From contig NZ_JACBAZ010000001.1 of assembly GCF_013391475.1 (NCBI RefSeq), positions 826,377 through 890,376 of the forward strand: a stretch of 64,000 nt of DNA, read 5' to 3'. Made by a program: the position numbers and the translations under genes. The notes beneath the pieces were generated by a model. It saw only the letters and a program-made list of their open reading frames with translations. It was not told where the DNA came from and ran no database searches. This DNA comes from Oceaniferula marina (lineage in GTDB: Bacteria > Verrucomicrobiota > Verrucomicrobiia > Verrucomicrobiales > Akkermansiaceae). This document shows positions 1 through 64,000 of the stretch, piece by piece; positions within the stretch are counted from its first letter, which is position 1; each line of letters starts with the position of its first letter.

Positions 1-118
1 CCACGCAAAACCAGATTGACCAATTTATTCATAAAATAGAAGCAATCTTTCAAGACCAAAACAACAATCCCGCTTATAGATATTCATCAATAAGAACCAC
101 ATCCAAGCAAACACAGTC

Positions 119-979
119 ATGATTACCAAACGCATCAGCACCCAACAAATCCTCGCCAACTTGCAACATAAAATCGAGCAGCGCCTACCTATTATGATCT
201 CGTCCGCAGGTAGTGGTCTGGTCGCAAAACTTCAAGAGCAGTGCGGCACCGACTGCATTAATACCTTTTCAGGAGCCCGACTTCGAGCCAATGGCATGGG
301 TACCATGTCGATGATGTGGCCGATCCTCGATTCCAACAAACAAACACTCGACTACACTCGTGAAGACATCATGCCGGCACTTGACGGCAAAGCCTTTGTC
401 TGCGCCTGCCTGAATGCCAACGACCCGCTCAAGGACATGCGTATGGTGCTTCAAGAGTGCAAGGACATGGGTGTCAACTCAGTGTCGAATATCGGTCCAT
501 CGATCTCCTACGTCGACCACGATTCCGAAATCTACAAGGTGATGACCTCGGCCGGTATCACCATCGATAACGAAATTGAAATGCTCAAATTGGCCAAGGA
601 GGAAATGGATATGGTCAGTATTGGCTTGGCCTTCACGCTCGAAGATTCCATCCGCATCTGCGCCGAAGCAAAGCCACACATTTTTTGCTACCACGCCGGA
701 ACGACCAAAGGCGGTATCAAAGGCTACGATAATGGTATGACCATTGAAGAAACCGCCGAGCAGACGGAATACGCTTACCAAAAATGCCGTGAAGTCCACC
801 CCGAGGTCATCCTCGTTGGTCATGGCGCAGCCATGGAGAACCCGGACGATGCCCAGTATATGCTCGACCACACCTCTGGACATGGATTCTGGACCGGCTC
901 ATCCACTGAACGCCTTCCCATTGAACGGGCAGTGACCCAGGCCGCATCTGAATTTACCTCTCTCCGCTTCTCCAAGTAA
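119..979 (+). CDS. Phosphoenolpyruvate hydrolase family TIM-barrel protein
   Basis: The 286-residue protein matches the PEP-hydrolase-like family (TIM-barrel, IGPS/PEP-mutase-like fold) by its overall pattern: an early SGARLRANGMG segment (about residues 51-61), a central HAGTTKGGIKG motif (about 193-203), VGHGAAMENPDDAQY (about 237-251) and a C-terminal WTGSSTERLPIERAV segment. These correspond to the family's GxxRxxGxGS, HxGLTTGG, CHGGPI and GASSMERLPTE landmarks. The true reaction of this family is poorly established, so the name should be read as a family label. It is followed after 30 bases by a UPF0261 protein, its usual partner; in fungi the two domains occur fused. The ATG at 119 is preceded by CA-rich sequence without a clear Shine-Dalgarno. 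No transmembrane segment or signal peptide is visible, so it is probably cytoplasmic. Confidence 0.85.
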   Translation: MITKRISTQQILANLQHKIEQRLPIMISSAGSGLVAKLQEQCGTDCINTFSGARLRANGMGTMSMMWPILDSNKQTLDYTREDIMPALDGKAFVCACLNANDPLKDMRMVLQECKDMGVNSVSNIGPSISYVDHDSEIYKVMTSAGITIDNEIEMLKLAKEEMDMVSIGLAFTLEDSIRICAEAKPHIFCYHAGTTKGGIKGYDNGMTIEETAEQTEYAYQKCREVHPEVILVGHGAAMENPDDAQYMLDHTSGHGFWTGSSTERLPIERAVTQAASEFTSLRFSK

Positions 980-1009
980 TCCCCCCCTCAACTCAAAAAA
1001 CCTCAGATC

Positions 1010-2227
1010 ATGAAAACCATTGCCATTCTGGCCACGCTCGACACCAAAGCTGCCGAAGCCGACTTCATGCGGCAACAAATTGAAGATCTTGGTGGTCAGG
1101 CGATTCTCATGGACTTGGGCTTACTTGGTGAGCCTTCTACCAAGGTCGACATCACCAAAGAAGAAGTCATCTGTGCCGGAGGAAGTTCTCTTGAAGAACT
1201 TCTCCAAAGCCCTAGCCGTGAAAAATCCAACCCGGTCATTGTCGCTGGAGCAACCAAACTCACACTCGAGCTTCAGCGCAGTGGAAAAATTCATGCGGTG
1301 GTGACACTCGGAGGCACCCAGGGCACCTCGACCTGCGGCCCTATTTTGCAAGCACTCCCCTATGGGTTCCCCAAGGTGATGCTCTCAACCGCTGCCTCGG
1401 GCGACACCTCCCCCTTTGTCGGAATCAAAGACATCACCATGATGTTTGCCGTCAGTGACATTCTGGGCTTGAACGTTTTCTCTCGAAAGATCCTCGCCAA
1501 TGCCGCTGCGGCAGCTTGGGGAATGGCTCAGTCCGATGTATGCATTACCCAATCCACAGCCAAGGGAGTCATTGGCATGTCTAACCTCGGCGTTCTCACC
1601 CAGGGGGCGATGCATGCCATCCATCTCTTCGAACAAGCAGGCTATGAAGTGATCACCTTCCACGCCATCGGAGCGGGTGGCGATGCCATGGAACAAATGA
1701 TGAAAGAAGGAATCATCACCGCTGTCTTTGACTATGCCCTCGGGGAAATCGCCGACGGCTGCTTCGATGCCCTCCGAGCATCCGGCCCGGAACGTCTCAC
1801 CACCGCCGGCAAGCTCGGCCTTCCGCAGGTGATTTGCCCGGGTGGATCCGAACACCTCGGACTGCTGGTCAGCAAGCCCAACGAAGTCCCTCCAGGATGG
1901 GAAGACCACCAGATCACCTGGCATACCCCTTACGTATTTGTGCCTCGTCTCAATGCTAAAGAACAAAGCAAAGTGGCCAAGACGATTGCCGACCGTCTGC
2001 AACATGCAAAAGAAAAAACATGTTTCCTCATGCCCCTCAAAGGGGTCAGCAGCTACTCAGCTGAAGGAGGAGAACTCTACAACCCCGAACTTGACGCAGC
2101 CTACTGGGACTCTCTGAAGAAGGAACTTCCTGAGAACATCCAAATCGAAGCTCTCAACCTAACAGCTGAAGACCCTGAATTTGTACAACACGCGGTTACG
2201 ACTCTCATCAAAATGATCGAAAACTAA
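1010..2227 (+). CDS. Tm-1-like ATP-binding domain protein (UPF0261)
   Basis: The 405-residue protein has the two-lobed architecture of the UPF0261/Tm-1 family. An N-terminal Rossmann-like lobe starts IAILATLDTKAAEADF (residues 4-19) and contains VVTLGGTQGT (about 96-105). A second lobe contains GVIGMSNLGVLTQGAM, the HAIGAGGDAMEQMM segment and DYALGEIADGCF. The family binds ATP; the plant homologue Tm-1 inhibits tobamovirus replication, but the bacterial function is unknown. The ATG lies 30 bases after the PEP-hydrolase-like gene, so the two are very likely co-transcribed and may form one complex or two steps. Length is normal for the family and there is no sign of damage. A direct role in phage defence is possible by analogy with Tm-1, but the metabolic neighbourhood argues for a catabolic role. 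Confidence 0.85.
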   Translation: MKTIAILATLDTKAAEADFMRQQIEDLGGQAILMDLGLLGEPSTKVDITKEEVICAGGSSLEELLQSPSREKSNPVIVAGATKLTLELQRSGKIHAVVTLGGTQGTSTCGPILQALPYGFPKVMLSTAASGDTSPFVGIKDITMMFAVSDILGLNVFSRKILANAAAAAWGMAQSDVCITQSTAKGVIGMSNLGVLTQGAMHAIHLFEQAGYEVITFHAIGAGGDAMEQMMKEGIITAVFDYALGEIADGCFDALRASGPERLTTAGKLGLPQVICPGGSEHLGLLVSKPNEVPPGWEDHQITWHTPYVFVPRLNAKEQSKVAKTIADRLQHAKEKTCFLMPLKGVSSYSAEGGELYNPELDAAYWDSLKKELPENIQIEALNLTAEDPEFVQHAVTTLIKMIEN

Positions 2228-2284
2228 CATTACACTTTTACTAACAAACCAACCAACTACCAAACCCAAAACTATAATACAATT

Positions 2285-3163
2285 ATGGCAGACCTAGACG
2301 ACATCAGAGACGGAGACAACTTCGGACTCAACACTCCAGCAGACACAAGTGCATTTTACCTCAAAGGTATGAATAGCGCTTCGTGGGGAATTAAAAACCG
2401 CATGTCCCGTATCTTCAACCGTGATTCAGGGCGCACCGTAATGCTGGCCTTCGACCATGGCTTCCTTATGGGACCCACATCCGGACTTGAGCGCATCGAC
2501 CTCAATATTGCCCCCCTCGCCGAAGAAGCAGACTGTTTGATGGGATGCCGCGGCATGATCCGCACCTGTATCCCGGCAGAGAACACCAAACCCATCTGCC
2601 TACGGACAGACAGCGGAACCACCATCCTCACGGAAATGAATCACAACGTCCTCATCTCCGAGCAAGATGCCATCGGCATGAACGTATCGGCCATGGCCGC
2701 CATGCTCGCCATTGGTGATGCTGATACCGAAGCCTCCACCATCGCCAACTTCAGTCGCCTGGTTGACATTGGCAACAAATACAGCATCCCCGTCATGGGA
2801 GTGACCGCTGTTGGCAAAGACATGACTCGTGACTCCCGCTACTTCGGACTGGCTTCCCGTGTCTGCGCCGAGAACGGTGCCAGCATTGTTAAAACCTACT
2901 ACACCGAGGGTTTTGAAAACGTCGTTGCCGCATGCCCGGTCCCCGTCGTTATCGCTGGAGGTAAAAAACTCCCCGAACTCGAGGCTCTCGAGCTCTGTTA
3001 TAAGGCAATCCAATGTGGAGCGTCCGGAGTCGATATGGGACGCAACGTCTTCCAATCCGAAGCTCCCCTCGCAATGATGAAAGCGGTCAAAGCCGTCGTT
3101 CACAACAACGCGACACCAGCTGAAGCATTCGATCTCTTCAACACCCTGAAGAACGAAAACTAA
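2285..3163 (+). CDS. lsrF: LsrF-type class I aldolase/thiolase
   Basis: The 292-residue protein resembles E. coli LsrF (3-hydroxy-5-phosphonooxypentane-2,4-dione thiolase, last step of autoinducer-2 catabolism) along its whole length, including the MADLDDI start, VMLAFDHGF (residues 52-60), GPTSGLERID, VTAVGKDM and VIAGGKKLPELEALE. The Schiff-base lysine sits in VKTYY at residue 203, which I believe is the position used in E. coli LsrF. It belongs to the DeoC/FbaB aldolase group. It is the third gene of the block, 57 bases after the UPF0261 gene, and is closed by a strong hairpin at 3171. No lsrACDB transporter, lsrK kinase or lsrG is present here, so the substrate may be another phosphorylated ketone rather than AI-2. 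The symbol reflects similarity, not proven function. Confidence 0.85.
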   Translation: MADLDDIRDGDNFGLNTPADTSAFYLKGMNSASWGIKNRMSRIFNRDSGRTVMLAFDHGFLMGPTSGLERIDLNIAPLAEEADCLMGCRGMIRTCIPAENTKPICLRTDSGTTILTEMNHNVLISEQDAIGMNVSAMAAMLAIGDADTEASTIANFSRLVDIGNKYSIPVMGVTAVGKDMTRDSRYFGLASRVCAENGASIVKTYYTEGFENVVAACPVPVVIAGGKKLPELEALELCYKAIQCGASGVDMGRNVFQSEAPLAMMKAVKAVVHNNATPAEAFDLFNTLKNEN

Positions 3164-3170
3164 CCTAAAC

Positions 3171-3209
3171 AAAGCAAGGTGGGCTGACCATCGGCCCACC
3201 TTGCTTTTT
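3171..3209 (+). terminator. Rho-independent terminator after the LsrF-type gene
   Basis: A perfect 14-bp stem (3171-3184 pairing with 3194-3207) encloses a 9-base loop, and the 3' arm runs into five T residues (3205-3209). It begins 8 bases after the LsrF-type stop codon. The unusual point is that the next co-directional gene starts at 3219, only 9 bases beyond, so it could act as attenuator or processing signal as well as a terminator. Confidence 0.85.
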
Positions 3210-3218
3210 CTTATCCCC

Positions 3219-3914
3219 ATGAGCTATACAGAACGACTCAACAGGCTTCGATGCGCTACACAAAGCGCGCCCATTCTTAGCATCGGCACCTTGACAGGAA
3301 ACATGATGCATCAGGCCAATGACATCCAACTCCTCGAAGAGGCCGGCATTCAACTCCTCCACCTCGATGTCATGGACGGAACGGTGTGGCCTAAAATATC
3401 CGTTGGCTCAGGATTTTTGTCAGGACTTCAAACGCAGCTCATCAAAGATGTCCACTTACTCACAAGCCACCCGGAAAAACACATCGGCGATTTTGTATCC
3501 GCCGGAGCTGACATCATCACCATTCAAATTGAACACTGCCAAGATATCGGAGCTACACTCAATCAAATCCGTGAAGCCGGGGCACTCGCCAGCGCCGGCA
3601 TTTACCCCACGACCCCAATCGAAGAACTGCTACCATATCTAGAACTCTGCGATGTCGTATTCATTCTCGCCATCGGCCCCGAAACAGGAAGTCAATCCTT
3701 CTTTGACGTCGTAGCCAAACGCATCACACAACTTCGCGAACTCAACCCGGACCTCATCCTCGCTGTGGACGGAGCCGTCAAAAAAGAGACCGCCGGCGAA
3801 ATTGCCTCGATGAAACCAGACCTCATCGTCAGTGGCAGCGCCATTTTCAATGGCCATGACGCCACAGCAAACATCCATGAGATGAATCAAATTATCTCCA
3901 CAGCCACCGAATAA
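3219..3914 (+). CDS. Ribulose-phosphate 3-epimerase family protein
   Basis: This 231-residue TIM-barrel protein belongs to the ribulose-phosphate/allulose-6-phosphate 3-epimerase family. Landmarks are LHLDVMDG early in the barrel (metal His and catalytic Asp), DVHLLTSHP (second metal His), AVDGAVKKETA (catalytic Asp in VDG) and a C-terminal DLIVSGSAIF phosphate-binding segment. The segment usually reading NPGFGGQ is IGPETGSQ here, so it is divergent and unlikely to be the housekeeping Rpe. I chose the ATG at 3219; an upstream TTG at 3201 lies inside the terminator hairpin. It is followed after 24 bases by a short-chain dehydrogenase. It probably isomerises a phosphorylated keto-sugar in the same pathway as its neighbours. 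Confidence 0.82.
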   Translation: MSYTERLNRLRCATQSAPILSIGTLTGNMMHQANDIQLLEEAGIQLLHLDVMDGTVWPKISVGSGFLSGLQTQLIKDVHLLTSHPEKHIGDFVSAGADIITIQIEHCQDIGATLNQIREAGALASAGIYPTTPIEELLPYLELCDVVFILAIGPETGSQSFFDVVAKRITQLRELNPDLILAVDGAVKKETAGEIASMKPDLIVSGSAIFNGHDATANIHEMNQIISTATE

Positions 3915-3938
3915 CCCTCACCACACCCCAGCATTATT

Positions 3939-4766
3939 ATGTCCCAAAAACTCATTCAACAGGCCGAAGCACGAAAGGCTGCCTTTGATTACACCCAAGT
4001 CACAGCTCTCCAACCACACCTTGGAAAAGTCGCCATCGTCACCGGCGCCGCAGGCGGCATAGGTCGGGCCACCGCAGAAAAACTCCACGCCGATGGAGCC
4101 ACCGTCGTAGGTCTCGATATCAACCCCGCCGTCACCAAGAATCTTCAAGGTCAGGGGCTCAGTGGCGCTGTCTGTGACATCACGGATGACACGGCACTCC
4201 AACAAGCCGTCGACAAAGTGGTCTCAGACCATGGAGGGCTCGATATCATTGTGGCCAACGCTGGCATTTTCAAATCCGGGGAATTCATTGAAGAGCTCGA
4301 TGATACCTGGGACCTCCACATCAAAATCAACCTAACAGCAACGCAGCGCTTCCTCAAGTTCTCCATCCCTTACCTCAAAGTGGGCATCAAGGCTTCGATC
4401 ATCATCATGGGGTCTCGGAATTTTTCTGCCCCAGGCCCGGGTGCCGCAGCCTACTCCGTCACCAAAGCCGGGGTCACCCAGTTGGCTCGTGTCGCAGCCC
4501 TTGAGCTGGCGCCATTCGGAGTACGGGTCAATACGCTCCACCCCGATGCCGTGTTCGACACCGAACTATGGACCGATGAAGCCCTCGAAAAGTCCGCAGC
4601 CCGATACGGCATGAGTGTGCAGGAATACAAAACCAAAAACCTGCTCCACACAGAAATCAAATCCACCGATATTGCCCAACTCGTCAGCACGGTCGCCGGT
4701 CCGGCATTCCATGCCACCACAGGTGCCCAAATACCCATCGACGGTGGAAACGACCGTGTCATATAA
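3939..4766 (+). CDS. Short-chain dehydrogenase resembling the SDR half of aldolase/SDR fusions
   Basis: The 275-residue protein is a classical NAD(P)-dependent SDR: VTGAAGGIG nucleotide-binding motif (about residues 34-42), NAG (about 107-109) and a Y-x3-K catalytic pair in AAYSVTKAGVTQ. The segment from GPGAAAYS to VNTLHPDAVFDTELW closely resembles the C-terminal SDR domain of bifunctional rhamnulose-1-phosphate aldolase/dehydrogenases (YuxG/RhaD type). About 30 residues precede the Rossmann fold, as would remain if the aldolase half had been lost or never fused. It follows the epimerase-like gene by 24 bases and precedes the giant heme-binding gene. It probably oxidises a sugar, lactaldehyde-like or polyol intermediate; the substrate is not known. 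Confidence 0.85.
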   Translation: MSQKLIQQAEARKAAFDYTQVTALQPHLGKVAIVTGAAGGIGRATAEKLHADGATVVGLDINPAVTKNLQGQGLSGAVCDITDDTALQQAVDKVVSDHGGLDIIVANAGIFKSGEFIEELDDTWDLHIKINLTATQRFLKFSIPYLKVGIKASIIIMGSRNFSAPGPGAAAYSVTKAGVTQLARVAALELAPFGVRVNTLHPDAVFDTELWTDEALEKSAARYGMSVQEYKTKNLLHTEIKSTDIAQLVSTVAGPAFHATTGAQIPIDGGNDRVI

Positions 4767-4828
4767 TCATAAAATACGCGCAACGCATGAAAGAATATGC
4801 ACAGAACCACGATATCTTGTTTCAAACT

Positions 4829-7800
4829 ATGAATAACACCATCAAACCTTTCATCCTCGTGTCAGCCCTGACACCCCAACTCCTCGGTGCCCAGCCGAGC
4901 GATCATCTGGTCTTCGAGGGAAACTCGGGCCCGGGAAAAGGAAAACACGTCGTTTTTCTATCCGGTGATGAAGAATACCGCTCGGAAGAATCCATGCCAA
5001 TGATGGCTCAGCTGATGGCTGAGCTTGGCTTCAAATGCTCGGTCCTCTTTTCATTGAATAACAAAGGCATTGTCGATCCAAACAATCAAAAAAGTCTCTC
5101 TCATTCCGAGGCTCTGGATTCAGCAGATGCCATCGTCATGTGTGTCCGTTTCCGCAACTGGGAAGATCAGGCCATGCAGCGCTTTGATCAAGCTTTCGAA
5201 CGAGGAACCCCCATCGTAGCACTGCGCACCAGCACTCATGCCTTCAAATTCCCCAAAACGAGCAAATGGGCAAAATACAGTTTTAATGCCAAACCAGAAA
5301 CCGGCTGGGATAAAGGCTTTGGTCGTCAGGTTCTCGGTGAAACTTGGGTCAACCACCACGGTGTTCACAAAAAGGAAGGAACCCGTTCAGTCATTGAAGA
5401 GGCTAACAAAAACCATCCCATCCTTCAAGGCGTAGGAACCATCTTTGGAACATCCGACGTCTATGGAGCCTCCCCACTGAAACCATCCACCATCTTGCTG
5501 CGCGGCGAAGTGACCAAAACCCTTGAGGCGGACTCCCCGGCGGTTGAAGGCAAAAAAAACAAGCCTATGCAACCGATTGCCTGGACGCGTGAGTTCAAGC
5601 AAGCAAACGGTAAAACGAACAAAATCCTCACCACCACCATGGGAGCAGCTACGGATCTATCCGATGCCAACCTGAGGCGCCTTGTCGTCAATGGGGTGTT
5701 CTGGGGAATGGATATGAATGTCCCCAAAGATATCTCAGTCGATACTCCAGGCGAATACAAGCCATCCAAGTATAGCTTCAACGCCTTCAAAAAAGGATTA
5801 AAACCAAGCGACTTTGTCTTGAGCCCCGCCACTCCGTCAAAAAAGACTGAAGCCAAGACCGAATCAAACAACATTAGGATCAAGCAAAACGAACATATCA
5901 CCTTGCTTGGTAGCGGCCTTGGCTCGCGCATGAACCACTTCGGACACTTTGAAACCGATTTGCAATTGCGCTTCCCTAACAACAAACTTATCATTCGCAA
6001 CCTCTGTGATGAAGGCAACACCCCGGGGTTTCGCCCCCACCCCGGTCGCCCATCTCCCTGGGCATTCCCCGGAGCCGAAAAATTTCAAACCGAATTGAAA
6101 AAAGGCTCCGGTAGCCAAGGCCGCTTTGAGTCTCCCGACCAATGGCTGACCCGGCTCAAGACGGATACAATCATTGCCTTTTTCGGCTTTAACTCCTCAT
6201 TCAACGGCCCGGCGGGATTGGATAGCTTCCGAGAGGAACTCGACGGATTCATCAAACATACATTGGCGCAAAAGTACAATGGTAAAGAGCGCCCTCAATT
6301 GGTTCTGGTATCACCCACAGCCGTTCAAGACTTATCAAGCACTCATGGCACACCTGACGGTAAATCCATCAACGCCAACTTGAAACTCTACACGGAAGCC
6401 ATGCAGGAAGTGGCAACGGCAAACAAGATCCCCTTTGTGGATGTTTTCTCCCCCTCCCTCGCCATTTTTTCCCGTAGCACCAAACCCCTCACCGTAGACG
6501 GAGCCCTGCTCAATGACAGAGCCTACCGCTGGCTTGCCCAACGGCTCAGCACGAGCCTCTTCGGTAAAACCCATACCGATACCACTCACAAAGCACTTGT
6601 TCACGATGCCGTGATGGAAAAAAACTGGTGTTGGATGAAGGACTATAAAATCGCCAACGGCGTGCACGTCTACGGGCGTAGATACAAGCCATTCGGCCCG
6701 CAAAACTATCCAGACGAACTCATCAAAACCCGCGAAATGACCAAACTGAGGGACCATGCCATCTGGCGTGCTCTGGAAGGTAAAAAGTCCGATCTGGCAA
6801 AAGCGGATGCCAAAACCCACCCACTTCCCGAGGTGCCGTCTAACTACAAGCCCAGCAATAAAAACGGCAGTCCAGAATATCTCCCGGGATCAAAGTCGGA
6901 AACCAAAATCGAGGTTGCTGACGGTTACAAAATCGAACTCTTTGCCTCCGAGCGTGAGTTTACGGATCTCGCCAACCCGGTTCAGATATCTTTCGATAAC
7001 AAAGGCCGACTCTGGGTAGCCACAATGCCAAGCTACCCACACTATAAAATCGGAGACCCCAAACCTTCCGACAAACTCATCATCTTTGAAGATACCAATG
7101 GCGATGGCAAAGCGGACAAACAAACAACCTTTGCTGACGACCTCCATATCCCGATCGGCTTTGAGATCACCGACCATGGAGTCTACGTATCTCAAAGCGA
7201 CAGCCTCGTCCTACTGAAAGACACCGACGGCGATGACCGCTACGACACGAAGGAAATCGTCCTCAGTGGATTTGACGACCACGATACCCACCACGCCATC
7301 AGTGCATTCTGCGCCGATCCATCCGGGGCCATCGTGATGGGAGAAGGAGTCTTCCTCCATTCCAACGTCGAAACCATTTATGGTCCCCAACGTGGAACCA
7401 ACGGTGGCTTCTTTCGCTACTCCCCACAAAGAAAAAAGCTGATTCGTTATGCCCAGTACAGTATTCCCAACCCCTGGGGCATCGCCTACGACAGCTACGG
7501 GCAGGACTTCTTCATCCACACCTCCGGCCCCTCAGCCTCATGGATGCTGCCGGGAACCGTCAAACCCCGCTACGGAGTAAACCTCAAGGCTCCCGACGTT
7601 CTCACCAGCAATAAAGTGCGCCCAACCTCCGGACTGGAAATAGTATCCAGCAGCCACTTCCCAGATAACGTTCAGGGGGACATCCTCATCAATAACAACA
7701 TCGGGTACCTTGGCGCCAAGCAACACCAAGTGGTGGAAAATGGAACAGGCTTCAGCACCAAGTACCGACAGGACCTATTTAAATCAGCAGACAAAAACTT

Positions 7801-8917
7801 CCGCCCCGTCGATCTCGAATTTGCCCCCGACGGATCGCTCTACATCGCGGATTGGCACAACGCCTTGATCGGCCACATGCAACACAATGCTCGTGACCCG
7901 TTCAGAGATCATGCGCACGGGCGGATCTATCGTCTAACCTATCCCTCAAGACCTTTGGTGAAGCCGGCGTCCGTCGACGGAGCCAGCATCAGCACCCTGC
8001 TCGACAACCTGACACTGCCGGAATACCGCACACGTTACCGTACTCGCCGGGAGCTCAGAGGTCGCGACGCCGATGACGTGTTACCCGCATTAAAGGCATG
8101 GGCTGCAGCACAAACAAATGAGCGCCACAAACTTGAAGCCCTCTGGGTTTCGTGGGGACTCAATCAAGTTGACGAGGCTCTCCTCAAGCAGCTCTTGAAA
8201 TCCCAAGACCACAAAATTCGATCAGCTGCGGTCCGGGTCCTGCGCTTCAATGAGCACCTGATTGAAGATCAAGCATCCCTCTTGATGGTCGCAGCCAATG
8301 ACGACCACGGACGAGTTCGCCTCGAAGCCATCGCCGCAGCCTCATGGATCGGTAAGGAACAAGGGCTCCCCATCGTCGAAGCAGCTGGAAACAAAGCAGT
8401 GGACAAATACATCAAACAATCCCTGACGACCAGCAAAGCCCATTTGCAGGGAGAAAGCTCAGCCAGCGAGAAAAAACACGTCGTCAAGACCCATCTCAAA
8501 GGTAAAGCCAAGCAACTCTACCTCAAGGGTGCTGAAATCTACGAGCGGGAAGGTCATTGCGGCACCTGCCATCAAGCCGACGGCAAAGGTTTACCCGCAT
8601 CCGGGTTCCCCCCACTCAGCAAAACCAAGTGGGCCATTGGCAGTGAAGACCGACTGATCAAACTGACCCTCAAAGGTCTGCATGGCCCGATCGAAGTACT
8701 TGGAAAACCATACCCCGGCCAGGTGCCCATGACCCCCTTTGAAGGCATGCTCAATGATGAGGAGATTGCTTCGGTGCTCACCTATGTCAGAAACTCCTTT
8801 GGAAACAAAGCATCGGCCATCACACCACAAAAAGTGCAAGCCATCCGAGCGGAAGTCAAAGGCAAGCAAGGCTTCTACAACCCGGATGAACTACTCAAGG
8901 AACACCCCCACCAATAA
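4829..8917 (+). CDS. Giant PVC-type ThuA/SGNH/sorbosone-dehydrogenase-like/cytochrome c fusion
   Basis: The protein has about 1362 residues. I start it at the ATG at 4829 because a signal peptide (MNNTIKPFILVSALTP...LLGAQ) follows; an upstream in-frame ATG at 4787 would bury it. Domains in order: ThuA-like glutamine-amidotransferase fold (about 30-300; VVFLSGDEEYRSEE, ALRTSTHAF); a degenerate SGNH/GDSL-like domain (about 350-590; LLGSGLGSRMNHFGHFET); a PVC membrane-bound-dehydrogenase beta-propeller related to sorbosone dehydrogenase (about 690-1040; ELFASE, DTDGDDRYDTKE); HEAT-like helical repeats (about 1055-1200); and a C-terminal cytochrome c with CGTCH (Cys1244, Cys1247, His1248) and a possible Met ligand in VPMTP. 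It is probably periplasmic and may oxidise a sugar or polyol, passing electrons to its heme. It begins 62 bases after the SDR stop and ends in a terminator. Confidence 0.85.
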   Translation: MNNTIKPFILVSALTPQLLGAQPSDHLVFEGNSGPGKGKHVVFLSGDEEYRSEESMPMMAQLMAELGFKCSVLFSLNNKGIVDPNNQKSLSHSEALDSADAIVMCVRFRNWEDQAMQRFDQAFERGTPIVALRTSTHAFKFPKTSKWAKYSFNAKPETGWDKGFGRQVLGETWVNHHGVHKKEGTRSVIEEANKNHPILQGVGTIFGTSDVYGASPLKPSTILLRGEVTKTLEADSPAVEGKKNKPMQPIAWTREFKQANGKTNKILTTTMGAATDLSDANLRRLVVNGVFWGMDMNVPKDISVDTPGEYKPSKYSFNAFKKGLKPSDFVLSPATPSKKTEAKTESNNIRIKQNEHITLLGSGLGSRMNHFGHFETDLQLRFPNNKLIIRNLCDEGNTPGFRPHPGRPSPWAFPGAEKFQTELKKGSGSQGRFESPDQWLTRLKTDTIIAFFGFNSSFNGPAGLDSFREELDGFIKHTLAQKYNGKERPQLVLVSPTAVQDLSSTHGTPDGKSINANLKLYTEAMQEVATANKIPFVDVFSPSLAIFSRSTKPLTVDGALLNDRAYRWLAQRLSTSLFGKTHTDTTHKALVHDAVMEKNWCWMKDYKIANGVHVYGRRYKPFGPQNYPDELIKTREMTKLRDHAIWRALEGKKSDLAKADAKTHPLPEVPSNYKPSNKNGSPEYLPGSKSETKIEVADGYKIELFASEREFTDLANPVQISFDNKGRLWVATMPSYPHYKIGDPKPSDKLIIFEDTNGDGKADKQTTFADDLHIPIGFEITDHGVYVSQSDSLVLLKDTDGDDRYDTKEIVLSGFDDHDTHHAISAFCADPSGAIVMGEGVFLHSNVETIYGPQRGTNGGFFRYSPQRKKLIRYAQYSIPNPWGIAYDSYGQDFFIHTSGPSASWMLPGTVKPRYGVNLKAPDVLTSNKVRPTSGLEIVSSSHFPDNVQGDILINNNIGYLGAKQHQVVENGTGFSTKYRQDLFKSADKNFRPVDLEFAPDGSLYIADWHNALIGHMQHNARDPFRDHAHGRIYRLTYPSRPLVKPASVDGASISTLLDNLTLPEYRTRYRTRRELRGRDADDVLPALKAWAAAQTNERHKLEALWVSWGLNQVDEALLKQLLKSQDHKIRSAAVRVLRFNEHLIEDQASLLMVAANDDHGRVRLEAIAAASWIGKEQGLPIVEAAGNKAVDKYIKQSLTTSKAHLQGESSASEKKHVVKTHLKGKAKQLYLKGAEIYEREGHCGTCHQADGKGLPASGFPPLSKTKWAIGSEDRLIKLTLKGLHGPIEVLGKPYPGQVPMTPFEGMLNDEEIASVLTYVRNSFGNKASAITPQKVQAIRAEVKGKQGFYNPDELLKEHPHQ

Positions 8918-8968
8918 ATACTGACCACCCACAATCGCGGATGACAGCAAGATAAAGGATTCAAAGCG

Positions 8969-9006
8969 CCCCAACCCATTTTTGATACGGTTGGGGTTGT
9001 TTTTTC
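8969..9006 (+). terminator. Terminator after the giant fusion gene
   Basis: An 8-bp stem (8969-8976 with 8989-8996) is followed by TTG and a run of six T (9000-9005). It lies about 50 bases after the stop at 8917 and closes the first plus-strand block. Confidence 0.75.
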
Positions 9007-9225
9007 AGGATCAAACACACAACGCCGTATTTGATCGCCATATCATCGCAGCTTTTCCAGCTAAAGGGCACCTCTAAGAAATAGGGCGATTTTCGTTTAA
9101 GCCAAGGCTCCCGTCACTGACAGAAACCACGAAACCACGAAAGACAGGGCTATATCCCGGCGGGGCTAATACCATTTGAGTGGTTCGTTTGTCGGAATGG
9201 CGGGGTTCGTTTGGTCTTGTTTTCA

Positions 9226-9466
9226 TCTCGGCTATCGTCCCGTCAATTTTATACCAAGTAGCAAAACAGACGGGACGATTGCCGAGATAAATTTCTGTTT
9301 TGGCAAGGCGCGACGATGGAATGGTGCGGGCACCATGACTGAGGAGAAACGCAGCCAGAACAGAAATTTATCCGGAACTCTGGTAGACCACGAAGTGCAT
9401 TTCCTCACAGCTTTAAAACTTTCAATCGTCTCATCTGTTTTGCGGAGTGGTATTACTACTTGGTAT
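9226..9466. repeat. Nested inverted-repeat element (MITE- or REP-like)
   Basis: Several inverted repeats are nested here. Outer arms: 9251-9261 with 9456-9466, 9262-9270 with 9434-9442, and 9274-9280 with 9424-9430. Middle arms: 9286-9304 with 9354-9372 (18 of 19 matching). Inner: 9321-9327 with 9330-9336. An alternative local hairpin pairs 9226-9244 with 9269-9287 (18 of 19). The interval 8918-9779 otherwise contains a terminator and a decayed frame. A nominal open frame across the repeat (9176-9508) has no recognisable domain and is better explained by the palindrome. There is no transposase or clear target duplication, so the class of element is inferred. Confidence 0.7.
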
Positions 9467-9484
9467 GAGCCTCCATTTCACGGT

Positions 9485-9763
9485 TCATCCCTTCGGGCCC
9501 AATGCTAGCTTTTGCAAATCAACCCATCGTTTCGATGGTATTTCAAATCGCATAGAACGTTTTTCTTGATCCATGTTCGAGAGATAGGATCCCATACCGT
9601 CTGCATCAATCGCCAGCAACAAATTATTGTGCTCTGTTTGATTCAACGACGGAAAGAAACGTCGACCTTGATAATTAAACCGATCAAGTAACCGTCAATC
9701 CTCATACGGTGACGCGTATAAACACACACCCGAAGTATACAGATCGCGCTCGGGTTTACCCCC
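9485..9763 (-). pseudogene. Decayed reading frame, unidentified protein C-terminus
   Basis: On the minus strand a protein-like frame runs from about 9763 down to a TGA at 9485-9487. It is interrupted by one in-frame TGA at 9695-9697 and bounded upstream by an in-frame TAG at 9764-9766. The translation downstream of the internal stop has normal composition (for example NNLLLAIDADGMGSYLSNM and PSKRWVDLQKLALGP) and no low-complexity runs. It lies just downstream of, and on the same strand as, the thioredoxin-like gene ending at 9780. I do not recognise the family; it could be the 3' remnant of a lost gene. A chance frame is the main alternative. Confidence 0.4.
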
Positions 9764-9779
9764 CTAGACAAGAAGGCAT

Positions 9780-10379
9780 CTACTTCTTCCGACTACGCTC
9801 GAGATCGTAGTCAAGCGGAGTAACTGCTCCATCACGTGGACGTTGCTGAACCCCCTCAGGCAACCAATCGTCCTGAAGCGGTCCGATATATCCTTCCTTA
9901 CGAGGTTTGCTGTCAGGATTGGCCAAATGGTAACGAACGACTTCGAGAAAGCGGTCCGTGTCCACCTTACCTTTGAATTCTTCCAGCAACTGACCTTCCC
10001 GGTATACCCGAAGCGTCGGCACATTGTGAATTTGAAGTCGATCCATCAGCTCGATATTCCGTCCGGCCAGCACTTTGGCAATCAACACCTTGGATGGCAA
10101 GCGGTTGACAGACTCATCAAATTCCGACTTTTCACTATATGAACCCGAGGTTTCTTCGTGATGGAAATCAACAATCACCAGACGACCTGGCTCTTTAATG
10201 ACGGCATCAAACTCAGCCCCGTCAACCATACGGACCTCAGCATACTCCCCCTGAAGAAAGACCTGCTCCAATCCTGTAACCACCACACTGGCCATCTGAA
10301 ATACCACATTCCGCGCGCGCTCGGATGCGGGCAGCACAATAGCACCAGCAGCAAGGCATAGGTAGAAAAAGGTTTTCAC
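9780..10379 (-). CDS. Secreted thioredoxin-fold protein lacking CxxC
   Basis: The 199-residue protein starts at a GTG at 10379 and begins with a probable signal peptide (MKTFFYLCLAAGAIVLPAS). The C-terminal two thirds have thioredoxin-fold features: a central VIVDFH strand, then LQIHNVPTLRVYREGQLLEE with the cis-proline VPT, then a final helix DRFLEVVRYHL. Where WCxxC would stand the sequence reads HHEETSGSYSE, so it cannot be a thiol-disulfide oxidoreductase of the usual kind and is more likely a binding or structural thioredoxin-like protein. After the fold comes a basic, proline-containing tail of about 45 residues. It is a single gene between a remnant frame and a long gap. Confidence 0.72.
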   Translation of the reverse strand: MKTFFYLCLAAGAIVLPASERARNVVFQMASVVVTGLEQVFLQGEYAEVRMVDGAEFDAVIKEPGRLVIVDFHHEETSGSYSEKSEFDESVNRLPSKVLIAKVLAGRNIELMDRLQIHNVPTLRVYREGQLLEEFKGKVDTDRFLEVVRYHLANPDSKPRKEGYIGPLQDDWLPEGVQQRPRDGAVTPLDYDLERSRKK

Positions 10380-10866
10380 AATAAATTCAGAAATAGGGGG
10401 TCAGTAATGGGTCAGGCAGCGCAATGCGCTTCGGCAAGATTTAATGCGTGGAATTCAAATAAGCTGGTTAAGTTCTTACTTTAAGTTGGGCTTCAAATTG
10501 TTGTTGTTCGAACCATTGAAAACGCTCTGTGATGATTGTTCTCTGGTTCGTTTGTTCCCCTGTAAACCCAACTCCTAATACACCACATCCCCTACCTCTC
10601 ATACCAGCATCCGTATCCGACAACTTCCATGATGAGGTTATTTCTGTGACGTTTCTCAGCGATTTTGGGCTCGTGAGGCACGTGCAATGAGTAATTTTCT
10701 ACTCTCTGTGCCACAAAGTATGGACTAGTGAAACGATTATCACAAGATTTAAAGTTATTTTTTTGTAATTTATTCAATCCCCCTTCACATATCCCTATCT
10801 TTACAAGCAGCTTTTCCCGCCATTTATCTTGATAACCAGTGCGTTCTATGCCATTCCCCCGCCCGC
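10380..10866. other. Intergenic stretch before hisS
   Basis: These 487 bases separate the minus-strand thioredoxin-like gene from hisS and must hold two divergent promoters. The part from about 10740 to 10800 is AT-rich. A 44-codon minus-strand frame (10602 down to 10468) and a longer one (10777 to 10592) are open but have no recognised domain; I do not call them genes. No RNA gene or repeat was recognised. Confidence 0.5.
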
Positions 10867-12156
10867 ATGGCCGACAAGCGTTTCCAATCTTTACCCGGGT
10901 TTCGGGATTTCACCCCGCGTGACTGCGCAATCCGCAACTACCTTTTCTCCGTTTGGAAAGAGGTGGCCCACCGTTACGGCTTTGTTGAATATGAAGCTCC
11001 GATTGTCGAATCAACAGACCTCTACCTCAAAAAATCAGGAGGCGAACTGACGACCCAGCTGTTTCGCTTTGAAGACCAAGGCGGCAGAGACATCACCCTG
11101 CGCCCGGAGCTGACCGCATCGCTGGCCCGGATCGTCGGAGCCAACCAGCGCGACTACCCTAAACCACTGAAATGGTTCGAAATCGGCCCCTGCTTTCGCT
11201 ACGAAAAACCACAAAAAGGCCGTGGCCGGGAATTTATCCAGTTCAATGCTGACATCCTGGGCGAAAAATCCGCACATGCGGATGCCGAGCTGATCGCTCT
11301 GGCGATCGACACCATGCTGGCACTTGGATTCAAGCAGGGTGACTTCGTCATCCGGGCATCAGACCGACAAAGCTGGCTAAGCTTCTGTGAACAACACGGC
11401 ATTGACGATCCGTCTGAGTTCTTGCCGATCATCGATCGACTGGAAAAACTCAAGCCTGAGGCCATCGCGGAAAAACTGGCAGCATTCCAAGTGACCCGTG
11501 AGCAAGTCGATGCATTCATCAGCAATCCGGAGAATGCATCAGACGATTTTAAATCCATCCAAGCGGACCTCGATGCCCGAGGGCTCAGTCAATTCCTCGA
11601 GCTCGACCTCACGATTGTTCGGGGCCTCGCCTACTACACCGGTGCTGTCTTTGAGATTTTCGACATCAAAAAGTCGATGCGTGCCGTGGCTGGAGGCGGC
11701 CGATACGATGGCCTGCTCGCGACCCTCTCTGACGGATCGGCGGATTTACCCGCCACCGGATTTGCCATGGGCGACATGGTCATCCGGAACTTCATTGAAG
11801 AGACGCCCCATGCCAAGATGGAAATGGAAGCTTGGCTGCAACGCAATGCCCCCTGCGATGTTTTTGTTGTCCTTGCCGACGATTCAAAACGCAGCCAGGC
11901 TCTGGGCATCATCTCCCGACTCCGTTCAGCCGGAGTCGCTGTTGACTTCCCGCTGTCACGATTGAATGTTGGCAAACAGTTTAAAAAAGCCGAACAATCC
12001 GGCGCCCGCTTTGCCTTGGTGGTTGGGGCTGAATTTCCAGAAATGCAGCTTAAATCCCTCTCTTCACGCACCGAACAACGAATCGCTCCTGAAGAAAATC
12101 CTGTAGACGTCATCCTCCACCAGATCACCCAGCCTGACGGGCCTCTGATCGCCTGA
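10867..12156 (+). CDS. hisS: Histidine--tRNA ligase
   Basis: HisS attaches histidine to tRNA-His in the cytoplasm. The 429-residue protein shows class II synthetase motifs: TLRPELTASLAR, motif 2 in GPCFRYEKPQ (residues 107-116), the histidine-specific GLAYYTG (253-259) and motif 3 around GGGRYDGLL. The C-terminal anticodon-binding domain begins near residue 330 (DVFVVLADD). Its length is typical. The ATG at 10867 gives the expected family N-terminus (LPGFRDFTP). It is followed after 71 bases by aspS, so the two synthetases are probably co-transcribed, an arrangement also seen in other bacteria. Confidence 0.95.
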   Translation: MADKRFQSLPGFRDFTPRDCAIRNYLFSVWKEVAHRYGFVEYEAPIVESTDLYLKKSGGELTTQLFRFEDQGGRDITLRPELTASLARIVGANQRDYPKPLKWFEIGPCFRYEKPQKGRGREFIQFNADILGEKSAHADAELIALAIDTMLALGFKQGDFVIRASDRQSWLSFCEQHGIDDPSEFLPIIDRLEKLKPEAIAEKLAAFQVTREQVDAFISNPENASDDFKSIQADLDARGLSQFLELDLTIVRGLAYYTGAVFEIFDIKKSMRAVAGGGRYDGLLATLSDGSADLPATGFAMGDMVIRNFIEETPHAKMEMEAWLQRNAPCDVFVVLADDSKRSQALGIISRLRSAGVAVDFPLSRLNVGKQFKKAEQSGARFALVVGAEFPEMQLKSLSSRTEQRIAPEENPVDVILHQITQPDGPLIA

Positions 12157-12227
12157 CCAGGCAAGCCAGAAAAACACCAACCCTACCACCCTTTTTCTCC
12201 CCCCCTCACTACCCACATTTTTTTACA

Positions 12228-14054
12228 ATGAGAACGCATACATGTAACGAACTTCACCACTCCAACATTGGAGAAACCGTCACCCTGATCGGCTGGGTCA
12301 ACTCAAACCGGGACCACGGCGGTGTCGCCTTCATCGACCTCCGTGACCGCGAAGGCATGACCCAGGTTGTCTTCCGTCCGGAAGAAAACGCCAAAGCTGC
12401 CGAACTTGCGAAGTCATTGCGCAGCGAGGACATGATCCAAGTTTCCGGTAAGGTGGAAGAACGCCCTGAAATCGACGGCAACTCAACCGTCAACCCCGAC
12501 ATGGCCACCGGCTCCATTGAAATTTCAGCCTCCGAGCTTGTCATCGTTAATAAATCCGAAGTGCTCCCCTTCCAACTCGATAAGGAGTTGTCCAATGAGG
12601 ACCTCCGGATGAAGTACCGCTACCTCGACCTGCGTCGCGCCCGGATGACCCGCAACCTCCGTCTGCGCCACCGGATCACCCAGTCGACCCGAAACTTTCT
12701 CGATGCAGACGGATACTGCGAAATCGAAACGCCGATCCTCTCAAAATCCACTCCTGAAGGTGCCCGCGATTTTCTGGTCCCCTCACGGATGCATCCCAAT
12801 CACTTCTACGCGCTACCTCAGGCACCGCAGCAATACAAACAGCTCCTGATGTGCGGAGGGATCGAAAAATACTTCCAAATCGCCCGCTGCTTCCGCGATG
12901 AAGACCTACGCGCCGACCGCCAACCGGAATTCACCCAGATCGACATTGAGTCCTCATTTGTCACCCCAGACGACATGCACGGACTCATCGAAGGGCTGCT
13001 CGGCAAGGTCTTCAAGGATGCTCTCGGGGTCGAGATTCCGGCATCCTTCGACCGCATGACTTACGTCGATGCGATGAACACCTACGGATCGGACAAACCC
13101 GACCGCCGTTTCGAATATCATTTGACCGAACTTAGCGAAGAGCTCAAGGACTGCGAATTCCGCGTCTTTTCGGGAGCGATCGCCAATGGCGGAGTCGTCA
13201 AGGCGATCAACGCCAAAGGCTTTGCCGGAGCGACCCAAGGACAAATCGAAAAACTGACCCAGACAGCGATCGAAGCCGGATCAAAAGGTTTGGCCTACAT
13301 CCAGGCCCGTGACGTTGACCGCTCAACCTGGCGCTCCCCCTTTGTCAAACGCATGACCGATGAGGAAGTCGAAGCCCTTCGCGAAAAACTCAACATCGAA
13401 CCAGGCGACCTCATCCTGTTTGGAGCCGGCGAATGGGAATCCGTCTGCGAAGTGTTGGGCAGGATTCGTTTGGAATGCGCCAACCTTCAAAACCTGCTGG
13501 AAGGCAACGAGGAGCTGAACTTCCTCTGGGTCACCGAGTTTCCGCTTCTCGGATTCGACGAAGAAGAAAACAAATGGAACGCCGTGCACCACCCGTTCAC
13601 CCGCCCGATCCCCGAAGACGTCGATCAACTGATTGCCGCCACCAAAGCCGAACTTGATGACGAAAGCCAACGCTACGCCGGCCTGCGAGCCCAAGCCTAC
13701 GATGTGGTACTCAACGGTTACGAACTGGGTGGAGGCTCCATCCGAATCCACGAAGCTGAACTTCAAAGTGCCATGTTCACCGCGCTCGGAGTCACCGAGG
13801 AAGAAAAGGAAAGCATGTTCGGCCACATTCTCGAAGCCTTCAAGTTTGGTGCACCTCCACACGGAGGCATCGCCCTCGGCCTCGACCGACTGGCCATGCT
13901 CATCTGTGGTGAGTCCTCGATCCGTGAGGTGATCGCCTTCCCTAAAAACAACCGGGGAATGGACATCATGTCCGCATCCCCAGCTGCGGTCGATTTCAAA
14001 CAGTTGCGCGAGCTTCGCATCCAGAGCACTGTGAAGGACAAACCAAAAGCCTAA
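12228..14054 (+). CDS. aspS: Aspartate--tRNA ligase
   Basis: AspS charges tRNA-Asp (possibly also tRNA-Asn if discriminating residues allow; that cannot be judged here). The 608-residue protein is bacterial-type: an N-terminal OB-fold anticodon domain (GWVNSNRDHGGVAFIDLRD, residues 22-40), a class II core with FRDEDLRADRQPEFTQID (about 221-238), the inserted GAD domain (about 285-420) and motif 3 ALGLDRLAMLI near 550. The start is preceded by a T-run (ACATTTTTTTACA) with no Shine-Dalgarno. The next gene starts 12 bases after its stop. Confidence 0.95.
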   Translation: MRTHTCNELHHSNIGETVTLIGWVNSNRDHGGVAFIDLRDREGMTQVVFRPEENAKAAELAKSLRSEDMIQVSGKVEERPEIDGNSTVNPDMATGSIEISASELVIVNKSEVLPFQLDKELSNEDLRMKYRYLDLRRARMTRNLRLRHRITQSTRNFLDADGYCEIETPILSKSTPEGARDFLVPSRMHPNHFYALPQAPQQYKQLLMCGGIEKYFQIARCFRDEDLRADRQPEFTQIDIESSFVTPDDMHGLIEGLLGKVFKDALGVEIPASFDRMTYVDAMNTYGSDKPDRRFEYHLTELSEELKDCEFRVFSGAIANGGVVKAINAKGFAGATQGQIEKLTQTAIEAGSKGLAYIQARDVDRSTWRSPFVKRMTDEEVEALREKLNIEPGDLILFGAGEWESVCEVLGRIRLECANLQNLLEGNEELNFLWVTEFPLLGFDEEENKWNAVHHPFTRPIPEDVDQLIAATKAELDDESQRYAGLRAQAYDVVLNGYELGGGSIRIHEAELQSAMFTALGVTEEEKESMFGHILEAFKFGAPPHGGIALGLDRLAMLICGESSIREVIAFPKNNRGMDIMSASPAAVDFKQLRELRIQSTVKDKPKA

Positions 14055-14066
14055 CCCATTCAACAA

Positions 14067-14585
14067 ATGACTTGGAACGATCAATTCCTCAAACTCTTCG
14101 AACGCTGCCTCGAACAATACCGGGGCGGCAATGATGACTTCCATTCTTACTACAGTGAGGATGACATCGAATTCCTCGCATCCATTGGGTACAAACCCCG
14201 CGAATTGTTCGACTTCGTCGAGGATCTCGCAGATGAGGGGGAACCAACCGAATCAACAGCCCTATTGGTAGCCGCCGTTCGGCGCGACTATTTCCTCACG
14301 ATTCAAAAAGGCATCCACAGCGACAAGGAAATCACCACCGACGACCTCCCAACCTTTGGAGACACGCTCGGCGAGCTGGCTTACCTGCCAAGAATCCTGA
14401 CCAAGGCCCGAGCCAAACTCAGCGGAGAACTCGACCCTAACATCATGTTCGGCTGCGGAGGTGACCGCAAGTTCCTCCGGGAAAATGGCAATATCCATCC
14501 TGCGGATTTCCTACGCCATGTCTGGGCGGCTGACAAGGATGACAAGGCAGTGCTTGACTACGTCTTGTCCCAACGACCGCAATAA
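14067..14585 (+). CDS. DUF5069-like domain protein
   Basis: The 172-residue cytoplasmic protein has two parts. Residues about 1-75 are helical and acidic (EDDIEFLASIGYKPRELFDF). Residues about 85-165 match the DUF5069 pattern seen in Verrucomicrobiota: LGELAYLPRILTKARAKLSG followed by FGCGGDRKFLRE and a final helical KAVLDYVLS. No catalytic motif can be assigned and no function is known. It starts 12 bases after aspS and precedes a Nudix gene by 48 bases, so it is likely part of the same transcript. Confidence 0.65.
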   Translation: MTWNDQFLKLFERCLEQYRGGNDDFHSYYSEDDIEFLASIGYKPRELFDFVEDLADEGEPTESTALLVAAVRRDYFLTIQKGIHSDKEITTDDLPTFGDTLGELAYLPRILTKARAKLSGELDPNIMFGCGGDRKFLRENGNIHPADFLRHVWAADKDDKAVLDYVLSQRPQ

Positions 14586-14633
14586 GCCCGAGCCCCGGCA
14601 AGCATTAGCCTCTTCATTTACACCCATCCAAGC

Positions 14634-15263
14634 ATGAAAGATTACAAAGGAGAACAAATCCTCGTCGTCACCCGCGATCTGCTGAACAGCCTCGGCAGCT
14701 TCCAAGGGATCAACACCCAAGTCGAGGACTACCTCCCGTCTCTGCTCAATCCGGAGAATAACTTTTTCATGGACCGTGGAGCGGCCGAAGAAGACCCCAG
14801 CCACAAACAACTCATCCCCTACTGCATTTTCCGGGTAAAACAGGATGAAACTACCCGCTACCTCCACTACACCCGTGGTAAATCCGGCGGCGAATCCCGA
14901 CTCCACGCCAGTGGATCTGTCGGCATCGGCGGCCACATCAACCCGGTGGACCAACGTAACGACGCTCTCGGAAAAGAAACCTACATGGCAGGAGTAGAAC
15001 GCGAGATCGACGAAGAACTGAATCTTACCGGCGATCACAGCAACCGGATCATCGCACTGCTCAATGATGACTCCAACAGCGTAGGAGAAGTTCATCTGGG
15101 AGTCGTCCACCTGATCGACCTTGAATCCGACCAGGTCAGAGCAAACGAAGACGCCATCGCCAACCTCGGCTTACTCACTCTTGAAGAACTCCGTGGAGAA
15201 CTCTATGAACGGCTCGAAACCTGGAGCCAACTCTGCGTCGATGTGCTCGATAGCGTCGACTGA
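14634..15263 (+). CDS. Nudix-like hydrolase
   Basis: The 209-residue protein contains a Nudix-box-like segment: GGHINPVD (about residues 102-109) followed, after a short insertion, by AGVEREIDEELNL (about 122-134), which supplies the REx2EE metal-binding core. The spacing between the first Gly and the REIDEEL part is longer than the canonical GX5EX7REUXEEXGU box. N-terminal residues (QILVVTRDLLNSLG) and the phosphoesterase-like pattern are shared with proteins annotated as Nudix phosphoesterases. The substrate is unknown. It sits between the DUF5069 gene and a Cys-pair protein, collinear with hisS-aspS. Confidence 0.75.
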   Translation: MKDYKGEQILVVTRDLLNSLGSFQGINTQVEDYLPSLLNPENNFFMDRGAAEEDPSHKQLIPYCIFRVKQDETTRYLHYTRGKSGGESRLHASGSVGIGGHINPVDQRNDALGKETYMAGVEREIDEELNLTGDHSNRIIALLNDDSNSVGEVHLGVVHLIDLESDQVRANEDAIANLGLLTLEELRGELYERLETWSQLCVDVLDSVD

Positions 15264-15335
15264 AGCCATCCCGACCGTGACCCGGTTTTTATTTCCAGCG
15301 CTTGATTTATCTTAGCCCTCAGGCATGATTCGAAG

Positions 15336-15866
15336 GTGCCTGTTACCTTTGACTCGTTTGAAACTGGAAAACCGTTCCGCCATTGTTGCGATTGCGGGTG
15401 CGAGTTGGTTCACGCCGAGATGTACATCATCAACCAATCGTTTGCCGGCGATGAATGTGTCTTTGAGTTTGCCCTTTGTATGGATTGCCGTGAAAAAATG
15501 CACAACCAACTCTCCGAGCCATCGAAAGTTGCCATGTTCGATTTCATGCACGACCACATCGACATGGAACAACGGGAAGAGCAGCTTGGCACCGACTCAG
15601 CCACCGAGGATTATATTACAAGCTGCATCACCTGCCACCAACCACGCTCGGCAACCAACGGCTACACACTGGGCGCCATGTTCGCCGGCCACGAACTCAT
15701 CAAGGGGCCCTTCCCCATGCTGATGTGCAGCACCTGCGAAGAAGCGCTCGCTGACAGCCTGTCCGATGAAACCCGCAAAGTCTGGGACCGTTTCATCGCA
15801 GAAAATTTCCCCGGGCCACCATCCGAAGTCAAGCTCCCCACCGGTTCCAAACCCGTCCTGATCTAA
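15336..15866 (+). CDS. Cysteine-pair (zinc-ribbon-like) protein of unknown function
   Basis: This 176-residue protein has four Cys clusters: CCDCGCE (residues 17-23), CMDC (about 49-52), CITC (about 92-95) and CSTC (about 129-132), each suited to bind zinc, so it probably carries two zinc-ribbon-like knuckle pairs. I use the GTG at 15336 because the first in-frame ATG (15420) would remove the first Cys cluster. It has no signal peptide or membrane segment. I do not recognise a named family. It is 72 bases after the Nudix gene and 28 bases before prmC, and is probably co-expressed with them. Confidence 0.7.
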   Translation: MPVTFDSFETGKPFRHCCDCGCELVHAEMYIINQSFAGDECVFEFALCMDCREKMHNQLSEPSKVAMFDFMHDHIDMEQREEQLGTDSATEDYITSCITCHQPRSATNGYTLGAMFAGHELIKGPFPMLMCSTCEEALADSLSDETRKVWDRFIAENFPGPPSEVKLPTGSKPVLI

Positions 15867-15894
15867 CTATCCCCCTTGCATTCATCCGAAGTCC

Positions 15895-16863
15895 ATGTCT
15901 CTCACCACCGTTCTAGACACCATCGAAAAAGGTACCATCTACCTCGAAAACAAAGGCATTGATGACGCCAGACGCAATATGCAACTACTGGTCATGCACC
16001 AACTCGGTTGCTCCAGAGTCGAACTCTACATGCAATTCGACCGACCAATGGAAGAATCTGAACTGACACCTCTGCGCGAGCAATTACTCCAGCGAGGCCG
16101 CGGTGTGCCACTTCAACACCTGCTTGGAACCGTAGAATTCTATCGGCGCGAATTTAAAACGGACGCCAGGGCCCTGATCCCGCGCCCGGAAACCGAAGAA
16201 CTTGCGGACATTTTACTGAAGCACCCGGAGCTCCAAGCTCCCCCGCTATCAGAGCCTGAAATACCGGCCCCCAGTCATCTGGCGGAAACTGACACGGATA
16301 AACCAGAGGGAAGCGATACGGCAGAAGAGCCAGAACCATCGACGGATGACCAACGTCTAAGGATTCTCGACATGGGAACCGGCACCGGTGTTCTCGGCCT
16401 CACACTGGCAGCCGAATTCAGCGGACGCTGTCAGGAGGTGCTGCTCGCCGATATTTCAAAAGAGGCGTTGAGTCTGGCCAAGGAAAACACCGAACTACTA
16501 GGAACGCCCCGCTATCAACTCATTCAGACAGACCTCTTCTCACAATTACAAGGTGAACAGTTCCACCTGATTGTTGCCAATCTTCCCTACATCCCGGAAA
16601 GCGACCGCGACTCTCTGTCCTCCGAAGTGATGAACGACCCCACGACGGCACTCTTCGGAGGAAAAGATGGGCTGGACATCATTCGCGATTTCATCCAACA
16701 AGCGCCCTCACATTTACACCCCGGCGGTATGATCGCATTGGAGATCGGGTACGACCAAGCCCCAGAAGTCGAATCCCTACTCCAACAACGTGGTTTCCAA
16801 TCGATCCAAACACACCAAGACTTAAATCAGGTTTCTCGCTTTCCCATCGCCATCTTTCCTTAA
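15895..16863 (+). CDS. prmC: Release factor glutamine methyltransferase
   Basis: PrmC methylates the GGQ glutamine of release factors RF1 and RF2 using SAM. The 322-residue protein has the helical N-terminal domain (to about residue 85), IPRPETEEL, the SAM-binding LDMGTGTGVLGL (about 158-169), and the catalytic NLPY (229-232), which replaces the more common NPPY. A roughly 45-residue acidic, proline- and glutamate-rich segment (about residues 106-152) is inserted between IPRPETEE and the SAM-binding strand, making the protein longer than E. coli PrmC. It is followed after 33 bases by murA. The release-factor-like gene at 25545 is a plausible additional GGQ substrate, but that is speculation. 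Confidence 0.9.
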   Translation: MSLTTVLDTIEKGTIYLENKGIDDARRNMQLLVMHQLGCSRVELYMQFDRPMEESELTPLREQLLQRGRGVPLQHLLGTVEFYRREFKTDARALIPRPETEELADILLKHPELQAPPLSEPEIPAPSHLAETDTDKPEGSDTAEEPEPSTDDQRLRILDMGTGTGVLGLTLAAEFSGRCQEVLLADISKEALSLAKENTELLGTPRYQLIQTDLFSQLQGEQFHLIVANLPYIPESDRDSLSSEVMNDPTTALFGGKDGLDIIRDFIQQAPSHLHPGGMIALEIGYDQAPEVESLLQQRGFQSIQTHQDLNQVSRFPIAIFP

Positions 16864-16896
16864 TCTCCCTCAACCGATAACCAACCACCACGATCC

Positions 16897-18174
16897 ATGG
16901 ATAAACTCTTCGTTCACGGCGGCCATACCCTGCAGGGGGCGGTCCACATCTCCGGCTCAAAAAATGCTTCTCTGCCAATCCTTGCAGCAACCCTGCTGAC
17001 AGGTGAAACCTGTATCATCCGCCGCGTCCCCGATGTTTCGGACACCAACTACATGATCCAAATCCTCGCTGCGCTCGGTGCCGAGGTCGAACGATCCAGT
17101 GGAACCGTACGCATCACCGCCGGAACGATCGACCACGACGCGCCTTATGAAATTGTCCGCAAAATGAGAGCATCCATCTGCGTGATGGGACCGCTGCTCG
17201 CGCGCCTTCACAAAGCCAGCGTCTCACTACCCGGTGGCTGTGTGATCGGCGACCGCCCGGTCGACCTCCACCTGAAAGGGCTCGAAGCCCTCGGAGCCAA
17301 GATCGACATGGAAGGCGGCAACATGCACATCGAAGCGGCTGAAGGGCTACACGGAAGTGAGTGCGACCTCAGTGGCAAGCACGGTCCCACCGTGTTGGGA
17401 ACCGATAACATGATGATGGCGGCGGTTCTTGCGGAAGGCACCACGGTGATTGAATCCGCAGCCTGTGAACCTGAAGTTGTCGACCTCGCCAATTTCCTCA
17501 ACAAAATGGGAGCCAAAATCACCGGTGCCGGGACACGCAGAATCACGGTCGAAGGAGTCGATAAGCTCAACGGCGTCGAGCACACGGTGATTCCTGACCG
17601 AATCGAGGCAGGCACGTTCATGGTCGCCGCAGCCATGGCTGGATGCCCGGAAAAGGGAGTCACTCTTCACCGGGTTTGCCGTGAAGACTTGGTCCCTGCC
17701 ACCGAAAAACTTGTCGAATCAGGACACCAAGTAGAATTCAATGAAGCGGGAACCAGCTGTACCGTCACGCCGGGACAAAACCCGATTGGAGCCAATATTG
17801 TGACAGCCCCCTTCCCTGGGTTCCCAACCGACATGCAGGCCCAGTTCACAGCCCTGTTTGCCATCACCCCGGGAATCTCTGTGGTTGAAGACACCATCTT
17901 CCCCCAGCGTTTCATGCACTGCGCCGAAATGACCCGGATGGGTGCCGACATCAAAGTGGACAATGGCACAGCGGTCATCCAAGGGTCCTCCGACATGTCT
18001 GGAGCCCCAGTGATGGCCTCCGACCTGAGAGCATCAGCAGCCCTCGTTCTTGCGGGACTTTGCTCCAAGGGAACCACGGAAATCAACCGACTCTATCATA
18101 TCGACCGCGGATACGAAAACATCGATGACAAACTCATCATGTTAGGAGCCAACATCGAACGGGTCCGGGAATAG
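16897..18174 (+). CDS. murA: UDP-N-acetylglucosamine 1-carboxyvinyltransferase
   Basis: MurA transfers enolpyruvate from PEP to UDP-GlcNAc, the first committed step of peptidoglycan synthesis. The 425-residue protein has the expected [17 protein letters not shown] start, [14 protein letters not shown], and the catalytic cysteine in [13 protein letters not shown] at residue 115, matching the E. coli position and predicting fosfomycin sensitivity of the enzyme. The C-terminal segment ([26 protein letters not shown]) is intact. A complete MurA indicates that this organism makes peptidoglycan. It lies directly after prmC on the same strand. Confidence 0.96.
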
Positions 18175-18278
18175 GCAAACACAGCCAATGAAATAATGGA
18201 GTGCCGGAAAACGTAATGGGATCGTAACGCTTGCAACACACATACACCAAGCGCTCCCACTACACTCTCCCTGCTCTT

Positions 18279-19709
18279 ATGTCTCATTCCTTGCACACCC
18301 ACTGGTTCCGTAGTTTCAGCATCCTCAGTCTACTCACAGTACTTTGCTTATCGCTTCACACGGTTTCCGCAGCTTCCCCCAAACAACCTAACATTCTATT
18401 CATCCTGCTCGACGATTTGGGAAAAGAGTGGGTTGATTGTTATGGGGCCGAAGGCATCGAACTCCCCAACATCAACAAGCTGGCGGACTCGGGCATGCAA
18501 TTCAGCAACGCCTACTCGATGCCACAGTGCACCCCCAGCCGGGTCACCCTGCTTACCGGCCAATACCCATACACCCATGGATGGGTCAACCACTGGGATG
18601 TTCCACGCTGGGGTGGTGGCTGCCACTTCGATCCGGCAAAAAACCCATCCCTTCCACGAGTGCTAAAAAAAGCAGGCTATGCCACAGCTGCGGCAGGTAA
18701 GTGGCAAATCGACGACTTCCGTGTCGAACCCGAAGCCATGCAAACAGTCGGCTTTGACGACTACTGTATGTGGACTGGTTATGAAGCCGGGGTCAAAGCC
18801 AGCTCCAAGCGATATTGGGACCCCTACATTCATACCCGCAGTGGCAGCAAAACCTATCCGGGCCAATTCGGAGAAGACATCTTCACCGATTTTCTGATAT
18901 CATTCATGAAGAAGAACAAGGACAAGCCCATGTTCCTCTATTACCCGATGTGCCTTCCTCACGGTCCATTAACAACAACACCGCTGGAAAAAAGTGTCAA
19001 AGGCAAGGAAAACACCCACCGGGCAATGGTTCGCTATACCGATCACATTCTCGGCAAGCTGATGGCCTCTCTTGATGACCTCGGCATCAGGGAGAATACC
19101 ATCGTGATTTGGACCACCGACAACGGAACGTCCGGATCTCTGAAAAATACGCTCAATGGCCGTCTGGTCAAAGGAGGTAAAACCAAAACCACTGAAAATG
19201 GCATCAACGCCCCCTTTATCGTCAACTGCCCTGGACGCGTGCCAAAAGGAAAAACCACCGACGCCCTGATTGATTTCGCCGACCTTCTGCCGACCTTCGC
19301 TGAATTGGCGGGGACGCAACCGTCGTCCAAGTTTCAATGTGACGGAGTGTCTTTTGCCAAACTTCTGCTTGGGCAGGCCGATGACTCGCCCCGCACCTGG
19401 ATTCTCGGTATGGGCGGACGAAACGAAGCACGACTGACTGCTGACGGTGTCCAAAATAAATACCGGTTCAGAGATCGGGTCGTGCGTAACAAACGCTACA
19501 AACTCTACTTCAACCTCGAGCGCAAACCCGTCAAACTGGTCGACCTCAAAACCGACCCAGGCGAGCAAACCAACCTGATCGAACGCCCCGAATTGCAACC
19601 CGTCATCAAAGAGCTCCAATCCGTTGAAAAACAATGGCCGGACGAAGACAAGGCCCCGGTTTACACTCCCAATCCGCCCCAAAAATGGGACGTCAAAATC
19701 AAAAAATAA
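18279..19709 (+). CDS. Secreted sulfatase (S1 family)
   Basis: The 476-residue enzyme hydrolyses a sulfate ester, probably on an algal or animal polysaccharide. Start at the ATG at 18279 gives a signal peptide (SFSILSLLTVLCLSLHTVSA, about residues 12-31); a TTG at 18231 is in frame but less likely. Mature sequence begins PNILFILLDDLG with the metal-binding Asp pair. The formylglycine motif CTPSR starts at Cys84, and TTDNGTSG supplies further metal ligands. Activity requires a formylglycine-generating enzyme not seen in this window. It stands 104 bases after murA and is followed by a terminator at 19810. Substrate specificity cannot be read from the sequence. Confidence 0.88.
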   Translation: MSHSLHTHWFRSFSILSLLTVLCLSLHTVSAASPKQPNILFILLDDLGKEWVDCYGAEGIELPNINKLADSGMQFSNAYSMPQCTPSRVTLLTGQYPYTHGWVNHWDVPRWGGGCHFDPAKNPSLPRVLKKAGYATAAAGKWQIDDFRVEPEAMQTVGFDDYCMWTGYEAGVKASSKRYWDPYIHTRSGSKTYPGQFGEDIFTDFLISFMKKNKDKPMFLYYPMCLPHGPLTTTPLEKSVKGKENTHRAMVRYTDHILGKLMASLDDLGIRENTIVIWTTDNGTSGSLKNTLNGRLVKGGKTKTTENGINAPFIVNCPGRVPKGKTTDALIDFADLLPTFAELAGTQPSSKFQCDGVSFAKLLLGQADDSPRTWILGMGGRNEARLTADGVQNKYRFRDRVVRNKRYKLYFNLERKPVKLVDLKTDPGEQTNLIERPELQPVIKELQSVEKQWPDEDKAPVYTPNPPQKWDVKIKK

Positions 19710-19809
19710 CCACCCCGGTAAAGCGGCACCATAGGACAAGGCATTGGGTCTCGAACGAGGTGGGCCATCGCGCCAAGATCGCCCCCGGCTCTCGCAGGGA
19801 AAAATTGAA

Positions 19810-19848
19810 GGGCACCCTGCCGTAGTTCCGACAGGATGCCCTTTTTTT
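19810..19848 (+). terminator. Terminator after the sulfatase
   Basis: A 10-bp stem with one mismatch (19810-19819 with 19832-19841) is followed by seven T (19842-19848). On the opposite strand the stem is followed by CTTCAATTTTT, so it may also serve the convergent lipoprotein gene ending at 19879. Confidence 0.75.
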
Positions 19849-19878
19849 GTGGGGGGGGAGTTTTCTAAAAGATACAGC

Positions 19879-20667
19879 TTACTTCAGCTCAATTTCAACC
19901 TTCTCCTGGGCTTCGAACTTTACACCCTCCATGCCCTCGAGAGCCTTCTTGGTTTTTTCGAAATCGCCCGACTGTAAGGCTTTAAGCTTCTCGGGGTTGC
20001 TGAGCAGCTTATCAAACTGGATGTCAGCCATCGTTACGGTGTCACCCTCGACGTGCGTGGCATTGGTCTTTTTGATGCCCGGCTCAAGCTTGAGCTTCAT
20101 CGTCATGCGCATGTCTTTCATCATCTGCTGCATCATGGCCATCGCTTGCTCTTCCATTTCATCACCCATGGCGTCTTCCTTATCTTCGGCGGCCTCGGCA
20201 TCACCTTTCGGCTGTTTCTGAATAATGGTCAACTTTCCATCGGCATACTTGAATTCCGGAGCGGCATTTTCATCCTCTTTGACATCCATGCCTTCCATAT
20301 CGCCCATCGCACTGGAAGTCGTGTATTTCAGCTTGTTGATATCGGCAAATTTGAACACCGTCTTTACTCCGATTTTCCCGTTGGCGTTGATTTTTTCCAC
20401 GCTGACCAGCTCAACGCCCTCACCCATGCCTTTCGCGCGGGCTGCGGCCTTGGCTTTGTCAACCATTTGAGCCATCGGATCGGCATCGGGCCCTGCCTGG
20501 GCTGCGGCCATTTCCATCATTTGCACCATCTGCTGTCCGAGAATGAGATTTTCGGTGATGGTTCCACTACCGTCTTTTTTCAAAGAAATCGTGCTTTCCA
20601 CCTGCAAGCAGGCGTTCATCAAAAGCGCCATCGCGCCCGTCATTATGTACAATGCTATCGTTTTCAT
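19879..20667 (-). CDS. Methionine-rich LppM-like lipoprotein
   Basis: The 262-residue protein starts at the ATG at 20667 and carries a lipoprotein signal (IALYIMTGAMALLMNAC), with Cys20 as the likely lipidated residue. After it, VESTISLKKDGSGTITENL resembles the start of LppM-type lipoprotein domains. Two regions are strikingly rich in Met (MVQMMEMAAAQ near residue 50; AMAMMQQMMKDMRMTMK near 180). The C-terminus is charged and beta-strand-like (FEAQEKVEIELK). It is a single gene convergent with the sulfatase and divergent from trpA. No enzymatic function can be assigned. Lgt at 62129 would attach its lipid. Confidence 0.7.
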   Translation of the reverse strand: MKTIALYIMTGAMALLMNACLQVESTISLKKDGSGTITENLILGQQMVQMMEMAAAQAGPDADPMAQMVDKAKAAARAKGMGEGVELVSVEKINANGKIGVKTVFKFADINKLKYTTSSAMGDMEGMDVKEDENAAPEFKYADGKLTIIQKQPKGDAEAAEDKEDAMGDEMEEQAMAMMQQMMKDMRMTMKLKLEPGIKKTNATHVEGDTVTMADIQFDKLLSNPEKLKALQSGDFEKTKKALEGMEGVKFEAQEKVEIELK

Positions 20668-20846
20668 ACAAACGTATAAGCGACACCTTCTGGCCACTTT
20701 GTCTAGCGAAAAATGAAGCGAGCCGGTGACCTTTTCGCCTCATCTCTTGTAAAAATGGAATCCCAGCACTAATTTCCCCTCTCAAAATCAAGATTCGGGG
20801 TTTTCTTTTTTCCATTTCCAGCCTATTGCCTTTGCAGCCAACCACT

Positions 20847-21653
20847 ATGAGCACAAACCGTATCGATACCACCTTCCAGCGCTTAAGCGAAAATGGCCAG
20901 GCAGCCTTTGTCGCTTACGTCTGCGCTGGTGACCCCACACCGGAAGCCTCTCTCGACGTCATTCGATCCCTTGCGGACGCAGGTGCGGATATCATCGAGC
21001 TCGGAGTCGCGTTCTCCGACCCTCAGGCCGATGGCATCGTCAACCAGCTCGCGGCTGAACGGGCCATCAACAGCGGAATGACTCTGGCCAAGCTCATGGA
21101 GCTGATCCGCGAGTTCAGAACCACACACGAAACCCCGATTGTGCTCTTCACCTATCTCAATCCGGTCTACACCTACGGCTACGAGCAATTTCACGCCGAT
21201 GCTGCTGCGGCTGGAGCCGACGGCATCCTAATGCTCGACCTTCCGCCCGATGAAATTGCCAACAACCAGGAACTGGTAACGGCATCCGGACTGAAGCGCA
21301 TCACCCTGATTTCGCCATCAACACCAGCAGCACGCATGCAAATGCTGGCTGAGCAATCCGAAGGCTTCATCTATGCGCTTTCACGGATGGGTGTCACCGG
21401 CGCTCAAGCGGCACCGTCCGAGAGCATCGGCAAACTGGTTGCCAGCATCAAACAACACACCGACACTCCAGTCTGTGTGGGTTTCGGAATCAATACACCG
21501 GAACAAGCGGAAAGTGTGGCCAAGGCCGCCGACGGCGTCGTCGTTGGCTCAGCCATCGTCAATCAAGTCGCTGAACATACCCAATCTAGCGAACTCGCCG
21601 AAATTATCGGCCAATTCACCAAGCCTCTGATCGAGGCATCCAAGAACCCTTGA
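20847..21653 (+). CDS. trpA: Tryptophan synthase alpha subunit
   Basis: TrpA cleaves indole-3-glycerol phosphate to indole and glyceraldehyde 3-phosphate in complex with TrpB. The 268-residue protein begins at the ATG at 20847. Catalytic Glu51 and Asp62 lie in IIELGVAFSDPQADG, matching E. coli Glu49 and Asp60. Phosphate-binding segments are present (RMGVTGAQ, VGFGINTPEQ, VVGSAIV). The loop normally reading GVPFSDP is GVAFSDP. TrpB and other trp genes are absent from the window; trpA instead heads the lysine/folate/pantothenate run and is separated from dapF by only 13 bases. Confidence 0.94.
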   Translation: MSTNRIDTTFQRLSENGQAAFVAYVCAGDPTPEASLDVIRSLADAGADIIELGVAFSDPQADGIVNQLAAERAINSGMTLAKLMELIREFRTTHETPIVLFTYLNPVYTYGYEQFHADAAAAGADGILMLDLPPDEIANNQELVTASGLKRITLISPSTPAARMQMLAEQSEGFIYALSRMGVTGAQAAPSESIGKLVASIKQHTDTPVCVGFGINTPEQAESVAKAADGVVVGSAIVNQVAEHTQSSELAEIIGQFTKPLIEASKNP

Positions 21654-21666
21654 CCCACGTCCCATC

Positions 21667-22479
21667 ATGCAACTCTCATTCCATAAAATGAACGGAGCCG
21701 GCAACGACTTCGTTGTCATCGACAACCGGGAACTCAATATCCAACTCAACAAAGAGCAAATCGCCTGGCTCTGCGACCGCCAACGCGGAATCGGGGCCGA
21801 CGGCCTGCTTGCGGTTGAACCTGCCCAAAAAGGAGCCAACTACCGCTTCCGCTATTACAATGCAGATGGTGGCGAGGCGGAAATGTGCGGCAATGGGGCC
21901 CGCTGCTTCGGTAAGTTTGTCTCACGCCTGAGCGAGCCCCATAAAAAAATGGTCACCTTTGAAACCATCGCCGGCACATTGAGCGCTGAAATCCTGGGCG
22001 ACCAGGTGCGCATTGCCATGTCCACCCCGACCGACCTGGTTCTGGGGAGCACCATCCGCGTTGCCGGACTCGAAGGCACGGTGCACAGCATCAACACCGG
22101 AGTCCCCCACGTCGTGGTCTTTGTTGACGACCTCGAAAACCTCGATGTGGTGAAGTACGGCGCCGCTCTACGCTACCACGATAGCTACGCCCCGGCCGGA
22201 ACCAATGTCAACTTTGCCAAGGTCCTCGATGAGCAACACATCGCCATTCGGACCTATGAGCGAGGGGTAGAAGGAGAAACGCTCGCATGCGGAACCGGCA
22301 TGACAGCCTGCGCCCTGATCCACCACCTCATCACCGATGCTCCCGGCCCGATCCAAGTAAACGTGGCAGGAGGCGACACCCTCGAAATCGGTTTTGAAAC
22401 CTACGAATCAGACACCTTCAGTGACGTCACCCTCACCGGCCCGGCCGACTTCGTCTATCAAGGCGTCATTACCTTCTAA
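21667..22479 (+). CDS. dapF: Diaminopimelate epimerase
   Basis: DapF converts LL- to meso-diaminopimelate for lysine and peptidoglycan. The 270-residue protein has both catalytic cysteines, Cys74 in EMCGNGARC and Cys208 in LACGTGMTAC, and the family start FHKMNGAGNDFVVIDN. Its presence implies a DapL or succinylase route giving the LL isomer, and meso-DAP-type peptidoglycan. It starts 13 bases after trpA and is followed by dapA and dapB. Confidence 0.95.
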   Translation: MQLSFHKMNGAGNDFVVIDNRELNIQLNKEQIAWLCDRQRGIGADGLLAVEPAQKGANYRFRYYNADGGEAEMCGNGARCFGKFVSRLSEPHKKMVTFETIAGTLSAEILGDQVRIAMSTPTDLVLGSTIRVAGLEGTVHSINTGVPHVVVFVDDLENLDVVKYGAALRYHDSYAPAGTNVNFAKVLDEQHIAIRTYERGVEGETLACGTGMTACALIHHLITDAPGPIQVNVAGGDTLEIGFETYESDTFSDVTLTGPADFVYQGVITF

Positions 22480-22527
22480 CCCTTTCCCCATCTTCTCTTT
22501 ACCCAACTCTATTACCACCCACGAATT

Positions 22528-23406
22528 ATGTTCCAAGGAACCCACACCGCGCTTATCACACCATTTCGCAACGGACAAGTTGACACCGAGGCCTTCCGAG
22601 CTCTGATCGAACGCCAGGTCGAAGGCGGAGTCGATGGCATTGTGCCATGCGGCACAACCGGAGAATCGCCCACGCTCGAACAAAAAGAGCATCTCAAAGT
22701 CATCGAACTTGCCGTTGAATACGCAGCCGGCCGAGTCAAAGTAATCGCAGGCACCGGAGCCAATGCCACAGCTGAAGCGATCCACCTCACTTCTGAAGCT
22801 GCCAGGATCGGCGTTGATGGCACGCTACAAGTATGCCCATACTACAATAAGCCCTCTCAAGAAGGACTCTATCAGCACTACAAGGCCATCGCCGAGTGCT
22901 CGGACCTTCCGATCATGCTTTACAGCATTCCCGGTCGCTCGGTCATTGAAATTGCCGTCGACACCATGGCTCGTCTTCATGCCGACTGCCCAACTATTAT
23001 TGCAAATAAGGAGGCCGGTGGTGACCCAGAACGGGTCACCCAAATCAGGGAAGCTCTCCCCGAGAGTTTTCAGATCCTTTCCGGTGACGACCCACTGACC
23101 ATCGATTTCATGAAGCGAGGAGCCGTCGGACTTGTCTCGGTTGCCACCAACCTGATTCCGGATGTCATGTCCAAGCTGGTCAAAGCCATGCTTGACGGCC
23201 GGGTTGCAGAGGCCGAAGCCATTCAGGAACAATACGAAGACCTGTTCAGCACCCTGATGTCCATCGACACCAACCCGGTGCCCATCAAATCCGCGGTTGC
23301 CTTACAGGGTCACTGCACGGACGAGCTTCGCCTGCCAATGGTCAACCTCAGCCCAAGCAACGAGGCCGCCCTCAAAGCCAAGCTTGAGCAATACAAACTG
23401 ATCTAA
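22528..23406 (+). CDS. dapA: 4-hydroxy-tetrahydrodipicolinate synthase
   Basis: DapA condenses pyruvate with aspartate semialdehyde. The 292-residue TIM-barrel has the Schiff-base Lys161 (ANKEAGG), catalytic Tyr132 (MLYSIPGRS) and the pyruvate-binding GTTGESPTLE motif. Its length is typical. It is 48 bases after dapF and 38 before dapB, giving a compact lysine/DAP cassette. Confidence 0.95.
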   Translation: MFQGTHTALITPFRNGQVDTEAFRALIERQVEGGVDGIVPCGTTGESPTLEQKEHLKVIELAVEYAAGRVKVIAGTGANATAEAIHLTSEAARIGVDGTLQVCPYYNKPSQEGLYQHYKAIAECSDLPIMLYSIPGRSVIEIAVDTMARLHADCPTIIANKEAGGDPERVTQIREALPESFQILSGDDPLTIDFMKRGAVGLVSVATNLIPDVMSKLVKAMLDGRVAEAEAIQEQYEDLFSTLMSIDTNPVPIKSAVALQGHCTDELRLPMVNLSPSNEAALKAKLEQYKLI

Positions 23407-23444
23407 GTGCAGCCCCCCCATACACAAAACACATCTCCAATTTC

Positions 23445-24185
23445 ATGACCAAGTTACTCATCACAGGAAAAAGCGGACGCATGGGCCAATCCTTGATCCA
23501 AGCTGGCACCGAAAACCCGCAATCAGAAGTCACCAGCACGCACGACGTGGGTGAAGACCTGGCCGCCGCTTTTGCAGGTGTCGATGCCGCCATTGACTTC
23601 ACCGTTCACCAGTTCACCGACGAAGTCCTCAAAGCGGCCATCGAAAGCAACACCCCACTGGTTATCGGAACCACTGGCCACAGCGATGAGCAAAAAGCAC
23701 GTATCGAGGAAGCCGCAAAAAAACTGCCAATCGTTTTTGCCCCGAACTTCTCAATCGGCGTCAACACCCTGTTCTGGCTGACCAGCAAAGCCGCCCAAAT
23801 TCTTGGAAACGATAGCTTTGACATCGAGGTCACCGAAATGCACCACCGACACAAAATCGACTCACCATCCGGAACCGCCCGGCGCTTGCTCGATATCCTC
23901 AATGAGGAAACCAACACCAGCTATCAGGATGATGTCACACACGGCCGTGTGGGCAACATCGGCCCCCGCCCCAGCAAGGAAATCGGGATGCACACCCTGC
24001 GTGGTGGCGATGTCGTTGGGGATCACACCGTGATGTTTGCCGCCGATGGAGAACGTGTGGAACTCACTCACAAAGCCTCGAGCCGGATGACCTTTGCTTC
24101 CGGAGCTGTCCGGGCAGCCATCTGGCTTCAGAGCCAGCCTGCAGGGCTCTACGATATGCAAGATGTGCTCGGGCTGAAATCGTAG
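23445..24185 (+). CDS. dapB: 4-hydroxy-tetrahydrodipicolinate reductase
   Basis: DapB reduces the DapA product with NAD(P)H. The 246-residue protein has the dinucleotide-binding GKSGRMGQ (residues 8-15), VIGTTGHSDEQ, FSIGVNTLFWL and the signature HHRHKIDSPSGTA (from His133). It is slightly shorter than E. coli DapB, as is common outside Proteobacteria. It lies between dapA and folK on the same strand. Confidence 0.95.
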   Translation: MTKLLITGKSGRMGQSLIQAGTENPQSEVTSTHDVGEDLAAAFAGVDAAIDFTVHQFTDEVLKAAIESNTPLVIGTTGHSDEQKARIEEAAKKLPIVFAPNFSIGVNTLFWLTSKAAQILGNDSFDIEVTEMHHRHKIDSPSGTARRLLDILNEETNTSYQDDVTHGRVGNIGPRPSKEIGMHTLRGGDVVGDHTVMFAADGERVELTHKASSRMTFASGAVRAAIWLQSQPAGLYDMQDVLGLKS

Positions 24186-24228
24186 CCCCATTGAATCCTC
24201 GGATCGTAATCCCGCTCATTATCACACC

Positions 24229-24738
24229 ATGGCCAACCGTGTCGGACTAGCTCTAGGGTCAAACCTAGGAAATCGCCTTGCTCATATCAAGGAGGCGCGG
24301 GACATGCTGCGCAAATTGATGCCGGACGATGCCGCCTACCATCAGGCTCCCATTTACCAATCCGAGCCGGTTGACTGTCCGCCGAACTCGCCCGATTTCT
24401 TCAACACCGTCGTTGAAATCGATTACATCGGCACCCCGCACGAGCTGCTTGAGTATACCCAGGGCATCGAATTTCACTTCGGCCGGGGAGTCGTCTACCA
24501 GACCAACGCTCCGAGGATTATCGACGTCGACATCCTCTATTTCGGCAACGAATCCGTGGATGGAGGCATCCTCACCATCCCTCACCCCCAGCTCACGCAC
24601 AGACGCTTTGTCCTGCAACCGTTGGCGGATATTCGCCCGGACATGGTCCTACCTGGTGACACAGCCACGATCGCCACTCACCTCCACCACCTTGACTCTG
24701 GTGAGCCCCCGCTTACCCTTGTCCAAACTCACTGGTAA
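24229..24738 (+). CDS. folK: 2-amino-4-hydroxy-6-hydroxymethyldihydropteridine diphosphokinase
   Basis: FolK pyrophosphorylates 6-hydroxymethyl-7,8-dihydropterin in folate synthesis. The 169-residue protein has the family start ALGSNLGNR (residues 8-16), the conserved APRIIDVDILYFG with the two Mg-binding Asp, and IPHPQLTHRRFVLQPLADI. It is followed after 11 bases by panB. Together with thyA and folA downstream it forms a folate/one-carbon group. Confidence 0.94.
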   Translation: MANRVGLALGSNLGNRLAHIKEARDMLRKLMPDDAAYHQAPIYQSEPVDCPPNSPDFFNTVVEIDYIGTPHELLEYTQGIEFHFGRGVVYQTNAPRIIDVDILYFGNESVDGGILTIPHPQLTHRRFVLQPLADIRPDMVLPGDTATIATHLHHLDSGEPPLTLVQTHW

Positions 24739-24749
24739 CCTTTTCCCCC

Positions 24750-25532
24750 ATGAACTCGATCGACAAAGCAGCCGCCATCACGGCGCGGAAAGGAAACGGA
24801 AAACCGATCTCCGCCCTCACAGCGTATGACTACCCAAGCGCCCGCCTCCTTGATGAAGCAGGCGTGGACGTCCTACTCGTCGGAGATTCACTCGGCATGG
24901 TCATGCTCGGGTTCCCCGACACCACGCATGTCACCCTTGAGATGATGCTTCACCATGTGGCAGCCGTCTCCCGGGCCGTGAATCATGCGCTGGTCATTGG
25001 AGACATGCCCATCCATACCTACAACACTCCGGAACAGGCACTCGCTACAGCCAAAGCTCTGGTAGAAGCTGGCGCTGACGCCGTCAAACTGGAAGGTGGC
25101 GTCCGTCAGGTCGACAAGGTGAAAACCATCGTCGCCGCAGGTATCCCGGTCATCGGCCACCACGGAATGCTCCCCCAGCGAGTGTTGGAAGAAGGAGGAT
25201 ATAAGAAAAAAGGGAAAACCGAGGAAGAATGCCAAGCGATTCTCGAAGGGGCTCTCGCCCTACAAGATGCGGGTTGCTCCGCACTCGTGCTCGAAAGTGT
25301 GGTGCCCGACCTCGCGGAAACCATCACATCCCAACTCGACATCCCGACAATTGGCATTGGCTGCACCAACAAAGAAAAGCCGAAGACCTGTGACGGAGAA
25401 ATCGCAGTCATCACCGATGTGATTGGATCATCACCATGGTTTGTTCCTCCCTTTGCCACCACCAGAGCCAACGTCGCAGGCGAAATCACCCGCTGCGCCA
25501 AGGAATACATCGCATCCCTGTCTCAAGCTTGA
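24750..25532 (+). CDS. panB: 3-methyl-2-oxobutanoate hydroxymethyltransferase
   Basis: PanB transfers a hydroxymethyl group from methylenetetrahydrofolate to ketoisovalerate in pantothenate synthesis. The 260-residue protein has LTAYDYPSARLLDEAGVDVLL, VGDSLGMVMLG, GADAVKLEGG and GHHGMLPQRV, all diagnostic. Its use of the folate cofactor fits its place beside folK and thyA. It starts 11 bases after folK and ends 12 bases before the release-factor-like gene. Confidence 0.95.
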   Translation: MNSIDKAAAITARKGNGKPISALTAYDYPSARLLDEAGVDVLLVGDSLGMVMLGFPDTTHVTLEMMLHHVAAVSRAVNHALVIGDMPIHTYNTPEQALATAKALVEAGADAVKLEGGVRQVDKVKTIVAAGIPVIGHHGMLPQRVLEEGGYKKKGKTEEECQAILEGALALQDAGCSALVLESVVPDLAETITSQLDIPTIGIGCTNKEKPKTCDGEIAVITDVIGSSPWFVPPFATTRANVAGEITRCAKEYIASLSQA

Positions 25533-25544
25533 TCTCGCCGACCC

Positions 25545-25949
25545 ATGCCTAGCCCGGAAAAATCGGCAGCCCTCGAAGCTCGAATGGAGGCACTTGGGGT
25601 CACCCACGAATCCCTGGTCGAAAAGTTTATTCACGGCAGTGGTAGCGGTGGCCAAAAAGTGAATAAAACCGCCTCCTGCGTCTACCTCAAGCACCTCCCC
25701 AGCGGTATCGAGGTCAAATGCCAACGCGAACGCTCCCGCGAACTGAACCGCTTCCTCGCACGCCGGGAACTCTGCGAACAACTCGAAACCATCCGTGACG
25801 GTAAAAAATCCGCCCGTCAGCAGGCTCGCGAGAAAATCCGCCGCCAAAAACGTCGGCGCTCACGACGCCAGAAAAACAAGATGCTCGATGCCAAATCAAA
25901 ACACGCTCAAAAGAAGAACCTCCGCAAACCGCCGGGGGGCAATGATTAA
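25545..25949 (+). CDS. Release-factor-like GGQ protein (ribosome rescue candidate)
   Basis: The 134-residue protein carries the peptidyl-tRNA hydrolysis GGQ motif in [14 protein letters not shown] (about residues 31-44) and the RF-1-domain continuation [19 protein letters not shown]. It lacks the codon-recognition domains of RF1/RF2. The C-terminal third is extremely basic ([16 protein letters not shown]...), as in rescue factors such as ArfB/YaeJ or mitochondrial MTRFR, whose tails enter the mRNA channel. It likely releases peptides from stalled ribosomes. It is 12 bases after panB and 42 before thyA. Confidence 0.85.
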
Positions 25950-25991
25950 TTCATCTTGTATCTTGTGCGTAGTTTCCTGTAACTTTTTTTT

Positions 25992-26801
25992 ATGCAGCAA
26001 TACCTCGACCTTCTCCGTGATGTTCTCAAGCATGGTGAAACGCGCAGTGACCGGACTGGGACAGGAACCATCTCCGTTTTTGGACGACAAAGCCGCTACG
26101 ACCTCCGTCAGGGATTCCCCTGCCTGACCACTAAAAAACTCCATCTCCGCTCCATCATCCACGAGCTACTCTGGTTTCTCAAGGGTGATACCAACATCCA
26201 ATATCTCAAAGAGAACGGCGTCCGAATCTGGGACGAATGGGCAGACGAACAAGGTGAACTCGGGCCCGTCTACGGTCAGCAATGGCGTGCGTGGGAAGGT
26301 GATAACGGTGAAATCATCGACCAAGTCGAACGCTTGATCGATGGGCTGAAAAACAATCCTCACTCACGTAGACACCTCGTGTCGGCTTGGAATGTTGGAA
26401 AGGTCGATCAAATGGCACTCCCACCGTGCCATATGCTTTTCCAATTCTACGTGCACGACATCGATTCCGATCGCCCGGGGCTCTCCTGCCAACTCTACCA
26501 ACGAAGTGCCGACCTCTTTCTCGGCGTCCCCTTCAACATCGCATCCTACGCCCTGCTCACCATGATGGTCGCTCAGGTCTGCGGCTACGAAGCCCGGGAC
26601 TTCGTGCATACCTTCGGAGACCTCCACCTCTACAGCAACCACCTCGAACAAGCAAAACTTCAACTCACACGTAATCCCAAACCCCTCCCTACTATGTGGA
26701 TCAATCCGGAAGTCAAGGACATCAACGGCTTCACCTTCGAAGACTTTGAACTTCGGGACTACACGCCGGATCAACACATCAAGGCCGACGTGAGCGTCTA
26801 A
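25992..26801 (+). CDS. thyA: Thymidylate synthase
   Basis: ThyA methylates dUMP to dTMP using methylenetetrahydrofolate. The 269-residue protein shows catalytic Cys146 in [26 protein letters not shown] at the N-terminus, [18 protein letters not shown] and [15 protein letters not shown]. The start ATG follows a run of eight T. The dihydrofolate it produces is recycled by folA, the next gene. Confidence 0.96.
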
Positions 26802-26877
26802 CGGGCCACCATCCGACCAACGCATTCTATCGGCATTTCCCCCGCGCCTTCAACCATCAACCACTCAGCTCTCACCC

Positions 26878-27339
26878 ATGACTCTTACTGCCATTGTTGC
26901 CATGACTCCCGACCGGATCATCGGCAAAGACGGAACCCTGCCCTGGCACTTGCCAGAAGACCTCAAACTCTTCAAACGTCACACCACAGGGAACCCGATT
27001 GTCATGGGGCGCAAAACATGGGACTCGATCGGAAAACCGCTACCTAAGCGACAAAACATCGTCATCACTCGCGATCCGGACTGGTCGGCTGATGGTGCCG
27101 AAGTCATCCACTCGCCAAAAGACTTGGAAAAGTTAGAACTCATAACCGACAAGGTCTTCATCATAGGAGGAGCCCAAATCTACAGCCTCTTCCTCCCGCA
27201 ACTTGATGAAATCCTGGTTTCCCATGTTCACGAAAACTACCCCGGCGATACCCGCTTCCCCGAGTTCGAACACCAATTTCCCAAGGTCAGTATCGAGGAA
27301 GTCTATGACACCTTCGAGCTACGCCGTTACCAGAGGTAG
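26878..27339 (+). CDS. folA: Dihydrofolate reductase
   Basis: FolA reduces dihydrofolate with NADPH. The 153-residue protein has the family pattern VAMTPDRIIGKDGTLPWHLP (substrate loop), FKRHTTGNPIVMGRKTW, and GGAQIYSLFLP. It is the last gene of the biosynthetic run, 76 bases after thyA. A weak hairpin (27400-27406 with 27413-27419) lies in the 87-base convergent gap before the next minus-strand gene. Confidence 0.95.
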   Translation: MTLTAIVAMTPDRIIGKDGTLPWHLPEDLKLFKRHTTGNPIVMGRKTWDSIGKPLPKRQNIVITRDPDWSADGAEVIHSPKDLEKLELITDKVFIIGGAQIYSLFLPQLDEILVSHVHENYPGDTRFPEFEHQFPKVSIEEVYDTFELRRYQR

Positions 27340-27426
27340 GCACGGTTCAAGCATACCGTATACAGCTGGTCGATCCCAGGCTCCATACCAACAATTTCGG
27401 GCTGATCAGTTTATCAGCCTCTTGAC

Positions 27427-28290
27427 TCACTTTCCGTCCGCTTCGAACCGAAGCAATGATGTCTCCTTGCAGTCAGAACAAACATCAACCGCTTGGGAGT
27501 AGACTTCGTGACAACACGGACAGTAATGTTCACCTCCGGACTCTCTATCGGGAGGCATCAAGAGAGACTCGGCATCAACACCTAACAATCCATACAAACG
27601 CCTGAGGTCATCCTCCTTGTAGGATGCATGATCGAGATAGATACTCTCTCTCAGTGCCTTCCCAAGAACACACCTTCCCTTTGCTCCTTCAACCAGCGAG
27701 ACAGCAGCCAGAGGGTGAAGGCCCGAAATTGGAGAAACCAGGAGCAATTCATCAGCGAGTCGCATCGCATGCCAAGGCATCGTCATGGATAAAAACAAGT
27801 GCTTGAATCGCTCTGCTTTTTGTTTCGGCCACAAGCGTCGATGGAGCGAGGAGTACCGAAGCCACGCGGCGAACATCAGGATAAACCCGACAGCAAGCGT
27901 ATACATTACTCTGGGAGAACCACCTTCCAAATGGTAGCGATAAGGAACCAGAACAAAGAACGTTAAAAAAACTCCCAGTGACATCAACCGAAGATCAGCA
28001 CTCGCCCGGACTATCAGTCGTGTCAGGCGAAGCAATGAAGCCTGCGAACCTCGCCTCTGAAGCTGAACTTCAGCTGTACCCTTAGCCAGAATCAGCACCG
28101 GTGGCCAGGGCAGCAATGGGGCGATGAACAGGTCCTTGCGAATCCCTCCCAAGCTGGCGACAGAAGGTCGTAAACGCCAAGAGCCCCAAGCGGTTTTGAC
28201 AACGCCCTGGCATCCACGAGCCGACACCTTGATGCAACTGCTTAGATAAAGCAGCAGCAACAAGAGGTAAAACGACTGCCCATCGGACAT
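27427..28290 (-). CDS. Membrane protein with C-terminal zinc-ribbon-like motif
   Basis: The 287-residue protein (ATG at 28290; a TTG at 28308 is in frame) has an N-terminal hydrophobic segment (FYLLLLLLYLSSC), two further predicted membrane spans near residues 105-120 (LMSLGVFLTFFVLVPY) and 130-150 (VMYTLAVGFILMFAAW), and a C-terminal CPCCHEVY...CSDCKE pair that could bind zinc. No family is recognised. It lies 33 bases downstream of the DUF2167 gene on the same strand, so the two may be co-transcribed and act together at the membrane. Confidence 0.65.
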   Translation of the reverse strand: MSDGQSFYLLLLLLYLSSCIKVSARGCQGVVKTAWGSWRLRPSVASLGGIRKDLFIAPLLPWPPVLILAKGTAEVQLQRRGSQASLLRLTRLIVRASADLRLMSLGVFLTFFVLVPYRYHLEGGSPRVMYTLAVGFILMFAAWLRYSSLHRRLWPKQKAERFKHLFLSMTMPWHAMRLADELLLVSPISGLHPLAAVSLVEGAKGRCVLGKALRESIYLDHASYKEDDLRRLYGLLGVDAESLLMPPDRESGGEHYCPCCHEVYSQAVDVCSDCKETSLLRFEADGK

Positions 28291-28323
28291 TGCGGATTCA
28301 ACAATCAACTAAACTGCCCCGAA

Positions 28324-29187
28324 TTAAGAAACACGGCCTTCACTGGATCCGCCGAAGAAACGATTAAAAAACTTCTTCACACTCACACCCACAACCAGAA
28401 CCCCGGCACAAATAGGTTTCCAGAATTTCCAGAGAACAAATGCTCCTCCGGCCCCCATCAGGCCCAACAAGCCAAACTCAGCAACCTTATCCCCATCACG
28501 ATATTCACCATAGGTATTCCCTTCATTGTAAGAAAAGCCTTTGAGAGTTTCATCTAGAACAGGCTTCAATGAAGCAAATTGCTCAGGACCACAAAGCAAG
28601 GTGGCATTCATCACTCCGTGACGACCAAGCAGTCGAACCTCATGGTTGATCGATTGGCTTCCTTCATCATCTTCAAGAAGCATCCCCCATTCCAGGTTGT
28701 TGGTCTGTGTGTTGTAATTCGGAGCTACAACCCAACGGAGAATTTCTAACTCTCCCAGTCCTTGTTGCACCCGCTGCTTATTGGCTTCCTTCTGACCTTC
28801 CCGATTTTCTTCCAAAATCGCATCGGCATCGATCTCTTCTTTTTCATCGTCTTTGACATAACCCACATCGGAAAACTGGAAAGTAATACACCACGAACCG
28901 TCATCAGGCATCAACAGCCCGTCAATCTCCGATGGCAAGTTCCCCCACGACTGCAGCAAACGATCTCCGTCACGACCATTCAAAAAGACCATATCATCTC
29001 CGATTTCAATTCTGGCTTGTGAACCGATTGCTCCAGCCCCATTTTTTTGTGCACTTGGAAACTCGGCTTTGATCATTTCTAAAACCACCTGTTTGCTTGC
29101 GGGGTCAGAACCCGGATCTTCTGCAGACAGAGACATGGAGGATGCGCAAAGGGCAATAGCTAGCGATACATATAATTTCATCATCAT
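28324..29187 (-). CDS. DUF2167 membrane protein
   Basis: The 287-residue protein has a signal peptide (LYVSLAIALCASSMSLSAE), an exported domain containing the DUF2167 hallmarks (DVGYVKDDEKEEIDADAIL, WVVAPNYNTQTNNLEWGMLL, VRLLGRHGVMNATLL) and a C-terminal membrane span (FGLLGLMGAGGAFVLWKFW) with a basic tail. DUF2167 proteins are membrane-anchored with no established biochemical role. The three consecutive Met codons make the exact start uncertain by two residues. It precedes the zinc-ribbon-like membrane protein gene. Confidence 0.8.
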   Translation of the reverse strand: MMMKLYVSLAIALCASSMSLSAEDPGSDPASKQVVLEMIKAEFPSAQKNGAGAIGSQARIEIGDDMVFLNGRDGDRLLQSWGNLPSEIDGLLMPDDGSWCITFQFSDVGYVKDDEKEEIDADAILEENREGQKEANKQRVQQGLGELEILRWVVAPNYNTQTNNLEWGMLLEDDEGSQSINHEVRLLGRHGVMNATLLCGPEQFASLKPVLDETLKGFSYNEGNTYGEYRDGDKVAEFGLLGLMGAGGAFVLWKFWKPICAGVLVVGVSVKKFFNRFFGGSSEGRVS

Positions 29188-29340
29188 CGATAAGGGTAAA
29201 ATTTAACTCCCTATTCAGACTGCTTCTCTAAAGAGAAATCCGAAGTAAGTGCGTGCAGACTATAAACCAAGTCAATTACCACAAGCAGAAAACCTCACCA
29301 GCGAAGACAAATACAAAGTGAGTGAAAACCGGGCCATACA

Positions 29341-29375
29341 CAAAAGTGGCCACCCTGAAAAACACAGGATGGCCA
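29341..29375 (-). terminator. Minus-strand terminator after the secreted protein gene
   Basis: An 11-bp stem with one mismatch (29347-29357 with 29365-29375) is followed, in the minus direction, by TTTTGTG. It lies about 30 bases beyond the stop of the gene at 29404-30720 and separates that gene from the DUF2167 gene. Confidence 0.6.
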
Positions 29376-29403
29376 ACAAGGCTTTGGGACGTTCAACGTC
29401 CGA

Positions 29404-30720
29404 TTACTTTCGCTCCTTGAAAGGAACTTTGATGATCATCGTGTCTCCTTTTCCTTGTTCATCAGCGATGCTTTGGATCGTCCAAAGATCAGTTAGATTA
29501 TCACCATCAATGGTGCTTCCACTGTAATCCCCCCATGCGACACCATTAGCTGCACCTTTTCCGTCTCCGAGTTTGACGACCTCGCGCACCGTACCTTTAG
29601 GGTCATTTGCATGGCGGAAAGCCATCCGAGGACTGATAAACATATCCGGACCAGCTTCCTGGAAGCCGACCAGCACATCCTGCTGTTTGTTTACCGCAAT
29701 GGTGGTTTGTATATAATTATTCTTCGGGTGGCTGATCAGGCCAGACTGCACGATACTGCCATCGAGGCGCAGTTGATGCCACTGGACCGCCGAACGCCCT
29801 TGATGGTTAACGGCGTGGGAAAACCAGATGCACCCGCTTTGGATCACCAAATTTTTCGGACGCCGGTCACCGGATGAAACCACCTGCTTGGTTCCCTTCT
29901 GCGGCGATTTCGGTGGATACTTGAAATTAATCTTGTGAGGCACATCCGCAACCACCGTCGCGACCGGACCACCGTTACCTTCATCATCTACCTTGGTGAT
30001 GATGAAGTTCGTTTGGGTGATCTTCAAAAAATACAAGGCATCTATGGAGTCCTGGGTTGCCACCGGATGCCCCATGTTCCCTGCAAAGTGATAGATCGTT
30101 GCCGGTTTACCAGCTTTTGCCTCTGCCATTTTCAGCACAAAGTTTTGTGCCGGTCCTCCTGGGAATTCATAGCCTATCCATTTTCGACTATATCCAATCC
30201 CTCCGCCGTCACGCCCCTGGGGTGCCGGGATCGGGTAGATATTCCAGGCCTTTGTCGGGTCACTGGTTTCGGTGACGGCAACGTTGACCGGCTTTTTTTT
30301 CTCTTTGTCCCATGGATTCCAGAGATCAAAACCAAATACCTTGTTATGTGGACAGAAAAACAACTTGGGGTCGATCCCATTGTTGAAAGCCGACTGCTTG
30401 ACGCCTTGGATAAACGTTCCTTTTTTATCGTAGATAATCAACCCACCATTCGTACCGTGAAAAATATATCCTCCACCAACGGCTATTTGTGGGTCCACCT
30501 GGCGATTCCCATCCATCGAACCATCGAAGACCTGATAGCCGGCAACCTCACGAGGGTTCCCTCCTTGCTTTCTCTCTTTGGCTTTACCTCCTTTATTGAA
30601 GCTTTCATTCCGAATGGGTTTGATCACCTCACTTCGAACTGGTTTGACTGCTTCGGCAGCGCCTGCGAAAGAAAGCATGCACAATGAAGCCACTGATAGG
30701 GTTAAACAATAAGTATTCAT
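29404..30720 (-). CDS. Secreted repeat-rich (beta-propeller-like) protein, function unknown
   Basis: The 438-residue protein has a clear signal peptide (TLSVASLCMLSFAGAAEA). A short basic linker (about residues 25-58, KAKERKQGGNP) precedes strand-rich sequence with recurring units such as DPQIAVGGGYIFHGTNGGL, FCPHNKVFGFDLWNPW, IWFSHAVNHQGR and VLVGFQEAGPDMFISPRM, consistent with a beta-propeller. I recognise no catalytic residues and no named domain. It is the second gene in a run of four minus-strand exported proteins. Confidence 0.7.
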   Translation of the reverse strand: MNTYCLTLSVASLCMLSFAGAAEAVKPVRSEVIKPIRNESFNKGGKAKERKQGGNPREVAGYQVFDGSMDGNRQVDPQIAVGGGYIFHGTNGGLIIYDKKGTFIQGVKQSAFNNGIDPKLFFCPHNKVFGFDLWNPWDKEKKKPVNVAVTETSDPTKAWNIYPIPAPQGRDGGGIGYSRKWIGYEFPGGPAQNFVLKMAEAKAGKPATIYHFAGNMGHPVATQDSIDALYFLKITQTNFIITKVDDEGNGGPVATVVADVPHKINFKYPPKSPQKGTKQVVSSGDRRPKNLVIQSGCIWFSHAVNHQGRSAVQWHQLRLDGSIVQSGLISHPKNNYIQTTIAVNKQQDVLVGFQEAGPDMFISPRMAFRHANDPKGTVREVVKLGDGKGAANGVAWGDYSGSTIDGDNLTDLWTIQSIADEQGKGDTMIIKVPFKERK

Positions 30721-30787
30721 TTGAGTGTTCTGGTTGGAATTCTATTTCCAAAAGAGATTACGGCAAGCGGGCGCACCATATTGCAAC

Positions 30788-31780
30788 TTATTCAGAAGCT
30801 ACCTGCTCACCGTCGGACACGCTTTCCGAATCGACCTCCGGTTGGATCATGGCTTGAAAATCTTTGATCCACTGAGGAGCATCCTTGTGTGTAAGATTCG
30901 TCTCAAGGTGTTTCAACATACGCAATGCCGAAGCCCGCTCATCTCCAGCCTCAAAACAATCCACTTCCATCTCCCACTGAAGTTGCGGCCGGGTAATACT
31001 CAAGAATTTTTCCATTTGCGGCGACCTCAGCGCATCTTTCTTACCAATGGTCGTACCTTTGGCTTCGGTCCATTTTTCGAACACCATGCCCTCATGCATG
31101 ATCCGCTGTTTCCATGCGGTACGTAATCGACTGATCCGGTCAGGCTGTCGCAAAGGCGGCATGACCACCTTGTCGTAAATCTGGGCAATATCCAAAGCGG
31201 ATTTGGGCCAGTCCTTTACTTTGATATTCAGCTTGTATGCTTGGGCAAACACAGAACTCAGCGCATTTTGGCCCAATACCGCACGGTGTTCTTTCAAGGT
31301 TTCAGCATGTTGAAATATCTGGTCCAGATGCTGGATCGCCCGATCTCCCAACTCACTAACATCCCCCTCACGGCGTGCCGCCTCAATACTCAACAAAAGC
31401 CATGAAAGCTGGTGTCTCAAGGCCATCCGCATCGATGATGAGCTTAAGCGTTGCTTGTTTTTACGTTTCCAATCGCGAAACTCCTGGCTTTTCCGCTTCT
31501 CATCTTCAAAGTGCACCTTTTCATAACACTTCAAATACAAATCCATGGTGGCATCATCCGAGCGAATGGCAGCCCGGTAATCCTGAATAGCCCTGCGATA
31601 CAAACCGCTGACCCGGTCATCGGATTGCTTTTGGATTTTTTCGAGCTGGTCCAGCAAGGCAATGCGATCAGCCTCGGTCAGATTGTCGGTTTGAGCCATG
31701 GCACCTGTGGCCATACATACGGAGAGACAGGCAATCCATGCTGCGCATGGTCGCCTTTTCAAGCGGATTGGGATCAACAT
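30788..31780 (-). CDS. Secreted helical protein of unknown function
   Basis: The 330-residue protein begins at the ATG at 31780, giving a signal peptide (AAWIACLSVCMATGAMAQ); the frame is open further upstream to 31933 but that part looks non-coding. The mature part is almost wholly alpha-helical and charged (DRIALLDQLEKIQKQSDDRV, DEKRKSQEFRDWKRKNKQR) and ends in an acidic tail. No family is recognised. It lies 67 bases upstream of the propeller-like gene on the same strand and divergently from the hydrazine-synthase-like gene. Confidence 0.65.
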   Translation of the reverse strand: MLIPIRLKRRPCAAWIACLSVCMATGAMAQTDNLTEADRIALLDQLEKIQKQSDDRVSGLYRRAIQDYRAAIRSDDATMDLYLKCYEKVHFEDEKRKSQEFRDWKRKNKQRLSSSSMRMALRHQLSWLLLSIEAARREGDVSELGDRAIQHLDQIFQHAETLKEHRAVLGQNALSSVFAQAYKLNIKVKDWPKSALDIAQIYDKVVMPPLRQPDRISRLRTAWKQRIMHEGMVFEKWTEAKGTTIGKKDALRSPQMEKFLSITRPQLQWEMEVDCFEAGDERASALRMLKHLETNLTHKDAPQWIKDFQAMIQPEVDSESVSDGEQVASE

Positions 31781-32102
31781 AATAATCGTTGGTTGGTGGT
31801 GTAGGTGGTGAGGCAAAAACAAACCGGCAAAGGTTCTCAGCCAGCGATTCTGCCTATGACACTTACTATACGCACCCCTAGGCCTCTGACGAGCGGTTTT
31901 TTTCCTGTCAGATATCAATCCCCTGATAATCACTCCGCTAAGAGCTTCAGGTCACCTCCAAGAACTTCAATCTCAGCCAGGTAAATGAGAACTCTCCGTG
32001 TCCGGCAGTGGCAAAATAAAATTAACGAACAAAAAGAAAAAGGACTGAACGTATTCAGAATAGCTCTCCCTATCTCAGCTTCCCCCATCCTTCAACTGAA
32101 TC
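31781..32102. other. Divergent intergenic region with a possible domain fossil
   Basis: These 322 bases separate two divergent exported-protein genes and should hold both promoters. On the minus strand, 32010 down to 31930, the translation reads VLIYLAEIEVLGGDLKLLAE then a stop, which resembles the end of a discoidin (F5/8 type C)-like carbohydrate-binding domain. No other structure was recognised. Confidence 0.35.
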
Positions 32103-34625
32103 ATGCCCGTCGCTACCACCATCCCCCGCTTGTTTTTCATTACAATTCTGCTGTCCGTCTGTCTACAGGCATCCGAACCCAACTCGGAATACGCCACCCT
32201 GCAGCACGCACTCAAACACCAAGGGCCAAAATCCGATGGCTACCCCCGACTGAAAAAAGAAGCATTCCGACAAGAATCCCTCATCCTTGCCAGTGATCAA
32301 TCCCCATGTGATGTCATTTTACGCCGCACCCAGGCATTATTGAATCACCTGCGGCAAATGAAGAATGCTCCTGATTTAGACGAGGAACAGAGCGAACTTG
32401 ATACGCTTGCTCTTCAGGTGAACAAACAAGCGAGTGGCGAATCTGACCCAAAACTATTCGACCAACTTTGCCACATTCGACGCCGAATCGCTTTGAAAAA
32501 TCCACTACTCGACTTTGATCAAATCCTTTTCCTCAAACACCACAAACAAGGCAGAGGAGAAATCCATATGGTTGATCAATATCTCGGATTCAACCAAAAA
32601 GCCGGCGGCGGCGTCTTTATTTTGGACAAGGCGTTTTCCAACACGCCCGGTGTTCGCCATTTTCTTGAATCAAGTGTGGTCAAATCAGGAAGACTACAAG
32701 GAAAACCGCTCACCCCGGGGTCTTTCATCTCTCTCGATCTCGACTACGATGCCCAACGGATTGCATTTGCCTACACCGAAGCCCACCACGAGCACCTCGG
32801 GCCAGAGGCCGACTGGTCCAATCAACATTGGAGCTACAAGGAATGCCGCACGAAATCAAAAAACTACCGGCAATACCATTTCCGACCGGAAAGCACCTTC
32901 CACATTTACAGCGCAAACATCGACGGCTCCGATTTGCGGGCTCTGAGCGATGGCATGCACAACGAATACGATCCCTGCTTCATGCCGGACGGACGCATTG
33001 CCTATATATCCGAGCGCAACGGTGGTAATCAACGCTGTGGTAGCCGGGCCTTACCCTCAGGGACACTTCACAGCATGTGCGGCGATGGATCCCAGCAGAC
33101 CACACTCAGTTGGCACGACACCAATGAATGGCAGCCAAGCATCGATAACCACGGCATGATCGTTTATACTCGCTGGGATTACATCGACCGGGATTCTGAC
33201 GTCGCTCACCACCTCTGGACCTGCTACCCCGATGGACGAGACCCTCGTAGCAACCACGGCAATTACCCGGACTCCCGAGAAAGCCGGCCATGGATGGAGA
33301 TGTCCATACGGGCCATTCCTGACTCCAACAAGTTCGTTGCCGTTGCGGCCCCTCACCATGGTGAAGCCTACGGGTCCCTCATCCTCATCGACCCTGACAT
33401 TACCGACGACAGGCAAATGTCTCAGATCAAACGGCTGACACCGGAAGTTCTGTTTCCGGAGTCCGAGAAAGCTCCAGGCGTCCCCCACGCCAAAGGCAAA
33501 CATCGCCCCAAGGGTGAAGTTTACGGATCCCCCTGGCCACTCAGCGAAAACTTCTATCTCTGCGTCTACGACCCGGGACAAAAAAACCATGGCATCTATC
33601 TGGTTGATTCTTTCGGCAACAAAGAACTCCTGTACCGAGACCCGAGCATCGCCTGCCTCGATCCCATCCCGCTGAAAGCGCGCGCACGACCTCCTATTTT
33701 ACCCATTCAAACCGCTGCCTTGAGCGAACATCAAGAAACGAGCAAACCCGAGCTCGGAACCATCGCGATCATGAATGTCTATGACTCGGCTCTCCCTCTT
33801 CCCAAGGGAACCACGATCAAGGAACTCAGGGTGGTGGCGGTTTTCCCAAAATGGAATGCCTTTCAAGATCGCCCTCGAATTGGACTGGCCGACCAGTCAC
33901 TCGCACGAGGAGTCTTAGGCACAGTCCCGGTCGAAGCCGACGGCAGCGTTTACTTTGAATGCCCCACCGATATTGAAATCTATTTCCAACTACTGGATGA
34001 ATCCGGTGAAGCGATACAGTCGATGCGTTCCGGAACCTACCTCCATCAGGGAGAGAGAATGAGCTGTATCGGATGCCATGAAAACAAACACCATGCCCCC
34101 ACGAACAGAGGGAAACGCCCCATCGCCATGAAACGCGCCCCCTCAAGACTAGTCCCCGAAGCCCCGGGGTCCTACCCCCTCACCTTCCCCCGACTCGTCC
34201 AACCCGTACTCGATCAGCACTGCGTGGAATGCCACAACCAAAAAAGCTCCAACACCTTTTCTCTCGACGGGGCGACCGTCCAGAAAAATGGCAAGGCCGT
34301 CCCATTTGGATGGAGCAACGGGTTCTATCACCTCCGTAAATATGGTTGGGGAAAACATGGAGGCAACGGAGCCTTAATCAAAAAGAATCACACATCTTAT
34401 TCCATCCCCGGAAAAATAGGGGCCAAGGCCTCCCGCCTGAAAACCCTACTGGATCAAGGCCACCACGAGGTAAACCTCACTCCGGAGGAAAGACGAAGAC
34501 TCACCTTGTGGATGGATTGCAACACCAACTTCTTCGGAGCCTACCGTGACACCCGGAAGCAGGCGGAAGGCGGTATCGTCATGCCGAAAGTGCATACCAT
34601 CAAGCCGACCCAACAAGCGCGCTGA
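32103..34625 (+). CDS. Hydrazine-synthase-alpha-like di-CxxCH secreted protein
   Basis: The 840-residue protein has a signal peptide (LFFITILLSVCLQA) and a helical N-terminal part (to about residue 130). A beta-propeller with PD40/TolB-type repeats follows (FHIYSANIDGSDLRALSDG, DPCFMPDGRIAYISER). The C-terminal part carries two CxxCH heme motifs: CIGCH at Cys655 and CVECH at Cys707. This order (propeller then heme-bearing C-terminus) is that of proteins grouped with the hydrazine synthase alpha subunit, which are widespread in PVC bacteria that do not perform anammox. No hzsB or hzsC is present, so hydrazine synthesis is not implied; a periplasmic redox or sensor role is more likely. It is monocistronic and convergent with proA. 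Confidence 0.8.
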   Translation: MPVATTIPRLFFITILLSVCLQASEPNSEYATLQHALKHQGPKSDGYPRLKKEAFRQESLILASDQSPCDVILRRTQALLNHLRQMKNAPDLDEEQSELDTLALQVNKQASGESDPKLFDQLCHIRRRIALKNPLLDFDQILFLKHHKQGRGEIHMVDQYLGFNQKAGGGVFILDKAFSNTPGVRHFLESSVVKSGRLQGKPLTPGSFISLDLDYDAQRIAFAYTEAHHEHLGPEADWSNQHWSYKECRTKSKNYRQYHFRPESTFHIYSANIDGSDLRALSDGMHNEYDPCFMPDGRIAYISERNGGNQRCGSRALPSGTLHSMCGDGSQQTTLSWHDTNEWQPSIDNHGMIVYTRWDYIDRDSDVAHHLWTCYPDGRDPRSNHGNYPDSRESRPWMEMSIRAIPDSNKFVAVAAPHHGEAYGSLILIDPDITDDRQMSQIKRLTPEVLFPESEKAPGVPHAKGKHRPKGEVYGSPWPLSENFYLCVYDPGQKNHGIYLVDSFGNKELLYRDPSIACLDPIPLKARARPPILPIQTAALSEHQETSKPELGTIAIMNVYDSALPLPKGTTIKELRVVAVFPKWNAFQDRPRIGLADQSLARGVLGTVPVEADGSVYFECPTDIEIYFQLLDESGEAIQSMRSGTYLHQGERMSCIGCHENKHHAPTNRGKRPIAMKRAPSRLVPEAPGSYPLTFPRLVQPVLDQHCVECHNQKSSNTFSLDGATVQKNGKAVPFGWSNGFYHLRKYGWGKHGGNGALIKKNHTSYSIPGKIGAKASRLKTLLDQGHHEVNLTPEERRRLTLWMDCNTNFFGAYRDTRKQAEGGIVMPKVHTIKPTQQAR

Positions 34626-34660
34626 GCCAGCTTCAAGCTAAAACTTGCCAACCTAACAGA

Positions 34661-35944
34661 TCAAGTTGTTGCGCACAGAGCCCGGGTCTGGCCAGAGCCC
34701 CGGATTCGGTATTGATAGGATGTCAACTCACGCAAGCCCATCGGCCCGCGGGCGTGCAACTTATCAGTGGAAATACCAATTTCCGCACCAAATCCAAACT
34801 CCCCGCCATCGCTGAAACGAGTCGAAGCATTATGATAGACACAGGCACTGTCCACCATCCGAAGAAAGCGAGATGCCTGTTGATCGTCCTTGGTGATAAT
34901 ACAATCGCTATGACGTGAGCTATGCTGGTTAATATGGGTAATCGCTTCTGCCATATCATCTACGACTTTGATTGCGACTATCATATCGAGATACTCGGTA
35001 TCCCAGTCCTCAGGAGAAGCGGGAACAACAGCACTGCCAAGAATCGCCTGAACCTGTTCATCGCCTCGCATTTCAACCTCACGGGCGCTGAAGGCCTCAG
35101 CCATCGCAGGCAGGAACGATTCTGCAATATCCCGGTGAACCAACAACGTTTCCAAGGCATTACAGGCACTGGGTTTATGAACCTTCGAATCCTCGGAAAC
35201 GGCCACGGCCATATCCAAATCGGCATCCGCATCCACATAGACGTGGCAAATGCCATCGTAATGCTTGATCACGGGCATGCGAGCCTGAGAAACAACCGCT
35301 TCAATCAATCCCTTGCCACCGCGCGGAATAATCACATCCAGCCACTGGTCCATTCCAGCCATCACACGAACACTCTCACGATCGGTGAAAGGAATCAGTT
35401 GAATCGCTTGTTCAGGTAACCCTTGGGACTCTCCACCGGCTTGTAAGGCCGAGGCAATCGCCCGGTTCGAATGAATGGCTTCCGAGCCCCCTCGCAAAAT
35501 CGTGGCATTGCCGGATTTTAAACAAAGCACAGCCGCATCACTGGTCACATTCGGGCGGCTTTCATAAATGATCCCAATCACCCCGATAGGCACGCGAACA
35601 TGTTCAATTCGAATGTCATTCGGACGAGTCCAGGAATCGAGAACCTCTCCTACCGGATCAGGCAATTCAGCCACTTCCTCAACCCCCACGGCAATGGCCT
35701 CCAAGCGGGAGGAGTCTAGGCGAAGGCGGTCCAGCATCGCCTCCGTCAGACCGTTGGCCTCACCGGCATCGATGTCTTTTCGGTTCGCGTCGAGGATTTC
35801 ATCAGCCCGATCACGCAGGCCATTGGCCATCGCACGAAGAATCGCATTTTTCTGATCAGCATCCAACACAGCCAAGGCATGGGCCGCAACCCGAGCCTTG
35901 GCTCCCATACCAAGGATCTCCTCCTTGATTTGTTCTTTATCCAT
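34661..35944 (-). CDS. proA: Glutamate-5-semialdehyde dehydrogenase
   Basis: ProA reduces gamma-glutamyl phosphate to glutamate semialdehyde for proline synthesis. The 427-residue aldehyde-dehydrogenase-fold protein contains the active-site region HKPSACNALETLLVH, IYESRPNVTSDAA, LRGGSEAIHSNRA and HNASTRFSDGGEFGFGAEIG. Its length is typical. It is 11 bases downstream of cysK on the same strand. The gamma-glutamyl kinase gene proB is not in the window. Confidence 0.95.
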   Translation of the reverse strand: MDKEQIKEEILGMGAKARVAAHALAVLDADQKNAILRAMANGLRDRADEILDANRKDIDAGEANGLTEAMLDRLRLDSSRLEAIAVGVEEVAELPDPVGEVLDSWTRPNDIRIEHVRVPIGVIGIIYESRPNVTSDAAVLCLKSGNATILRGGSEAIHSNRAIASALQAGGESQGLPEQAIQLIPFTDRESVRVMAGMDQWLDVIIPRGGKGLIEAVVSQARMPVIKHYDGICHVYVDADADLDMAVAVSEDSKVHKPSACNALETLLVHRDIAESFLPAMAEAFSAREVEMRGDEQVQAILGSAVVPASPEDWDTEYLDMIVAIKVVDDMAEAITHINQHSSRHSDCIITKDDQQASRFLRMVDSACVYHNASTRFSDGGEFGFGAEIGISTDKLHARGPMGLRELTSYQYRIRGSGQTRALCATT

Positions 35945-35955
35945 AGCTCGGCAAA

Positions 35956-36921
35956 TTAAATTTCAGACACAGGCATTGAACTGACTTCTTCTTTGGCGGC
36001 TTCGGCAAGGGGGGTGCTGAGATAACGCTCGGTCGAACTGCAGGCGACAGTGACAATACGCTTACCCGCAAACTCGGGGCGCTTGGCCAACTGCATCGCG
36101 GCCCAGATATTGGCTCCACTGGAAATCCCCACTGGAAGCCCCTCGTTCTTGGCTACGGCCTGGGCTGTTTCAAAAGCATCTTCATTGGTCACACAAATCG
36201 TCTCATCGATAATATCGACATTCAGGTTGCCAGGAATAAACCCGGCACCAATTCCTTGAATCTTATGAGGCCCAGGCTGGCCTCCTGAAATAACCGGGCT
36301 GGCAGCGGGCTCCACAGCAATCGCTTTCATATCGCAACGTCCTTTGAGAACCTCCGAGACACCTGTGAGTGTGCCACCAGTTCCAACACCGGCAACAAAA
36401 GCATCGATTTTCCCATCTGTTGCCGACCAGATTTCTTCAGCTGTCGTCTGACGATGGGCTTCCGGGTTGGCCGGGTTATCAAACTGGCTTGGACCAAACG
36501 CATTACCACCGGCTTCTTCAAGAAGCTGTTTGGCCTTGGCGATCGCACCACCCATTCCCTTCGGTCCAGGGGTCAATACAATCTCAGCCCCCAGCATACG
36601 AAGAAGAACCCGACGTTCGAGTGACATCGTCTCGGGCATGGTCAACACACAGCGATAGCCTTTGGCTCTGGCAACAAATGCCAAGGCGATCCCTGTGTTT
36701 CCGGATGTGGGCTCAATGATGGTGCCCCCTGGCTTCAAGGTTCCAGCCTGCTCTGCGGCTTCGACCATTGAACGTCCAATGCGGTCCTTCACACTAAACA
36801 AAGGGTTGAAAAACTCGGCCTTGACCAGGATTTCTGCATCCAGTCCGGCTGTGATCTGATTCAATTTAACAAGCGGCGTATTGCCGACGGTTTCAACGAG
36901 GTTGTTTGCTATTAGGCTCAT
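35956..36921 (-). CDS. cysK: Cysteine synthase A
   Basis: CysK makes cysteine from O-acetylserine and sulfide with PLP. The 321-residue protein has the PLP lysine at residue 45 ([10 protein letters not shown]), the substrate loop PTSGNTG (71-77), and the phosphate-binding GTGGTLTG. The C-terminal tail (VSSMPVSEI) follows an intact [11 protein letters not shown] segment. It lies upstream of proA by 11 bases, so the two are probably co-transcribed, and is divergent from rlmN. Confidence 0.95.
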
Positions 36922-37147
36922 GATTCGATTGTGTTTACGATGAAAAAACTAAAAACTAGGGGCTGTACAGACAATGGTCGAACGACTGTTTAGATCGTCC
37001 ATGTCCATTTTCGCTCAATTTATCAGACGATCAAGCATCATTCGCTTGGATTTCTGTCATGCACCCCCATCGTGGCGCTCAGCACGTCACCCTGATAAAA
37101 AATCCGTGCCTTTCACCAAATCCGTGCTACAAGCCGATGTGCCCGCT

Positions 37148-38254
37148 ATGACAAATCCACCACATCCTACCGACTCCCTGCTCGGCCTGAGCAAAGAGGA
37201 TCTGGAATCCTATTTCACCTCCGAGGGGGAAAAACCATACCGCGCCAAGCAGGTGCTTGAGTGGCTCTACCAGCAGCGCGTCAACGAGATTGACGAAATG
37301 AGCAACCTCTCCGCCCCCATGCGAGAAAAACTTGAGGCCCGCTTTCACATCAACAACCTGAAACACGTGGAAACCAAGGGGTCCGAAGACACCACACGCA
37401 AGTTTCTCTTCAAACTCGACGACGGTCGTTATGTGGAAACTGTCTTTATTCCGGCTTCGAAAGGATTGAAAGGCAAGCAGTCATCGAGAAAGACCATCTG
37501 TGTCTCATCTCAGGTGGGTTGTGCCTACGGCTGCAAATTCTGCGCCTCCGGTCTAGCCGGCTTTACCCGCAACCTGACGGCAGCCGAAATCGTAGGCCAA
37601 ATGCTTTCGGTGGAACAAATCACCGGGGAAAAAATCAACAACATCGTCTTTATGGGGATGGGCGAGCCTCTCGCCAACCTGAAAAACCTGATTAAAGCGC
37701 TGGAAATCATCACCAGCCATTGGGGGCTGAACATCGGCGCGCGCAGCATCACGGTTTCCACATCCGGTCTCGCTCCCGCCATCCGGAAACTGGCTGAATT
37801 CCCGGTTCCTATCCGACTCGCCATTTCATTGCACGGGGCAACCGACGAGGTCAGAGACCGCATTATGCCCGTCAATAGTAAGTGGCAGATCAAAGAACTC
37901 TTTGATTCGCTCCATTATTGGCGCCAATTCAAAAAACAAAAAATTTCACTCGAGTATATCCTGATCAAAGATGTGAACGACGACTTGGAGCAAGCTCATA
38001 TCCTCGCCAAAAGAGCCAAAGGGATTAACGCAAAGGTCAACTTAATCCCATACAATACCGTCGAAGGCCTTGAATGGGTCAGGCCCACGGAAGAGCATTG
38101 TTACGCCTTCCGTGATGTGGTCGCATCCTATGGCATCAATACCACCCTCCGCCTTGAAAAAGGAAGTGATATCAATGCCGCCTGCGGCCAGCTACGCCTG
38201 AAAAAAGAAACCGCCGAGGGCATTGTCAAAGCTCCAGTCAAAGCCGGCAGGTAA
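37148..38254 (+). CDS. rlmN: 23S rRNA (adenine-2503-C2)/tRNA methyltransferase
   Basis: RlmN is a radical-SAM enzyme that methylates A2503 of 23S rRNA and A37 of some tRNAs. The 368-residue protein has the cluster motif CAYGCKFC (Cys125, Cys129, Cys132) and a catalytic C-terminal cysteine in AACGQL (Cys346). Typical segments MGMGEPLANL and ISLHGATDEVRD are present. I start it at the ATG at 37148; an open frame continues upstream to 36974 but encodes a basic sequence unlike the family. The 226-base gap to cysK holds both divergent promoters. Confidence 0.93.
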   Translation: MTNPPHPTDSLLGLSKEDLESYFTSEGEKPYRAKQVLEWLYQQRVNEIDEMSNLSAPMREKLEARFHINNLKHVETKGSEDTTRKFLFKLDDGRYVETVFIPASKGLKGKQSSRKTICVSSQVGCAYGCKFCASGLAGFTRNLTAAEIVGQMLSVEQITGEKINNIVFMGMGEPLANLKNLIKALEIITSHWGLNIGARSITVSTSGLAPAIRKLAEFPVPIRLAISLHGATDEVRDRIMPVNSKWQIKELFDSLHYWRQFKKQKISLEYILIKDVNDDLEQAHILAKRAKGINAKVNLIPYNTVEGLEWVRPTEEHCYAFRDVVASYGINTTLRLEKGSDINAACGQLRLKKETAEGIVKAPVKAGR

Positions 38255-38325
38255 ATTCCTGACGCCCCCCCCTCTCAGTGGGATGAACAGCGGAATGAAA
38301 TCCTAAGCCTGCGGGGTGATCAGCA

Positions 38326-38640
38326 TCAGCCGTGACCAACACAACCGCTGCCGGTAGGAGCATCCGCGGCATCCTCACGAGCCGACACCATACCTTCTTC
38401 CAGCAGATACTGCTCCACCTCATCGCCTGAGACATCGGCAAGCATGTGACCATTAACCGTAACGCAGGGACTCAGCGGCTGACCGCTCTTCTGTTCCATT
38501 TCCCAGCGAAAAGCGGGGTTCTTGATAATATCCTTCTCCTCAAAGGGCAGCCCATACTTGCGCAACATGGCACGAACCCCCTCACTCCATCCACAAAAGG
38601 TCTTCAAATAACAAACAATATCCAGTTGGTGATCACTCAT
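38326..38640 (-). CDS. Glutaredoxin-like protein (CGWS)
   Basis: The 104-residue protein (ATG at 38640) has a glutaredoxin fold: IVCYLKTFCGWSEGVRAML with CGWS in place of CPYC, SPCVTVNGHMLADVSGDEVEQYL supplying the glutathione-binding strand and helix, and a Cys- and Gly-containing tail (GSGCVGHG). The second active-site Cys is Ser, so it is monothiol-like. It could deglutathionylate proteins or deliver Fe-S clusters. It is a single gene, divergent from a small unidentified gene at 38693. Confidence 0.82.
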   Translation of the reverse strand: MSDHQLDIVCYLKTFCGWSEGVRAMLRKYGLPFEEKDIIKNPAFRWEMEQKSGQPLSPCVTVNGHMLADVSGDEVEQYLLEEGMVSAREDAADAPTGSGCVGHG

Positions 38641-38692
38641 AGCGTTAACTTGTAATTTCACCGGAATTGATCATAGTCCCACAACATTGCAA

Positions 38693-39004
38693 ATGGAAAC
38701 GCACGAACATGACGCAAGTCCCCAGGCAACAGTTCTGACACTGACTGCCGATGGACGTTTATACGATGGGCTTGGACGTCCATGCCCAGCTTCAAGCATC
38801 GGGCAACAGGAGACTCTCGAAATCATGCTGGATGCCCGAAGTCTTGGCGCAGGTGACAAGCCTGAAAAGGAAGCTAAGAACAAGCGCAAGGAAACGCTGC
38901 CATTTATGACCCAATCGCTCCACTACGAACTGGTCGAGTTCCTCCCCCGGCAAACTGGGCAATGCCTGCTACGTTACCGCCGCCTTCACTCCCCCAATAC
39001 CTAA
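38693..39004 (+). CDS. Small protein of unknown function
   Basis: A 103-residue frame starts at the ATG at 38693, divergent from the glutaredoxin gene by 52 bases, and ends directly at a bidirectional terminator. The sequence has a strand-like N-terminal part (ATVLTLTADGRLYDGLGRP) and a basic middle (KPEKEAKNKRKE). No domain is recognised. Its composition is protein-like and its position before a terminator supports a real gene, but it could be a chance frame. Confidence 0.5.
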   Translation: METHEHDASPQATVLTLTADGRLYDGLGRPCPASSIGQQETLEIMLDARSLGAGDKPEKEAKNKRKETLPFMTQSLHYELVEFLPRQTGQCLLRYRRLHSPNT

Positions 39005-39036
39005 AAAACCACGCCCGAAATTTCGGACGTGGTTTT
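39005..39036. terminator. Bidirectional terminator
   Basis: A 16-bp near-palindrome (39005-39020 with 39021-39036, one mismatch) carries TTTT at its right end and, on the minus strand, TTTTTT at its left end. It lies between the convergent genes ending at 39004 (plus) and 39069 (minus) and can stop both. Confidence 0.75.
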
Positions 39037-39068
39037 GAAACTTTATTGGCAAAATTGCCAAGCTCCTG

Positions 39069-40901
39069 TTACACCGCCGCTTGAGTTGCGGTTCTACGGT
39101 ATACGGCACCAAGGATTTCACGACACTCGGTCACACTGTATTTGGAAACCACCGTTGCAAGAACAGCATCACCAAACCCTTTACGAAGCAGGTTCATATC
39201 ATCCACCCACAAGGTGCAATCGGCATCCGTCATCACTTTATGCAAGCCAAGCAACTTGGAAAAAGCATCCAAATTCACCGCTTTGTCATTGCTGCAAGCT
39301 TTCTGAATCAAATCGATGTAATCCACTTGAGCAGCGTCTCTGGCGACAGTCACCGTCTCCGGCATCTTACCACTTGGAAGCGTTGCATACTTTTGGGATA
39401 GCTCACTGAAAAATGCGGATCCGTCCTGTGGAGCCAAGGCTACCAAGCGCGTTCTGCAGTCGATGGCTTCAGGTTGACCAAACTGGCGACCCCCTGACGC
39501 AGGACCTTCTGAAGGGGCCGGAATCGGTTTAGGTTTAACCGGTCCCATCACCGGACCAGGCCCGGAAGCGACCGGACTCACCGGACGCTGCATCATCGAT
39601 GACTTTGCGGGAGCTGCAACCACTGTCGGTTTAGCCATCTCTGGAGCAGGCTCGTCAGGTGCTGATAAAATGTCCTCATCCGTCGGTCCATCATCCTCTT
39701 TCTTGGATCGACGGAAAAATCCCATCAGCGATGAGAAGACACCTCGTTTCGCCGCCACCGGCTCCGGTTGGTCATCCTCAGCCTCAATGTCATCGTCTTC
39801 AGACGACGCAACGGGTTCGTCGTTTTCTTCAGGCTCTGCCTCAAGCATTTCGACTGGTTCGGACTCAGCCTCAGCCTCGACGACCTGGTCATCGACATCA
39901 GAAATGTCAGCATCCTCTTCAGCCTCCTCATCCTTGAGAACAACGACGCTATCAGAAACCTCCTCATCGGATGCAACGGGCTCATCCGCTTCTGGGGCCT
40001 CATCCTTTGCTTCGACCGGTTCAGAGGCCTCTGCCTTGGCGGACTCTTCCTCCTTTTCAGCAAGAGGCTCGTCCTTTTCGTCTTCAGCCGTGATTTCTTC
40101 GACTTCATCACGAGCTTCGCCGTCATCGCCCTTCTCACTGACATCATCGGAAACGACTTCCTCATCCACCCCCTCATCGGAGTCTTCTTCCTTCTGGCTT
40201 TCGTAAGTGGCAATGGTAACCGCTGCGGTAGAAATCTTATCAGGGTTCAAAGGAAGCGGCTTCGTTGGAACACGAAGATCAACCGGCTTCTCCTCATCAT
40301 TCATCGTGTCCTTCAGACTCTTCACCGGAGCCTTCAAGGGCACAGGTTGGGTCATTCCACTGAGCAAATCCTCACTGTCCCCCTCATCGTCATCCTCCGT
40401 AGCCAAATCCGCTTCCGTGAGCTCAATCGGGCTATCCCAAGGAAAGTCCTCACTCTGAACAGCCTCGGTCCAATCCTCTTCTTCCGCGTCCGTTGTCAGC
40501 ATAGCGACTTCAAACTCTTCATCAATCAGCGAACTGTCGCTCAAGGTGGCAGCACCGTAAAAACGAACAGCCTGCAATGGCATGCCTCCACGCACCAACT
40601 CCTTGGCCATTTCCAAATTCTTCTCAGGCTCAGCTCGATTCCTCTCAATCACGGCATTCAAGAGCCTCATTGAGCGGGTAGGCTGACCTTTGGATACGAT
40701 CCGAACAGCAAAAACAATCTCCTTATCAACAGGTGGGATTTCAGGTGCATTCCAGACCACTTTCGAAGCCTCACGGAAATACCCCGCCTCGTAGAGGAAC
40801 CATACTACTTTTTTGCGCATCCCCCAGTCGTCTGGGTTTTGCTCTAGCAGTTTGATTAAAAGTTCCTGTGTGCCATCCAGGCCGTTGATTGAATTCATCA
40901 T
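39069..40901 (-). CDS. Large acidic protein with TPR-like N-terminus
   Basis: The 610-residue protein starts at one of two adjacent Met codons (40901 or 40898). Residues about 1-130 are helical and TPR-like (AGYFREASKVVW, NLEMAKELVRGGMPLQAVRF). From about 140 to 430 the sequence is very rich in Glu, Asp, Ala and Val (for example VDEEVVSDDVSEKGDDGEAR), almost certainly disordered. A short hydrophobic/basic patch (GVFSSLMGFFRRSKK) and a Pro/Ala-rich linker follow. The last 125 residues are a compact domain (FFSELSQKYATLPSG, VTVARDAAQVDYIDLIQKAC). I do not recognise a named family; the architecture suggests a scaffold. Confidence 0.75.
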   Translation of the reverse strand: MMNSINGLDGTQELLIKLLEQNPDDWGMRKKVVWFLYEAGYFREASKVVWNAPEIPPVDKEIVFAVRIVSKGQPTRSMRLLNAVIERNRAEPEKNLEMAKELVRGGMPLQAVRFYGAATLSDSSLIDEEFEVAMLTTDAEEEDWTEAVQSEDFPWDSPIELTEADLATEDDDEGDSEDLLSGMTQPVPLKAPVKSLKDTMNDEEKPVDLRVPTKPLPLNPDKISTAAVTIATYESQKEEDSDEGVDEEVVSDDVSEKGDDGEARDEVEEITAEDEKDEPLAEKEEESAKAEASEPVEAKDEAPEADEPVASDEEVSDSVVVLKDEEAEEDADISDVDDQVVEAEAESEPVEMLEAEPEENDEPVASSEDDDIEAEDDQPEPVAAKRGVFSSLMGFFRRSKKEDDGPTDEDILSAPDEPAPEMAKPTVVAAPAKSSMMQRPVSPVASGPGPVMGPVKPKPIPAPSEGPASGGRQFGQPEAIDCRTRLVALAPQDGSAFFSELSQKYATLPSGKMPETVTVARDAAQVDYIDLIQKACSNDKAVNLDAFSKLLGLHKVMTDADCTLWVDDMNLLRKGFGDAVLATVVSKYSVTECREILGAVYRRTATQAAV

Positions 40902-41162
40902 AGATATTGCAGGTTTTGTCTTCGGGATTCTTGTGCATAAGCCCTTCTCTGTCAAACCAGAAACAATGATAATTTTAATATCAAGATTTAGAAAAAGTTT
41001 ATTTGTTGGAATAAAATTATAAAAGCATTAAAACATTTTCCAGCAACGCGTCTCATTTCAGAAAAATTTAAAAAAATATCAAGTAAACCTCTTCTCAACC
41101 AGCTCAGGATTTGCAGCAAAAAGAGATCGTCAACCTCAGGCATCCCGTGTTTAGATTCGGGC

Positions 41163-42566
41163 GTGGAATACAGAGCGAATACCGCCATTCTGGGAGCCGG
41201 CATTAGCGGGCTCTGCACCGCCTATCAATTGAATCAATCCAATCACGACTGCCTGGTCCTTGAATCCAGTTCAGAAGCCGGAGGAGCGCTGAAAAGCACC
41301 CAGTCTAATGGTTACCTTGCCGAACACGGCCCCAACAGCCTGCTGGTCAAAGATCAAAGGGTGAACCAACTACTGCACGCAACCGGGCTTCACCCGGAGC
41401 AAGGGACATCGGCACAAACGGCCAATGCAGCGGCAAAAAAACGCTACATTGTCCACAACGGCAAGCCTCACGCGATGCCCTCCTCCCCACTTGGAATGTT
41501 CAAAACCCCCTTGTTTTCAAGCAAAGGCAAACTTCGCTTCGCTTTGGAGCCCTTCATCGGCAGGTACCGCGGGCTAGAACAAGGACTCGGAGAAGAAAGC
41601 TTTGCCGACTTTGTTCGCCGCCGGCTCGGTCCAGACATGCTAGCCAGTGCAGCAGGCCCGTTTGTCAGCGGCATCTACGCAGGAGACCCTGAAAACCTCT
41701 CCGTCCGACATGCCTTCCCTCGACTCTGGAACCTGGAACACCACTACGGATCGTTCATCCTTGGAGCTCTGGCCCTGCAATTCAAACTCGGGCCTGTGGG
41801 TAAAAACCCGAACCGTCTGAGCCCATCATCCATGATCTCCTTCCGCAATGGCATGCAGCAGCTTCCAAGCGCCATCGCGCAATCACTTCCCCCAGGCCAT
41901 TTCGAAACAAATTGCCAACTTCAAAACATTCAACAGCATGGAAGCTCTGACTGGGAACTCACGTGGACGGATAACAACAAGCAATGCCAACAAGGGGTTT
42001 TCAACAACCTGGTTCTGGCAGTCCCCCACCATCAATTAGCCAAACTGCCCTTACCCGCCGATTTGCTCAAATCACTCTCACCGGTGAGCAGCTTGGCATC
42101 TCCACCGGTAACCAGCCTGGTGCTCGGATTCAAACGTGAAGATGTCCGCCACCCGCTTGATGGATTTGGCATGCTCATCAAACAATCCGAAGCCTCCCCC
42201 TTGCTCGGCGTTCTTTTCTCATCCAGCATGTTTGATGGTCGGGCCCCGGATCAGCACGTAACCCTCACCTGCATGATGGGCGGCAGCCTCAACCCTCACT
42301 TTGCGGAAAACGACGACCAAGTCGTGCTCGACGAACTCAAGCGCCTGCTCGGAGTCGAGGGAGCCCCCAGCTTCAGGCACCGAACATCATGGCAACACGC
42401 GATTCCTCAATATTCTCTCGACTACCAAAAGGTAATCGACGCGATCCAGACCTGCGAGAATGATTACCCCGGACTCCACCTCGCCGGGAATTACCGTGGA
42501 GGTATCTCGGTCGGTGACTGCATGGTCAATGGCTTGGAACTTGGGCAAACGATTGTCTCCAAATGA
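41163..42566 (+). CDS. hemG: Protoporphyrinogen oxidase
   Basis: The 467-residue FAD enzyme oxidises protoporphyrinogen in heme synthesis. It starts at a GTG at 41163, giving the dinucleotide-binding AILGAGISGLCTAYQL (residues 8-23). ESSSEAGGALKS, AEHGPNSLL and a C-terminal HLAGNYRGGISVGDCMVNG are typical of the oxygen-dependent PPOX family. It is a single gene with an AT-rich upstream region (about 40970-41080). Heme produced this way would supply the c-type heme proteins at 4829 and 32103. Confidence 0.9.
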   Translation: MEYRANTAILGAGISGLCTAYQLNQSNHDCLVLESSSEAGGALKSTQSNGYLAEHGPNSLLVKDQRVNQLLHATGLHPEQGTSAQTANAAAKKRYIVHNGKPHAMPSSPLGMFKTPLFSSKGKLRFALEPFIGRYRGLEQGLGEESFADFVRRRLGPDMLASAAGPFVSGIYAGDPENLSVRHAFPRLWNLEHHYGSFILGALALQFKLGPVGKNPNRLSPSSMISFRNGMQQLPSAIAQSLPPGHFETNCQLQNIQQHGSSDWELTWTDNNKQCQQGVFNNLVLAVPHHQLAKLPLPADLLKSLSPVSSLASPPVTSLVLGFKREDVRHPLDGFGMLIKQSEASPLLGVLFSSSMFDGRAPDQHVTLTCMMGGSLNPHFAENDDQVVLDELKRLLGVEGAPSFRHRTSWQHAIPQYSLDYQKVIDAIQTCENDYPGLHLAGNYRGGISVGDCMVNGLELGQTIVSK

Positions 42567-42615
42567 GACAGCCCACTGCCAAATCCCTGATATTTCAAGT
42601 CATTAAGCAAAAATA

Positions 42616-42655
42616 GCCCCATAAAACGCAAGTTTTGCCATTGTCTTGATGGGGC
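42616..42655 (+). promoter_or_regulatory. Branched hairpin in the symporter leader
   Basis: A 7-bp outer stem (42616-42622 with 42649-42655) encloses a 5-bp inner hairpin (42623-42627 with 42632-42636). It lies 51 bases upstream of the symporter start and 50 bases after hemG. There is no T-run, so a leader structure is as likely as a terminator. Confidence 0.3.
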
Positions 42656-42705
42656 AAGCTCTCTAGTTTCCTCCCTAACGTCAATCCTGACAAACCAACA
42701 AAGCT

Positions 42706-45156
42706 ATGACAATCACTGCATCCATACTGCAAGGCATCGACTGGACGATCATCGGCGTCTTCTTTGCCATCGTGCTAGGTATCGGCTGGGTCGCCTCGCG
42801 AACCGCCGGTAAAAGCTCATCAGAATTCTTCCTCGGAGGTCGGGGCATGCCATGGTGGCTGCTGGGTATCTCCATGGTCGCCTGCACCTTCTCCTGCGAC
42901 ACGCCGAACCTGGTCACCCAATTCGTTCGTGACGATGGTGTGGTCAAAAACTGGGCTTGGTGGGCATTCCTCATCACTGGTATGGTAACGGTCTTTATCT
43001 ACGCCCAACTCTGGCGCCGATCGAATGTGATGACGGACCTCGAGTTCTACGAACTGCGCTACAGCGGAAAAGGAGCCAGCTTTCTGCGAGGTTTCCGTGC
43101 CATCTACCTCGGCGTTTTCTTCAACTGCCTGATCATGGGCTCCGTATCACTCGCAGCGATTAAAATCGGTGGTGTGATGCTGGGAACCGGACCTCTTGTC
43201 ACTATCGTGGGAGCTTCCGTTTTTGTCGTCATCTACGCCTCACTCGGAGGGATCAAGGGCGTTATTTGGTCGGACTTTTTCCAATACGGGATTGCGATGG
43301 CCGGAGCCATCTATGCTGCTTACGTTGCGGTCAACTACGCGGATGCCGATGTGGCAGTCGGTGGCCTCAGCGGACTGCTCGATCACGAAGCGGTCATCCC
43401 GAAGCTTGCCATCATGCCGGACTTCAGTAACTGGATGTCCTATATCCCCCTCCTTATCATTCCAGTTGCCGTGCAGTGGTGGGCAGTCTGGTACCCAGGT
43501 GCTGAGCCTGGTGGTGGTGGATACATCGCCCAGAAAATGCTCTCGGCGAAAGATGAAAAAAATGCCATCGGAGCCACCATGCTTTTCAACTTCATGCACT
43601 ATGCCGTGCGCCCATGGCCATGGATTATCGTAGCTCTTGCATCGCTGATCATTTTCCCAAGTCTTGCCGACATCAAGGCTCAGTTCCCGGAGATCGACCC
43701 GGTCTACCTGAAGTCTGACATTGCCTACCCTGCGATGCTTGCCAAGATCTTAGGACCTGGTTGGCTCGGAATCGTAGTGGCTTCGCTGATTGCCGCTTAT
43801 ATGTCCACCATCGGAACCCACCTCAACTGGGGATCCTCCTACGTGGTGAACGACTTCTACAAGCGCTTTGTCAAAAAGGACGCCACCGAAAAAGATATGG
43901 TTCGCATGGGCCGGGTCTGCACCGTCGGCCTGATGATTTTTGCCGGCACCCTTTCCCTCACCGTGCTTGACTCCGCACAGCAAGGGTTTGAATTCCTCTT
44001 CCTTTCCGGTGCGGGAACCGGAGCCATCTACCTGCTTCGCTGGTTCTGGTGGCGTATCAACGCCATGACCGAAATTGTCGCCATGATTGTGGCTTCCGGT
44101 ATGGCCGTCTGGCTCGTCTTCGGCCCCGGTGATGAAGGCGCTTTGAAATGGTTCATCGACAGCTCTCCTGTTGCCAGCAAAGTTCAAAAAGTTGAAGACC
44201 CAGCGCTGCTGGCCTTCATTGACACGGCGAAATCCGAAGGTGAAACATCTCTCGAATCCCTCAATGCAGAGGTTGCCAAAGCAGCCGAAGCCTGGAAGGA
44301 CACCGATAAAAAAGACGAAGACGCCCGGGCTGCAGCCCATGAAACCTACGCCGTTGCGTATAAACGCAAGGCTGACATCGAGGATGCCCTCAAAGTAGGA
44401 GCTCTGACGAATGCCTACATCAAACTCAAGGCGCCCGAAGCTCTGATCGAAGTCAAGCCAGCACCCAAAGCCGACGACGCCAAGGAGCCAAGCGCTGACG
44501 AAACAGCAGTCAAAGCCAAAACCGATGCACTCATCGATGGCATCATCGCCAAGGCTGCAGCGAACGAAAAAGTCCAAGCTGCCGCGGCTCCCGCCTGGGC
44601 AGGCTCACTTGAAACCTTCAAGATGGACTTCCGCAAGCAACTACTCGAAACCATCAACAAACCTCTCGAGGCCAAAGGCAAAGAGACCAAGGGGCTTTAC
44701 GCTGCAACGATCAACTTCGGAGGCATCATCAAAGATGACACCGTCTATGTCTATCACCCAGAGGTTGCTGGTCAGACATTCTCGGTCAAACTCATCCTGA
44801 TGGTGGTGGTTGTCACCATTTCATGGATTCTTGGAACCCTGCTAACCAAGCCCGTATCCAAGGAAGTGCTCTACAAGTTCTACCGCCAGTGCCACCCCGG
44901 TGGACCAGGTTGGGCCAAGGTCATCGCCGATGCCAAAGCTGAAGGCGTCGATCTCCAAGGCAAGGATGGCATCGATTGGCAAATGCCTCTCAAACTCCTC
45001 TGTGTGTTTGTCGGCTGCGTGGTCATCTACGGTGCACTCTTCAGTGTCGGTAGCTTCATCTATGGAAACATGACTGGAGGTATCATCCTCGGGGTCGTCT
45101 CCGTCGCAGGCATCATCTTCCTGATGAAGGCCTTCACCAAGATCAAGACCGACTGA
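42706..45156 (+). CDS. Sodium:solute symporter with large hydrophilic insert
   Basis: The 816-residue membrane protein belongs to the SSS family: about 11-12 hydrophobic spans up to residue 480 (WTIIGVFFAIVLGIGWVA; FFLGGRGMPWWLLGISMVA; a Na-binding-type AAYMSTIGTHLNWGSSY). A roughly 205-residue polar segment rich in Ala, Lys, Glu and Asp (about 485-690; EDPALLAFIDTAKSEGETS, AAAHETYAVAYKRKAD) is then inserted before the last spans (LILMVVVVTISWILGTLL and VFVGCVVIYGALFSVGSF). Usual family length is 500-600 residues. The substrate is not predictable; sugars are common for PVC members. It ends before a strong hairpin. Confidence 0.88.
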   Translation: MTITASILQGIDWTIIGVFFAIVLGIGWVASRTAGKSSSEFFLGGRGMPWWLLGISMVACTFSCDTPNLVTQFVRDDGVVKNWAWWAFLITGMVTVFIYAQLWRRSNVMTDLEFYELRYSGKGASFLRGFRAIYLGVFFNCLIMGSVSLAAIKIGGVMLGTGPLVTIVGASVFVVIYASLGGIKGVIWSDFFQYGIAMAGAIYAAYVAVNYADADVAVGGLSGLLDHEAVIPKLAIMPDFSNWMSYIPLLIIPVAVQWWAVWYPGAEPGGGGYIAQKMLSAKDEKNAIGATMLFNFMHYAVRPWPWIIVALASLIIFPSLADIKAQFPEIDPVYLKSDIAYPAMLAKILGPGWLGIVVASLIAAYMSTIGTHLNWGSSYVVNDFYKRFVKKDATEKDMVRMGRVCTVGLMIFAGTLSLTVLDSAQQGFEFLFLSGAGTGAIYLLRWFWWRINAMTEIVAMIVASGMAVWLVFGPGDEGALKWFIDSSPVASKVQKVEDPALLAFIDTAKSEGETSLESLNAEVAKAAEAWKDTDKKDEDARAAAHETYAVAYKRKADIEDALKVGALTNAYIKLKAPEALIEVKPAPKADDAKEPSADETAVKAKTDALIDGIIAKAAANEKVQAAAAPAWAGSLETFKMDFRKQLLETINKPLEAKGKETKGLYAATINFGGIIKDDTVYVYHPEVAGQTFSVKLILMVVVVTISWILGTLLTKPVSKEVLYKFYRQCHPGGPGWAKVIADAKAEGVDLQGKDGIDWQMPLKLLCVFVGCVVIYGALFSVGSFIYGNMTGGIILGVVSVAGIIFLMKAFTKIKTD

Positions 45157-45189
45157 TCCATCACAGGCTGATTCAGCCATGATTTTCAA

Positions 45190-45220
45190 CGGCGGAATGC
45201 TTCTTGCATTCCGCCGTTTT
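45190..45220 (+). terminator. Terminator after the symporter gene
   Basis: A perfect 11-bp stem (45190-45200 with 45206-45216) with a 5-base loop is followed by TTTT. It ends 17 bases before the start codon of the next plus-strand gene at 45238. Confidence 0.8.
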
Positions 45221-45237
45221 GCGTTAACCTTGCAGGT

Positions 45238-45609
45238 ATGATCACACGTATCCCCAACTTGCCCGACCATGTTCTTGGATTCAAAGCCACAGGGAAGGTC
45301 ACCGGAACCGACTACGAAAGCAGTATCATCCCAGCAGTCAATGCCGCCCTCCAGCGCCACAAAAAAATCAGCCTGATCTACCATATCCCCGAACCCTTCG
45401 AGGGCTTTGATTTGGCAGCGGCTTGGGATGACACCAAACTCGGGCTGAAACACTTCAACCACTGGAAACGGATCGCCGTCGTCAGCGACATCCCATGGAT
45501 TCATACGGGAGTCAAAGCCGTCGGATTCTTTTTCCCTTGTGAAATGCGGATATTCGCCGACGCCGATCTGGACGCAGCCACCCAGTGGGCCAGTGAAGCT
45601 GAGTCATAA
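45238..45609 (+). CDS. SpoIIAA-like (STAS-related) protein
   Basis: The 123-residue protein matches the SpoIIAA-like family: LGFKATGKVTGTDYESSIIP at the N-terminus, KISLIYHIPEPFEGFDLAAAW in the core and WKRIAVVSDIPWIHTGVKAV with the typical FFFPCEMRIFADADLDAATQW ending. Members are small cytoplasmic proteins of unclear role, often stress-associated. A short AGG lies just before the start codon. It begins 17 bases after a terminator. Confidence 0.85.
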   Translation: MITRIPNLPDHVLGFKATGKVTGTDYESSIIPAVNAALQRHKKISLIYHIPEPFEGFDLAAAWDDTKLGLKHFNHWKRIAVVSDIPWIHTGVKAVGFFFPCEMRIFADADLDAATQWASEAES

Positions 45610-45643
45610 AACTCCCTCCCACTCCCCCGCCTCCGGGATGCAT

Positions 45644-46966
45644 TTATAAACGAGGAGCCATCAATCGATCCATGAGGGTGGAAACAATCTTCGCGCCGTC
45701 CTTACCCAGACCATTGTGCTCCCATTCATTGCTAACCCATTGGTAAAAATGAGGGATGTGCAAGGCCGTCTCCCTCGACAACTCGATCGGGACGTACATG
45801 TCTTCGTAATACGAAATGGCAGCAATGGGCACCTGATTCTTTGCCAGTTGGTCAAGATCGTATAAACGTCCCCAATCGTCTTTTTGGGCAAGGATTTCCG
45901 CACAATCTTTCAATGGTCGGAGATAAACAAAATCCTCCAACATCCACGGACCAATCATCTCCCCGGTAAAATTCAAGCGCGCTCCGGGTCGAATCGAAAA
46001 ATCAGGAAACTCCTGCCTGACCCTCTCGGCAGCCCATGAGCTCGCATATCCTTCCGCATAGATGGATTCGTGAAGGATGCAGAACACGGGGTTGGTATCA
46101 AAGGCGTGCATCTGCTCGACCTCGACCAAAAAATCATACGCCAATTCCATGCCATCTTTCCCCTCAATCCATGCTTTTTCGATCAGGTAATGCAACTGTT
46201 CAAAGCCACCGTCACCACCAAGACACAATCCCAATGCCTGAAACCTCCTTGGGCTGAGCCGGCCACCGCTGGGTAAAGTCACTTCGCGGGCTCCCAGATA
46301 AGCAACAATGTCTTTCACTCTTTCTTCGTCCTCCGGATAGTGCCGATAGAAGGCTTCATTTTTCTCCAACACCTTCTGATAGGTCAACCGGTAGTTTTCC
46401 TCAGCCCGCTGTTTGATTCCGGCCACCCCTCCGGTGATGAGCACTCCGCTCAGTCCTTCGGGATGAAACGAAAGATAAGTCAAAAGGCAAAAGCCGCCGA
46501 AAGATTGTCCAATACCTGTCCATGGTTTTTCACGACCCAACAGCGTGTATCGAATCGACTCGGCATCACGCACAATGCTATCGGCCCTGAAATGACTAAG
46601 ATAATCAGCCTGTTGCTCCGGGGTTTTCCATTGGGCAAGCGATTGGGGCAAGATCCTTGAGCTCAAGCCCGTGCCCCTCTGGTCGAGCAAAAGCAGGCGG
46701 TGCGTCTTTAAAACCTCGGCAATCCAACCGCCGTAATCCATGGGGCGGTTCGCAGGAAACCCGGGACCACCTTGAAAAAACACCATCCAGGGCAACGTTT
46801 CATCCGAACAACGTTTGCCATCAACCACTTCCCTGGCAAACACTTCGATCTCGGGCGATTGCTCATGGGCATAGTCCAAAGGCACTTGAAAGTAATGATC
46901 CCGCATCGCCATTTTCTTGAAATGACGAAACCCGGAGCATCGATGAGGTACAGCTGAAATCTTCAT
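45644..46966 (-). CDS. Alpha/beta hydrolase, proline iminopeptidase-like (S33)
   Basis: The 440-residue enzyme has the S33-peptidase pattern: FQVPLDYAH, VFFQGGPGFPANRP (oxyanion loop), LLLDQRGTGLS and the nucleophile elbow GQSFGGFC, with later Asp and His in the C-terminal part (SYYEDMYVPIE and HNGLG). It probably removes N-terminal proline or other small residues from peptides. I start it at the ATG at 46966; a Met 18 bases upstream and two internal Met (MAMRDHYF) are alternatives. No signal peptide is visible. It lies downstream of the arylsulfatase. Confidence 0.82.
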   Translation of the reverse strand: MKISAVPHRCSGFRHFKKMAMRDHYFQVPLDYAHEQSPEIEVFAREVVDGKRCSDETLPWMVFFQGGPGFPANRPMDYGGWIAEVLKTHRLLLLDQRGTGLSSRILPQSLAQWKTPEQQADYLSHFRADSIVRDAESIRYTLLGREKPWTGIGQSFGGFCLLTYLSFHPEGLSGVLITGGVAGIKQRAEENYRLTYQKVLEKNEAFYRHYPEDEERVKDIVAYLGAREVTLPSGGRLSPRRFQALGLCLGGDGGFEQLHYLIEKAWIEGKDGMELAYDFLVEVEQMHAFDTNPVFCILHESIYAEGYASSWAAERVRQEFPDFSIRPGARLNFTGEMIGPWMLEDFVYLRPLKDCAEILAQKDDWGRLYDLDQLAKNQVPIAAISYYEDMYVPIELSRETALHIPHFYQWVSNEWEHNGLGKDGAKIVSTLMDRLMAPRL

Positions 46967-47160
46967 GCCTGCATCCAAGCGCATTCCCTCCGCGTGAAAA
47001 GGACAAAGATTCCTTTCCTTACACGATTTGACCGATATCCCGAGTCTCGCTTAACGGAAGGACAAGCGACCGTGCGTCTCAGGACGTTGATCGGAACGAA
47101 AGGGACAAGCTCGAATCTCCGGGCCAGAGCCTCACCCTGACCCGTATCTTCGATACCCAA

Positions 47161-49665
47161 CTATTCGCTGGCTGGGTTGCTGTGCTGCATCGATTTCAGC
47201 TTCTGAATATCCTCCTCGGTGAGTTTCGGGCGGTCAATGCTGAGGGTTAATTTCTCCAATGTGCCGGTGAACCGAAATGGCGTTTGATAGTCCTGATCAG
47301 ACACGGGAGATCCGGTATCAGCACCAACGTCGAAACTTTCACACCATTGCATCAACATCGGAATCGTCTTTTCCATCTTCTTTGTAGCCACAACCTTACC
47401 GTCAACTTTGAGCGTCCCTGTCCCCCCTCGACCAAGGCCACTGGGGCTTCCGTATTTCAGGGTATCAGCGCCCAAGCCATCATACTGAAAATCAAACTCA
47501 AGGGTATGCTTCCCTGCGCTCAATGCTTCTTTCCCTTCCCACCTAACACGCTGCATACCAAACAGGTTGTACACGTAAACGGGCTTTCCTTTCAGCAAAT
47601 AGAAACCATAACCGGCAAAACGTCCGCCATGCGTCACCATCATACCTTCAGCTCCCCCGTCGGGAATCACCACCTCAGCCTTGATGTTATACGATGAGGC
47701 CAGAACGTTTGGAGCATTTCCATTGGGCGTTCCGGTGACTTCTCCAGCATAAGTGAATGACGACCGCCCCGCTGTGAGGTTGGGACGAGGCAGAAGTGAA
47801 CGGGTAAAGGTGGTGGTATCCATCGGCAATACCTGGTTTTTATCCGCTTCTTCCCAGAAAAGTTTTTCCAGAGCCTTCACCTTGTCCGGATATTGAGCGG
47901 CCACATCATTTGACTGCGTCCAATCCTTACTCAGGTCATACAATTCCCACGGCCAGCTGGCGGGGTCATGATTTCCCTTGCCACTGTTATCCCACGGAGT
48001 GCGCATTACTTTGGTGCTAAGAATCCAGCCGTCATGATAAATCGCACGATCACCAATCATCTCAAAATACTGGGTCTTATGCTTTGAGGGAGCCTCCGCA
48101 TTCTTTGTATCGAAGGTGTAAAGCATACTTACACCATCCATGGGTTCCTGTTTGATGCCGTCGATTTCATCAGGCAGCGGAACGCCAACCGCTTCGAGAA
48201 TCGTTGGCGCAATATCCACAACATGGTGGAACTGATGACGGACTCCCCCCTTCTCCTTGATCACCTTGGGCCAGGAAATCACCGTTCCTTGTTTGGTTCC
48301 GCCAAAGTGAGAACAAACCATCTTGGTCCATGAAAATGGAGTGCCAAAGGCCCAGGTCCACCCCACTGACATGTGTGGATAAGTCTGTTCCGAACCCCAG
48401 ACATCGTAATACTTCATCTGGGCCTCTACAGGCAGATGCAATCCCTGAACCGAAGCCACCTCATTGGGAGTCCCCGTCGGTCCACCTTCGGAGCTGGTAC
48501 CATTGTCACCCGTGATATAAATAATCAAGGTGTTGTCCAATTTACCCAGATCCTCGACAGCCTGAATGACACGTCCAATTTCATGGTCCGTATACGCCAC
48601 GTAGGCAGCAAACACATCCGCCTGCTTGATAAATAATTTTTTCTCCAGATCCGACAGTTGATCCCACCGCTTGATTAAATCATTCGGCCATGGCGTCAAT
48701 TTGGCATCCGCTGGGATAACGCCGAGTTTTTTCTGATTGGCAAAAATCGTTTCGCGTAACTGATGCCATCCCTCATCGAAAAGGTGCATCTTGCTTATTT
48801 TGTCAATCCACTCCGGTGTCGGGTGATGAGGAGCGTGGGTCGCACCCGGAGCATAATACACGAAAAACGGTTGATCCGGATTGAGAGCATCCACAGTCTT
48901 CATATAACCAATCGCATCATCTGCCATCGCCGTTACAAGATTCCATCCGGGTTTATTTTCATATGGGTAAATATAGGTGGTGTTTCGAACAAGGTTGCCT
49001 GGCTGCCATTGACTGGTATCCCCACCCATGAATCCATAAAAATAATCAAAGCCCATACCCAGTGGCCACTGATCAAACGGCCCGATCTTACTGGTAGGCA
49101 AATCCGGTGTGTTATGGTTTTTACCGAACCACGAGGTGACATAACCGTGGCCTTTGAGAATGCGCGCCACCGTCGCCTTATCCTTCGTCATCATCCCATT
49201 GTATCCGGGATACCCGGTAGACAACTCCGGAATCGTTCCCATCCCCATACGGTGGTGGTTTCGCCCTGAAATAAGCGATGCCCGCGTCGGCGAACAAACG
49301 GCCGTGGAATGGAAATGGGTGTATCGCAACCCCTGCTTCGCAATTCTGTCCATAGCCGGTGTCGGAATCACCCCTCCAAACGTGCTGGACACCCCGTAAC
49401 CGGCATCATCCGTAATGATTAAAAGGATGTTGGGAGCCCCCTCGGGAGCAACCATCCGCGGTGGCCAATAAGGCGTTGAGTCAAGGACATTGCGTTCAAT
49501 TTCCCCGTCAAATTTCTTATCAGGTGGTGGTGGAAGTTGCTTTCCGTCAATGGTCGTGGTCGAACTTGGGGATCCGGGAGGAGCCACGGCCTCCGCCGAA
49601 ACAGAAGCAAGGCCTAGCCCCATGGTCGTAGCTCCAGAGATGATATACTTGATTGTTTTGTTCAT
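47161..49665 (-). CDS. Secreted arylsulfatase
   Basis: The 834-residue enzyme belongs to the large arylsulfatase branch of the S1 family. Start at the ATG at 49665 gives a signal peptide (YIISGATTMGLGLASVSA). The mature protein has PNILLIITDDAGYGVSS (metal Asp pair), the formylglycine motif CSPTR at Cys124 and TGDNGTSSEGGP. About 250 C-terminal residues beyond the sulfatase core (from about 590) form a beta-rich accessory domain (TYAGEVTGTPNGNAPNVL, FQYDGLGADTLKYG). It hydrolyses a sulfate ester in the periplasm or outside the cell. An AraC regulator lies upstream on the same strand, and a divergent barrel gene beyond it. Confidence 0.9.
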   Translation of the reverse strand: MNKTIKYIISGATTMGLGLASVSAEAVAPPGSPSSTTTIDGKQLPPPPDKKFDGEIERNVLDSTPYWPPRMVAPEGAPNILLIITDDAGYGVSSTFGGVIPTPAMDRIAKQGLRYTHFHSTAVCSPTRASLISGRNHHRMGMGTIPELSTGYPGYNGMMTKDKATVARILKGHGYVTSWFGKNHNTPDLPTSKIGPFDQWPLGMGFDYFYGFMGGDTSQWQPGNLVRNTTYIYPYENKPGWNLVTAMADDAIGYMKTVDALNPDQPFFVYYAPGATHAPHHPTPEWIDKISKMHLFDEGWHQLRETIFANQKKLGVIPADAKLTPWPNDLIKRWDQLSDLEKKLFIKQADVFAAYVAYTDHEIGRVIQAVEDLGKLDNTLIIYITGDNGTSSEGGPTGTPNEVASVQGLHLPVEAQMKYYDVWGSEQTYPHMSVGWTWAFGTPFSWTKMVCSHFGGTKQGTVISWPKVIKEKGGVRHQFHHVVDIAPTILEAVGVPLPDEIDGIKQEPMDGVSMLYTFDTKNAEAPSKHKTQYFEMIGDRAIYHDGWILSTKVMRTPWDNSGKGNHDPASWPWELYDLSKDWTQSNDVAAQYPDKVKALEKLFWEEADKNQVLPMDTTTFTRSLLPRPNLTAGRSSFTYAGEVTGTPNGNAPNVLASSYNIKAEVVIPDGGAEGMMVTHGGRFAGYGFYLLKGKPVYVYNLFGMQRVRWEGKEALSAGKHTLEFDFQYDGLGADTLKYGSPSGLGRGGTGTLKVDGKVVATKKMEKTIPMLMQWCESFDVGADTGSPVSDQDYQTPFRFTGTLEKLTLSIDRPKLTEEDIQKLKSMQHSNPASE

Positions 49666-49767
49666 GGTCAAAGAACTGATTTTTTCAGTCCCTATCAGAA
49701 TAAGGAATGGAACTGACCCCATCAACGTGAAACCCTATCCAAAAACCGCAGTCTCCCCCCTCCATCA

Positions 49768-49826
49768 TTCACACGTTCACACATTCACACATTCACACGT
49801 TCACAGTACCGAAGCCGAAGCCGAAG
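49768..49826. repeat. Two adjacent short tandem repeats at the end of the AraC gene
   Basis: TTCACAC(G/A) with period 8 is repeated nearly five times from 49768 to 49806, overlapping the AraC stop codon. CCGAAG with period 6 is repeated three times at 49809-49826 inside the AraC coding end, producing the Ser-Ala tail. Slippage here could change the C-terminus. Confidence 0.75.
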
Positions 49827-50853
49827 CGGACAATGCCGCGCCCTCATCACCTTGCAGGGGTCCATCAACATCCAGATCCTCACACCGACGAGCCAAGGTT
49901 TGGCCCGCACTTTCTCCGAACATCGTTTGATAGTATGTGGAAAAATGCCCCATATGTGAAAAGCCAGCCTCCAAGGCAAGCTGCTTCACTTTCCCTGGCT
50001 CCGGATCAGATTGGAGCAAGGCGTGGTGAACACTCTGCAATCGCTGCAAACGGAGAAAAGCTACCGGCCCGGTTCCAACCATGTCTTTGAACAAGTTCTC
50101 GACCCCGCGCTCCGAAAGGTGGGCCGACTTGCAGAGGTCTTCCACAAAAAGAGGCTCCCTAATATGGTCCAGAATATAGTCCCGGGTAGCACAAAACTTT
50201 TTATAACGCGTAAGGACCCGACCAAGGCTCTTCACTCCGCCTCGGTGCAAGCCTTCACGCAATGCTGCTAGATAAGTAGGTAATAAAAAGCGGCCCAATT
50301 CACGGCAAACAATCTCCTTAACCGACTGCTTGTCGTAGCTCTCAACCGCCCGTCTCATCGCCCCCAACAGCGACCTCAAATGCTCCTGATTGATCCTTCC
50401 AACCTCCATACCAAAACCACCCCCAGACAAAAGCTGATCCATTTCGGGAACATACACCTTGAGAGCCTCCCGAAACACATCCTCCCGTACCGTCAGCAGC
50501 GCATTAATCGCGCCTGCCGGATTTGTGGCATCCAGCTTTGCCCCCGGAGGAAAAAAGCCCATATAACCCGATACAAAATCGGTTTCAAAATTAAACGAAT
50601 GCCCTTCTTCCTCACATTCCACCACAAAGCTCATCGTATACGAATCAGAAGGCATCTCACCACGATAAAGCATTGCCGACCCGGCCTTCACCCAGTCCAA
50701 GCACATCACGCCGAAATCCACTCTCAGCAATTCGCTGAACGTCGGTTCATGACTGAGCTGGCAGGGTTCGATACAGGCACCTTTGACCACAGAGGCAAAA
50801 TGCTGAGGATCCTGAAAGACCATTTCAGTCACGAAACATACGTCCGTTTGCAT
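49801..50853 (-). CDS. AraC-family transcriptional regulator
   Basis: The 350-residue protein (ATG at 50853) has an N-terminal sensor domain (about 1-200) and a C-terminal AraC-type double helix-turn-helix (about 225-325: FVEDLCKSAHLSERGVENLF, then QLALEAGFSHMGHFSTYYQ). A low-complexity SASASASVL tail is encoded by a hexanucleotide repeat. It lies upstream of the arylsulfatase on the same strand, so it is a likely activator of the sulfatase and perhaps of the divergent outer-membrane gene at 51191. Confidence 0.9.
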   Translation of the reverse strand: MQTDVCFVTEMVFQDPQHFASVVKGACIEPCQLSHEPTFSELLRVDFGVMCLDWVKAGSAMLYRGEMPSDSYTMSFVVECEEEGHSFNFETDFVSGYMGFFPPGAKLDATNPAGAINALLTVREDVFREALKVYVPEMDQLLSGGGFGMEVGRINQEHLRSLLGAMRRAVESYDKQSVKEIVCRELGRFLLPTYLAALREGLHRGGVKSLGRVLTRYKKFCATRDYILDHIREPLFVEDLCKSAHLSERGVENLFKDMVGTGPVAFLRLQRLQSVHHALLQSDPEPGKVKQLALEAGFSHMGHFSTYYQTMFGESAGQTLARRCEDLDVDGPLQGDEGAALSASASASVL

Positions 50854-50944
50854 ACCTACTGATATCGTCCCCCCCAATAAAGATCAAGGATGTTTACTGC
50901 GGATATTGGATACGGTTCAGCTTTGTATCAAAAGACAAATATAA

Positions 50945-51121
50945 CAGAATGATACTCAGCTAAACGGTCCACTCATGGGTGACAGAGCTAAAGGCGACAC
51001 TCCCGACTCCAGCGACGGAGTGATCGAATTCTGGAGCTCTCATCTTGACGGGGCCCAATCCGAAAGAATCGCCCCTCGAAACCACATTGGCCATCTACAC
51101 CCCTAGGCTATCAAGGATAGT
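50945..51121 (+). pseudogene. Alpha/beta hydrolase pseudogene fragment
   Basis: Between the AraC gene and the outer-membrane gene a plus-strand frame reads MGDRAKGDTPDSSDGVIEF then WSSHLDGAQSERIAP, ending HLHP-stop (TAG at 51104-51106), with AIKD continuing in frame. This closely resembles the C-terminus of a lipase-like alpha/beta hydrolase family, in which HPEAI is expected; a GAG to TAG change explains the stop. The 5' part of the gene is missing, because an in-frame TAA stands at 50942-50944. Identification is from memory of the family pattern. The rest of the 337-base gap (50854-51190) shows no other feature. Confidence 0.65.
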
Positions 51122-51190
51122 CCGCCGCCGCTTACACCGACATCTCATCAATCACCCGTAATACAAGCAAACCAACCAGTAAATAAATCG

Positions 51191-51958
51191 ATGAAAAAAA
51201 CAAGCCTCGCACTCATCAGCCTCGCACCATTGACTGCTCTCGCAGGGGAAGCCATTCAAACAAACAGCAGCACGTATTCCATCCAATCCGAACATTCAGA
51301 ATGGTACTACCGTGTTGCTCTCTACGGATGGGGCCAATCTCTGGACGGCGACATCGGAGTCATGGGACAAACCGCAGCCGTGGATGTTGATTTTTCAGAC
51401 TTGGTCGAAGACCTCGAAATCGGCCTAATGGGAGCTGTAGAAATAGGCAAAGGTCGGTGGAGTGTGCTTCTGGACCTCAATTACGCCGACCTCAGCGATG
51501 AAATCAGCACGCCAAACTCGAAAATCGATTTCGAACAAGAGCAACTTGTTGGCAATCTGGTGCTCAACTACCAAGCCATCAACAGCGATGTATCCAAGCT
51601 CACTCTCTTCGGAGGCATTCGAGGCAACTGGCTCGATGTCAATATGTCCTATACCGGAGGCCCACTCAAAGACAGAACGCTGGATGAAGACAAATCTTGG
51701 GCAGACCCGATCATCGGACTCCGCTACCGGCAGGACTTAGGGTCTTCCATCTATTTACGAGCCCTTGGTGACGTCGGAGGTTTTGGAGTTTCCTCTGATT
51801 TCACATGGCAAGCCATGGCAGGACTTGGCTGGCAATTCAACCCTTGTGGAGGGCTCTTTCTCGGCTACCGGGCGATCGGAACCGACTATGAAGACGGAGG
51901 GTTCACATACGACCTCTCGGCTCACGGCCCAATGATTGGGCTAGAATACAAATTCTGA
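51191..51958 (+). CDS. Outer-membrane beta-barrel protein
   Basis: The 255-residue protein has a signal peptide (MKKTSLALISLAPLTALAGE) and alternating polar/hydrophobic strands (WYYRVALYGWGQSLDGDIG, GRWSVLLDLNYADL, NLVLNYQAI, WADPIIGLRYRQDL). It ends in the Phe-terminated strand PMIGLEYKF, a typical barrel C-terminus for outer-membrane insertion. It lacks recognisable transport motifs. It is divergent from the AraC regulator, with the hydrolase fossil in the gap, and convergent with menD (27 bases). Confidence 0.78.
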   Translation: MKKTSLALISLAPLTALAGEAIQTNSSTYSIQSEHSEWYYRVALYGWGQSLDGDIGVMGQTAAVDVDFSDLVEDLEIGLMGAVEIGKGRWSVLLDLNYADLSDEISTPNSKIDFEQEQLVGNLVLNYQAINSDVSKLTLFGGIRGNWLDVNMSYTGGPLKDRTLDEDKSWADPIIGLRYRQDLGSSIYLRALGDVGGFGVSSDFTWQAMAGLGWQFNPCGGLFLGYRAIGTDYEDGGFTYDLSAHGPMIGLEYKF

Positions 51959-51985
51959 GCCTTAAGCCTTTACCAGCGACACCCC

Positions 51986-53581
51986 CTAACCCATTGCCTG
52001 CCAGAACCCTTTCGTCTGGCGGGCATCCGGGATAACTTCCACTACGGTCGTCACATCACAGGGTTCCAGATCAAAATCTTCGATCCCGCGAACGCAGATA
52101 TAGCGCATGCCCCACATCGAAGCCCAGTGTTCAAATCTTGTGTCATGCGCGTTGGTCACCATTTCCTCGACCTCTTCATCCAAAGCCTGAACCTTCGGCA
52201 GGCGACCAAAAATGCGCCCTCCTCCGTTATTGATCACCACTAACATCCGCCCCTTGGTTTCAACCTGTGCTAACAAAGCTGGCGCAGATAGATCATACAG
52301 AGTGGTTAGATCACCAAACACACCCCAGGCATCCTCCTCATCCGCTGTAGCACCAAGCCAGGTCGAAATCTGACCATCGATGCCATTGGCTCCCCGGTTA
52401 GCCCGCACCATTTCGTAAGGAATCTCGCGCTGGGAAAAATCGTTCCATTCCCGGATCGGCAGGCTATTCCCCAGGTATAAACTACGCCCCATCGTTGCCA
52501 TCACTGACAGCGTTCTCACCATCCCGGGTTCACTCTCAGGAAAGGCCTCCAAATGCTCACCCAGCACACCTCTCCCACGCGCTGCGGTTTTGAGTAGATC
52601 CGTCGTATCGCCAACTGAGGAAACTTCTCCGAGCGCTCTCAATGAACGCGGAATATCACCACGGATCACGACACTCTCGCGGGCCAAGCCCGAATGGTCG
52701 GTTCGGGTCAAGGAGACCACTTCCACCTCGGGCATGCTTTCAAGATCCCGCCAAAAGCGCCCGACAGGAACCTCACCAATTCTTAAAACCGAAGCAGGTG
52801 GATGATTCCGCAACAAACGATCTCCATCCACCAATGAGAGCCTGCCCAAGGCTTCACGCAACCCACTGGTACTATCCGCCAGCACCGGCACGGCCAAATC
52901 CTTCAAAAAATGCCAAACCTCTTCCCGGTCCCAAGGTTCCAGACCTCCCAGCATCACCACCATTCCACCCCGCCAGGCATTCCGCATCATCTCCAACACC
53001 GGTAACATGTTTAAATTACCGATTGGCTCCCGAATCTCACCGACTCTGACTTTGGAAGTCCGGACGCCCCCCTCTTCACCCCGCTCATCTTCTTCAAGGC
53101 AAAGGTTCACATGCCATGGGCCGATACCAGACCATCCGTCAAACATCAGCAACTCATCAGCCCACTCCAAATCCTGGCAGCCTTCGACATAGTCTTCAAA
53201 AATACCGACTTGTTCAATCGCTTGAGGAGCGCCCGACCCCCGAAACCTCCGAGGGCGATCAGCAGAAAGCACAACCAAGGGCCGCCCCTGATAATGGGCC
53301 TCAATCACGGCTGGAAGTAACTCTGCAACTGCGGTCCCCGAGGTGGTAACCACGGCACAGGCGGCACCACTCTGCATCGTCCGGCCAAGGGCAAAAAATC
53401 CTGCCGAACGCTCTTCGAAATGGTTGAACACCCTGATATCTCCGGCATCACCGCTACGTTGAAACTCCGCAAGCGCGGTCACCAGATCGAGATTCCTCGC
53501 TCCGGCACAAACAACAAACTCCTGTATTCCGGCAGCCACACATGCTGCTACGGTATCATGAACCCAACCTTGACTCGACAT
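51986..53581 (-). CDS. menD: 2-succinyl-5-enolpyruvyl-6-hydroxy-3-cyclohexene-1-carboxylate synthase
   Basis: MenD is the ThDP-dependent enzyme that joins isochorismate and 2-oxoglutarate in menaquinone synthesis. The 531-residue protein has the catalytic-Glu region HFEERSAGFFALG, CAVVTTSGTAVAELLPAVIE, LVVLSADRPRRFRG and a C-terminal ThDP/metal region (GDLTTLYDLSA...VVINNGGGRIF). The usual N-terminal APGSRS is CAGARN here. Other men genes are not in the window. It is a single gene, 82 bases downstream of acpS on the same strand. Confidence 0.9.
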   Translation of the reverse strand: MSSQGWVHDTVAACVAAGIQEFVVCAGARNLDLVTALAEFQRSGDAGDIRVFNHFEERSAGFFALGRTMQSGAACAVVTTSGTAVAELLPAVIEAHYQGRPLVVLSADRPRRFRGSGAPQAIEQVGIFEDYVEGCQDLEWADELLMFDGWSGIGPWHVNLCLEEDERGEEGGVRTSKVRVGEIREPIGNLNMLPVLEMMRNAWRGGMVVMLGGLEPWDREEVWHFLKDLAVPVLADSTSGLREALGRLSLVDGDRLLRNHPPASVLRIGEVPVGRFWRDLESMPEVEVVSLTRTDHSGLARESVVIRGDIPRSLRALGEVSSVGDTTDLLKTAARGRGVLGEHLEAFPESEPGMVRTLSVMATMGRSLYLGNSLPIREWNDFSQREIPYEMVRANRGANGIDGQISTWLGATADEEDAWGVFGDLTTLYDLSAPALLAQVETKGRMLVVINNGGGRIFGRLPKVQALDEEVEEMVTNAHDTRFEHWASMWGMRYICVRGIEDFDLEPCDVTTVVEVIPDARQTKGFWQAMG

Positions 53582-53663
53582 CGTGCCTTAGCTCTAAACC
53601 GCAAATCCCAAAAACCAAGCACCAAGATCAACCAAAGTCATTCCGTAACATCCCCAGCGGTCT

Positions 53664-54047
53664 CTACTCAGCCAAGACCACCGCGTTGGCCGCTGCATAA
53701 TGCTCGGCATGCGTTAAACTGATCTTGATTTCCTGAATCCCCCTGGACCGGGCAAATGCCTCGCCGTCACCAGATAAAAACACCTCGGGCTCGCCGGAGT
53801 CACGTCGCCGGATTTCCATATCCAACCACGCCAAGTCCTTGCCAATCCCCGTCCCCAGAGCTTTGGCAACCGCTTCCTTGGCAGCAAATCGAGCGGCGTA
53901 ATGAATCGCAGGGTTCTTTTGCCCCTCGCAATACTCACGCTCGGATTCGGTAAAGATTTTCTGTGCAAATCGACTCCCGAACTCAGCCATGGACGATGCA
54001 ATTCGCTGCACCTCCACCACATCAATCCCTATACCAAATACATTCAT
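53664..54047 (-). CDS. acpS: Holo-[acyl-carrier-protein] synthase
   Basis: AcpS transfers 4'-phosphopantetheine from CoA to acyl carrier protein. The 127-residue protein has GIGIDVVEVQRI (Mg-binding Asp at residue 9), FTESEREYC and the signature RFAAKEAVAKALGTGIG. Its length is typical. It follows pdxJ by 18 bases on the same strand, the same gene pair found in E. coli. Confidence 0.95.
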   Translation of the reverse strand: MNVFGIGIDVVEVQRIASSMAEFGSRFAQKIFTESEREYCEGQKNPAIHYAARFAAKEAVAKALGTGIGKDLAWLDMEIRRRDSGEPEVFLSGDGEAFARSRGIQEIKISLTHAEHYAAANAVVLAE

Positions 54048-54065
54048 GACCTGACTTCGATTATG

Positions 54066-54812
54066 TTACCCCTGGTATCCGGACATGGCCTCGCGCATTT
54101 CCCTGACCGCTTCAGACAAGCCAACACGCACCGATCTCGAGATCAAGGTGTGGCCAATGTTCAGCTCAGCCAAGTGCGGAACCGTCAACAACTCCGGTAA
54201 ATTCTCCAAATTGATTCCGTGACCGGCATTCACCTGCAAGCCCAAGTCGTGCCCGAGAATGGCAGCCTCTTTCAAGCGTGCCGTCTCCTGCTTGCGCTCA
54301 TCACCAAAGGCGTTGGCAAAACATCCGGTGTGCAGTTCGATCATTTCCGCCCCTATTCTGGATGAGGCTTCCACCTGCACCGTGTCAGGGTCAATAAACA
54401 TGCTCACTTTGATCCCATGTTGTTGGAGCGTTTTCACCGTTGGCTCCAAGGAAACAAACAGGCCATCAACATCCAATCCCCCCTCGGTCGTGACCTCCTC
54501 GCGGGTTTCGGGGACCAAACAAACAAAATCGGGCTTGAGCCGGCATGCCATATTCACCATCTCCTCGGTGTTGCCCATCTCAAAGTTCAGCGGGAGGTCA
54601 ATCATCTGACGCACGGCAAAAGCATCCTCCTCCTGCATATGACGGCGATCTCCGCGGACATGCACGGTAATGGAATCAGCCCCGCCTGTCATCGCGTCTT
54701 CGGCTCCCTGCACTGGCGAGGGTTCCGCATTCGGAGAATCAATCATACCCGTGAAGCGCGCCTGTCTCAGCGTCGCGATATGGTCAATGTTTACACCTAA
54801 AAGCAAGCTCAT
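54066..54812 (-). CDS. pdxJ: Pyridoxine 5'-phosphate synthase
   Basis: PdxJ condenses 1-deoxyxylulose 5-phosphate with aminoacetone phosphate to pyridoxine phosphate. The 248-residue TIM-barrel has the N-terminal GVNIDHIATLRQAR, ITVHVRGDRRHM, ELHTGCFANAF and VNAGHGINLENL. Its length is typical. It heads the pdxJ-acpS unit and is divergent from the secreted-protein gene at 54926 across a 113-base gap. Confidence 0.95.
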   Translation of the reverse strand: MSLLLGVNIDHIATLRQARFTGMIDSPNAEPSPVQGAEDAMTGGADSITVHVRGDRRHMQEEDAFAVRQMIDLPLNFEMGNTEEMVNMACRLKPDFVCLVPETREEVTTEGGLDVDGLFVSLEPTVKTLQQHGIKVSMFIDPDTVQVEASSRIGAEMIELHTGCFANAFGDERKQETARLKEAAILGHDLGLQVNAGHGINLENLPELLTVPHLAELNIGHTLISRSVRVGLSEAVREMREAMSGYQG

Positions 54813-54925
54813 GCCGAAGCCATAGGTGACGACGCCACCCCTGCCAATCTAAATTTAACACCAGACAAGTTTCCTGTGACAATTTCCCCGTTGCATTTTT
54901 AGCCTCAAGCGAGTTAGTTGAAGCC

Positions 54926-55765
54926 ATGAAAGATGCTGTTTCTCTGAGGACTCCCGCCATGCTCTGCGCCATGATCATCTCGCTTACCGGACTCAGTGCT
55001 CAAGAAGCGGCACGCCCAAACGTCCCAGACGACCTCATCGATGACCCTCACGTGCGTGAAGAACTCGGCATCAACCAATTCACAGCCCCATCGATCAAAC
55101 GCATTTTTGATGACCTGGACAAACTAGCGCCACTTCCCACAGAAGAAGTCGCCCACAAAATGCCTGAACGCATGCCACTCAACCGGTCCGATCTCGCCCT
55201 CGAAATTGGCTTTCTCATCGCCGACGGCTTCATGGCAGTCCAAGCCGGCCAACTCAATAAAATTGAACCCCTGGCCAAGGAACTCTCGCGCTACGGCCGG
55301 GCCCTCGGAGCTGGAGAACGCGTCAACCGACACGCGGCCAGCTTGTTAAAAAGTGCCCGCAACAACGATGTAGAGTCGCTGAAAAACGAACTCTCAGCCA
55401 CCCAGCGTGATGTCGAAACCGACCTCATCCACCTGCGGGATGTCGACCTCGCCCACCTCATCTCACTGGGAGGTTGGATTCGGGCTCTGGAAGTGGGTTC
55501 GCTGGCTGTTGATAAAAAATACACTCAGGAACGAGCAAAAAACCTCTACCGCGAAGATATCACCGACTACTACGAGGGCTCGATAGCATCGCTGGACCCC
55601 CGGATCTCAGAGCGTAAAGACATCGCTAACATCCGACTCATCATCATCGAACTTCGCACCGTTATGACGCTCAAAGAAGGTGAGCAACCAAGCGCTGAAG
55701 GAGTCAAAAAAATCAACGAACTCGCAAAAAAACTATCCACGCTGGCCCTCTCGAGAGGTCAGTAA
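54926..55765 (+). CDS. Secreted helical protein of unknown function
   Basis: The 279-residue protein has a signal peptide (TPAMLCAMIISLTGLSAQ) and a mature part that is mostly alpha-helical (IKRIFDDLDKLAPLP, EVGSLAVDKKYTQERAKNLY, KKINELAKKLSTLAL). There are no cysteines after the signal sequence and no named domain is recognised. It starts 113 bases from the divergent pdxJ gene and is followed after 49 bases by a dehydrogenase. Confidence 0.7.
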   Translation: MKDAVSLRTPAMLCAMIISLTGLSAQEAARPNVPDDLIDDPHVREELGINQFTAPSIKRIFDDLDKLAPLPTEEVAHKMPERMPLNRSDLALEIGFLIADGFMAVQAGQLNKIEPLAKELSRYGRALGAGERVNRHAASLLKSARNNDVESLKNELSATQRDVETDLIHLRDVDLAHLISLGGWIRALEVGSLAVDKKYTQERAKNLYREDITDYYEGSIASLDPRISERKDIANIRLIIIELRTVMTLKEGEQPSAEGVKKINELAKKLSTLALSRGQ

Positions 55766-55814
55766 GCCTCACACCTCAACATCCTGAACCCACAACCGAC
55801 CACATTTTTTCATC

Positions 55815-56654
55815 ATGCAACAAAGCATCGCCGTTCTCGGCCTCGGAATCATCGGCTCCCGCAGCGCAGACCAACTCAAGCAATCCGGATTTACTGTCCA
55901 TACTTGGAACCGGACCCCTCAACATCGCCCAGACTCCTGCGCCGAGGCCCAGGATGCGGTAAAGGGCTCCGATTTCGTTGCCCTCTACCTCAAGGACGGC
56001 ATCGCCGTCAGAGAGGTCTTCGAATCCATTCGCCCTTCTCTCACGGCAGACCAAACGCTGCTCAACCACTCCACCATCGATCTCGAAACCACCCACTGGC
56101 TCGCCGAACAATGCCAAACAATCGGCTGCAGCTTTCTCGACTGTCCATTCACTGGAAGCAAAATGGCGGCAGCCCAAGGGGCTCTGGTCTACTACGTGGG
56201 CGGAGATCCTGACGTTTTGGAAAACTCACGCCAAACGCTCGAAGCCACCAGCAAAGAAATCAAATTCCTCGGGCCCGTTGGCAGTGCCACCGTGGTCAAA
56301 ATCGCAACCAACCTGATCTCGGCATCCACCGTCCAGGCACTCTCGGAAGCGCTGGCCATCACCAATGCCTACGGCATTTCCCCTGACACTCTGACCGATG
56401 CCGTTGCCTCCAATGCCTGCGGCTCCGTCCTTGCTGCGATGAAACTCCCGAGCATGGCCGCTGGTGATTTCGCCCCTCATTTCTCCATGGAAAACATGCT
56501 CAAGGATAGCAAGTTCGCCATCCAACTCGCTGAAAACAAAGGGATTAACACCCCGGGAATCAAAACCACCTCGCAGGCGATGGAAAATGCATGCAAAAAA
56601 GGCAACGCGCAACTTGACTTCTCAGCTCTCTTCAAGGCATATCCAGAAGCGTAA
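55815..56654 (+). CDS. Beta-hydroxyacid dehydrogenase family protein
   Basis: The 279-residue protein is an NAD(P)-dependent dehydrogenase of the 3-hydroxyisobutyrate/glyoxylate-reductase type: nucleotide-binding VLGLGIIGSRSADQLKQSGF (residues 6-25), the substrate-binding FLDCPFTGSKMAAAQGAL and the catalytic lysine in VGSATVVKIATNLI. It may reduce a semialdehyde such as succinic or tartronate semialdehyde; the substrate is not determined by the motifs. It has no signal peptide. It is collinear with the secreted protein upstream and the Na/Pi transporter downstream. Confidence 0.86.
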   Translation: MQQSIAVLGLGIIGSRSADQLKQSGFTVHTWNRTPQHRPDSCAEAQDAVKGSDFVALYLKDGIAVREVFESIRPSLTADQTLLNHSTIDLETTHWLAEQCQTIGCSFLDCPFTGSKMAAAQGALVYYVGGDPDVLENSRQTLEATSKEIKFLGPVGSATVVKIATNLISASTVQALSEALAITNAYGISPDTLTDAVASNACGSVLAAMKLPSMAAGDFAPHFSMENMLKDSKFAIQLAENKGINTPGIKTTSQAMENACKKGNAQLDFSALFKAYPEA

Positions 56655-56748
56655 TTGCTTTGTGAAACATTTCTCATAGGCAAAACCTTGAGATTCACCT
56701 GACGCAGCCTTTATCACGCAGACGCCCCACCCACATTCACCCTATATT

Positions 56749-58575
56749 ATGAATCTATTGCTTGCCTCATCTGACTCCGCATTTCTCGGAGGCCTGACCA
56801 CCATTCTCAGCATTCTCGGTTCTCTCGGTGTTTTCCTCTACGGAATGAAAGTCATGTCGGAAGGCGTGCAATCCGTCGCAGGTGACAAAATGCGTGTCGC
56901 GATGGCGACGATGACCAAAAACCGCTTCAGCGGGATGCTCACCGGACTGGGGACCACCGCCCTGATTCAATCGTCCTCGGCAACCACGGTGCTGGTTGTC
57001 AGTTTCGTGAATGCCGGACTCCTCACCCTGGTGGAATCCATCGGCGTCATCATGGGCGCCAACCTCGGAACCACGGTCACAGCGTGGATCATTGCCGTCG
57101 TCGGTAAATTCAGCATTGCCAAAGTAGCACTGCCCATCATCGGAGTCGGCCTGCCGCTATTCTTCGTAGGACGCAGCAAAATCAAAAGCTTTGGCGAGGT
57201 CTTGATTGGTTTTGGTCTTCTCTTCTTTGGTCTTGGACTACTCAAAAAATCCGTCCCGGACGTTAAAGGAGCCCTCAAATCAGGAGAAACGGGTACCGTG
57301 GAAACCATCCAGTGGTTGATTGAAACCATCAACAATACCGGTTTTGGCTCGGTGGTTCTGTTCATGATTGCCGGTGTCATTCTCACGCTGGTGGTCCAAT
57401 CCTCTTCTGCCGCCATGGCTATCACCATCACCTGCGCCACCCAGGGCTGGCTTGGAGATCTCAACACCACCGAGGGAACCATGATGGCGTTCCAGAACTC
57501 AGCCGCCATCGTTCTCGGAGAAAACATCGGAACCACCGTCACCGCTTGGCTGGCATCCATCGGGACCGGAGTAAATGCCAAACGGGCCGCTCGAGCCCAC
57601 TTCCTCTTTAACGTGATCGGTGTGATCTGGATGCTCGCCTTATTCAAGATTTTCACCCCGCTGGTCTGGGAAATTGCCGACATGCTGCCAGACAGCTTGA
57701 AGGAAGTGAAAAAACTCGACGATTCACTCGCCGAGGGAACCTCGGCCGTTGCTTTTGCCAACGCCTCGAAGGTGGCATTCTCAACCGCCATTTTCCACAC
57801 CATGTTCAACTTGGCGAACATCTTCATGCTGATCTGGTTCGTCCCTCAAATCTCGAACGTCGTCCAAAAATGGGTGAAGGAGAAAAAGACGGATGAAGCA
57901 GCCCCTCGCCTGCGCTACATTTCCCAAAACCTTGTCGACCTCGGTGAACTCAACATCGCCGAAGCCGAAACCGCCATCCGTAGGATGTCCAACCTCTGCG
58001 TGCATATGTTCAAAGGCTTCGTCGATGTGCTCGACCACCCGAAAGATGACATGTCCGCCGAAGTGACAGCCTTGAAAAAAATCGAGGACGAATCCGACCT
58101 CATGATGCAGGATATCACCGAATACCTGGTCCGCTGCTCATCCCGCGACATCGGTAATGCCAATGCTCACAAGATTGCCGGCATGCTGCGCATTACCCAG
58201 GAGCTGGAGGAAGGCATCGATTGCATCTACCGACTGGTGAAACTCAACGAGCGTCGCTACAAAAAGGGAAGAACCTTTTCCAAGGAACAAACCGATACTA
58301 TCCGCGAATTTGCGGGCAACACCCAGCGCTTCATTGAGTTCACCGACAAGCGCCTGCTTTCGCAAATATCCGATGAAGACATGAACCGGGCCGAAGCCAT
58401 GGAAGACACCTCCGACACCATGCGCAAGAAGTTCAATAAAAATGCCATGAACCGGATGGCCAGCGGTGATGTCCGACTGGAAATGATCAACATCGACATC
58501 AACAACCACTTTGAATCGATTGCCAATCACACGCTGAACATCGTTCAGGCAAGCCACTCCATGCACGAGGCCTAA
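56749..58575 (+). CDS. Na/Pi cotransporter family protein with PhoU-like domain
   Basis: The 608-residue membrane protein has two inverted Na/Pi-II repeats, each with the hallmark QSSSA motif (LIQSSSATTVLVVSFVNAG and VVQSSSAAMAITITCA), and about 8-9 membrane spans to residue 370. The C-terminal 200 residues form a cytoplasmic PhoU-like helical domain (DLGELNIAEAETAIRRMSNL, GMLRITQELEEGIDCIYRLV). It probably exports or imports phosphate with sodium. It is a single gene. Confidence 0.93.
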   Translation: MNLLLASSDSAFLGGLTTILSILGSLGVFLYGMKVMSEGVQSVAGDKMRVAMATMTKNRFSGMLTGLGTTALIQSSSATTVLVVSFVNAGLLTLVESIGVIMGANLGTTVTAWIIAVVGKFSIAKVALPIIGVGLPLFFVGRSKIKSFGEVLIGFGLLFFGLGLLKKSVPDVKGALKSGETGTVETIQWLIETINNTGFGSVVLFMIAGVILTLVVQSSSAAMAITITCATQGWLGDLNTTEGTMMAFQNSAAIVLGENIGTTVTAWLASIGTGVNAKRAARAHFLFNVIGVIWMLALFKIFTPLVWEIADMLPDSLKEVKKLDDSLAEGTSAVAFANASKVAFSTAIFHTMFNLANIFMLIWFVPQISNVVQKWVKEKKTDEAAPRLRYISQNLVDLGELNIAEAETAIRRMSNLCVHMFKGFVDVLDHPKDDMSAEVTALKKIEDESDLMMQDITEYLVRCSSRDIGNANAHKIAGMLRITQELEEGIDCIYRLVKLNERRYKKGRTFSKEQTDTIREFAGNTQRFIEFTDKRLLSQISDEDMNRAEAMEDTSDTMRKKFNKNAMNRMASGDVRLEMINIDINNHFESIANHTLNIVQASHSMHEA

Positions 58576-58653
58576 ACAAGGAAACGCGTCATGGCACAGG
58601 CTCATCAAAGTTAAACTTGAATCTTCCAACTTAGCCCCTAAAGTGCGCCCGCA

Positions 58654-58668
58654 GCCCCGCATCGGGGC
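58654..58668 (+). promoter_or_regulatory. GC-rich hairpin just upstream of carA
   Basis: A 6-bp all-GC stem (58654-58659 with 58663-58668) with a 3-base loop sits 11 bases before the carA ATG, within a GC-rich leader. No Shine-Dalgarno sequence or T-run is present. It could influence carA translation. Confidence 0.3.
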
Positions 58669-58679
58669 GCCCCAAGCAT

Positions 58680-59819
58680 ATGAAAGCCATCCTCGCACTT
58701 GAAGACGGACGCACCTTTGAAGGTGAAGCCTTCGGGCATTTCGGAACCACCACCGGAGAAGCCTGTTTCAATACCTCCATGACCGGCTATCAGGAGATCA
58801 TTACCGATCCCTCCTACCGCGGACAGATCGTCACCATGACCTACCCGCAAATCGGCAACTACGGAGTCAACCCGGAAGATGCCGAGTCCCATTGCCCCCA
58901 TGTTCGGGGACTGGTTATCGGAGAACTCTCCCCCGTCGCATCAAACTGGCGCTCTCGTCAAAGCTTGGAGGATTACTTCGCCGAACACCACATTATCGGG
59001 ATCGAAGGCATTGATACCCGGGCATTGACCAAGCACCTCCGCTCCGCCGGAGCGATGCGCTCCTGCCTCAGCACGGAACTCAGCGCCGAAGAGGCGATTC
59101 AAGCAGCCAAAGACTCCGCCCCCATGGAAGGATCCGACTTCGTCAAGGAGGTTTCCATTGAAGGGGTTCAAAAATGGGAGGGCGAATCCCGACTGTGGAC
59201 GATCCCCAACCCCTCAACAGGACAAGAGGGCAATTACATCGAACTTCCCGAGGTCAAATACAACATTGTGGCCTACGACTTTGGCATCAAACGTAATATC
59301 CTACGCATGCTTCGCCAGGCTGGCTTTGAAGTGACTCTCGTCAACTCCCGGACACCAGCCGAGGAAGTGCTCGCCATGAAACCCGACGGTGTCTTCCTTT
59401 CCAACGGACCTGGAGACCCCGCGGCCCTCGACTACATCCACGCCGAGGTCAAAAAACTGCTCGGCAAAACTCCGATGTTTGGAATCTGCCTCGGACACCA
59501 GATTCTCACCCACGCGTTCGGAGGAACCACCTACAAACTCAAGTTTGGTCACCGTGGAGGCAACCAGCCGGTCAAGGACTTGCGCACCGGTAAAATTGCC
59601 ATCACGGCTCAAAACCACGGCTTCGCCACCGATGGCGACAGCCTGTCGGACAATGTGGAAATCACCCACATCAACCTCAACGACGACACCATCGAAGGAT
59701 TCCGCCACAAGGAGTTCCCTGCCTTTTCCGTCCAATATCACCCGGAGGCAGCCCCCGGCCCCAATGACGCAACCTATTTCTTCTCAGAATTTGCCGAACT
59801 GATCGAAGCATTCCGCTAA
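58680..59819 (+). CDS. carA: Carbamoyl-phosphate synthase small subunit
   Basis: CarA is the glutaminase subunit that feeds ammonia to CarB for arginine and pyrimidine synthesis. The 379-residue protein has an N-terminal carA domain ([28 protein letters not shown]) and a C-terminal class I amidotransferase with nucleophile Cys270 (MFGICLGHQ) and His354/Glu356 (QYHPEAAPG). Its length is typical. CarB is not in the window. Confidence 0.95.
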
Positions 59820-59922
59820 GACATTATTTTTCACCAGGGACGCCCGAAGGACAGCGATTCAACACATCGCCCATCGGCTGGTCTCCCTTATTTTCTACAA
59901 CTAATAACGCATACCATTTTTC

Positions 59923-61197
59923 ATGAACACCATCATCTGCGGTCTCCAATGGGGAGACGAAGGAAAAGGCAAAATTGTCGACTACCTCACTGAAACAGCC
60001 GACGTCGTTGCCCGCGGCCAAGGAGGTAATAATGCCGGCCACACCGTGATCGCCAACGATACCAAATACATTCTTCACTTGGTGCCATCCGGCATCCTCT
60101 GGGAAGGTAAAAAATGTATTATCGGAAATGGCGTCGTCATGGACCCCGTCGGACTCTGCAAGGAAATCACAAACCTCGAGGAAGCCGGCATCCCCGTCCA
60201 ACCCGACAAACTTCTCATCTCCGACCGCGCCCATGTCGTTCTCTCCTACCATCGGGAACTCGACGCAGCCCGCGAAGCCGCCCTCGGAAAAAATAAAATC
60301 GGCACCACCAAACGCGGAATCGGACCAACCTATGCCGACAAGGCTAACCGGAACGGACTTCGCCTCGCCGACATGCTCTGCGAAGCCACAGCTCGCGAAC
60401 TCATTGGTATCCGCCTTGCCGAAGCCAACGATACATTGGCCAAGCACGACCTACCCACTTTTACGGTGGATCAGGTTTGGGAAGATGTCGCTCCTGCTAT
60501 CGAGCGCCTTCGCCCACACGTCACCAACACGATTCCCGCCCTGCACAAGGCATGGAAAGATGGTAAAACCATCCTCTTCGAAGGAGCCCAGGGATCATTC
60601 CTTGATGTCGATTTCGGAACCTACCCCTTCGTCACCTCTTCGAACACTACCGCTGGGGGAGCCTGCACAGGTTCAGGTCTCCCGCCTACCGCCATCGAGC
60701 GTGTTGTCGGAGTCTGTAAAGCCTACACCACCCGGGTGGGATCTGGCCCGTTCATCACCGAAAACGATGACATCTCCGATTACTTCCACGCCCGCGGCAT
60801 GGAATTCGGTGCCACCACCGGCCGCCCACGCCGCTGTGGATGGCTCGACATGGTTCTCATCCGCTACGCCTGCATGGTCAACGGTGTAACCGACCTCGCG
60901 GTCACGATCCTCGACGGTCTCGACGAACGCGAATCCCTACAAGTCTGTGTTGCTTACGATATCGACGGTGAACGTCACGATTTCCCACCAGCCAACCGTG
61001 CTGCATGGGACAAGGCTCAGCCGATCTACGAAGAGCTTCCCGGATGGCAATCTGACACCACCGGAGCCCGCTCATGGGACGACCTCCCGGAAAATGCCAA
61101 AGCCTACCTAACCCGACTCGGTGAACTTGCCGGAGCCCCGGTTACCTACATTGGCAACGGCCCCGAGCGCGAGCAGACAATCGTGGTAAGCAAATAA
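59923..61197 (+). CDS. purA: Adenylosuccinate synthase
   Basis: PurA makes adenylosuccinate from IMP, aspartate and GTP. The 424-residue protein has the GTP-binding GDEGKGKIVDYL (residues 11-22), GGNNAGHTV, GTTKRGIGPTYADK, FEGAQGSFLDVDFGTYPFVT and TTGRPRRCGWLDMVL. It is 103 bases after carA and ends before a strong terminator. Confidence 0.96.
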   Translation: MNTIICGLQWGDEGKGKIVDYLTETADVVARGQGGNNAGHTVIANDTKYILHLVPSGILWEGKKCIIGNGVVMDPVGLCKEITNLEEAGIPVQPDKLLISDRAHVVLSYHRELDAAREAALGKNKIGTTKRGIGPTYADKANRNGLRLADMLCEATARELIGIRLAEANDTLAKHDLPTFTVDQVWEDVAPAIERLRPHVTNTIPALHKAWKDGKTILFEGAQGSFLDVDFGTYPFVTSSNTTAGGACTGSGLPPTAIERVVGVCKAYTTRVGSGPFITENDDISDYFHARGMEFGATTGRPRRCGWLDMVLIRYACMVNGVTDLAVTILDGLDERESLQVCVAYDIDGERHDFPPANRAAWDKAQPIYEELPGWQSDTTGARSWDDLPENAKAYLTRLGELAGAPVTYIGNGPEREQTIVVSK

Positions 61198-61225
61198 GCA
61201 AGCGCCGTTCAACTCTTTCACCAAT

Positions 61226-61260
61226 AGGCCCTATAGCTCATATAGGGCCTGTTTTTTTTT
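61226..61260 (+). terminator. Terminator after purA
   Basis: A perfect 10-bp stem (61226-61235 with 61241-61250) with a 5-base loop is followed by G and nine T (61252-61260). It ends 9 bases before the next start codon at 61270. Confidence 0.85.
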
Positions 61261-61269
61261 CAAAACCCA

Positions 61270-62067
61270 ATGCCTGCCGACTACCACACCCATACCCCCC
61301 TCTGCATGCACGCCGAGGGTGAGCCCGAGCAATTTGTGGCTGCCGCGGTCAGCGCCGGCATCAGCGAATACGGCATCTCCGACCACGCCCCGGCACAACC
61401 GGAACCCTTCGACAATTGGCGCATGCTCGAAAGCCAGCTCCCCGACTACTTTGAATGGATTGAACGGGCAAAAGCCGCCGCAAACAATCAGATCCCGATC
61501 CGGGCTGGCATGGAATGTGACTGGCTCTCTGGCTGCGAGCCATGGATCGAATCACTCCGCCAACGCTACCCATGGGATTATCTCATCGGGTCGGTTCACT
61601 ACCTTGATGGTTGGGATTTCGACAACCCCGCATGGCTCGGAAAATGGGCAAAAATCGACATCGAAGACGCCTGGACTCGCTACTGGAAAAGCTATGCAGA
61701 TATGGCCGAAAGCGGTCTCTTTGATCTCTTGGGTCACCCGGATCTCATCAAAAAATTCGACTACCGCCCTGACGGAGATCTGCGAAAATTCTATGAACCG
61801 GTCATCGATGCCATCGCCTCCTCAGGCTGTGCCATCGAAATCAACACCGCCGGCTGGCACAAACCATGTGCCGAAGCCTATCCGGAACCCTCATTCCTCG
61901 ACCTTGCCTACTCAGCCGGCATCCCTCTGGTTCTATCCTCGGACGCACACGCTCCATCCGAACTCGGCCGCGATTTTGATCGGGCGATTGCTGTAGCCAA
62001 ACAAGCCGGTTATACGGAAACCCTGCTGTTCAAACAAGGACAACGGAGCTACGAGCCCCTGCCATAA
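61270..62067 (+). CDS. PHP-family histidinol-phosphatase-like protein
   Basis: The 265-residue protein has the PHP-domain metal motifs: DYHTHTPLC (His6, His8), EYGISDHAP, RAGMECDW, GSVHYLDGW, LLGHPDLIKKF and LSSDAHAP. This pattern matches HisK-type histidinol phosphatases, which release phosphate from histidinol phosphate in histidine synthesis. Other PHP phosphoesterases cannot be excluded. It starts 9 bases after the purA terminator and is convergent with lgt. Confidence 0.85.
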   Translation: MPADYHTHTPLCMHAEGEPEQFVAAAVSAGISEYGISDHAPAQPEPFDNWRMLESQLPDYFEWIERAKAAANNQIPIRAGMECDWLSGCEPWIESLRQRYPWDYLIGSVHYLDGWDFDNPAWLGKWAKIDIEDAWTRYWKSYADMAESGLFDLLGHPDLIKKFDYRPDGDLRKFYEPVIDAIASSGCAIEINTAGWHKPCAEAYPEPSFLDLAYSAGIPLVLSSDAHAPSELGRDFDRAIAVAKQAGYTETLLFKQGQRSYEPLP

Positions 62068-62128
62068 CAGCAAGCATCCATCCGCTTTTTTCAGCCCCAC
62101 ACTCGGGCGGCCAAGCCCTGCAAGCGGC

Positions 62129-63109
62129 TCAGGACGAAAGTTGATCGCGTCTCATCCATCCACCCACGATGAATGCCAGCCCCATGGCGATCATAAAAGT
62201 GGAATAGAACTGCCCCTTGGTCATGGCCCCAATCATTGCAGAATCCGGCTCACGGAACACTTCGACAACGATACGGAACACCGCGTAAAACAGGAAAAAC
62301 ATACCGGTTAAAATCCCGTTGGGCAACTTGGGAAACCGAACACGCGTCACAAACAAAATCGCAAACAACACCACGCCTTCCAGCAATGCTTCATACAGCT
62401 GTGACGGATGCCTGGCTTGAAGATACGTTCCCAAGGTCTGTTGAAGTTCCGGATTTTCACGCGCCTGCGCCATCAAATAATCATAGCTTTTATCCGAGAT
62501 CGTAGGGTCAATGGCAGCACAAGCGTCATAGGCCTCTCTCAAACGCTCGGGATCTCCTTTCAGATCCTCGTGCAATGATGAGGGAAACTTCATCGCCCAA
62601 CCCACCCCATGTGCCACCCGCCCATACAACTCACCGTTGATAAAGTTCGCAAAGCGAACCAAACCAATCCCGATCGGAGCGACCACACACAGTCCATCCC
62701 CCACACCCGTCCACGAAACCTTGTTCTTGCGGGCGTACACATAGGTAAAGACCACCAAACCGAGAATCCCGCCGTGACTGGCCATACCTCCGTCCCACAC
62801 CCGGATAATCATCGCCGGGTCCGCCAACAATTCAGACCACCCGTTTTCCTTCGGGATTTGATAGAAAAGAATATACCCCAGACGTCCACCGAGAAACACG
62901 CCAAAAAAAGCAGCATAGGCAATGAAGTCCGCCACCTTGTCCGCAGGTAAAACCCACAGATTGCGTTTCGCCTGCCATCTCAGCAAATAATAACCAAAGA
63001 CAAAGGCCAGAAGATAACCGAGACCATACCACCTCAATTTGACCGGCCCAAACAGATCAAAAATCACAGGATCCCAATTGTGGATATATGTCGCAAACAC
63101 GAGCGACAA
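62129..63109 (-). CDS. lgt: Prolipoprotein diacylglyceryl transferase
   Basis: Lgt transfers diacylglyceryl from phosphatidylglycerol to the lipobox cysteine of prolipoproteins, such as the lipoprotein at 19879. The 326-residue membrane protein has about seven spans, the conserved HGGILG (in GGMASHGGILGLVV), RFANFINGELYGR and RHPSQLYEALLEG. About 45 extra residues (EDLKGDPERLREAYDACAA through GTYLQA) separate the FINGELYGR segment from RHPSQLYE, longer than in E. coli. The start is a TTG at 63109; a GTG at 63100 is possible. Confidence 0.93.
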   Translation of the reverse strand: MSLVFATYIHNWDPVIFDLFGPVKLRWYGLGYLLAFVFGYYLLRWQAKRNLWVLPADKVADFIAYAAFFGVFLGGRLGYILFYQIPKENGWSELLADPAMIIRVWDGGMASHGGILGLVVFTYVYARKNKVSWTGVGDGLCVVAPIGIGLVRFANFINGELYGRVAHGVGWAMKFPSSLHEDLKGDPERLREAYDACAAIDPTISDKSYDYLMAQARENPELQQTLGTYLQARHPSQLYEALLEGVVLFAILFVTRVRFPKLPNGILTGMFFLFYAVFRIVVEVFREPDSAMIGAMTKGQFYSTFMIAMGLAFIVGGWMRRDQLSS

Positions 63110-63161
63110 CTCACACTAATCCGTGGCGTGTGACAAGCGGTATCTTGGAAAGAGAGCCAGA

Positions 63162-64000
63162 CTAAAGGTAATCCGTCAGGCTATCGACGGTAGCCCGATC
63201 CAACTTCCGGATCAATGCCACAGCCAACTCCACCATGCTCAGATAATCCCTGATATCGATGATCGAATTATGCGAATGGATGTAGCGCGAAGGCACCCCC
63301 AGAACAATCGTAGGAACTCCACGGCCTGACAAATGAAAGGCCCTGGCATCAGTCCCGCCGCTGGATCGAAGCGCCAGTTGGTGCCTGATTCCACAATCAC
63401 GGGCAACGCCAACGCAAAGGTCCACCAAGGCCGGGTTCATAATCGCCGTAGGATCCTGCATCCGAATCTGCACCCCTTCCCCCATCATGCCTTGAGAGGC
63501 AGAACGATTAAACCCGGGCGTATCATCAGCCGGTGTCCCCTCCAAAACAATACATACATCCGGTTGGGCTTGGACAGCCGCCGTGGTTGCCCCCCGCACG
63601 CCAACCTCCTCCTGAACCGTGCCACAGGCAATCAAGGTGTTAGGACACTCCACCCCCTTCAATTCCTGGCTGGCTTGGATCGCACAGGCCATTCCCACCC
63701 GATTATCAAAAGCCTTCGCCATAAATAAATGTTCGTCCGCCATCGGCGAGAATGGGGTGAGAGGAACGATCGGGTCACCAATCCGGATACCGATGGACGC
63801 TTCAAGCTCTTTCCGGCTTGCGGCACCGACATCAATAAACATCTGCTCGGCAGGCATCACCCGTTGACGTTCGGACTCGGGTAAAAAATGCGGAGGTTTG
63901 GACGAAACCACCCCGAGAATTTTGCGCCCGTCCCTGGTTCTTACTTCCACCCGCTGGGCCAACAAGGTGTGTGACCACCAGCCCCCCAACGTAACAAACT
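63162..64000 (-). CDS. M42 family metallopeptidase, 5' end outside the window
   Basis: The frame is open at the right edge and continues beyond 64000, so the N-terminus is missing; a TTG at 63989 is only an internal codon. The visible C-terminal about 280 residues carry M42 features: AKAFDNRVGMACAI (metal Asp), TVQEEVGVRGATTA (catalytic and metal Glu), VLEGTPADD, SSGGTDARAFHLSGRGVPT and a final metal His in YIHSHNSI. Members are cytoplasmic dizinc or dicobalt aminopeptidases, some called endoglucanases for historical reasons. It precedes lgt on the same strand by about 50 bases. Confidence 0.88.
   Translation of the reverse strand, partial: FVTLGGWWSHTLLAQRVEVRTRDGRKILGVVSSKPPHFLPESERQRVMPAEQMFIDVGAASRKELEASIGIRIGDPIVPLTPFSPMADEHLFMAKAFDNRVGMACAIQASQELKGVECPNTLIACGTVQEEVGVRGATTAAVQAQPDVCIVLEGTPADDTPGFNRSASQGMMGEGVQIRMQDPTAIMNPALVDLCVGVARDCGIRHQLALRSSGGTDARAFHLSGRGVPTIVLGVPSRYIHSHNSIIDIRDYLSMVELAVALIRKLDRATVDSLTDYL

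Follow-up and report, generated by a model that had tools for sequence, protein, structure and literature searches.

A probable hydrolase-gene remnant in the spacer between an AraC-family regulator and an outer-membrane barrel gene of Oceaniferula marina

The spacer in front of an outer-membrane beta-barrel-like gene in Oceaniferula marina most probably contains what is left of a dead B-type alpha/beta-hydrolase gene, namely its 3' end (positions 50972-51161, plus strand), a reading to which, from sequence comparison, we give a probability of about 0.88. Positions are those of the window, the whole stretch of 64,000 nucleotides analysed here (contig NZ_JACBAZ010000001.1, 826,377 to 890,376), and "B-type" is a label for hydrolases of the GDTPxSSDGVVxYWSSH kind. 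Only about the last 60 codons of an ancestral ~550 remain, about 490 having gone, and the remnant carries inactivating lesions of three sorts (truncation, nonsense and frameshift). The tail is unable to make an enzyme. It lies among the following features:

47161-49725, minus strand: long arylsulfatase-like gene, left of the AraC gene; under NCBIfam cut-offs
49801-50877, minus strand: AraC-family regulator, divergent from the barrel gene (HTH_18, E 4.2e-17); alternative ATG at 50853
50898-50915, strand not assigned: 18-base motif TGCG....T.GG.TA..., common to the upstream regions of six AraC homologues, the window's counted
50972-51161, plus strand: probable 3' remnant of a B-type alpha/beta-hydrolase gene, from searches and frameshift-aware profile alignment
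50975-51106, plus strand: open frame from ATG to TAG within the remnant, 43 codons plus stop, in the frame of the barrel gene
51104-51106, plus strand: TAG nonsense codon, in a profile column where relatives mostly have E, Q or D, and where L, K and M also occur
51119-51122, plus strand: one-base frameshift, after which homology resumes in the next frame up to 51146
51159-51161, plus strand: TAA closing the shifted frame, near the expected end of the ancestral gene
51191-51958, plus strand: outer-membrane beta-barrel-like protein of 255 residues (OMP_b-brl, E 5.6e-4, under the Pfam cut-off; signal peptide by eye)
51986-53581, minus strand: menD, the conserved flank, from the genus comparison

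Homology, extent and lesions of the remnant

The initial annotation had proposed a hydrolase-family C-terminus at this place, and translated searching bears this out. In its own genome, a 52-residue query from the remnant matched five long open hydrolase frames (E 8.9e-14, 1.9e-13, 2.4e-13, 9.9e-8 and 1.3e-4, with identities of 57, 59, 59, 50 and 42%), besides itself and one further match at chance level (E 1.67). At E <= 0.01 it found matches in 32 of 58 genomes, the own genome counted, the top one outside it being in genome G040 (73% identity across 44 residues). Intact homologues of the remnant thus exist in both the own genome and relatives, and the similarity to members of the alpha/beta hydrolases (Abhydrolase_6 PF12697 / PGAP1-like) is significant, the best E value being that of the own-genome frame at 8.9e-14. 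When the same 58 genomes were searched at the DNA level, the spacer matched itself and two other places (in G031 and G048), both of which coincide with hydrolase matches. A Pfam scan of a 53-residue piece of the remnant by itself matched no family. The profile was built from 17 hydrolase frames of the loci examined, of which the C-terminal 170 residues were aligned, and the window DNA was aligned to its columns with frameshifts allowed; the tail scored 158, and none of the other 157 one-kb tiles exceeded 34.6 (158 tiles with the remnant's own, from both strands of the window, the last 600 bases of each strand left out). Chance similarity was ruled out on the own-genome E values, the shuffle tests and the tile scores.

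Read by translation, 50945-51121 on the plus strand gives QNDTQLNGPLMGDRAKGDTPDSSDGVIEFWSSHLDGAQSERIAPRNHIGHLHP, then a stop, then AIKDS. The HP-stop-AIK reading of the initial annotation is in the correct frame, with the TAG at 51104-51106 as its stop, and the loss of the 5' part and the nonsense codon were both rightly called, while the one-base frameshift and the rest of the C-terminus had been missed. The interval proposed then, 50945-51121, holds in part: hydrolase-like sequence is present from 50972, but the first 27 bases are not hydrolase-like, and at the other end the homology reaches 51146 and the frame 51161. These limits come from the frameshift-aware alignment, which places homology at 50972-51146, with the frame closing at 51159-51161. 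The remnant reads as 44 codons, the TAG, four further codons and a one-base shift, after which VRRRLHRHL stands against VRRILHLHL of the family. The extension past the TAG scored 17.6, above the maxima of 9.9 in single-base shuffles (0/2000) and 11.8 at random positions in the window (0/2000). At the 5' side, the CAC at 50970 resembles the His-Ser of the family, yet extension past 50972 did no better than shuffles (103 of 300 equalled or beat the observed value), and a remnant reaching further 5' was rejected.

What the remnant keeps and what it lacks follow from this position. Its SSDG and NH motifs are preserved, in columns that may be those of the catalytic Asp and His, whereas the GHSMGG elbow and everything 5' of it are gone; homology begins past the nucleophile elbow (GxSxG), which is absent from the remnant. 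It also differs at positions where the aligned relatives are invariant or nearly so (GDRG to GDRA, IVP to IAP and RIL to RRL). Like intact B-type hydrolases (e.g., G031:C1 and G364:C72; Abhydrolase_6/PGAP1-like), it shows the C-terminal block GDRGKGDTPxSSDGVVxYWSSHLDGAxSExIVPxxH...HP and the RIL-HxHL end, but unlike these proteins, which have roughly 530-575 residues and a GHSMGG-like elbow, it retains about the last 60 codons only. One intact B-type relative scored above the cut-offs for Abhydrolase_6 and PGAP1 (PF12697 at 5.6e-11), and one own-genome copy of the A-type that was scanned fell under the Pfam cut-offs; NCBIfam named neither type above its cut-offs. With a B-type query, the own genome gave the remnant and five frames, none above 39% identity, and no intact B-type copy was found there, the five long open paralogues being of other subtypes. 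In a tree the remnant joins G040 with a support of 0.42 only, and its placement among the hydrolases is not relied on.

The AraC-linked motif and the spacer

The initial annotation had also suggested that the promoter region of the present unit arose on, or overlaps, old coding sequence. This stands for the stretch leading up to the barrel ATG (spacer or leader), which does overlap the remnant, but not for the 18-base motif at 50898-50915, a presumed AraC operator, which lies outside it. A search of 288 genomes at E <= 1e-25 gave AraC homologues in four besides this one, and a fifth, in G337, came from a locus chosen for its hydrolase. Besides the window, the loci with the motif upstream of AraC are L056, L201, L138, L139 and L140, and all six are sulfatase loci. 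The best 18-mer shared by the six upstream regions reached 26.1 bits; in shuffled sets, a control of 12 only, the mean was 20.1 and the maximum 21.4.

The motif sits wholly upstream of the remnant, across a gap of 56 bases. In G026, the closest AraC/barrel locus (barrel 58%), it is present without the remnant: a search of that spacer for a hydrolase tail scored 18.4, which is background. In the pairwise comparison of the window with G026, the best match falls at the place of the motif (17/20). Shuffles did as well in 44 of 2000 cases for the whole spacer and, when only the part ahead of the remnant was compared, in 2 of 1000; over the remnant itself the comparison is no better than chance (741/1000 shuffles), and the 29 bases past it match weakly (54/1000 shuffles). 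The distance from motif to barrel ATG is 293 bases in the window and 157 in G026. Because the motif lies upstream of the remnant and occurs without it in G026, we regard the control motif as separate from the remnant, and the remnant as spacer or leader. Scanning 50840-51220 with a consensus gave no sigma-70-like site, though the consensus may not suit this organism. A promoter within the remnant was set aside on this result, and it is why the word "leader" is used here with reserve. A known RNA element was likewise rejected, the single match being at chance level (E 0.26). The barrel gene starts 29 bases past the last stop of the remnant; across 51107-51190 its frame is open 5' of its ATG back to the TAG of the remnant, so that the two share one frame with a single stop between.

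Gene neighbourhoods and the origin of the remnant

On its other side the barrel gene meets a flank that is conserved in the genus. panC adjoins menD on the 3' side in 12 of 13 genus-mates (the exception being G009, within the 1.5 kb compared), while in this genome it lies at G000:C1:763199-763999, about 114 kb from menD, and the barrel gene occupies its place. This separation points to a junction made near the site of the remnant. The barrel was found at E <= 1e-3 in none of the 13 genus-mates, and this, with the split menD/panC neighbourhood, sets this genome apart, as the one with the block, from the genus-mates searched. Queried against the genome contigs, the barrel gave two distant matches only.

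An intact copy between the AraC and barrel genes, which the initial annotation had proposed to look for in relatives, was present at no locus examined, and the nearest arrangement is that of G364 and G173, with the order hydrolase, channel, barrel. In front of other barrel matches, 56 usable stretches of up to 700 bases each contained no tail like that of the remnant (58 = 44 + 14 stretches, from which L025 and L073 drop out, the C-terminal half having been matched, inside the barrel gene). The best tail scores there were 28.8 on the same strand (the 44 stretches) and 29.9 (the 14), vs 158 for the window. Hydrolase sequence does occur near the barrel. Among 30 loci selected solely on barrel similarity, 10 contain it (L099, L101, L104, L108, L110, L161, L162, L165, L167 and L169), and each of these has one or more pieces on the strand of a barrel; in L167 it is a tail only. 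This is a raw count, from a selection of the barrel matches and not all of them, and it is confined to these 30 because several of the first 13 barrel loci had been chosen for a nearby hydrolase.

In these bacteria, genes of this hydrolase family are often near barrel and sulfatase genes, and sometimes near ion-channel genes. The order in G364:C72 (L165 8972-15458) is sulfatase, hydrolase, channel, barrel. G173:C21 (L099 1-2307) has hydrolase, channel, barrel on a contig that begins within the hydrolase, the sulfatase thus not being seen, and its channel is of the pentameric ligand-gated type (Neur_chan_LBD, E 7e-13). In G051:C278 (L068 909-6943) the order is sulfatase, channel, barrel, hydrolase. 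A long sulfatase, a hydrolase, a pentameric ligand-gated ion-channel-like protein and a barrel thus form a recurrent set on one strand, in varying order.

Broken copies of the hydrolase recur in relatives, and the remnant in the window counts as one of them. In G369:C231 (L167 8929-12204) a hydrolase tail of 50 codons stands directly 3' of a barrel frame that holds an internal stop. Partial repeats of the upstream reading frames follow this tail, giving the look of a scarred and rearranged array. G349:C4 (L202 8600-8797) has a tail of ~73 codons and, over the 8.6 kb before it, nothing else that matches the hydrolase, G357:C140 (L204 7794-8387) has a 5'-truncated copy of ~206 codons, and in G364:C72 (L165 12679-13092) a middle piece of a hydrolase lies next to an open copy. 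The copies in G037:C111, G337 and G339:C45 are apparently longer, with broken frames; the first of these had been a candidate C-terminal fragment and proved to be such a longer copy rather than a tail.

As to origin, about 490 of the ~550 codons would have been lost when the sulfatase-AraC-barrel block was built or reshaped by a rearrangement, which left the tail on the strand of the barrel, 29 bases before its start. Besides the truncation there is point decay, in the TAG and the one-base frameshift. Should transcription of the barrel come from the AraC side, the tail is now the spacer or 5' leader between the motif and the barrel. We infer both the transcription of the tail and the order of events. 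No intermediate was found that would link the present arrangement to an intact one, and the absence of an intact hydrolase between AraC and barrel, like that of the barrel from the 13 genus-mates, counts against this explanation. It has two versions, which we consider about equally likely.

The version that we place a little short of even odds is that recombination, while the block was assembled, set beside the AraC gene either a tail truncated beforehand or a barrel gene preceded by such a tail. The stray tails in G369 (right after the barrel stop) and G349 speak for it, as does the presence of the block at menD in this genome alone of its genus, and the AraC/barrel pair of G026 without a remnant could be the older state. 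However, a search for repeats gave no convincing scar. It showed three repeat pairs, of 17 bases at 76% (50958/50986, spanning the 5' edge of the remnant), 10 bases (51203/51218, inside the barrel start) and 9 bases (50883/51110), all short or imperfect, and as scars of a mobile element all three were judged weak by eye and rejected.

In the other version, possible and likewise under even odds, the AraC gene and its promoter once faced a hydrolase gene, perhaps followed by a channel gene, and then the barrel at this very place, and a deletion from just past the promoter to about codon 490 joined the barrel to the promoter on the AraC side. Strand and order would be those of G364 and G173, and the shared motif is uninterrupted, upstream of the remnant. 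In G337 an AraC homologue is divergent from a run on one strand of barrel (26% identical), sulfatase and, across an intervening 2.4 kb, a frameshifted hydrolase, which also favours deletion in place. Yet a channel gene separates hydrolase and barrel in G364 and G173, where the window has just 29 bases, and the G026 pair, which has no remnant, agrees with a carried-in fragment no less well than with deletion in place.

It is improbable that the 3' end of the hydrolase gene is a preferred breakpoint, such that 5'-truncated tails of ~50-75 codons at apparent junctions (window, G369 and G349) come from a shared recombination process that may keep cutting, the tail in the window then being kept as a leader of the barrel. 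The starts of these tails in B-type numbering, about 479, 490 and 507, fall within about 30 codons of one another. The search that yielded them used a C-terminal query, and short frames were picked by eye among the matches listed, which favours tails; for this reason we do not build on the clustering. Still less probable is a functional short gene or leader peptide, in which the 43-codon frame from ATG to TAG is translated and regulates, or is coupled to, the barrel. It shares the barrel's frame with only the TAG between, and it keeps the SSDG and NH motifs; however, it is absent from the 56 usable stretches upstream of barrels, it has changed at the (near-)invariant positions named above, and the homology continues past the TAG and through the frameshift as in a dead gene. 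That an intact gene was wrongly assembled or sequenced is the least probable reading of all. Although the genome is a draft of 88 contigs, it would take more than one independent error to produce a nonsense codon, a frameshift and the loss of ~490 codons within a contig of 1.2 Mb, and no 5' part lies upstream of the remnant or, by B-type query, elsewhere in the genome.

Relation to known gene remnants and meaning

For Shewanella and Sodalis, the Pseudofinder paper counts 238 and 305 gene remnants in intergenic regions (PMC9336565). Like the truncated or degraded intergenic pseudogenes that Pseudofinder catalogues, the remnant matches intact genes in translated search, has lost most of its length, bears a nonsense codon and a frameshift, and lies between called genes. 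From these pseudogenes it does not differ in kind; it happens to fill the spacer that precedes the barrel gene, next to a conserved motif linked to AraC. As in the Buchnera spacers of PMC3164680, one spacer holds both decaying gene sequence and a conserved element, but those are spacers of reduced symbiont genomes, whereas the genome here is of 5 Mb with several open paralogues. Among the titles and abstract openings searched, nothing concerned this locus.

The remnant is pseudogene debris of an ordinary sort, in a sulfatase neighbourhood that is rearranging, and not a new system. In itself it matters little, as one more gene remnant. It does correct a tempting over-reading, in that the control motif is separate from the remnant and occurs without it, and it shows how the remains of a lost neighbour can make up the 5' spacer of an outer-membrane gene, with the presumed operator left in place. 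Beyond this, it points to a recurrent gene set of sulfatase, hydrolase, ion channel and barrel that is worth describing.
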